Notes under the pieces: generated by a model | Database searches by the model: none | The model's input: only the letters and a program-made list of their open reading frames with translations | Told to the model about the DNA's origin: nothing | Virus record (IMG/VR): IMGVR_UViG_3300048065_000354 | Location: 1 to 25,829 of that record | Source of the DNA: a virus | Direction: 5' to 3' (one strand) | Length of the DNA stretch: 25,829 nucleotides | Made by a program: the position numbers and the translations under genes | Part shown: positions 1 to 25,829 of the stretch, piece by piece | How positions within the stretch are numbered: position 1 is the stretch's first letter | Layout of the letters: each line of letters begins with the position of its first letter

Positions 1-101
1 TATATGTAGCTAATGACGAACTATTTAGTAATTATATCTATAGAGTTGAAGAAATAGATAGAGAAATTGAAGAGCTAGAAAAGGAAGAAGCAAATGTCTA
101 A
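1..101 (+). CDS. 3' end of a small phage protein, cut by the window edge
   Basis: An open frame (codons starting at base 3) runs from the left edge to a TAA at 99-101 and reads about 32 residues ending in EELEKEEANV. The tail is strongly charged (repeated Glu/Lys, EIDREIEELEKEE) and looks like a short coiled-coil end. The stop overlaps the next gene's ATG by 8 nt, the same tight packing as the genes that follow, which supports it as a real gene. The start is outside the window. Function unknown. Confidence 0.55.
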   Translation, partial: YVANDELFSNYIYRVEEIDREIEELEKEEANV

Positions 102-378
102 GACAAGCCAGATTATTATTCGTAACAGCAAAGGTCAGCTATTGTCTATCGTACAGGCAAAGGGTGGTGGCTATGGTATCATGGGGAATGTAAACTCAGG
201 ACAGGTAGAGGCTGCAAGTCTTAGCCCCTTGGCTGATGCACCAGATGGATATCTAAATGCAAAAGACTTGGCAGATGTCTTGTTACACTTTGAGGAGCAT
301 GGCACAAACCCTGCTCAGTCTGATTATGAGGAAGACATGAAAGACATTTACTATGGGGAATGGGATTTGTTGAAATGA
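94..378 (+). CDS. Hypothetical small phage protein, 94 aa
   Basis: Begins MSKTSQIIIRNSKGQLLSIV; the N-terminal half resembles a short beta-rich domain (IIIRNSKGQLLSIV, GGGYGIMG), and the C-terminal half is acidic (residues 78-90, YEEDMKDIYYGEW). An AAGGAAGAAG stretch just upstream of the ATG can serve as ribosome binding site. Its TGA overlaps the next start in an ATGA arrangement, so translation is probably coupled. I recognise no family. Its place in the early small-gene cluster suggests a host-takeover or early accessory role, by position only. Confidence 0.7.
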   Translation: MSKTSQIIIRNSKGQLLSIVQAKGGGYGIMGNVNSGQVEAASLSPLADAPDGYLNAKDLADVLLHFEEHGTNPAQSDYEEDMKDIYYGEWDLLK

Positions 379-548
379 GCAATCACGAAAATGACATTAT
401 AAAAGAAGGTATCATGGAAGATGTATATGATATGTCTGTAGACGAACTGGCTTGTAAGTTGATGTACTTTGATAAGGTAGCTTATGAAAATCTGATACCC
501 ATGCTAGAAAATTTAGTACAGGATTTGTTTGAAGAAAGGGCAGAATAA
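375..548 (+). CDS. Hypothetical acidic small protein, 57 aa
   Basis: The ATG at 375 forms an ATGA overlap with the stop of the preceding gene, so I prefer it to an in-frame ATG at 360 that lies deeper in the upstream gene. The product starts MSNHENDIIKEGIMEDVYDM and ends NLVQDLFEERAE. It is acidic and probably mostly helical. No family recognised. Confidence 0.6.
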   Translation: MSNHENDIIKEGIMEDVYDMSVDELACKLMYFDKVAYENLIPMLENLVQDLFEERAE

Positions 549-549
549 A

Positions 550-810
550 ATGGAACTTCCAAAGATAAGAACCAATGAGATAAACGGCTGGAACTATTCC
601 TGCTTTCCGCATAATGGAATACTTGGGGAGAAATATACTTTCCAAGAGTTATTCAATATGATAAAGGTACTATTCCTAGATATCAAGGAAGGTATTGAAG
701 TGGAAGACATCCTGACCTATTACAATGATGGTATGGATTTTATGTCTAACACAAGAGCCAAGCCAGAAGAACATGGCATAGAGGTAAAATGGAGATATAA
801 GAATGACTAA
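550..810 (+). CDS. Hypothetical small phage protein, 86 aa
   Basis: The ATG at 550 follows a GAAAGGGCAG purine stretch and immediately follows the previous stop. The frame is open further upstream, but that ATG (529) lies inside the preceding gene. The product starts MELPKIRTNEINGWNYSCF and contains an amphipathic helix (FQELFNMIKVLFLDIKEGI). No motif or family recognised. Its stop overlaps the next gene's start by 8 nt. Confidence 0.6.
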   Translation: MELPKIRTNEINGWNYSCFPHNGILGEKYTFQELFNMIKVLFLDIKEGIEVEDILTYYNDGMDFMSNTRAKPEEHGIEVKWRYKND

Positions 811-1072
811 AAGACTAGCCTTAACAGGATATGAAAGAGGATATTTGACTGCCTACTATGACACAGTAGTATTTGATGCTATGGCAGATTGTTGTGACGA
901 AGATTGGTTTGGCGTTCAGATAGGTGACAGAATGTTTGACTTAAACGCATGGGTAGATGAAGATACAGGTAATTTTGTATGCACAGTCTATGAGTGTGAT
1001 TGGATTAATGATAACTGGCAGACTAACTGCGACTATAGCTGGACATTGACAGAGGAGAATGAAGATGTTTGA
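803..1072 (+). CDS. Hypothetical acidic protein, 89 aa
   Basis: Starts MTKRLALTGYERGYLTAYY; rich in Asp, Trp and Cys (five Cys; DCCDEDWFG, YECDWINDNW). It ends TEENEDV. Those last codons are part of a 16-nt sequence that also supplies the ribosome binding site and start of the next gene and recurs at three later junctions. The Cys-Cys pair and aromatic-acidic composition are unusual, but no metal-binding pattern is convincing. Function unknown. Confidence 0.65.
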   Translation: MTKRLALTGYERGYLTAYYDTVVFDAMADCCDEDWFGVQIGDRMFDLNAWVDEDTGNFVCTVYECDWINDNWQTNCDYSWTLTEENEDV

Positions 1073-1241
1073 TAAAGATGAATTAGTAGCTCTTGTAGAA
1101 AGAGACATGAAGGGGTGGACACATGAGGACATTGTTCACTACGTAGGAAAGCTACTTAACATAGCAAGTCAGTATGACTCACAGATAAGAGATAGTTTAT
1201 CCACGGATATTCAGGAGATGAAGGAGAATGAAGATGACTAA
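1065..1241 (+). CDS. Hypothetical small protein, 58 aa
   Basis: Two in-frame ATGs exist (1059 and 1065). I chose 1065 (MFDKDELVALVERDMKGW) because GAGGAG lies at an ideal distance from it and because the same second ATG starts the genes at three sibling junctions. The protein is helical and acidic and ends MKENEDD, a variant of the shared ENED tail. No family recognised. Confidence 0.6.
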   Translation: MFDKDELVALVERDMKGWTHEDIVHYVGKLLNIASQYDSQIRDSLSTDIQEMKENEDD

Positions 1242-1428
1242 GTTTGACCCAAACAAATCATACAGCATAGGTGTGTGGGATATGACCTTTTATGTGGTTG
1301 ATGAAAATGGCAACCATGTACTTAATGAACAAGGTGAGATTGCTGTATTCCATGCACCAAACATTGACTATTCATACATGGCTGATGGTCTTGACGTAGA
1401 TGACTTAGAGGAGAATGAAGATGCCTAA
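1234..1428 (+). CDS. Hypothetical small protein, 64 aa
   Basis: Starts MTKFDPNKSYSIGVWDMTFY after an AAGGAG ribosome binding site in the repeated junction. It reads as a small beta-rich domain (SIGVWDMTFYVVDENGNHVL) followed by an acidic tail ending DDLEENEDA. It overlaps the genes on both sides by 8 nt, consistent with translational coupling. No family recognised. Confidence 0.6.
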   Translation: MTKFDPNKSYSIGVWDMTFYVVDENGNHVLNEQGEIAVFHAPNIDYSYMADGLDVDDLEENEDA

Positions 1429-1597
1429 GTACAAAGTAATAGCAACAGAATACATATTTAAGGATGCTCTTATTGAAGCAGATAGTGAAGAAGAAGCAAT
1501 CGCCAAAGCCGAAGAAGATGGTGTGGATTGGATAACAGTCGGTGGTGATTGGGAAATACATGAAGATATGACATTTGAGGAGAATGAAGATGCCTAA
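1421..1597 (+). CDS. DpnD/PcfM-like mini-protein, 58 aa (copy 1)
   Basis: Starts MPKYKVIATEYIFKDALIEA and continues with an Asp/Glu segment followed by EAIAKAEE, ending FEENEDA. The pattern K-Y-x-[VI]-I-A-x-E, then IEA-acidic-EAI, is shared with the gene at 1875, so the two look like diverged tandem copies. The pattern also resembles the short DpnD/PcfM-type domain (beta strand, VEA, SEEEAI helix) known from phages and plasmids; this is a recalled resemblance, not a search result. The molecular role of that family is not settled. RBS and start come from the repeated junction sequence. Confidence 0.6.
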   Translation: MPKYKVIATEYIFKDALIEADSEEEAIAKAEEDGVDWITVGGDWEIHEDMTFEENEDA

Positions 1598-1874
1598 TAA
1601 ATTTGCAAAGACAAGAGACATTGAGAAGCCCTACGCAACCTATCGTGTAGAAAATCCTAGCAATGGTATGTACTTTGAATGGAAAGTATTGAAGGCATGG
1701 CAGGGCAGGGAAGCAGAGAAGAAGAAGCCCTATGGCAGATGGTTCTGTGCAGTCAAATCACCTATGACCTATGGCTCATGGGAAAGAGGTGATGTGTATG
1801 CAAATGAAATACTAGAATTAAATCCACAACTAATCCAAGCAGACCCTGAATGGGTAGAAAGAATGGAAAGCTAA
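1590..1874 (+). CDS. Hypothetical small basic protein, 94 aa
   Basis: Starts MPNKFAKTRDIEKPYATYRV, with GAGGAG placed 7 nt before the ATG in the last copy of the repeated junction; an in-frame TTG at 1575 lies in the preceding gene and is unlikely. Residues 27-62 (GMYFEWKVLKAWQG... WFCAVKSPMTYGSWERGDVY) look like a compact beta-rich domain with several Trp and basic residues. No family recognised. Confidence 0.65.
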   Translation: MPNKFAKTRDIEKPYATYRVENPSNGMYFEWKVLKAWQGREAEKKKPYGRWFCAVKSPMTYGSWERGDVYANEILELNPQLIQADPEWVERMES

Positions 1875-2051
1875 ATGGAAAAGAAAAAATATGAAATCAT
1901 TGCCCATGAGGTAGTGGAGCACATCTACATCATAGAAGCAGAAGATGCAGATGAAGCTATTGACATGGTACAGGAAGAAGATTATGATGCTGTCCATGTA
2001 GAAAGTGTAATGAAAATGATAGACGAAGTTAAGGAGATTAAATATGTCTAA
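1875..2051 (+). CDS. DpnD/PcfM-like mini-protein, 58 aa (copy 2)
   Basis: The ATG directly abuts the previous stop (TAA-ATG). The product begins MEKKKYEIIAHEVVEHIYII and continues EAEDADEAIDMVQEEDYDAV. It has the same length as the 1421 product and the same layout: K-Y, aliphatic strand, IEA, acidic turn, EAI helix. This points to an old tandem duplication with the 1590 gene between the copies. The DYDAVHVESV end resembles the Tyr-containing end of DpnD/PcfM-type domains. Its stop overlaps the next start by 8 nt. Confidence 0.6.
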   Translation: MEKKKYEIIAHEVVEHIYIIEAEDADEAIDMVQEEDYDAVHVESVMKMIDEVKEIKYV

Positions 2052-2241
2052 CAAAAAGCCACAGTATGAACCAAGAAATGTAATGGTATCCGCATCAGAT
2101 TTGTCTACCATTGTTGCCCACCATTGGGAGCTAGTAAACAAGCTAGAGGAAGATGGCTTTGAATACATTGCCGAAGCGGTGAGAGATGTAGGTCAAAGAT
2201 TTGAACAGAAGCTATACAAGTCTGGGTTCTGGTGTCAATGA
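2044..2241 (+). CDS. Hypothetical small protein, 65 aa
   Basis: Preceded by a clear AAGGAGATTAAAT ribosome binding site. Starts MSNKKPQYEPRNVMVSASDL and is predicted helical, with a Trp/His-containing helix (IVAHHWELVNKLEEDGFEYI). The stop overlaps the next ATG in an ATGA arrangement. No family recognised. Confidence 0.65.
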   Translation: MSNKKPQYEPRNVMVSASDLSTIVAHHWELVNKLEEDGFEYIAEAVRDVGQRFEQKLYKSGFWCQ

Positions 2242-2321
2242 CTATAAACATAGAGCTACTAATATACATAGTAACATTTATGTGTGTTATAAAATTTATG
2301 CTACATGGGGATGAAGATTAA
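2238..2321 (+). CDS. Micro-gene: single-pass membrane peptide, 27 aa
   Basis: The ATG overlaps the previous stop (ATGA). The peptide starts MTINIELLIYIVTFMCVIKF and ends MLHGDED, a typical transmembrane helix (about residues 5-22) with a charged C-terminal end. It is the first of three consecutive micro-genes of this kind, which argues against chance. Function unknown; small inner-membrane peptides of phages often modulate host membrane proteins, but nothing here shows that directly. Confidence 0.5.
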   Translation: MTINIELLIYIVTFMCVIKFMLHGDED

Positions 2322-2323
2322 CT

Positions 2324-2416
2324 ATGGCAACAGAACTTTTCACCTTATTCCTATTGATATCTTATATCTTAGGATGTATAATAATTTTAATCTTATTATT
2401 ACTAACAGAGGATTAG
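2324..2416 (+). CDS. Micro-gene: single-pass membrane peptide, 30 aa
   Basis: Starts 2 nt after the previous stop. The peptide begins MATELFTLFLLISYILGCII and ends LLLLTED: almost entirely aliphatic, with acidic residues only near the ends. A GGGGATGAAG stretch upstream may be the ribosome binding site. Same architecture as its two neighbours. Confidence 0.5.
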   Translation: MATELFTLFLLISYILGCIIILILLLLTED

Positions 2417-2417
2417 A

Positions 2418-2480
2418 ATGTTAGAAACTATAATAGCTATAGAAGTAGTAGTATTAATACTAGTAATACTTAGTCACTAA
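2418..2480 (+). CDS. Micro-gene: single-pass membrane peptide, 20 aa
   Basis: Begins after GAGGATTAGA; the peptide is MLETIIAIEVVVLILVILSH, barely long enough for one membrane helix. It is the shortest of the three adjacent hydrophobic micro-genes and the least certain. Its coding sequence contains a perfect 14-bp palindrome (2449-2462), so the DNA may be kept for another reason. Confidence 0.35.
   Translation: MLETIIAIEVVVLILVILSH
2449..2462. repeat. Perfect 14-bp palindrome TAGTATTAATACTA
   Basis: TAGTATTAATACTA is its own reverse complement. Its half TAGTATTAAT recurs at 12298-12307 and 12342-12351, again inside palindromic sequence. It could be an operator for a DNA-binding protein, but AT-rich palindromes also arise by chance. 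Confidence 0.4.
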
Positions 2481-2497
2481 GAAAAGGAGTAATAGTT

Positions 2498-2683
2498 ATG
2501 AGTGACAATCTTTGGAATAAAGACAGAAAGAAATTGTTTAGAGAATTATACCACCAATATTTAGATGAGGGCTACGAGAACAAAGAAGCAAAGAAGCTTG
2601 CTAAAGAAGAGGCAGAAGAAATGATTGCCGAATCAGAAGACTTTGCTATGAGCCTTGCCTATGAGGAGTTTGGCGATGACTAA
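2498..2683 (+). CDS. Hypothetical charged helical protein, 61 aa
   Basis: Preceded by a strong AAAAGGAGTAATAGTT ribosome binding site. Starts MSDNLWNKDRKKLFRELYHQ; the middle is a highly charged helix (ENKEAKKLAKEEAEEMIAES), possibly a coiled coil. Overlaps the next gene by 8 nt. No family recognised. Confidence 0.65.
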   Translation: MSDNLWNKDRKKLFRELYHQYLDEGYENKEAKKLAKEEAEEMIAESEDFAMSLAYEEFGDD

Positions 2684-2888
2684 CTTGGTAGAGGACATAG
2701 TAGGTGAGAATGGAAAGGAAGCCACCATCTACGAGTTTGAAGAGAGCTATGAGGTTCTCTTGGCAGAAGGTGGAGAGATAAAACACAGAACTTTTTTTCC
2801 ACTGAATGAATTTGGTTTAGAATTAGCAAGAGATTGGTGTAACCGTTGGGCGAAAGGAATTAATTACAATGACAATAACTCTGAATGA
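2676..2888 (+). CDS. Hypothetical small acidic protein, 70 aa
   Basis: I chose the ATG at 2676 because GAGGAG lies 7 nt upstream of it; the earlier in-frame ATG (2655) has no such site. Starts MTNLVEDIVGENGKEATIYE; a beta-rich half followed by a Trp-containing helix (ELARDWCNRWAKGINYN). Overlaps the MazG-like gene by 20 nt. No family recognised. Confidence 0.6.
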   Translation: MTNLVEDIVGENGKEATIYEFEESYEVLLAEGGEIKHRTFFPLNEFGLELARDWCNRWAKGINYNDNNSE

Positions 2889-3204
2889 ATATCAAGAATT
2901 AGCAATGAAGACTGCAATCTTTCCAGAGAGTGCTAAGTATTCTTATCCTGCTCTTGGTCTGGCTGGTGAAGCTGGCGAGGTAGCTAACAAAGCAAAGAAA
3001 CTAATTCGTGATGGTGCAACACCAGAAGAGTTAGAAGAAAAACTGCTGGACATTGCAGACGAACTTGGTGATGTCTTGTGGTACATTGCAGCAATGGCAG
3101 ATGCATGTGGTGTGTCTCTTGAACATATTGCAAAGGCAAATCTACACAAGCTTGCAGACAGGGCAGTACGTGGTAAACTAGGTGGAGAAGGAGATAACAG
3201 ATGA
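2869..3204 (+). CDS. MazG-like nucleotide pyrophosphohydrolase, 111 aa
   Basis: All-alpha NTP pyrophosphatase of the MazG type, expected to hydrolyse nucleoside triphosphates to monophosphates and pyrophosphate with Mg2+. The two metal-binding motifs are visible: ExxE at E34 and E37 within GLAGEAGEVANK, and ExxD at E65 and D68 within DELGDVLWY. The length fits the single-domain phage forms rather than the two-domain bacterial MazG. MazG proteins are common in marine phages, where roles in clearing odd nucleotides or altering the host starvation response have been proposed. It overlaps both neighbours, so it belongs to the early operon. Family call strong; substrate unknown. Confidence 0.88.
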   Translation: MTITLNEYQELAMKTAIFPESAKYSYPALGLAGEAGEVANKAKKLIRDGATPEELEEKLLDIADELGDVLWYIAAMADACGVSLEHIAKANLHKLADRAVRGKLGGEGDNR

Positions 3205-3482
3205 CAGAAAAATCTTTTGAAGATATGACACAAGAAGAACGCATCCAGTATTGGAATGATAAAAGTGAAGAAGAAAAGATAAAGAGGTCAGATTCTGTAG
3301 ATGGATTACAGCCTGAACAAAAAGAATCTTTGCGAGAATTGCACAAGACTTTGGACACAGTGTTAGATACTGCTCTTTATCCTGACATGGGTGGCATTAA
3401 GATGGTGACTGCTTATGAGTTACAGGAACTTTCCGATGCCTTTGATACGTTCCAGTTTCAGTTTAATATGAGAGGACATTAA
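3201..3482 (+). CDS. Hypothetical small protein, 93 aa
   Basis: ATGA overlap with the MazG-like gene. Starts MTEKSFEDMTQEERIQYWND; the first half is charged and helical, the second half contains DTALYPDMGGIKMVTAYELQ and an aromatic stretch (FDTFQFQF). No family recognised. Co-translation with the MazG-like gene suggests the same early expression class. Confidence 0.65.
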   Translation: MTEKSFEDMTQEERIQYWNDKSEEEKIKRSDSVDGLQPEQKESLRELHKTLDTVLDTALYPDMGGIKMVTAYELQELSDAFDTFQFQFNMRGH

Positions 3483-3484
3483 TT

Positions 3485-3679
3485 ATGATTGATGTCTATA
3501 TTACAACGGGGTTCGATGATAAGGTAGTAACTACAATACCTTACAACGAGTTAGAAGATTGGTTGATAAACAGAGAAACCTTGTGTAAAGCAATGGGGTA
3601 TACAACAAAACGAACAAATCGTTTGCTGCATGTGCTTGACAATGGCAGATTAGATACAGTATACTTCACCAGAAATTAA
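3485..3679 (+). CDS. Hypothetical small protein, 64 aa
   Basis: Begins 2 nt after the previous stop. Starts MIDVYITTGFDDKVVTTIPY; a possible beta-strand pair followed by helices and a basic stretch (TTKRTNRLLHVLDNGR). AGAGGACATTAATT precedes the ATG. No family recognised. Confidence 0.6.
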   Translation: MIDVYITTGFDDKVVTTIPYNELEDWLINRETLCKAMGYTTKRTNRLLHVLDNGRLDTVYFTRN

Positions 3680-3691
3680 ACAGGAGAAGAG

Positions 3692-5350
3692 ATGGAACAC
3701 ACAGATTCAAAAGAAGTTTCCAGAGGAAGTTGCGAAGCTTGCGGCTCGTCAGACGCAAACATTTCTTACTCAGATGGACACACCTATTGTTTCTCATGCA
3801 CAGCATATACGAAAGGGGATACAGAAGATATGCAGTACACAAAGCCAGCACCTATACAAGGTGTATATCACAATCAATTCACAGACGGTCAGGTAACAGG
3901 ACTTGCAGACAGAAAGATTAGTCAACAGACTTGTCAATTCTTTGGCGTAAAGACTGTCTCTTCCGGTGACCAGATTGTAAAACATATCTATCCATACTAT
4001 GACGAATCGGGTGCTCACGTAGCCAACAAGGTACGTCAGGTACAAAACAAGGGCTTCATATCAGAAGGTCAGCTACCAAAGGCAAAGCTGTTTGGTCAGA
4101 ACAAGTTTGGTCAGAAGGGTAAGTTTATTACCGTCTGTGAAGGTGAGCTTGATGCCATGTCTGCCTATGAGTTGATGGGTTCTAAGTGGCCTGTTGTGTC
4201 CATCAAGAATGGTGCTCAGTCTGCCTTGAAAGATATCAAAGGCAGTTATGATTATCTCAATCAGTTTGAAACCATTGTACTTTGCTTTGATAATGACGAG
4301 CAGGGTAAGCTTGCAGCAGGAAAGGTAGCTCAGTTGTTTGAGCCAAATCGCTGTAAAATCATGGACTTACAGTACAAGGATGCTAACGAGTATCTCAAAC
4401 TAAATAAGAGAGAAGAGTTTACTCGTGCATGGTGGGATGCAAAACAATACACACCTGCTGGCATCCATAACCTTGCAGACATATCTGAAAGGCTCTATCA
4501 AGAAGAGGATGTGGAGACTTGTCTCTATCCTTATCAGGGTCTGAATGAGAAGCTGTTTGGTATTCGTACAGGCGAACTGGTGACAGTTACTGCAGGTACA
4601 GGCGCAGGGAAGTCCAGCATGATGCGTGAGTTGATGCATCACCTACTTATGAACACAGAACATAATGTGGGTGTCTTCTCTCTGGAAGAAAACATCAAGC
4701 AGACTGCCTTTCATCTGATGTCTGTTGAGGCAAGTGACCGTATCTATATCAAAGAGGTACGAGAAAAGTACAGCCTTGAACAGCTAAAAGAATTGGAACG
4801 TAAGACCATTGGTACTCGTAGGTTCTATGCCTTTGACCACTTTGGTTCTATCACTACAGACGAAATACTCAGTCGTGTACGTTACATGGTCAAGGCTCTG
4901 GACTGTAAGTTTATTATCATTGACCACCTATCCATCCTTGTGTCAGGCTTGGAAGGTGAAGATGAACGCAGAAACATTGACCAGCTTATGACCAAGCTTC
5001 GTTCACTGGTAGAAGAAACCAGATGTGCAATGCTTCTTGTATCTCACTTACGCAGAGCAACAGGTGATAAGGGTCAGGAGCAGGGCAAGGAGATATCTCT
5101 ATCTATGCTTCGTGGTTCACATTCTATTGCACAGATTAGTGATGCAGTGATTGCATTGGAACGTGACCAGCAAGCACAAGACCCAACACAAGCCAACACT
5201 ACGGCAGTCAGGGTATTGAAGAACCGTTATGCAGGTGAGACAGGTGTAGCCACCTACCTTCTGTATGACAAGGACACTGGCAGGATGTCAGAGATTGAGA
5301 ACCCATTTGAGGCAGACTCTAACGCAGATGATATAGGAGATTTTCTATGA
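3692..5350 (+). CDS. T7 gp4-like bifunctional DNA primase-helicase, 552 aa
   Basis: Unwinds DNA at the fork and makes RNA primers. Domains in order: an N-terminal zinc ribbon with Cys14, Cys17, Cys33 and Cys36 (CxxC...CxxC); a Toprim primase core with Glu150 in VCEGELDA and an acidic DND at 200-202; and a DnaB/RecA-like helicase. The helicase has Walker A GTGAGKSS around residues 302-309, FSLEE at 329-333 holding the likely catalytic Glu, and Walker B FIIIDHLSIL with Asp411. The length is close to T7 gp4 (566 aa). GGAG precedes the ATG. The stop overlaps the next gene as ATGA, and the polymerase follows two genes on, the usual replication cluster. The intact zinc ribbon suggests the full-length, primase-competent form. 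Confidence 0.95.
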   Translation: MEHTDSKEVSRGSCEACGSSDANISYSDGHTYCFSCTAYTKGDTEDMQYTKPAPIQGVYHNQFTDGQVTGLADRKISQQTCQFFGVKTVSSGDQIVKHIYPYYDESGAHVANKVRQVQNKGFISEGQLPKAKLFGQNKFGQKGKFITVCEGELDAMSAYELMGSKWPVVSIKNGAQSALKDIKGSYDYLNQFETIVLCFDNDEQGKLAAGKVAQLFEPNRCKIMDLQYKDANEYLKLNKREEFTRAWWDAKQYTPAGIHNLADISERLYQEEDVETCLYPYQGLNEKLFGIRTGELVTVTAGTGAGKSSMMRELMHHLLMNTEHNVGVFSLEENIKQTAFHLMSVEASDRIYIKEVREKYSLEQLKELERKTIGTRRFYAFDHFGSITTDEILSRVRYMVKALDCKFIIIDHLSILVSGLEGEDERRNIDQLMTKLRSLVEETRCAMLLVSHLRRATGDKGQEQGKEISLSMLRGSHSIAQISDAVIALERDQQAQDPTQANTTAVRVLKNRYAGETGVATYLLYDKDTGRMSEIENPFEADSNADDIGDFL

Positions 5351-5817
5351 AGGTAGCAAAGATTGATGGCGCATATAACAGGCGGTTTAGCCGCCAGAGT
5401 TATGAAGAGAATGATGCCAAGGCTAGAGAAGCCATTATGAATTACTTACAAAGTAATGGGCATGAAATACTTGATAGTCAGGAGAACTTTTCGTTTGACA
5501 TCAAGAGTAAAAAAGGAGATAATACGTACTTCTCAGAGGCAGAGATGAAGAACCAATGGAAAGGTGATTGGCCTGATACATGGAAAGAAATCAGGATACC
5601 TTACCGAAAACATAAGCTTATCAATAGGATGGCAGAGTTAGGAGCAGACAATCATTTCTTTAACTTCTATGTCATTCGTAATGATTGCAAGGCAGCATGG
5701 CGAATCAAAGACTTTGTAGTTGCCGAATCAGAAGTAAAGAAGTTATTTAGTTATCGTGTAAAAGGTGAAAGCTTTTTCCACATACCCTATCAGAAAGCGG
5801 AGCTAGTAGAACTATGA
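5347..5817 (+). CDS. Putative PD-(D/E)XK-type nuclease, 156 aa
   Basis: Residues 49-68 carry a nuclease-like pattern: Asp51 after a hydrophobic strand (NFSFD), then a turn and EAEMK with Glu66 and Lys68, matching the D...(D/E)xK arrangement. A conserved-looking block NQWKGDWPDTWKEIRIPYRK follows. I recall similar uncharacterised proteins from marine phages but cannot name a characterised member. It overlaps the primase-helicase and the polymerase by 4 nt each, so it is co-expressed with the replisome and may process DNA at forks or junctions. It is separate from the clear T7 gp3-type endonuclease at 9370. The fold is inferred from motif spacing only. Confidence 0.55.
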   Translation: MKVAKIDGAYNRRFSRQSYEENDAKAREAIMNYLQSNGHEILDSQENFSFDIKSKKGDNTYFSEAEMKNQWKGDWPDTWKEIRIPYRKHKLINRMAELGADNHFFNFYVIRNDCKAAWRIKDFVVAESEVKKLFSYRVKGESFFHIPYQKAELVEL

Positions 5818-7463
5818 AAAGAGTAGTGCTTGATATCGAGACAGATGACCTCAATGCAACTGTAGTGCATTGCATTGTGGCACAGGACTTAGATACAGGC
5901 GCAGTGGACACATGGTATGGGGAGTCCATCAAGGACTTCCCTGCATGGTCAGAGAGTGTTGATGTCTTTGTCATGCATAACGGTGTGTCTTTTGATGCGC
6001 CTGTTGTAAATCGTTTGACAGGCAGTAAGATACCTTTGAAGAAAGTAAGAGACACATTGATTATGTCTCAGCTTTTTGACCCATCTCTTGATGGTGGTCA
6101 TTCACTTGAAGCATGGGGTCAAAGACTTGGCTATCCTAAGATTGAGTTTAATGACTTCTCTGTATTCACACAAGAGATGTTGAAGTATTGTAAGCAGGAC
6201 GTAGTAGTTACAGTAAAACTATATGAACATCTACTTCCTCACATGAAAAAATATTCAGGAAAATCTATTCAGCTTGAGCATGAGGTGCGAGCAATAGTAG
6301 ACAAGCAAGAAGAGAATGGATTTAGTCTTAACATCCCAGAAGCTTCATGTCTTGTTGCAAGGCTCTCAGAAGAGGCTACAGAGATAGAGCAGGAGATGCA
6401 AGCTATATTCCCACCTATCGTAACAGAAAGGTACTCAGAGAAGACAGGAAACCGATTAAAGGATAAGGTAGAAGTATTCAATCCTGCATCAAGACAGCAG
6501 ATTGCTAAGAGGCTACAAGAAAAGGGATGGAAGCCTAAGACTTTCACGCCTACTGGTCAGCCAGTGGTGGACGAAGGCTCTCTTAGTGGTGTAGATATTC
6601 CAGAAGTAAAAAAGATATTACAATATCTATTACTTCAGAAAAGAGTTTCACAGGTTAAGTCTTGGCTTGACGTTGTGGAAGACGATGGTAAGGTTCATGG
6701 TAGAGTTATTACCTTGAAAGCCATCAGTGGACGCATGGCACATAACTCCCCGAACATGGCACAAGTACCTGCCGTTTACTCTCCCTACGGCAAGGAGTGC
6801 AGACAAGTTTGGAAAACGAGCAGCGATAAGTACAAGCTGTTGGGTTGTGATGCAAGTTCACTTGAACTTAGATGCTTGGCACACTATATGGGTGACAAGA
6901 GATTTACTGATGAGGTAGTGGGTGGTGACATCCACACTGCAAATCAGAAAGCCGCAGGACTTCCTACCAGAGATGCAGCAAAGACATTTATCTATGCTCT
7001 AATCTATGGTGCAGGTCCAGCTAAGATTGGTAGTATTGTTGGTGGTGGTGCTAAAGAAGGACAAATCATTATGAAAAAGTTTATGTCCAATATGCCAGCT
7101 TTAAAAACCTTGCGTGATAAGGTGGACAGAGCAGCAACTACAGGACATATTCGTGGTCTTGATGGAAGACTTCTCAAGGTACGTCAGCAACATGCAGCCA
7201 TGAACCTTTTACTACAGGGTGCAGGTGCTATCATTTGTAAAGAATGGTTGCGGCAAATAACTTTAATGGCGCAACGGGATTATGATTACAATCTTGTTGC
7301 GTCTATCCATGACGAGTATCAGTTTGAGATTCGTGCAGACCAAGCGGAACGATTTGGTGAACTCACACAGAAGGCAATGAAGCAGGTGCAAGAAACACTG
7401 TCTGTTAATTGTCCTCTGGACAGTGAGTTTAAAATTGGAAACAATTGGGCAGAAACTCATTAA
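5814..7463 (+). CDS. Family A DNA polymerase with 3'-5' exonuclease (T7 gp5-like), 549 aa
   Basis: Replicative polymerase. Exonuclease motifs: Asp7/Glu9 (LDIETDD), Asp61 (HNGVSFDAP) and Tyr125-x3-Asp129 (YCKQD). Polymerase motifs: A at Asp346 (GCDASSLELR), B from Arg386 and Lys390 to Tyr398-Gly399 (RDAAKTFIYALIYG), C at His499-Asp500-Glu501 (SIHDEY). All catalytic residues are present. The position equivalent to E. coli Pol I Phe762 is Tyr394, as in T7. T7 polymerase has 704 residues, so this one is about 150 shorter. The exonuclease-to-palm spacing leaves little room for a thioredoxin-binding insertion. It overlaps the preceding nuclease gene by 4 nt and is followed by a promoter. Confidence 0.95.
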   Translation: MKRVVLDIETDDLNATVVHCIVAQDLDTGAVDTWYGESIKDFPAWSESVDVFVMHNGVSFDAPVVNRLTGSKIPLKKVRDTLIMSQLFDPSLDGGHSLEAWGQRLGYPKIEFNDFSVFTQEMLKYCKQDVVVTVKLYEHLLPHMKKYSGKSIQLEHEVRAIVDKQEENGFSLNIPEASCLVARLSEEATEIEQEMQAIFPPIVTERYSEKTGNRLKDKVEVFNPASRQQIAKRLQEKGWKPKTFTPTGQPVVDEGSLSGVDIPEVKKILQYLLLQKRVSQVKSWLDVVEDDGKVHGRVITLKAISGRMAHNSPNMAQVPAVYSPYGKECRQVWKTSSDKYKLLGCDASSLELRCLAHYMGDKRFTDEVVGGDIHTANQKAAGLPTRDAAKTFIYALIYGAGPAKIGSIVGGGAKEGQIIMKKFMSNMPALKTLRDKVDRAATTGHIRGLDGRLLKVRQQHAAMNLLLQGAGAIICKEWLRQITLMAQRDYDYNLVASIHDEYQFEIRADQAERFGELTQKAMKQVQETLSVNCPLDSEFKIGNNWAETH

Positions 7464-7469
7464 TAGGTG

Positions 7470-7498
7470 TTGACATACTATTTTGTATGTTATATACT
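7470..7498 (+). promoter_or_regulatory. Sigma70-like promoter before the ssDNA-binding protein gene
   Basis: TTGACA (7470-7475), a 17-bp spacer, then TATACT (7493-7498). The -35 matches consensus exactly and the -10 differs at one base. It lies in a 90-bp gap after the DNA polymerase gene and about 55 bp before the next ATG, which has its own AGGAG ribosome binding site. It would restart transcription for the ssDNA-binding protein, which is needed in large amounts. Confidence 0.75.
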
Positions 7499-7553
7499 TT
7501 CAAAATCAGAAGTGGCTAAGACCACACAGTAACTTAAATAGGAGATAAATATT

Positions 7554-8024
7554 ATGCCAGTACTATCAGGAAAGTCCCATTGGGCAACTATTGCAACACC
7601 TAACACAACCTTTGAACCAGTATGGTCTATTGACTTGGCGTTAGAGGGTGCAGAACTTGAGAAAGCTAAGAAGCTAGGCATGAACATCAAGAACAAAGGT
7701 GATGAACGTGGAGACTTTGTAACCATCAAACGTAAAGTAAACCGTAAAGATGGTAGCCAGAACCAAGCACCTTCTCTTGTTGATGCTAACAAGAACGACA
7801 TGGGCAATACTCTTGTGGGTAATGGTTCAGATGTCAATGTACTTCTCAAGACTTATGAGTGGGAGTACGCAGGTAAGAGTGGTGTTGGAGCAGAGCTTCA
7901 AAAGGTTCAGGTAGTTAATCTGATTCCTTATGGTGACTCTGAGGACTTTGATGTTGTGCCTGACGGTCATAGCACTGTGGATGACTTTGAAGACGATATC
8001 CCCTTTGGCAACACAGGTAGCTAA
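7554..8024 (+). CDS. ssDNA-binding protein, T7 gp2.5-like, 156 aa
   Basis: Coats single-stranded DNA and contacts the helicase and polymerase. The protein reads as an OB-fold: ...NTLVGNGSDVNVLLKTYEWE, then YAGKSGVGAELQKVQVVNLI, which parallels the GGGSKLKVKYSLVPYKWN...GASVKLQLESVMLVEL region of T7 gp2.5. The C-terminus is acidic with a terminal-type motif (DDFEDDIPF followed by GNTGS), as expected for the tail that binds replisome partners. It is shorter than T7 gp2.5 (232 aa). It has its own promoter and an AGGAG ribosome binding site. Sequence similarity is partial, so the call also rests on tail and context. Confidence 0.8.
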   Translation: MPVLSGKSHWATIATPNTTFEPVWSIDLALEGAELEKAKKLGMNIKNKGDERGDFVTIKRKVNRKDGSQNQAPSLVDANKNDMGNTLVGNGSDVNVLLKTYEWEYAGKSGVGAELQKVQVVNLIPYGDSEDFDVVPDGHSTVDDFEDDIPFGNTGS

Positions 8025-8074
8025 ATAGCATAACATCAACAAGGGTGCTACACATATTGTAATATGGTAGTGAG

Positions 8075-8101
8075 ATGGCTAGCGTAGGGTGGGTACGCCA
8101 T
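8075..8101 (+). promoter_or_regulatory. Hairpin in the leader of the 8118 gene
   Basis: GCGTA (8082-8086) and TACGC (8094-8098) pair around the loop GGGTGGG. ATG/CAT just outside can add three more pairs across a 4-nt bulge. It lies in the 93-bp gap after the ssDNA-binding protein gene and 16 nt before the next start. No T run follows, so it is not a standard terminator; it may limit read-through or protect the mRNA end. Confidence 0.35.
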
Positions 8102-8117
8102 TTATTAAGGAGTTAAT

Positions 8118-8312
8118 ATGTTAGACAAAGAGTATAAGGTTACAATGTCTGCTGAGTACTTAGACTTTGGAAATAAAACCACAGTAGAAGGCTATGCAAC
8201 TGACCTAAATGATATGTCAGATATTGTATTAGATTTCCTACGTGCAATGGGATATACATATATAGAAGATGTTACTTTCCACAAAGAGTTTGAGGATTTA
8301 CTAGATGACTGA
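8118..8312 (+). CDS. Hypothetical small acidic protein, 64 aa
   Basis: Preceded by a strong AAGGAGTTAAT ribosome binding site. Starts MLDKEYKVTMSAEYLDFGNK; two beta strands followed by a helix (MSDIVLDFLRAMGYTYIEDV) and an acidic end. Overlaps the DUF3310-like gene by 8 nt. No family recognised. Confidence 0.65.
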   Translation: MLDKEYKVTMSAEYLDFGNKTTVEGYATDLNDMSDIVLDFLRAMGYTYIEDVTFHKEFEDLLDD

Positions 8313-8520
8313 CTATGTAAATAAACCACCACACTATCAGACGGGTGAGGTAGAATGTATTCAAGCAATTGAATCTGCCCTAACACCAGAAGAGTTTAGA
8401 GGATACTGCAAAGGTAATGTAATAAAATATACTTGGCGAGAACAATACAAAGGTAAAGACCAAGACTTAGCTAAAGCAGTATGGTATCTAAATAGATACT
8501 TAGAAAAGGAAACAGAATGA
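8305..8520 (+). CDS. DUF3310-like phage protein, 71 aa
   Basis: Starts MTDYVNKPPHYQTGEVECIQ and continues to FRGYCKGNVIKYTWREQYKG and DLAKAVWYLNRYLE. The N-terminal NKPPHYQ.G..E.I and the central G-N-V-I-K-Y followed by KA.WYL match the DUF3310 family as I remember it. That family is widespread in phages near DNA replication genes and sometimes labelled nucleotide kinase-like; its activity is unproven, and no P-loop is present here. It overlaps the genes on both sides (8 and 4 nt), placing it in the DNA metabolism operon. Confidence 0.8.
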   Translation: MTDYVNKPPHYQTGEVECIQAIESALTPEEFRGYCKGNVIKYTWREQYKGKDQDLAKAVWYLNRYLEKETE

Positions 8521-9377
8521 AAAGTATAGATACTCTAATAGAAGATATATACAAGACATTAGAAGAAGGTATTAATACTTCATCTGTGCAGAACAGAGAT
8601 GCTATTCATACTTGTTCTACTGAAATTGCCAGAGCACTTACACGTCAGCTTGGAGAAGGTAAACGTAGTAAGCAAACTACTTTACGTATGTCTCAAATAG
8701 GTAAGCCAGACAGACAGCTTTGGTATGATTTAAAAAGTACAGCAGAGCCAGAACCGATTAACGGTCAAACTAAAATGAAGTTTATTATGGGAGACATCCT
8801 TGAGGCTGTGTTGATTTTACTTACAGAAGTATCTGGACACAAGGTAACAGAGCAGCAGAAGGAAGTAGAAGTAGAAGGTGTTAAAGGACACAAGGACTGC
8901 CGCATTGATGGTACTCTTGTAGATATTAAGACTGCTTCTTCTTATGCCTTCAAGAAGTTCAAAGAAGGTACACTACATAGTGATGACCCCTTTGGTTACA
9001 TTGCTCAGTTGTCAGGCTATGCAGAGGCAGGTAATGACCAAGAAGCAGCCTTCTTTGCTATTGATAAATCATCCAGTGAGATGGCTCTAATGAAGATAGA
9101 ACCTATCCACATGATTAATGCAAAGCAAAGAATTGGTAAGGTAAAAACATTCTTGTCTTCTGACTTACCACCTGACAGATGTTATCCAGATGAGGAAGAT
9201 GGTAAGTCTGGTAATCGTAAGCTTGCCATTGGTTGCGTCTATTGTCCTTACAAAGATGACTGTTGGAAAGATGCCAACGGTGGACAAGGCCTAAGAAAGT
9301 TTAAGTATTCTAATGGTATTAGATATCTTACTCAGGTAGCTAAATTACCTGACGTACAAGAGGTGACTAATGGCTAA
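8517..9377 (+). CDS. Cas4/RecB-like PD-(D/E)XK exonuclease with a cysteine cluster, 286 aa
   Basis: Likely DNA exonuclease, taking the place of T7 gp6 in host DNA breakdown and recombination. The nuclease core is readable: GDILEAVL with Glu96, RIDG with Asp131, VDIKT with Asp136 and Lys138 (the DxK), then YIAQLSGY with Gln164 and Tyr168. Near the C-terminus, Cys240, Cys243 and Cys249 form CxxCx5C (GCVYCPYKDDCW), with Cys222 (RCYPD) just before. That spacing resembles the iron-sulfur cysteines of Cas4 and AddB nucleases, although in those the fourth Cys is N-terminal; Cys33 could alternatively fill that role. Overlaps the neighbouring DUF3310-like and endonuclease I genes. Nuclease call strong, Fe-S cluster inferred. 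Confidence 0.82.
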   Translation: MKSIDTLIEDIYKTLEEGINTSSVQNRDAIHTCSTEIARALTRQLGEGKRSKQTTLRMSQIGKPDRQLWYDLKSTAEPEPINGQTKMKFIMGDILEAVLILLTEVSGHKVTEQQKEVEVEGVKGHKDCRIDGTLVDIKTASSYAFKKFKEGTLHSDDPFGYIAQLSGYAEAGNDQEAAFFAIDKSSSEMALMKIEPIHMINAKQRIGKVKTFLSSDLPPDRCYPDEEDGKSGNRKLAIGCVYCPYKDDCWKDANGGQGLRKFKYSNGIRYLTQVAKLPDVQEVTNG

Positions 9378-9801
9378 GAAAAAAACCAGAGATAAGAACG
9401 AGCACAACTACCGTTCTAATTCAGAATTTAATTGTGCTTGTTTCTTAAATAAAAATAAGATTGAGTTTGAATATGAAACATTTAACATACCCTATTTATG
9501 GCAAGAAGATAAGAAATACATACCTGATTTTATTCTTCCTAACGGCATCATACTAGAAGTCAAGGGCAGGTTTATGTTGGAAGACAGGAAGAAACATTTG
9601 TTTATTCGTGACCAGCATCCTGAATATGATATTCGATTTGTCTTTGATAACTTTAACAGGAAGTTATACAAAGGTGGTAAGATGACCTATGGAGATTGGT
9701 GTGACAAGCATGGCTTTCTTTACTGCAAGGGTGGAGAAGGGATACCAAAAGCATGGCTAAGAGAAGATGCAAATAAAAGACATAATACTAGCAGAGGATG
9801 A
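9370..9801 (+). CDS. Endonuclease I, T7 gp3-like Holliday junction resolvase, 143 aa
   Basis: Cuts branched DNA before packaging and helps degrade host DNA. It resembles T7 gp3 along most of its length: IPDFILPNGIILEVKGRF, DRKKHLFIRDQHPEYDIRFV and the NRKLYKGGKMTYGDWCDKHG block all have direct counterparts. The catalytic set corresponding to T7 Glu20, Asp55, Glu65 and Lys67 is Glu19, Asp53, Glu63 and Lys65. The length is near the 149 aa of T7 gp3. It overlaps the exonuclease gene by 8 nt and the next gene by 35 nt. Confidence 0.93.
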   Translation: MAKKKTRDKNEHNYRSNSEFNCACFLNKNKIEFEYETFNIPYLWQEDKKYIPDFILPNGIILEVKGRFMLEDRKKHLFIRDQHPEYDIRFVFDNFNRKLYKGGKMTYGDWCDKHGFLYCKGGEGIPKAWLREDANKRHNTSRG

Positions 9802-10099
9802 ACAGGTTGAGTTGAGGACATCAGAAAGGACGTTGTTCCTTACTGTTCTTCTACAAGCTCTTCTTGACGCAACAAAGCCCCGATATGATGGTGAGCCTAC
9901 TAACTCTATTATCGAAAGAGAAAGAGCAATAGCTTGGTTCTTTGCATCAGTCGGGGTGACTGCTGAAGACTTTCATTCTGTTTGTGATTATGCAGGAGTT
10001 AATCCTGTGTACATGAGAGAGTTTGCGTTTAAAGTACTCAAGTCAGGTGAGGTTGAGTATGTTAGAAAAAGAATTAATGCAGTTTTAGGACATGAGTAG
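9767..10099 (+). CDS. Hypothetical phage protein, 110 aa, helical
   Basis: Starts MQIKDIILAEDEQVELRTSE. The C-terminal half has a pattern I associate with many small phage proteins of unknown function: A-I-A-W-F-F...(F/DFHSVC)DYAGVNPVYMREFAF, that is, a Trp helix, a Cys, then G-x-N/D-P-x-x-x-R. It may be a small helix-turn-helix-like domain. The ATG lies 35 nt inside the endonuclease gene; an in-frame TTG at 9815 is a possible alternative. It is the last gene before the promoter of the reductase. Confidence 0.65.
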   Translation: MQIKDIILAEDEQVELRTSERTLFLTVLLQALLDATKPRYDGEPTNSIIERERAIAWFFASVGVTAEDFHSVCDYAGVNPVYMREFAFKVLKSGEVEYVRKRINAVLGHE

Positions 10100-10101
10100 T
10101 A

Positions 10102-10130
10102 TTGTAATAGTCTTCTATTTATGATACAAT
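10102..10130 (+). promoter_or_regulatory. Sigma70-like extended -10 promoter before the ribonucleotide reductase
   Basis: TTGTAA (10102-10107), a 17-bp spacer, and TACAAT (10125-10130), with TGA directly before the -10 (TGn, extended -10). It sits in the 66-bp gap upstream of the reductase ATG (10166), which has an AAAGGG ribosome binding site. A host-type promoter here would give the reductase its own expression timing. Confidence 0.65.
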
Positions 10131-10165
10131 TCTAAGTTCAAACTCTGTTCAAGAAAGGGATATCA

Positions 10166-12127
10166 ATGAACAATTTTTTACCAACAGATTACCAGAATTT
10201 TATTGCCTTGTCACGTTATGCACGTTGGAAGGAAGACGAAGATAGACGTGAGACATGGCCTGAAACAGTCAGCAGATATTTTGATTATATGTCTGACCAT
10301 CTAAGCAAGAAACATAATTACAATCTAAAAGATGGACTACGTAAAGAGCTAGAAGAAGCTGTACTTACACAGCAAATCATGCCCTCTATGAGAGCACTGA
10401 TGACTTCTGGTCCTGCATTAGACCGTTGCCATGTAGGTGGTTATAACTGTTCCTACATTCCTGTTGATAGCCCTCGTGCCTTTGACGAATGTATGTACAT
10501 CCTAATGTGTGGTACAGGTGTAGGCTTCTCAGTAGAACGCAACAACATTGACAAGCTACCTATTGTAAATGAAACATTCCATGAAACAGATACAGTAATC
10601 AAGGTAGGTGACAGCCGCCCCGGATGGGCTAAGTCATTACGTGAACTGATTGCCATGCTATATGCAGGTCAGATTCCAAAGTGGGATGTATCAGAAGTAC
10701 GTCCTGCAGGAGCAAGGCTAAAGACTTTTGGTGGACGTGCATCAGGTCCTGCCCCTCTGATTGACCTATTTAACTTCTGCATTGATAAGTTCAAGGGTGC
10801 AGCAGGGCGTAGGCTTTACCCTATTGAGTGTCACGATTTGATGTGTAAGATTGGTGAGGTTGTAGTTGTAGGTGGCGTAAGACGTTCTGCTCTTATCAGC
10901 TTGTCAAATCTTAACGATGACCAGATGCGTCATGCAAAGACAGGTGAATGGTGGGATGAGCCAGACAAGAACATCAAGCGTGAAGGACAACGTGCTCTAG
11001 CTAATAACTCTGTTGCTTACAAAGAGAAGCCTCAGATGGGTACATTCATGCGTGAGTGGTTGTCTCTATACGAATCACATTCAGGTGAACGTGGTATCTT
11101 CAATCGTGAATCTGCTAAGAGACAAGCAGCAAGCAACGGCAGACGTGACCCTGACCATCAGTTTGGTTGTAACCCTTGTTCAGAAATTATCTTACGTCCT
11201 TACCAGTTTTGTAATCTATCAGAGGTAGTTGTACGTTCTACAGATAACATAGAGACATTGGAAAACAAGGTACGTCTAGCTACTATTCTTGGTACATTCC
11301 AAGCTACACTTACAGACTTTAAATACATTCGTAAAATCTGGAAGGACAACACAGAAGAAGAACGTCTACTTGGTGTATCTCTTACAGGCATTATGGATAA
11401 CCAGTTGATGTCAGGTAAGAGTGCTATGCATGGTATGAACATCAAAAATATACTTACTTCTTTGAAGGACACAGCCATTGAGACAAACGAACAGATGTCT
11501 AAGTCTCTAGGTATACCACAAGCCGCAGCTATTACTTGTGTAAAGCCTTCTGGTACAGTATCTCAGCTAGTAGATAGTGCATCTGGTATTCATGCTAGAC
11601 ATAATCCTTACTATATTCGTACTGTTCGTGGTGATAACAAAGACCCTATCACGCAGTTTATGATTGCACAGGGTATTCCTAATGAGCCTGATGTAGGTAA
11701 GCCAGACAGCACAACAGTCTTCAGCTTCCCAATGAGGTCACCTACAGGAGCAGTAACACGTACTGAGATGTCAGCTATTGAGCAGCTTGAGTTGTGGCTA
11801 CTCTATCAGAAGCATTGGTGTGAACACAAACCTTCTGTAACTATCTCTGTGAAAGAACATGAGTGGCTAGAGGTTGGCTCATGGGTATATGATAACTTTG
11901 ACGATGTGTCAGGTATCAGCTTCCTACCTTTTAGTGAGCATACATATCAGCAAGCACCTTATCAGGATATTACTAGTGAAGAATATGATAAGGCAATGGA
12001 AGGTATGCCAGCTAAGATTGACTGGTCTTTACTCTCAGACTTTGAGAAGGAAGATACAACATCAGGTGGACGTGAATTAGCTTGTACCGCAGGTGTCTGC
12101 GAAGTAGTGGACTTGACAGCAGCATGA
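10166..12127 (+). CDS. nrdJ: Class II (adenosylcobalamin-dependent) ribonucleotide reductase, monomeric type, 653 aa
   Basis: Reduces ribonucleotides to deoxyribonucleotides using a thiyl radical generated from adenosylcobalamin. The sequence shows the expected residues: Cys95 in GGYNCSY, the radical Cys338 in NPCSE with Glu340, and its partner Cys349 in QFCNLSE. The 338-349 spacing equals that of Cys408 and Cys419 in the Lactobacillus leichmannii enzyme. The C-terminal shuttle pair is present as Cys640 and Cys645 (ACTAGVC), again with family spacing. It is shorter than the 739-aa Lactobacillus enzyme, mostly between Cys95 and Cys338. It supplies dNTPs for phage replication and makes phage growth depend on host B12. 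Own promoter upstream; ATGA overlap with the next gene. Confidence 0.93.
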   Translation: MNNFLPTDYQNFIALSRYARWKEDEDRRETWPETVSRYFDYMSDHLSKKHNYNLKDGLRKELEEAVLTQQIMPSMRALMTSGPALDRCHVGGYNCSYIPVDSPRAFDECMYILMCGTGVGFSVERNNIDKLPIVNETFHETDTVIKVGDSRPGWAKSLRELIAMLYAGQIPKWDVSEVRPAGARLKTFGGRASGPAPLIDLFNFCIDKFKGAAGRRLYPIECHDLMCKIGEVVVVGGVRRSALISLSNLNDDQMRHAKTGEWWDEPDKNIKREGQRALANNSVAYKEKPQMGTFMREWLSLYESHSGERGIFNRESAKRQAASNGRRDPDHQFGCNPCSEIILRPYQFCNLSEVVVRSTDNIETLENKVRLATILGTFQATLTDFKYIRKIWKDNTEEERLLGVSLTGIMDNQLMSGKSAMHGMNIKNILTSLKDTAIETNEQMSKSLGIPQAAAITCVKPSGTVSQLVDSASGIHARHNPYYIRTVRGDNKDPITQFMIAQGIPNEPDVGKPDSTTVFSFPMRSPTGAVTRTEMSAIEQLELWLLYQKHWCEHKPSVTISVKEHEWLEVGSWVYDNFDDVSGISFLPFSEHTYQQAPYQDITSEEYDKAMEGMPAKIDWSLLSDFEKEDTTSGGRELACTAGVCEVVDLTAA

Positions 12128-12285
12128 TTTGGGAATACTGGTGCAAAGCAATGGGCAGCAAGGCATATGATGACGATGACAAAGCAAACAAGGTAGCGAT
12201 ACTGCGAACTGCTTGGGTTATCCTTCATGTCCTTGCTTGCCTAGCCATCATTATGCATAATACGCAGAAGATGGGTTGGTGGTAA
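12124..12285 (+). CDS. Small membrane protein, 53 aa, coupled to the reductase
   Basis: The ATG overlaps the reductase stop (ATGA). Starts MIWEYWCKAMGSKAYDDDDK; residues about 29-44 (AWVILHVLACLAIIMH) form a membrane helix, and the C-terminus is QKMGWW. An aromatic N-terminus followed by a DDDD stretch is unusual. Unrecognised. Confidence 0.6.
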   Translation: MIWEYWCKAMGSKAYDDDDKANKVAILRTAWVILHVLACLAIIMHNTQKMGWW

Positions 12286-12288
12286 ATG

Positions 12289-12306
12289 TTAATACTATAG
12301 TATTAA
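12289..12306. repeat. Perfect 18-bp palindrome TTAATACTATAGTATTAA
   Basis: The 18 bases are identical to their reverse complement. Located 3 bp after a gene stop, in the 206-bp gap before the next gene. TAGTATTAAT at its right half recurs at 12342 and 2449. As RNA it would form a weak hairpin without a U run, so a DNA-level operator role is at least as likely as termination. Confidence 0.5.
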
Positions 12307-12340
12307 TAAGTCTTATAAACAAGGCATAAGTAACACTAAA

Positions 12341-12356
12341 GTAGTATTAATGCTAC
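12341..12356. repeat. Imperfect 16-bp palindrome GTAGTATTAATGCTAC
   Basis: Self-complementary apart from one G-T wobble position. It shares TAGTATTAAT with the palindromes at 12289 and 2449 and lies directly upstream of the GC-rich structured element. Confidence 0.4.
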
Positions 12357-12361
12357 AAAGA

Positions 12362-12473
12362 TGTTGGTACTTTCTGTAGACCCTTTAAATCGAGAGGCCA
12401 CTTATAAGTGCCGCAGCACCAGTGGTAGGGATAGGCCGGGAAAGCTAAGAGAATGGATGTGAGACTGCCAACA
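12362..12473 (+). ncRNA. Candidate structured cis-regulatory RNA, about 112 nt, class unknown
   Basis: A GC-rich island in AT-rich surroundings that folds into nested helices. Closing helix: TGTTGGTA (12362-12369) with TGCCAACA (12466-12473), one wobble. Then CTTTC (12370-12374) with GAAAG (12440-12444), CCCT (12381-12384) with AGGG (12427-12430), CCACT (12398-12402) with AGTGG (12421-12425), and GTGC/GCAC capped by CGCA (12408-12419). It ends 6 nt before an AAGGAG ribosome binding site, the usual place for a riboswitch or translational leader. A 33-codon frame (12361-12462) also crosses it, but uses codons rare in this phage. Fold by eye only. Confidence 0.45.
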
Positions 12474-12491
12474 CATTATAAGGAGAAGTAG

Positions 12492-12644
12492 ATGGAAGTA
12501 ACACACTACGAGGAAAATGGAGATGGCTCTGCCACTATACAGGTGATTATGGATATTGAAGAAAGTGCAAAGCTAATAGAGCTAGGCCTTTTAACGGCTC
12601 TAAAAAACTACATAGAAGACAACGAGAAGAAAGATAATGATTGA
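12492..12644 (+). CDS. Hypothetical small acidic protein, 50 aa
   Basis: Preceded by a strong AAGGAGAAGTAG ribosome binding site that follows the candidate structured RNA. Starts MEVTHYEENGDGSATIQVIM and ends KNYIEDNEKKDND: a beta segment followed by a helix and a charged tail. If the upstream RNA is a regulatory switch, this protein and the next one are what it controls. No family recognised. Overlaps the next gene by 8 nt. Confidence 0.6.
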   Translation: MEVTHYEENGDGSATIQVIMDIEESAKLIELGLLTALKNYIEDNEKKDND

Positions 12645-12756
12645 TGGTTTAGATTGGCCTAACTGGTGGCAGTGGTGGTTGCTCATGGCAATTAGTATAA
12701 ACACTACTATTAACATAATAGTATTCTTTAGACATAGGTTTAGAAAAAAAGATTGA
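12637..12756 (+). CDS. Trp-rich small membrane protein, 39 aa
   Basis: Starts MIDGLDWPNWWQWWLLMAIS, continues with an Ile/Asn/Thr/Phe-rich membrane segment, and ends in a basic tail RHRFRKKD. An aromatic interface belt, a membrane helix and a basic cytoplasmic tail is the design of small phage membrane effectors and some holins, but no family is recognised. Its stop codon lies inside the -35 box of the downstream promoter (12753-12758). An 8-bp inverted repeat (12705-12723) lies within the coding sequence. Confidence 0.5.
   Translation: MIDGLDWPNWWQWWLLMAISINTTINIIVFFRHRFRKKD
12705..12723. repeat. Inverted repeat TACTATTA-ACA-TAATAGTA
   Basis: Perfect 8-bp arms with a 3-bp centre, located 29 bp upstream of the -35 box of the 12753 promoter. 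That position and symmetry suit a regulator binding site. The arms resemble, but do not equal, the TAGTATTA palindromes at 12289 and 12341. Confidence 0.4.
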
Positions 12757-12781
12757 CAACTATAAATTGTTAAAGTATAAT
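12753..12781 (+). promoter_or_regulatory. Consensus sigma70 promoter before the glycosyltransferase genes
   Basis: TTGACA (12753-12758), a 17-bp spacer, and TATAAT (12776-12781): a perfect match to the bacterial housekeeping promoter. The glycosyltransferase ATG follows at 12811 after an AAAGGA ribosome binding site, giving a leader of roughly 20-25 nt. It should be one of the strongest host-type promoters in the window, although the exact consensus can slow promoter escape. Confidence 0.85.
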
Positions 12782-12810
12782 TATAGATAGTTAAAAGTGA
12801 AAGGACTAAT

Positions 12811-13587
12811 ATGTTTGTAGAAAAAAGACCAGTAATTTATGTAGGATATGATGCAAGGGAGCATGAGGCTTATGAAGTATTACGTAAATCAATTCAAAGA
12901 TACAATACAAAATACGATATCATACCTCTCGTACAACCAGCCCTTCGTAGAGCAGGTTTGTATAGGCGTACTATTCGGTTTGATAGTAATGCTGAGTCTG
13001 TTACTAGGATAGACGAGTTTGATGGCAGACCTTTTAGTTCTGACTTTACCTTCACACGTTTCCTAGTTCCTGCTCTAAACCAGTATGATGGTCTGGCTCT
13101 ATTTATGGATGCAGATATGTTTGTACGTTGGGATATTGAAGAACTATTTACTACATATGGTAATCGTGAAGAGTTTGCTGTTCAAGTAGTAAAACATAAT
13201 TACAGACCCAATGAAGGTTTGAAAATGGATGGTCAAGTACAACAAAACTATAACCGTAAAAACTGGTCAAGCTTTGTCCTTTGGAATTGTTCACATCCTT
13301 CTAATCTAAACCTAACTGTAGACGATGTAAATACAAAGTCTGGAAGCTGGTTGCATGGGTTCTCATGGCTGTCTGATAATGAGATTGGCTCTATTGAACC
13401 TGAATGGAACTGGTTAGATGGATGGTCACCAGAGAATGTCTTACCAAAGAATGTACACTTTACTACAGGTGGTCCTTGGTTTGAAGATTGGGAAGGTAAA
13501 CGTAAATCAGACACTGAATATGCTGGTGAATGGCAAGCATTTAAAAGCAAAGTGTTTATGGATAAACTTGTAGGAGAAGTAATTTAA
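12811..13587 (+). CDS. Glycosyltransferase, GT8-like (GT-A fold), 258 aa
   Basis: Likely transfers a sugar from a nucleotide-sugar donor. The N-terminus (PVIYVGYDAREHEAYEVLRK) is the first Rossmann-like strand and helix of a GT-A fold. DAD at 100-102 (ALFMDADMFVRWDI) is the metal and donor-binding DxD motif. HFTTGGPWF at 216-224 parallels the HFxGxxKPW ending of GT8 enzymes. No signal peptide or membrane segment, so it should act in the cytoplasm. The target may be host lipopolysaccharide, a phage protein or a base; the sequence does not say. It is the first gene after a consensus promoter, and its last base is the first base of the large fusion gene, so the two are translated together. Confidence 0.82.
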   Translation: MFVEKRPVIYVGYDAREHEAYEVLRKSIQRYNTKYDIIPLVQPALRRAGLYRRTIRFDSNAESVTRIDEFDGRPFSSDFTFTRFLVPALNQYDGLALFMDADMFVRWDIEELFTTYGNREEFAVQVVKHNYRPNEGLKMDGQVQQNYNRKNWSSFVLWNCSHPSNLNLTVDDVNTKSGSWLHGFSWLSDNEIGSIEPEWNWLDGWSPENVLPKNVHFTTGGPWFEDWEGKRKSDTEYAGEWQAFKSKVFMDKLVGEVI

Positions 13588-15884
13588 TGTATACATTTGT
13601 AACCTCATTTAGTGAAAGTGGATACCATGAATATGCCAAGAAAATGTTGGAAAGTGTTACTGAAAAGTGGAATCCAAAACACTTTCAGTTATATGCCTAC
13701 TACCATGACTTCAACATTGAAGATGTTGATGCCCCTATGGCTGATAATATTCATTACCGCAATCTTAACGACATAACAGAAATGACGCAGTACCGTGAAC
13801 GTATGAAGACATATGACGGTACACATGGTGGAACACAACCATATAACTGGCGGCTTGACGCAATAAAGTGGTGTCATAAAGTGTATGCTTTGTCCGACCT
13901 TGCATTTGAAATGATGGAACAGGAAGAGCATGACGAAAGTAACTGGATGATTTGGTTAGATGCAGATACCGTCACAACAAAAAGACTAGATGTAAAACAA
14001 TTTCCTAAGTGGTTGCCAGACAAAGCAGACTTAGTACATCTTGGCAGAAAGGATGCAGACTATAGTGAAACAAGCTTTATTGGGTTTAACCTATCTTCTC
14101 ATAATACTTGCAGTATCATTGCTGATTTTAGGGGGGCTTACACTATTGGAGAAACCATTGCATATAGAGAGTGGCATGACGGGTTCATATTTGAACGACT
14201 CCTCAACATCTACAAAGCACACGGAATGGTCACTAAAAACTTATCTGAACACGCCAAAGGACTAGCAGCATTTGCTCAGTCACCTTTGTCAGAATACTTT
14301 GACCATTTCAAAGGTAACCTAAAAAAGAAACTTAGCACTACAGAAGTTGCTCCTGATGTAAGAGGACCTAAACGGTACAAGCAACTTGCCGATATGGTAC
14401 GTTTCTATAAGCCAAGTACCATTGTGGAAACAGGTACATGGAATGGTGGACGTGCAATTGAAATGGCTCTGGCTGCTTTTGAACATACAGACAATGTACA
14501 TTATATTGGCTTTGATTTGTTTGAAGAAGCAACAGAAGAATCTGATGAATATGAAATGAATAGTAAGGCACATAACATGCTTGAGGCTGTTCATAAAAGA
14601 CTAGATGATTTCTCTTATCGTATGTCTCGTACTGATAAGAAGTTTACTTTTGAATTATATAAGGGTGACAGTAAAGAAACTGTACCTGCTTGTGATATGG
14701 TAAAGAAAGCAGACTTTGCATATATTGATGGTGGACATTCTTATGAAACAGTAAAAGCAGATTGGGAAAACATTAAACCATATGTTCCTGTTGTTGTATT
14801 TGATGACTACTTCTCTAAGGACAATCAGGGCAATCTTCCTAAAGAGGAACATCTTGGTGTAAACAAACTAATGGGAGAAATAGAAGCTTATGGAAAAGTG
14901 GTATTGCCTAGCTCTGACGGTGTTCTTGGTGGTGGCATTACACATCTTTGTTTTGTAGCCAACAAAAAAGGATTACCTAAACTACCTGACGAACTAACTC
15001 GTGTACCTATTGTGGTTACACCAAAAGACTCACGACCTAAACAAGAAATTATTGACAATGTAAAAGAGAATAGAAAGTTAATCAAAGACTTTGATTGGAT
15101 TAAGACAAGTAAAGTTAATGACGAAACTGCAATCATTGTCTCTGGTGGTGAGATTGATTTTGATAAGTTAAAAGAACGTATAGCTGCCACTAACAATAAA
15201 GTATTCTGTGTTAAGCATAGTTATCCACGTTTGATTGAGAATGGTATTCAACCATTTGCTTGTGTGATACTTGACCCTAGACCTATTGATGGTATCAGTA
15301 CACATGGAGTAAAACGTAAGGACTTGTTTAAGAAGATAGACAATGAAACTATTTTCCTTGTTGCTTCTATGACTGACCCTTCTGTTACTAAGCATCTTCT
15401 TAAAAAGAAAGCTAATGTAAAAGGATGGCAAGCTTATTCAGATGCTCTTCGTGATATGGAAGTAAAGGATAAGATTGTAGTAGACAAAGAAACAGGTATT
15501 GACGAAGGCTCTACTCTTATTACAGGTGGTACTTGTGCAGCCATGAGAACACTTGCAATAGGTCATACACTTGGCTTCCGAAACTTTGAGTTGTTTGGTT
15601 TTGATTGTTCTATTCCAGAAGTTACAGAGGAAATGAAGAAAGAAACCACAGATACAGAGCAGAACAAACCAAAGTATATGAAGGTAGAGTTAAATGATAA
15701 GCACTTCTGGACTACTGGTGAGCTACTTGCTATGGCACAGGATTGTGAAAAACTATTTGACCAGATGGAGATTGATATGGGTGTGCTTTTCCACGGTGAT
15801 AATACACTTTGTTCAGAAGTTTGGAAGGCTTCCAAGAGAGGCCAAGAGAAACATTACTCAGAGTTACTAAATGTCGCAGCTTAA
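13587..15884 (+). CDS. Three-domain fusion: glycosyltransferase + class I methyltransferase + DUF115-like, 765 aa
   Basis: Residues 1-245 look like a second GT-A glycosyltransferase (MYTFVTSFSESGYHEYAKKM; DAD at 125-127 in WMIWLDADTV; later REWHDGFIFERL). Residues 260-460 form a Methyltransf_24-like Rossmann domain, with SAM-binding VETGTWNGG (280-288), FDLFEE (309-314), GD at 360-361, YIDGGHSYE (379-387) and VFDDYF (404-409). Residues 490-750 resemble the DUF115/MptE-like domain seen in motility accessory and flagellin glycosylation proteins (IIVSGGEID 516-524; TLITGGTCAAMRTLAIGHTL; FELFGFD). No frameshift is visible, and the start overlaps the upstream glycosyltransferase by 1 nt. It looks like a sugar-building or surface-modification enzyme; substrate unknown. 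Confidence 0.75.
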   Translation: MYTFVTSFSESGYHEYAKKMLESVTEKWNPKHFQLYAYYHDFNIEDVDAPMADNIHYRNLNDITEMTQYRERMKTYDGTHGGTQPYNWRLDAIKWCHKVYALSDLAFEMMEQEEHDESNWMIWLDADTVTTKRLDVKQFPKWLPDKADLVHLGRKDADYSETSFIGFNLSSHNTCSIIADFRGAYTIGETIAYREWHDGFIFERLLNIYKAHGMVTKNLSEHAKGLAAFAQSPLSEYFDHFKGNLKKKLSTTEVAPDVRGPKRYKQLADMVRFYKPSTIVETGTWNGGRAIEMALAAFEHTDNVHYIGFDLFEEATEESDEYEMNSKAHNMLEAVHKRLDDFSYRMSRTDKKFTFELYKGDSKETVPACDMVKKADFAYIDGGHSYETVKADWENIKPYVPVVVFDDYFSKDNQGNLPKEEHLGVNKLMGEIEAYGKVVLPSSDGVLGGGITHLCFVANKKGLPKLPDELTRVPIVVTPKDSRPKQEIIDNVKENRKLIKDFDWIKTSKVNDETAIIVSGGEIDFDKLKERIAATNNKVFCVKHSYPRLIENGIQPFACVILDPRPIDGISTHGVKRKDLFKKIDNETIFLVASMTDPSVTKHLLKKKANVKGWQAYSDALRDMEVKDKIVVDKETGIDEGSTLITGGTCAAMRTLAIGHTLGFRNFELFGFDCSIPEVTEEMKKETTDTEQNKPKYMKVELNDKHFWTTGELLAMAQDCEKLFDQMEIDMGVLFHGDNTLCSEVWKASKRGQEKHYSELLNVAA

Positions 15885-16383
15885 TGAAAAGCAAGAACAG
15901 TTTTGCCAGAACTATGTCCTCAGTCGAAATGCTACAAAGGCGGCAAAGGCTGCAGGATATAGTCAGGCATCTGCGTATAACCAAGGGCATAGACTTCTAC
16001 AAGAAGAACGTATCCAAGAAAGGTTAAAAGAACTTACCAATGAAATGGTAACTAACGTAGATGTTATCAATGAGATTGAGAAGCAATATGAAGTAGCACG
16101 AAACGAAGGACATGGTACAACAGCTTTAAAAGCTTTGGAGTTGTTGTCTCGTGTACGGGGTAATAATGCAGACGTAGAAGAACAGACAACTGAAAGCCTA
16201 GAGGAAGACATCAAAGGTATACTTCAAGCTCTAGGGTTTGACCAGTGCTTTCTTCTTTTTGCAGAAGCATTTCCAGATGAGTTCAATGAGGAAGAAGAGC
16301 AAGACGAAGAAGACCTACTTCTTACCGAAGAACTTAGTAGCACTACGGACACCGAAGCTAGCAGCGACAATGATGCCAAGTGA
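15871..16383 (+). CDS. terS: Terminase small subunit, 170 aa
   Basis: Recognises phage DNA for packaging and partners with the large terminase (not in this window). The N-terminus MSQLNEKQEQFCQNYVLSRN, followed by ATKAAKAAGYSQASAYNQGH, is the helix-turn-helix signature of Terminase_2-type small subunits; a coiled-coil-like oligomerisation region follows (RLKELTNEMVTNVDVINEIE). The C-terminus is long, acidic and low in complexity (EEEEQDEEDLLL, SSTTDTEASSDND). It is the last + strand gene, overlaps the fusion gene by 14 nt, and its last 69 bp overlap the holin gene on the opposite strand. Confidence 0.87.
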   Translation: MSQLNEKQEQFCQNYVLSRNATKAAKAAGYSQASAYNQGHRLLQEERIQERLKELTNEMVTNVDVINEIEKQYEVARNEGHGTTALKALELLSRVRGNNADVEEQTTESLEEDIKGILQALGFDQCFLLFAEAFPDEFNEEEEQDEEDLLLTEELSSTTDTEASSDNDAK

Positions 16384-16698
16384 GTACTGATACCATTCAG
16401 GCATTGCTTCTAGCTGTGCAAATCCATTAGCTACTACTTCTTCCATCCCCGGAATAAAAGCTAAAATCAATGGGATTGAAAATAGTATGGTAAGCCATTC
16501 GTCCTTCCAAGACGATTGACTTCCTTTTGCCATTTCCAAATCCCAATCAATTTCTCCAGTGGCTTTCTTTTCCATGATTGTAGCTTCGGCTTTTGCTTTA
16601 GCTACCTTTGCTTCCGCATTTGCTTTTGTCTTTTCTACTGAACCTTTTAGCCAAGTACCTGCTAATTCTGCAATCGGGCCAACGAGAAGGTTTAACAT
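16315..16698 (-). CDS. Holin, 3-TM phage family, 127 aa
   Basis: Forms membrane lesions that release the endolysin at the end of infection. A hydrophobic N-terminal segment (residues 2-18) is followed by a charged helix (EKTKANAEAKVAKAKAEATI), then SWKDEWLTILFSIPLILAFI (membrane segment about 68-84) and EWYQYSLGIIVAASFGVRSA (about 101-122). This order, including the SWKDE(W/Y) motif, matches the three-TM holin family (Holin_3TM type) as I know it. GGAGATAACT precedes the ATG. The endolysin is encoded about 1.1 kb upstream on the same strand. Confidence 0.85.
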   Translation of the reverse strand: MLNLLVGPIAELAGTWLKGSVEKTKANAEAKVAKAKAEATIMEKKATGEIDWDLEMAKGSQSSWKDEWLTILFSIPLILAFIPGMEEVVANGFAQLEAMPEWYQYSLGIIVAASFGVRSATKFFGKK

Positions 16699-16726
16699 AG
16701 TTATCTCCTGCTATTTCTAAAACTTT

Positions 16727-16744
16727 ACCTAACATTAATTAGGT
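16727..16744 (-). terminator. Weak hairpin between the structural protein and holin genes
   Basis: On the minus strand ACCTAA pairs with TTAGGT around a 6-nt loop, followed by AAAGTTTTAG. It overlaps the stop of the upstream gene. The stem is AT-rich and the T run is short, so at best it is an attenuator. Confidence 0.25.
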
Positions 16745-17481
16745 GGTATTTCGTTTTCAATATAAATAATTTCAAAGGTAGCAGATACTTGTAATAATGC
16801 GTTTGAGCTACTTGCAATACCACGAAACTCTATATCTGTTTTTTCTGGAATAGGTAGTGGATAAGCATAGGAACGAACAATATCTATATTATTAGCTGAA
16901 AAATTATCCTGTGTTCTGAATACTCCACCGGGTTCTCTTGTAATAACTCTTACTTTACCAAACTTATTATTAGCTTCAGTCATTACTGTTACATCTGTTT
17001 GAACTAAGTAAGCCGTATATCCAGCAGGAACTGTCCATAAAGCCATCAGTGTTTGATTGTCTCCATTAATATAAGCATAGGTTGTTCCACCATTAGCAAT
17101 TGTTATAGCACCTACAGGAGCAGTTGAGCCTGACACAAAGGCACGAAAGACACGAATAAATGTTTCCGTTGTAGTTGCTGTACCAGAACCAGCAAGAGTT
17201 ACCTCAACACTTTGTTCATTATAATCAGCATCCAAACCCTGTATAGTAATTTTAACACCATTATCTGTAGCACCAGAGGCACTTGTGACGGTCATAGCTA
17301 AAGCAGAAGAAGGATAAGAATAAATACCACCACCTTCCCATATGGTTTCTTCTGTATCATTAATTAAAGCATTGTAGCCAAACTTTAATAGACGTTTATG
17401 AAAAGCAATCTGACCCCTAGAAACCTGAAGTTCCCAAGGCTCATGTTTGCCTGTACGTGTCATTGAACTTGGAGTACCCAT
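16735..17481 (-). CDS. Virion structural protein, beta-rich, 248 aa
   Basis: Starts MGTPSSMTRTGKHEPWELQV. The N-terminal segment reads QVSRGQIAFHKRLLKFGYNA and leads to an I-W-E-G-G-G motif. Alternating beta segments rich in Thr, Ala, Ser and Gly follow (ITIQGLDADYNEQSVEVTLA, TVPAGYTAYLVQTDVTVMTE), with two similar beta-sandwich halves. The pattern, including a metal-free IQGLD.......VTL block and a final ATFEIIYIEN, matches a family I associate with marine podovirus head or neck decoration and fibre-base proteins. The exact place in the virion cannot be read from sequence. Its start overlaps the stop of the Lys-rich gene by 1 nt. Confidence 0.6.
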   Translation of the reverse strand: MGTPSSMTRTGKHEPWELQVSRGQIAFHKRLLKFGYNALINDTEETIWEGGGIYSYPSSALAMTVTSASGATDNGVKITIQGLDADYNEQSVEVTLAGSGTATTTETFIRVFRAFVSGSTAPVGAITIANGGTTYAYINGDNQTLMALWTVPAGYTAYLVQTDVTVMTEANNKFGKVRVITREPGGVFRTQDNFSANNIDIVRSYAYPLPIPEKTDIEFRGIASSSNALLQVSATFEIIYIENEIPPN

Positions 17482-17795
17482 TAGTATAACCTATTATGTC
17501 CAGATTGTTTTTTATTTTTCTTACTACCTACTGTACCACCTGCTTTATTAAAACTAATACCAAACAAAGTAGATGTAGACTTTGAAGGTTTCTGTTTCTT
17601 AGGTTTAGTTTTAGGTTTAGTAACCTTCTTAGGTTTAGCATTACCCTTAGATACTTTATATGCTCTATCTTTAATAGGATTAGTATCAATTACTTTTCCA
17701 GATGGAGCTTTCTTTACAGGCTTTGCTTCCATGCCTAATGCTTTTAACAACCTATTAAGTTGTTGTGTATTAGTTTCCATTTCTATTAATGACAT
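17481..17795 (-). CDS. Lys/Pro-rich basic protein, 104 aa
   Basis: A short helical N-terminus (QQLNRLLKALGMEAKPVKKA) is followed by a very basic disordered stretch with repeated KPK units (NAKPKKVTKPKTKPKKQKPS), then a Gly/Lys tail (GGTVGSKKNKKQSGHNRLY). It overlaps both neighbours by 1 nt. Such composition suggests nucleic-acid binding or a minor virion component bound to DNA; this is inference. No family recognised. Confidence 0.6.
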   Translation of the reverse strand: MSLIEMETNTQQLNRLLKALGMEAKPVKKAPSGKVIDTNPIKDRAYKVSKGNAKPKKVTKPKTKPKKQKPSKSTSTLFGISFNKAGGTVGSKKNKKQSGHNRLY

Positions 17796-18280
17796 TAAAA
17801 TTCTCCCAGCTTCATAGCTTCACTTAATTTCTTAGCTCTTTGTCCTACCTGCCTTGCCCATTTTGAATCCATCATCTCAAGACTTGCAGCTTCAAACTTC
17901 TTCTCATGTATTGCATTCCACATTTTCTTAAACTTACATAGCCTTGGAACACCCATGTTAAACGCCATGTCCATAAGTATTAATTGCCTAACACCATCAA
18001 GGTCTTCTACACACTTATGTACTGCACATAACTCATTCTCAACTATCTTAATATCATTCATTGCAAGATACCTAGCATCTGCTTCTGTAAGACCGTGCTG
18101 GTAGACAGCTTCTATACTAGGGTAGTCCATGTAGTTAAGTTCTTCTTTACTAATACCACGGTCTTTTAAATTACGACCAATACCTATTGTGTCTATACCA
18201 AGGGTATCTTTGTAGACAGTAAGAACCATACCTTCGTGTTCTATAAGTTTATCTAAAAAGTTTGAAGTATTATATTTCAT
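17795..18280 (-). CDS. Endolysin, T4-type lysozyme (GH24 muramidase), 161 aa
   Basis: Cleaves peptidoglycan glycan strands during lysis. The catalytic triad of T4 lysozyme (Glu11, Asp20, Thr26) corresponds to Glu16 in EHEG, Asp25 in VYKDTLG and Thr31 in DTIGIGRNL, with identical spacing. The AFNMGVPRL block and SKWARQVGQRAKKLSEAM match the C-terminal lobe. The length is the same class as T4 lysozyme (164 aa). There is no signal peptide or hydrophobic N-terminus, so it should need a holin to reach the cell wall. It overlaps the upstream holin-like gene as ATGA. Confidence 0.93.
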   Translation of the reverse strand: MKYNTSNFLDKLIEHEGMVLTVYKDTLGIDTIGIGRNLKDRGISKEELNYMDYPSIEAVYQHGLTEADARYLAMNDIKIVENELCAVHKCVEDLDGVRQLILMDMAFNMGVPRLCKFKKMWNAIHEKKFEAASLEMMDSKWARQVGQRAKKLSEAMKLGEF

Positions 18281-18534
18281 TTTTTACTAAACCCAAAATA
18301 AGATGCGACCAGTGCTGACAGGCTTCCATACATCATCATTAGTATGGCTTCGGCACTTGCAAACCTGTCCGGGCTTACAAGTACAGCTATCGTTGCTACA
18401 AGCATCATTGCAAGAGCAGACCAAGCCATGTACCGCCTGTTCTTTTGGTAAGTCTTCTTGTCTGTTATTAATGTTTCATTCTCCACTAAATTCACCATTT
18501 TATCAAGTGTTCTTTGTTTTTCTTCATTTTTCAT
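18277..18534 (-). CDS. Holin-like small membrane protein, two TM segments, 85 aa
   Basis: A charged N-terminal 35 residues (MKNEEKQRTLDKMVNLVENE...KNRR) precedes two membrane helices (about 36-53, MAWSALAMMLVATIAVLV; about 62-81, EAILMMMYGSLSALVASYFG) and a short basic tail (FSKK). Its ATGA overlap with the endolysin suggests a lysis role: second holin, antiholin or regulator. No recognisable signature of a specific family. Confidence 0.65.
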   Translation of the reverse strand: MKNEEKQRTLDKMVNLVENETLITDKKTYQKNRRYMAWSALAMMLVATIAVLVSPDRFASAEAILMMMYGSLSALVASYFGFSKK

Positions 18535-18538
18535 ATAT

Positions 18539-19783
18539 TTATTTTTTTCTTTTAAATATATCTAAACCACTTACCTTACCATCTTGAGTAGTATAGGTAG
18601 CATTAAATGGATTATAAAAACCACCTATTGGACTAGGTGTTCCCCCAACAAGATTTTGTATAAATAACCTGCGTTGTACAGGGTCAGATAAATCAATAGT
18701 CTGTGTACCTATACCCTTTTGATAATAAGCATTAGGTGTGATTGCAGGTGTTACAGAAACTGGTGTAGTACCACCACCACTACCGCCCCCTAAATCTACA
18801 AAATCATCTTTATCACTAGAGCTACTTGTTCTTTCTCCTACTTTACTACCATCAGGCATTTCTACATGAGAAACATTACCTTTACTATCATACTTTACTA
18901 CACCACCTCGTTGCACACCCATTTGCATATCACCAATTCTACCTGCAGCAAGTCCTGCTTTAGTCCTTGTAAGACTTGGTGTTCCTTGAATTTTATTTAT
19001 TAGATTAGCTAAAGGACTAAATTTTTCTAAAGTTTGAACACCTTTTGTTAAAGGACTATTAAAATAAGCAGAAGCTTTTTCTGCAAGGACATCTAAATCT
19101 TTTCTTCCTTGCTCAGACAAAAAGTCTCCACCTGTTCCTGTTTCAGGGTCATAGTCTGCAATGGTAATAGCAGAAGTCTGTTCTTCGTCATAACTGCTTG
19201 GGTCATACCCACCAAAACTTACACGGTCAGGTCTACCTGTATCTCTTGCAAAACTTCTTGAACTCTGATATCTTGATTGGGCTTGAGTATCTCCAAACAT
19301 TTCTCCTAGTTCTGCAGCTACATCGTCATCGTCATATGCTCCACCGTCATCGTCACCACCACTGTCAGAAGAGCCACCAGAATCAGAAGAAGCAGAATCG
19401 GCAGCTTCTTTACCTTCTGATTCACCTTCACTACCACCGCCACCATATGTATCTCCACCACCAAAGTCACCTTGTAGAGACATTAATCCACCCGGAGCAC
19501 GATTAGGTTTACCATCAAGAGAACCATAAAGGTTAGCATCAATAAGTATTTTCTGTTCAGCAGGAGTAATGTAAGCAAGTTCTGCAACTACATGGTCAGG
19601 AGAAGACAACCACTGTTTAGGTACAGTAACTGTTTCTACTTCACCAAGATAGTTATAACCACCTTTTAGTTTCTTAGGTTTAACTTTTTTGTTTAGACGA
19701 ATATCTTTACCTGTCTTAGCATTAGAACCGTATACTGGTATACCTGCTAAACCTTTAGTACTTGTCTTCTTTTTCTTTGCCAT
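18539..19783 (-). CDS. Low-complexity Gly/Ser/Asp-rich phage protein, 414 aa
   Basis: The basic N-terminus (MAKKKKTSTKGLAGIPVYGS) includes a conserved-looking block PKQWLSSPDHVVAELAYITP followed by NRAPGGLMSLQGD. Then comes a long disordered stretch of Gly, Ser and Asp (GGGDTYGGGGSEGESEG; GGDDDGGAYDDDDVA, around residues 107-155), a helical middle (RKDLDVLAEKASAYFNSPLT), another Ser/Gly linker, and a C-terminus ending LDIFKRKK. It lies directly downstream of the large ejection-type protein gene (1-nt overlap). It is probably a virion-associated or assembly protein; function not recognised. Confidence 0.55.
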   Translation of the reverse strand: MAKKKKTSTKGLAGIPVYGSNAKTGKDIRLNKKVKPKKLKGGYNYLGEVETVTVPKQWLSSPDHVVAELAYITPAEQKILIDANLYGSLDGKPNRAPGGLMSLQGDFGGGDTYGGGGSEGESEGKEAADSASSDSGGSSDSGGDDDGGAYDDDDVAAELGEMFGDTQAQSRYQSSRSFARDTGRPDRVSFGGYDPSSYDEEQTSAITIADYDPETGTGGDFLSEQGRKDLDVLAEKASAYFNSPLTKGVQTLEKFSPLANLINKIQGTPSLTRTKAGLAAGRIGDMQMGVQRGGVVKYDSKGNVSHVEMPDGSKVGERTSSSSDKDDFVDLGGGSGGGTTPVSVTPAITPNAYYQKGIGTQTIDLSDPVQRRLFIQNLVGGTPSPIGGFYNPFNATYTTQDGKVSGLDIFKRKK

Positions 19784-22700
19784 TACTCTGCTACCTTTCT
19801 TAGGGGCTGACCTGTCAAACCAGCTTCCAATTGTTTTAGTCCTTTAATTAAAGCTGGTGGAAACTTTCTTTCTACTAACATATTTTTAATCTGTCCTGAG
19901 TTAATACTGTCAGGAATAAAAACACCTTGACCTTCTGAACCTTCTACTAGACCATAAATTAAATTAGGATTAATTTTATATTTACCCTTGCCTGTAGAAG
20001 CTTTAACTATATTATCAATTCCATACTTTGATTTATATATTTTACCATCTTTTCCCTTTTCATAAAACTCTACATTTCTAAAAACATTAACTTTGTCGGA
20101 CATACGAGCCATTGCTTCTTTCTTTTTCAACTGTGTTTCTACATACTTTTCAAGTATATCATTAACATCTTGTTGTGTAAGCTGTTTATCTGCAACAGTT
20201 TTTAAATATTTATTAAATTCTTTAGAGGCATTATTTATTTCTTGGGAGTCTTGATACAAACTATAACTAACAGATTTATCTAAGTTCATGGTATTATTTC
20301 TTATGCCTGTTGCAAAGAAAGTTGCTGCATCTTCTTTACGCATAGGAAATCCTGCGGCAGTTTGTCCACGCCCTTCACCACGTAATGCTTCTGACTGTTC
20401 TGCATTAAGATATTTTTGACCTGCCTTAATACTTCCCGGAACACCTACGGCTAGAAGACCTTTTACTCTTTCTTCTGGACTAAGTTCATTACCTTCTTCG
20501 TCTACTCCACGATAAGCATTAATAACTGCTTCTGTTAAAAACTTTTCAGAGACAAAAGGTGAATACAATTCAGCTATTGCATCAGGCAAAGCATCATCTA
20601 ATTCTCTTTGTGTAATGTCTTCTCCTGCTAGTACACGAGCAATAACTGCACGAGTTGGTCCTTTAATATACTGCATTGAATCAAGTGTACCTGAATCAAT
20701 AAACCTTGTCATAATCTCACCTGTAACAGGGTCTTTATAAAAAGGTTGAGTAAATACTTTTTCTGTATTTCTCTGATAATCAGGTACAGTTAAATTAACT
20801 GCACGTATATCATTATCAGAGATACCCATTTGATTATTATTATTTCTAATTGCATACTCAATACCTGCAGTGGTTGCACCTATACCTGCAAGTCTACGCA
20901 TACCAATCTTTATTAACTCAGGGTTATTTGTTCTTTTACCTTCTGCAATATCTTTTGCTCCCTGCATAAGAATATTCTTAGTTGTACGTACCATTTCTGC
21001 AGGGAATGTTGCATATGTACCAAAGGGTAAACGAGCCAATGCACGAACTGCAGGAGCAGCCGTAGTATAAGAAGGCATAGTATTACGAACTGTTTCAGTT
21101 GCTAGATTAAATATTTCTTCATCTGGTAGATTCGGTAATGCTTTTTTGTATGCATTGTATTCTGCTTGGAAAGCAATAATCTTACCAAAGTCATCTACAC
21201 CACCATATACTGCAGACATACCTCTAAAGGGAGCTTTAATAGCTTTGGTTATTGCACCCTCTACACCTTCTGCACCTTCACCAAATCTATCAATATTCTT
21301 TTTAATGTTTTCTGCAACTACACTAGAGTCAATAATACCTCTGTTTTTTAGTGCTTGTAAAAATTTAAGAGTTTCTTCATCTCCCTTTGCAGCTTTTTCA
21401 TACATAGCTTTAGCAGACTTAACAGCTTCTTTAACTACTTTAGGACGATATAATACACCATTCATTCCTAGCTGCTGAACCATACCATATGTATTAACTA
21501 GATGTGCAGTATGGTCAAATACTGTTTCCATTGCCTGACCTACAGCAGCAGGTTTAGCAAATATATTTAACCAGCCCTTACCTACAGGATTGTCTACACC
21601 AAAAGTATCAATACCTTTATTAAGCATATCACTAAATTCTTTTGTTGTAACAAACTTATTTAGTCCGATAGCTTCACCACCTGCACCAAAAGCACCTAAT
21701 TCTTTTTGTGCAAGAGATTCCAAAGACTCTCTTACGTCCAAACCTGAAGGAGTTACTTCTGCTTTACGTAAAAATGTTGTAGTTTCTTCTGGTAAGAAAG
21801 GAAGCAATCCTTTTATTCTTACATCTCTGCCTACATTCTGTTCAGCAAACTTCTTAATATCTTGAATATAGTTGGCTTTTGCAATTAGCTTATTTTGGTT
21901 TGTCATAGTTTCTGTAAAGTTTCTTACAGGGTCTTTAACTTCACCTAGTAATTCTAGTATAGGCTTATCAAGTTCTTTTCTACCACGAAGGATTTTAGCT
22001 GAAGGTCCACCAGTACCATTAGAAATTAACTCAGACAATACATTAAAAGATGTGTCTTTTTTACCTCTGTCTACCAAATCCATAATCAATCCATTGATTT
22101 GTTCAGGAGACAACTCAGGATTATTTCTTGCTAAATGTGTTTGTGCATTACGTACAGCAGACAATACATCAGCATTATGTGGTGTGTCAGATAATTTATT
22201 CTTAATTGCTTTAGCTATGTCTTTAGACCATTTAGGATTTGTAGAAAATTCAAATGTTCTAGTAAGATATGCACCACCTGTATCAGGGTCTATAACTGCA
22301 CGAAGTTTATTATCATCAGGTAAATTTAAAGCATCTAAAATTCTTCTTGAATTATTATCAATTTTTGTACGCATACGCATTACTTGATTAACAATTTCTT
22401 CTGGTATCTGAGCCATCTCTTGAGCAGATAATGTTTCTCCTGTAAGAAGACGATTAACAAGCTGCTTGTCAACATCAGAATTTTTTAATACTTTTTCTAG
22501 TGCTCTTGCTTCTTTTTGTATAAGAGCAGACGAAGCTTGAACAAACTGATTTTTTCTAATAAAGGCTTCAAACAAGGGTTGTGGCAAACCTGCAGTAGAA
22601 GTTAATGCTCTACCTAGTTTAGTATTAATCTTTGCTATTGCTTGGCCTATTTGACCACGTTGCCTAAAAGTACCCGGAGTTGTTTCTTCTACTGTAGCTC

Positions 22701-23541
22701 GTGTTGCGGTGGCTGTAGGTGAAGGAGTAATAGGAGTAGTAATACCTTCATTACGAACAGAATTAAATTTACCTAATAGCTTTCTACCACCACCCTTTAA
22801 TAACTTAAAAGCCACAGCAGCAGGTATTGCAATAACACCACCTGCAATTGCAGAGTCTACAATCTGTTTTAGTCTACGTTCTGCTACACCATCATCAGGG
22901 TCAATAGCTAGTTGCTGTAAAACTTCTTCGCTTTCTGGAACAAGGGCAGCAAACTCTGTAACAAATGTTTCGTCTTCTCCACGAGACAATACATCTGCAC
23001 CAATACCTATTCCTGTACCCTTTGCTAATCTACCTGCTCTTGTTTTAGGTTTAATAAACTTTGTAGCCTTTGTTAGACCAGCAGCAGGAACAGCATAAGA
23101 ACCTAACTCAGCAGCTATGTCTTCCCCTATATTTACACGAGGGTCAAAGGTTTCTTTAGCCGCATAGGTTATTTCTGTAGGTAGGTTTTCATCAAGAAAG
23201 TTTGCTGCATCTTGGAAAGCTCCTTCTACAGTTTTTCTTGTTTCCTTACCACCAACAAATTCTATTACATCACCACCTACTTGACCTACATCTTCTGCTG
23301 CTTTGCCTACTGCAGAACCTACAATTTTACCAAGGTCAAAGGTAGTATCTTCTGTAAGAGTACCTGCTTTTTTTCTACGTTCATACTCTTTATCTACAGA
23401 CATAAATTGATTGAAGTCAATATCCTGTGCTTCCAAAAGCTCTTTTAATTGCTTTTTGGTTGTAATATTACCAGCATTTATTTCTGATTCTACACTTTGT
23501 TTTAAATTAAAAAACTCTTGTGTATTAGGAGCAATAGCCAT
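19783..23541 (-). CDS. Large internal virion / DNA-ejection protein candidate, 1252 aa
   Basis: The longest gene in the window. Mostly predicted helix with long charged stretches, plus Gly/Ala-rich amphipathic segments able to enter membranes (residues about 71-98, 170-185 and 229-252, GGVIAIPAAVAFKLL; later RRLAGIGATTAGIEYAI). The size, helical content and place among late structural genes resemble the big internal core proteins of T7-like phages (gp15/gp16), which leave the capsid to form a conduit across the cell envelope. I see no N-terminal lysozyme or transglycosylase motif, unlike T7 gp16. Close neighbours on both sides (3-nt gap, 1-nt overlap) mark one late operon. Function by analogy. 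Confidence 0.6.
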   Translation of the reverse strand: MAIAPNTQEFFNLKQSVESEINAGNITTKKQLKELLEAQDIDFNQFMSVDKEYERRKKAGTLTEDTTFDLGKIVGSAVGKAAEDVGQVGGDVIEFVGGKETRKTVEGAFQDAANFLDENLPTEITYAAKETFDPRVNIGEDIAAELGSYAVPAAGLTKATKFIKPKTRAGRLAKGTGIGIGADVLSRGEDETFVTEFAALVPESEEVLQQLAIDPDDGVAERRLKQIVDSAIAGGVIAIPAAVAFKLLKGGGRKLLGKFNSVRNEGITTPITPSPTATATRATVEETTPGTFRQRGQIGQAIAKINTKLGRALTSTAGLPQPLFEAFIRKNQFVQASSALIQKEARALEKVLKNSDVDKQLVNRLLTGETLSAQEMAQIPEEIVNQVMRMRTKIDNNSRRILDALNLPDDNKLRAVIDPDTGGAYLTRTFEFSTNPKWSKDIAKAIKNKLSDTPHNADVLSAVRNAQTHLARNNPELSPEQINGLIMDLVDRGKKDTSFNVLSELISNGTGGPSAKILRGRKELDKPILELLGEVKDPVRNFTETMTNQNKLIAKANYIQDIKKFAEQNVGRDVRIKGLLPFLPEETTTFLRKAEVTPSGLDVRESLESLAQKELGAFGAGGEAIGLNKFVTTKEFSDMLNKGIDTFGVDNPVGKGWLNIFAKPAAVGQAMETVFDHTAHLVNTYGMVQQLGMNGVLYRPKVVKEAVKSAKAMYEKAAKGDEETLKFLQALKNRGIIDSSVVAENIKKNIDRFGEGAEGVEGAITKAIKAPFRGMSAVYGGVDDFGKIIAFQAEYNAYKKALPNLPDEEIFNLATETVRNTMPSYTTAAPAVRALARLPFGTYATFPAEMVRTTKNILMQGAKDIAEGKRTNNPELIKIGMRRLAGIGATTAGIEYAIRNNNNQMGISDNDIRAVNLTVPDYQRNTEKVFTQPFYKDPVTGEIMTRFIDSGTLDSMQYIKGPTRAVIARVLAGEDITQRELDDALPDAIAELYSPFVSEKFLTEAVINAYRGVDEEGNELSPEERVKGLLAVGVPGSIKAGQKYLNAEQSEALRGEGRGQTAAGFPMRKEDAATFFATGIRNNTMNLDKSVSYSLYQDSQEINNASKEFNKYLKTVADKQLTQQDVNDILEKYVETQLKKKEAMARMSDKVNVFRNVEFYEKGKDGKIYKSKYGIDNIVKASTGKGKYKINPNLIYGLVEGSEGQGVFIPDSINSGQIKNMLVERKFPPALIKGLKQLEAGLTGQPLRKVAE

Positions 23542-23544
23542 TTA

Positions 23545-25194
23545 TTATTTTAATCCTTGAATTAACTCGTCAGCTTTTTTACCTGTTTCAGTATCTGTTA
23601 CATCAGTGCTTTCAGATGAACCATCACCGTTACCACCTAAACTAGAAACTTTAGGTCCAACTGTAATTGTTCTTTGAGCACCTTCAAAGCCACCTGTTTT
23701 AAAAGAACCTAGTGCGTCTTCTAAAAGCTGTGCAGCTTCTTCTGCTTGTTTAGCACTGCCTTCATAAGATTGAGTTTGTTCATTCCAAGTTACACCTGCT
23801 CGTGCTGCAGACTGACGTGCTAAAGCATTATATGTTGTAGCATCTAATTCAAACTTGTCTTCCTCTGTTGCTTCAATAATATCACCAAGAGTTGATGCTT
23901 GAAGTTGTTGTACTTTTAAAGCAGCTTCTGTTTGACTTAATCTACCTGCAGCTAAGTCTTCTCCAATTTTATTTATTTCGTCTTCAATAGCTTGTCTTTG
24001 TGCATCTGCATACATAGCTGCTTGTGCTACTTGACCGCCTAAACCTGCTTCAGGGTCTGCAGAAGCATAACCTAATAGTAGGTCTGAGATAAATTCTGCA
24101 GGACCTGCTTGTTCTTCTAATCTTGCTTTCTTTTCTTCTGCAGTTCTTTGTTGTTCTTCTGCAGCTTTTTGTAATTGTTTTTGGTAATCAGACAATCCAG
24201 TTTGCATACCCATTAAAGTTTCATATAGAGCAGTTCTGGCACTAGGAGTTGTTTTTGTTGTTTCTTCTTCCATATCAGAACCTACAGTTGAACCTGCTGC
24301 AAGTTTGTTTACCATACCTGATAGACCACCCTGAGAACGGAAAGCTACATGACCACCTTCTTTAAATAAATTAAAACCACTACCAATTTTACCTACTGCG
24401 CCAAGAATACCTGCAAGGTTTTGTGAAGAAGAAGGTTTAGCCACTGGCTGATATCTTTGAAAACCTTGAAGAGGCATCTGATAAAGTGTGGACTGATATT
24501 GACCAAGAGCTTCATATGGGAAGTTAAGCTGTCTTTCATATTGTTGTTTAGCAAGGTCAAGTCCTGCTTGTGTCATACCACGTTGTGCTTCACCTACACC
24601 TGCAAGAGCAGTAAGCTCTGTCATTCTTTGTTGAGGTACTGTCTGACCTAGCTGCATAAGAGCACTAGCAGTTCCACGTTCACGACCTAACTGCTGCTCA
24701 AAAGCTTTTTGTGCATCTTCAAATGCACGTTGTGAACCACGAGTTTGTATATCACCTAACATTTGTGCTTGATTACGGAGTGTCTCAGCTTCAAGGATTG
24801 CTTGGCGTGAACCACCATAACCACCTGCACCTGCAGCTTGAGCACCAATCTGTTGCATTTGTTGTGGAAAGTAACGAGAAGCCTCACGTTTTTCTACATC
24901 TACTACGGCTTGCTGATAAGGAGACATATAAGTAGCAGCTTCAGTAGGAGTAAACTGACGTGCCGCACCCATCTGTAAAGCAGTAGCAGGATTAAAGTAT
25001 TGTTGTCCTGTACCTACAAGACCTGCAATGCCACGCATAGCTGCTTGTTCTTCAGGTGCAAACCCTGCAATCTGTGGACCTTGATAAGTTTGATATCCTG
25101 CAGCCTTCTGCTGCTGGTAAATTTTACCTGCTTCGGATAGTACTTCTTCTAGTCCAGATTTATAATCTGTAGGTGGTGTATACATTTGTGCCAT
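23545..25194 (-). CDS. Virion/internal core protein candidate, Gln/Ala-rich, 549 aa
   Basis: The N-terminal half is Gln/Ala/Gly-rich with a pattern I know from many marine phage structural proteins: YMSPYQQAVVDVEKREASRY, GAQAAGAGGYGGSRQAILEA, GSQRAFEDAQKAFEQQLGRE, then LDLAKQQYERQLNFPYEALG. Around residues 275-300, FKEGGHVAFRSQGGLSGMVN is a Gly-rich loop motif. The second half is coiled-coil-like (QLQKAAEEQQRTAEEKKARL). A GGGAG ribosome binding site precedes the start, which overlaps the upstream stop. Likely a DNA-ejection or internal core protein; exact role unknown. Confidence 0.6.
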   Translation of the reverse strand: MAQMYTPPTDYKSGLEEVLSEAGKIYQQQKAAGYQTYQGPQIAGFAPEEQAAMRGIAGLVGTGQQYFNPATALQMGAARQFTPTEAATYMSPYQQAVVDVEKREASRYFPQQMQQIGAQAAGAGGYGGSRQAILEAETLRNQAQMLGDIQTRGSQRAFEDAQKAFEQQLGRERGTASALMQLGQTVPQQRMTELTALAGVGEAQRGMTQAGLDLAKQQYERQLNFPYEALGQYQSTLYQMPLQGFQRYQPVAKPSSSQNLAGILGAVGKIGSGFNLFKEGGHVAFRSQGGLSGMVNKLAAGSTVGSDMEEETTKTTPSARTALYETLMGMQTGLSDYQKQLQKAAEEQQRTAEEKKARLEEQAGPAEFISDLLLGYASADPEAGLGGQVAQAAMYADAQRQAIEDEINKIGEDLAAGRLSQTEAALKVQQLQASTLGDIIEATEEDKFELDATTYNALARQSAARAGVTWNEQTQSYEGSAKQAEEAAQLLEDALGSFKTGGFEGAQRTITVGPKVSSLGGNGDGSSESTDVTDTETGKKADELIQGLK

Positions 25195-25829
25195 TAGGCT
25201 AACTCCCTCAATATTTTGTCTCCGTCAATTTCTTTTATTTGTTTGCGTGTTCCTGTTGACTCTTCACGAACATCACCTAAAAATTTATCTAGCTTTTCTG
25301 CACCTGCATCAGATGAACCATTACCAAGATTAGATACCACATCGGCAGGTATTACATATTCATCTCTACTAAGAAGTGCTTTATCAATAACTGGGTCACC
25401 CTTAACCTTAAACAAAATGTCATCAGACATGCCGTCCATAGAGCCACCACCACGTTTTATATCTATCATTCCTTCAAATGGACGTTTACCCCCTGCAAGT
25501 GCTGCAATTCCACTAGGTTGCTGAAAATTTCCTTCGTTTAAAGGCTGCTGAGTAGGCATCTCTATAGGCTGATTAGGAATCATACCTTGCATAGGTACTT
25601 GTGGCTGTACTGGCATTACAGGCTCAGGAATCGGTGGTTCGTTAAATTCGGATATTTTATTACGTCCAAAGTTCATTAATTCCTGCATTGCCTCTTTACC
25701 AGACAAATCTTGGTTCATAAGCCCTGCCAAACCACTCATTGCTTCTTCTAAATTAAAAGCTTCTGGTAATCCTGTCATAGGATTAGATGTAAGTTTACCC
25801 ATTGAACGTAGCATATTAATTTCTGGCTT
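25194..25829 (-). CDS. Late virion-associated protein, probably cut by the window edge (at least 206 aa)
   Basis: The first ATG in the window is at 25814, but the frame stays open to the edge and no ribosome binding site precedes that ATG, so the gene probably starts outside. A Pro/Gln/Met-rich linker (residues about 58-98, PPIPEPVMPVQPQVPMQG) leads to IDIKRGGGSMDGMSDD and then DKALLSRDEYVIPADVVSNL and GNGSSDAGAEKLDKFLGDVR. That last block is a motif I recall from proteins of marine podoviruses encoded near the ejection proteins. Role in the virion unknown. Confidence 0.55.
   Translation of the reverse strand, partial: KPEINMLRSMGKLTSNPMTGLPEAFNLEEAMSGLAGLMNQDLSGKEAMQELMNFGRNKISEFNEPPIPEPVMPVQPQVPMQGMIPNQPIEMPTQQPLNEGNFQQPSGIAALAGGKRPFEGMIDIKRGGGSMDGMSDDILFKVKGDPVIDKALLSRDEYVIPADVVSNLGNGSSDAGAEKLDKFLGDVREESTGTRKQIKEIDGDKILRELA

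Follow-up and report, generated by a model that had tools for sequence, protein, structure and literature searches.

A conserved structured RNA element absent from Rfam 15 at gene junctions of uncultivated marine phages

The DNA analysed here (the window; 25,829 nt, + strand numbering), a 25.8-kb viral record, includes at positions 12362–12473 (+) a structured RNA element which is a member of a structured-RNA family absent from Rfam 15. This copy is of the long form, 112 nt from P1 to P1, and has relatives in 29 further contigs, in which the fold is supported by covariation. The reading that we prefer, with a probability of about 0.42, is that the element forms the conserved core domain in a type of phage noncoding RNA that is modular, is exchanged horizontally and acts as itself. 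Unrelated junctions, a strictly conserved core, a single copy per record and larger noncoding contexts favour an RNA of this kind.

Borders and relatives of the element

The first-pass annotation proposed a candidate new structured RNA at 12362–12473, and both the proposal and its borders stand: covariation is present, no Rfam match was obtained, and in an alignment of homologues conservation starts and stops at P1. The hexamer AAGGAG at 12480–12485 (+), a ribosome-binding site, lies six bases 3' of the closing stem, as described. Rfam 15 gave no match for the whole window at E ≤ 5, and none for a 151-base segment surrounding the element (12340–12490) at E ≤ 10. Searches at lax thresholds with the copies of L108 and L103 gave only chance-level matches to other families, and neither the element nor the larger noncoding regions described below reached a gathering score for any Rfam family, including small self-cleaving ribozymes, GOLLD and ROOL. 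The window copy, a training sequence of model R1, scores 148.2 bits with that model.

Homologues were collected from IMG/VR by using seven DNA patterns. The first, an 18-base core, retrieved 25 viral stretches, three of them by chance; five later patterns, differently placed or looser, and one last pattern followed, after which new true members ceased, saturating at 29 contigs besides the window. Pattern matches in L085, L101, L102, L114, L119 and L120, and weak model matches in L014, L016 and L021–L025, were rejected as chance. The element was not found in two pattern scans of 84,980 bacterial and archaeal genomes or by blastn against phage isolates and plasmids. As matches occur only in IMG/VR contigs, the family is rare, and its known range so far does not extend beyond viral contigs of uncultivated origin. 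Every carrier record searched contains one copy, always on the coding strand and in sense with the neighbouring genes.

A 33-codon frame at 12361–12462 had been named as the alternative, to be conserved as protein instead of as base pairs. This is excluded: the start codon is absent in L082, L086, L099 and L108, the number of codons before the stop ranges from 10 to 56, and the frame is shifted by inserts of 18, 19 and 20 nt.

Fold and covariation

The core folds as P1, P2, P3, a variable P4/P5 hairpin and, probably, a short pseudoknot (all on the + strand), and its pairs were evaluated in an alignment of 17 distinct sequences. P1, the previously noted 8-bp closing stem, pairs 12362–12369 with 12466–12473; a U-A/C-G exchange at columns 7-116 occurs in 7 of the 17 sequences, and the U-G wobble at columns 11-112 is invariant. 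P2 pairs 12370–12375 with 12439–12444, and its columns 17-85 pass from C-G through U-G to U-A. P3, in which CCCU (12381–12384) pairs with AGGG (12427–12430), is 100% paired with a single one-sided change (L098). The cap at 12398–12425 consists of P4 (12398–12402/12421–12425) and P5 (12408–12411/12416–12419), with compensatory changes in five pairs, three in P4 and two in P5; in L108, P4 reads CUC-GCAA-GAG in place of CCA/UGG. Two length forms, 86 nt and about 105 nt when measured from GGTACTTT to GACTGCC, differ only in this hairpin: in the 86-nt form P4 is capped by a tetraloop (CUUG, UUUA, GUUA or GCAA), and the form of about 105 nt carries P5.

A probable pseudoknot pairs CCG (12436–12438) with UGG (12454–12456), corresponding to columns 81-83 and 99-101. 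One compensatory event, a change from C-G to U-A at columns 81-101 in L108, points to this pairing, the other pairs being invariant. In topology, P2 and the pseudoknot would together form an H-type pseudoknot, in which the A-rich linker CUAAGAGAA could occupy the P2 groove.

Several lines of evidence support this fold. RNAalifold, unprompted, recovered P1 to P4, P3 included. Standard pairs occupy 98.1% of the base-pair cells versus 94.5% after shuffling, and 8 pairs show both-sided changes versus 3.1 ± 1.2 in shuffles; neither value was reached in 500 shuffles (0/500). The both-sided changes are located in P1, P2, P4, P5 and the pseudoknot, and the covariation signal collapses once partners are slid by 1–3 columns. 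With a tree-aware null written for this analysis, over 1035 column pairs, five of the nine top-ranked pairs are proposed pairs (hypergeometric 1.6e-9), and when the test is restricted to the proposed pairs, E is 0.009 for 7-116 in P1 and 0.018 for 44-67 in P4. When all 1035 pairs are considered, none reaches significance by itself, since the sequences number only 17 and are close to one another. Compensatory changes among the proposed pairs thus exceed the tree-aware null, as for a structured noncoding RNA, and the conserved, covarying fold is aptamer-like, as in riboswitches.

On the coding strand only, G-U pairs occur as invariant pairs or as intermediates (columns 11-112, 18-84, 83-99 and 26-73), and the RNA is therefore assigned to this strand. 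The folding energy of the element is ordinary (-27.4 kcal/mol; z = 0.16 versus dinucleotide shuffles), so that single-sequence folding by itself is no evidence for the structure. A GGCC/GGCC helix preferred by single-sequence folding (probability about 0.8 in the window copy) was rejected, as compensatory changes are absent from it and some of its bases belong to the covarying P4.

Gene neighbourhood, movement and noncoding context

In the window, the element is preceded by nrdJ for a B12-dependent (class II) ribonucleotide reductase (10166–12127, +; PF21995, PF02867), which has 76% nucleotide identity to nrdJ of Puniceispirillum phage HMO-2011, a marine podovirus type. A gene for a small membrane protein (12124–12285, +; 53 aa, phrog_1679) overlaps nrdJ by ATGA and is followed by a 76-nt noncoding leader with three A+T-rich hairpins (12286–12361, +; fold z = -2.27). 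This leader is common to L106, L100 and L105, with 96–97% identity in L100 and L105. At 12289–12306, within the leader, lies a perfect palindrome, TTAATACTATAGTATTAA, which is degenerate in L100 and L105. Farther downstream, a perfect sigma-70 promoter (12753–12781; TTGACA, 17 nt, TATAAT) is located 30 nt before a glycosyltransferase-like gene at 12811, and in L008 and L009 this gene is likewise preceded by a similar arrangement, TTGACT..TAGAAT. The stretch 12811–15884 encodes, on the + strand and just before convergent - strand genes, this glycosyltransferase family 8-like protein and then a 765-aa protein with methyltransferase and MptE-like domains.

The element and nrdJ differ greatly in sequence identity between records. 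In comparisons with the window and L002, the 76-base core is 93–100% identical where fourfold sites of the adjacent nrdJ, at 28–66%, are near saturation. The L002 nrdJ is 89% identical to that of the window, yet the L002 element is of the short form and has exactly the core sequence found in L084, although the nrdJ genes of L002 and L084 are only 66% identical. This mismatch indicates that the element and nrdJ have different histories. Part of the high core identity may stem from recent exchange instead of constraint.

Filled and empty junctions can be compared in close relatives. In L006 and L007, the nrdJ stop codon overlaps the next start codon by ATGA (GCAGCATGAGTAAC), and L002 and L003 have the element between these two genes, together with a stop codon and an AAGGAG site. 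Elsewhere, the genes in front of the element are holin-like or structural (L093, L099), a large structural-type gene adjoining terminase follows it (L098), or the record that carries it has T4-like features (L108); the flanks of these four copies are unrelated. As side observations, the spacer between nrdJ and the element at L109:1144–1220 (- strand) is, up to the edge of P1, wholly unlike that of the otherwise near-identical L107 group, which we read as probable recombination at the 5' edge of the element, and a Mu-gpT-DE RNA match (RF03012, 76 bits) is present beside the major head protein gene at L093:3450–3502 (- strand).

In some records the element belongs to a larger structured stretch. 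L083 and L096 have a domain of about 175 nt directly upstream of it, in which three compensatory pairs distinguish the two sequences; its folding z-value is -3.65 alone in L083 and -3.07 in L096 together with a further domain. The further upstream domain is common to L096 and L103 (88% identity), and the upstream domains in L096 have no Rfam match. The structured domains occupy L096:1390–1719, L083:1489–1665 (- strand) and L103:10185–10321; L103 is without the second upstream domain, with an apparent junction at a GGTTGGT repeat. The L108 copy is situated in a region which appears to be noncoding, judging from the absence of convincing frames, which folds better than shuffles over 551 nt (z = -2.83) and which ends in a 13-bp terminator-like hairpin. 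The large, apparently noncoding region L121:3870–4420 (- strand), with strong folding (z = -2.83) and a terminator-like hairpin, may be a separate large noncoding RNA; the L121 record has T4-like features and tctA/tctC-like transporter genes. The element thus resembles the constant part of a modular noncoding RNA, a core which can also occur on its own.

A small gene (MEVTHYEENGDGSATIQ...; 12492–12644, +) often lies directly downstream of the element. Its product belongs to a YEExDGSA family of about 50 residues; in the window, L099, L100, L105, L103, L096 and the L107 group, a gene of this family is the immediate downstream neighbour of the element. Relatives of this protein were found in 8 of 16 records with the element versus 0 of 32 without it (Fisher 3e-5; the records are related and the profile derives from element neighbours). 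The L108 record encodes the protein 5 kb from the element, and Roseobacter phage CRP-6 has the protein without the element. The association comes from few lineages and is a lead.

Mode of action, rival explanations and known systems

According to the preferred reading, the element would be transcribed in sense within phage operons, either by itself between two genes or inside a longer noncoding stretch that is structured. It would most likely act in trans, once released or protected from the operon transcript, by offering a fixed surface for contact with a protein or nucleic acid of the host or the phage, and it would pass from phage to phage as a small cassette, often followed by a short protein gene. 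This reading draws on the covariation, the coding-strand G-U pairs, the core identity above that of nrdJ, the L002/L084 histories, the structured stretches of L083, L096 and L108, and the location of the L108 small protein 5 kb away. Against it, a ribosome-binding site near P1 in most junctions fits a cis regulator too, and at L088 and L002 only a few bases separate the nrdJ stop codon from P1, so that no separate promoter is evident there. A more specific proposal, rather doubtful as a whole, is a new modular phage noncoding RNA class with a probably pseudoknotted transferable core, moving as an RNA-plus-protein cassette between unrelated marine phages and acting in trans, e.g., as a ribonucleoprotein or as a decoy against a host system.

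The same observations could be explained by a cis-acting aptamer, either an orphan riboswitch or a protein-binding leader, controlling translation of the next gene via the site at P1. To this we give a lesser though appreciable chance, as the orientation is sense throughout, the joining regions are conserved in an aptamer-like manner, the YEExDGSA gene is frequently next downstream, a ribosome-binding site follows P1 by 3–10 nt in most junctions, and the invariant CCUU of P3 could pair with the AAGG of this site. However, the downstream genes come from at least five unrelated families, three junctions (L098, L103, L108) have no nearby site, the L108 element is followed by the terminator-like hairpin and no gene, and no expression platform was recognised. 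A small self-cleaving ribozyme cutting phage polycistronic mRNA between genes is unlikely. Hammerheads, pistols and hatchets are known from phages in a comparable setting, and a length of about 86–112 nt, one closing stem, sharp borders, a probable pseudoknotted core and insertion between genes at varied places would suit a ribozyme, but the element matches no known ribozyme family in Rfam and its invariant positions are far more numerous than is usual in small ribozymes.

Mobility and empty sites might also suggest a recombination or attachment site, in which the folded single strand of DNA, not RNA, would matter; the L093 copy is flanked by an imperfect direct repeat, which is suggestive only (p about 0.007, one of 18 tests). 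Invariant U-G pairs and intermediates of the G-U type are confined to the coding strand, and the orientation to neighbouring genes is always sense; a DNA site would need neither, and we consider this explanation very improbable. The first-pass annotation had suggested a diverged riboswitch of the cobalamin class or, as equally possible, an unrelated ligand-binding RNA, and the B12 link is not borne out. Most carriers do encode nrdJ just upstream of the element, and GGU...GACUGCC has a superficial likeness to the cobalamin class, but the cobalamin and AdoCbl-variant covariance models gave no match in the 151 bases at E up to 10, the element sits downstream of nrdJ and not before it, and the core is identical at junctions or in records without nrdJ; none was found in the L108 (34.7 kb) and L093 (16 kb) records, which may be fragments. 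A cobalamin-class riboswitch is hence extremely improbable. A link to CsrA-type GGA motifs was dropped, as hosts of this kind, to our knowledge, mostly do not have CsrA.

Phages that infect abundant marine bacteria harbour an RNA family not represented in Rfam. Its core is far less variable than synonymous sites in the adjacent gene, and the family moves independently of that gene. So strict a folded core is usually the sign of a ligand, an active site or a surface for a partner, which makes the element a compact object for in-vitro study. Close relatives in which the junction is either empty or filled provide a natural before-and-after view of a small RNA cassette entering a tightly packed phage operon.

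Several known systems resemble the element in part. Cobalamin and AdoCbl-variant riboswitches (RF00174, RF01689) are alike in the P1 closing helix and the element is near a B12 enzyme in most carriers, but it has neither a covariance-model match nor the cobalamin core, and it lies downstream of that enzyme or occurs without it. The manA (RF01745) and wcaG (RF01761) RNAs, orphan marine-phage RNAs, have a similar distribution in marine phages and metagenomes and likewise precede mixed genes, with ligands unknown or uncertain (PMC2864571); unlike these, the element has no Rfam match, is present as a single copy and has flanks that show independent movement. Phage-borne ribozymes (hammerhead, PMC3088659; pistol, hatchet and twister) are likewise compact RNAs that change places between phage genes, whereas the element matches no family, and cleavage is hypothetical here. 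GOLLD and ROOL (PMC12286853), large ornate RNAs known from phages as well as bacteria, are likewise large structured noncoding stretches in phages, and the element is one domain of such a stretch in L083, L096 and L108; in contrast to GOLLD and ROOL, with which it has no sequence match, its core is only 86–112 nt and can stand alone.
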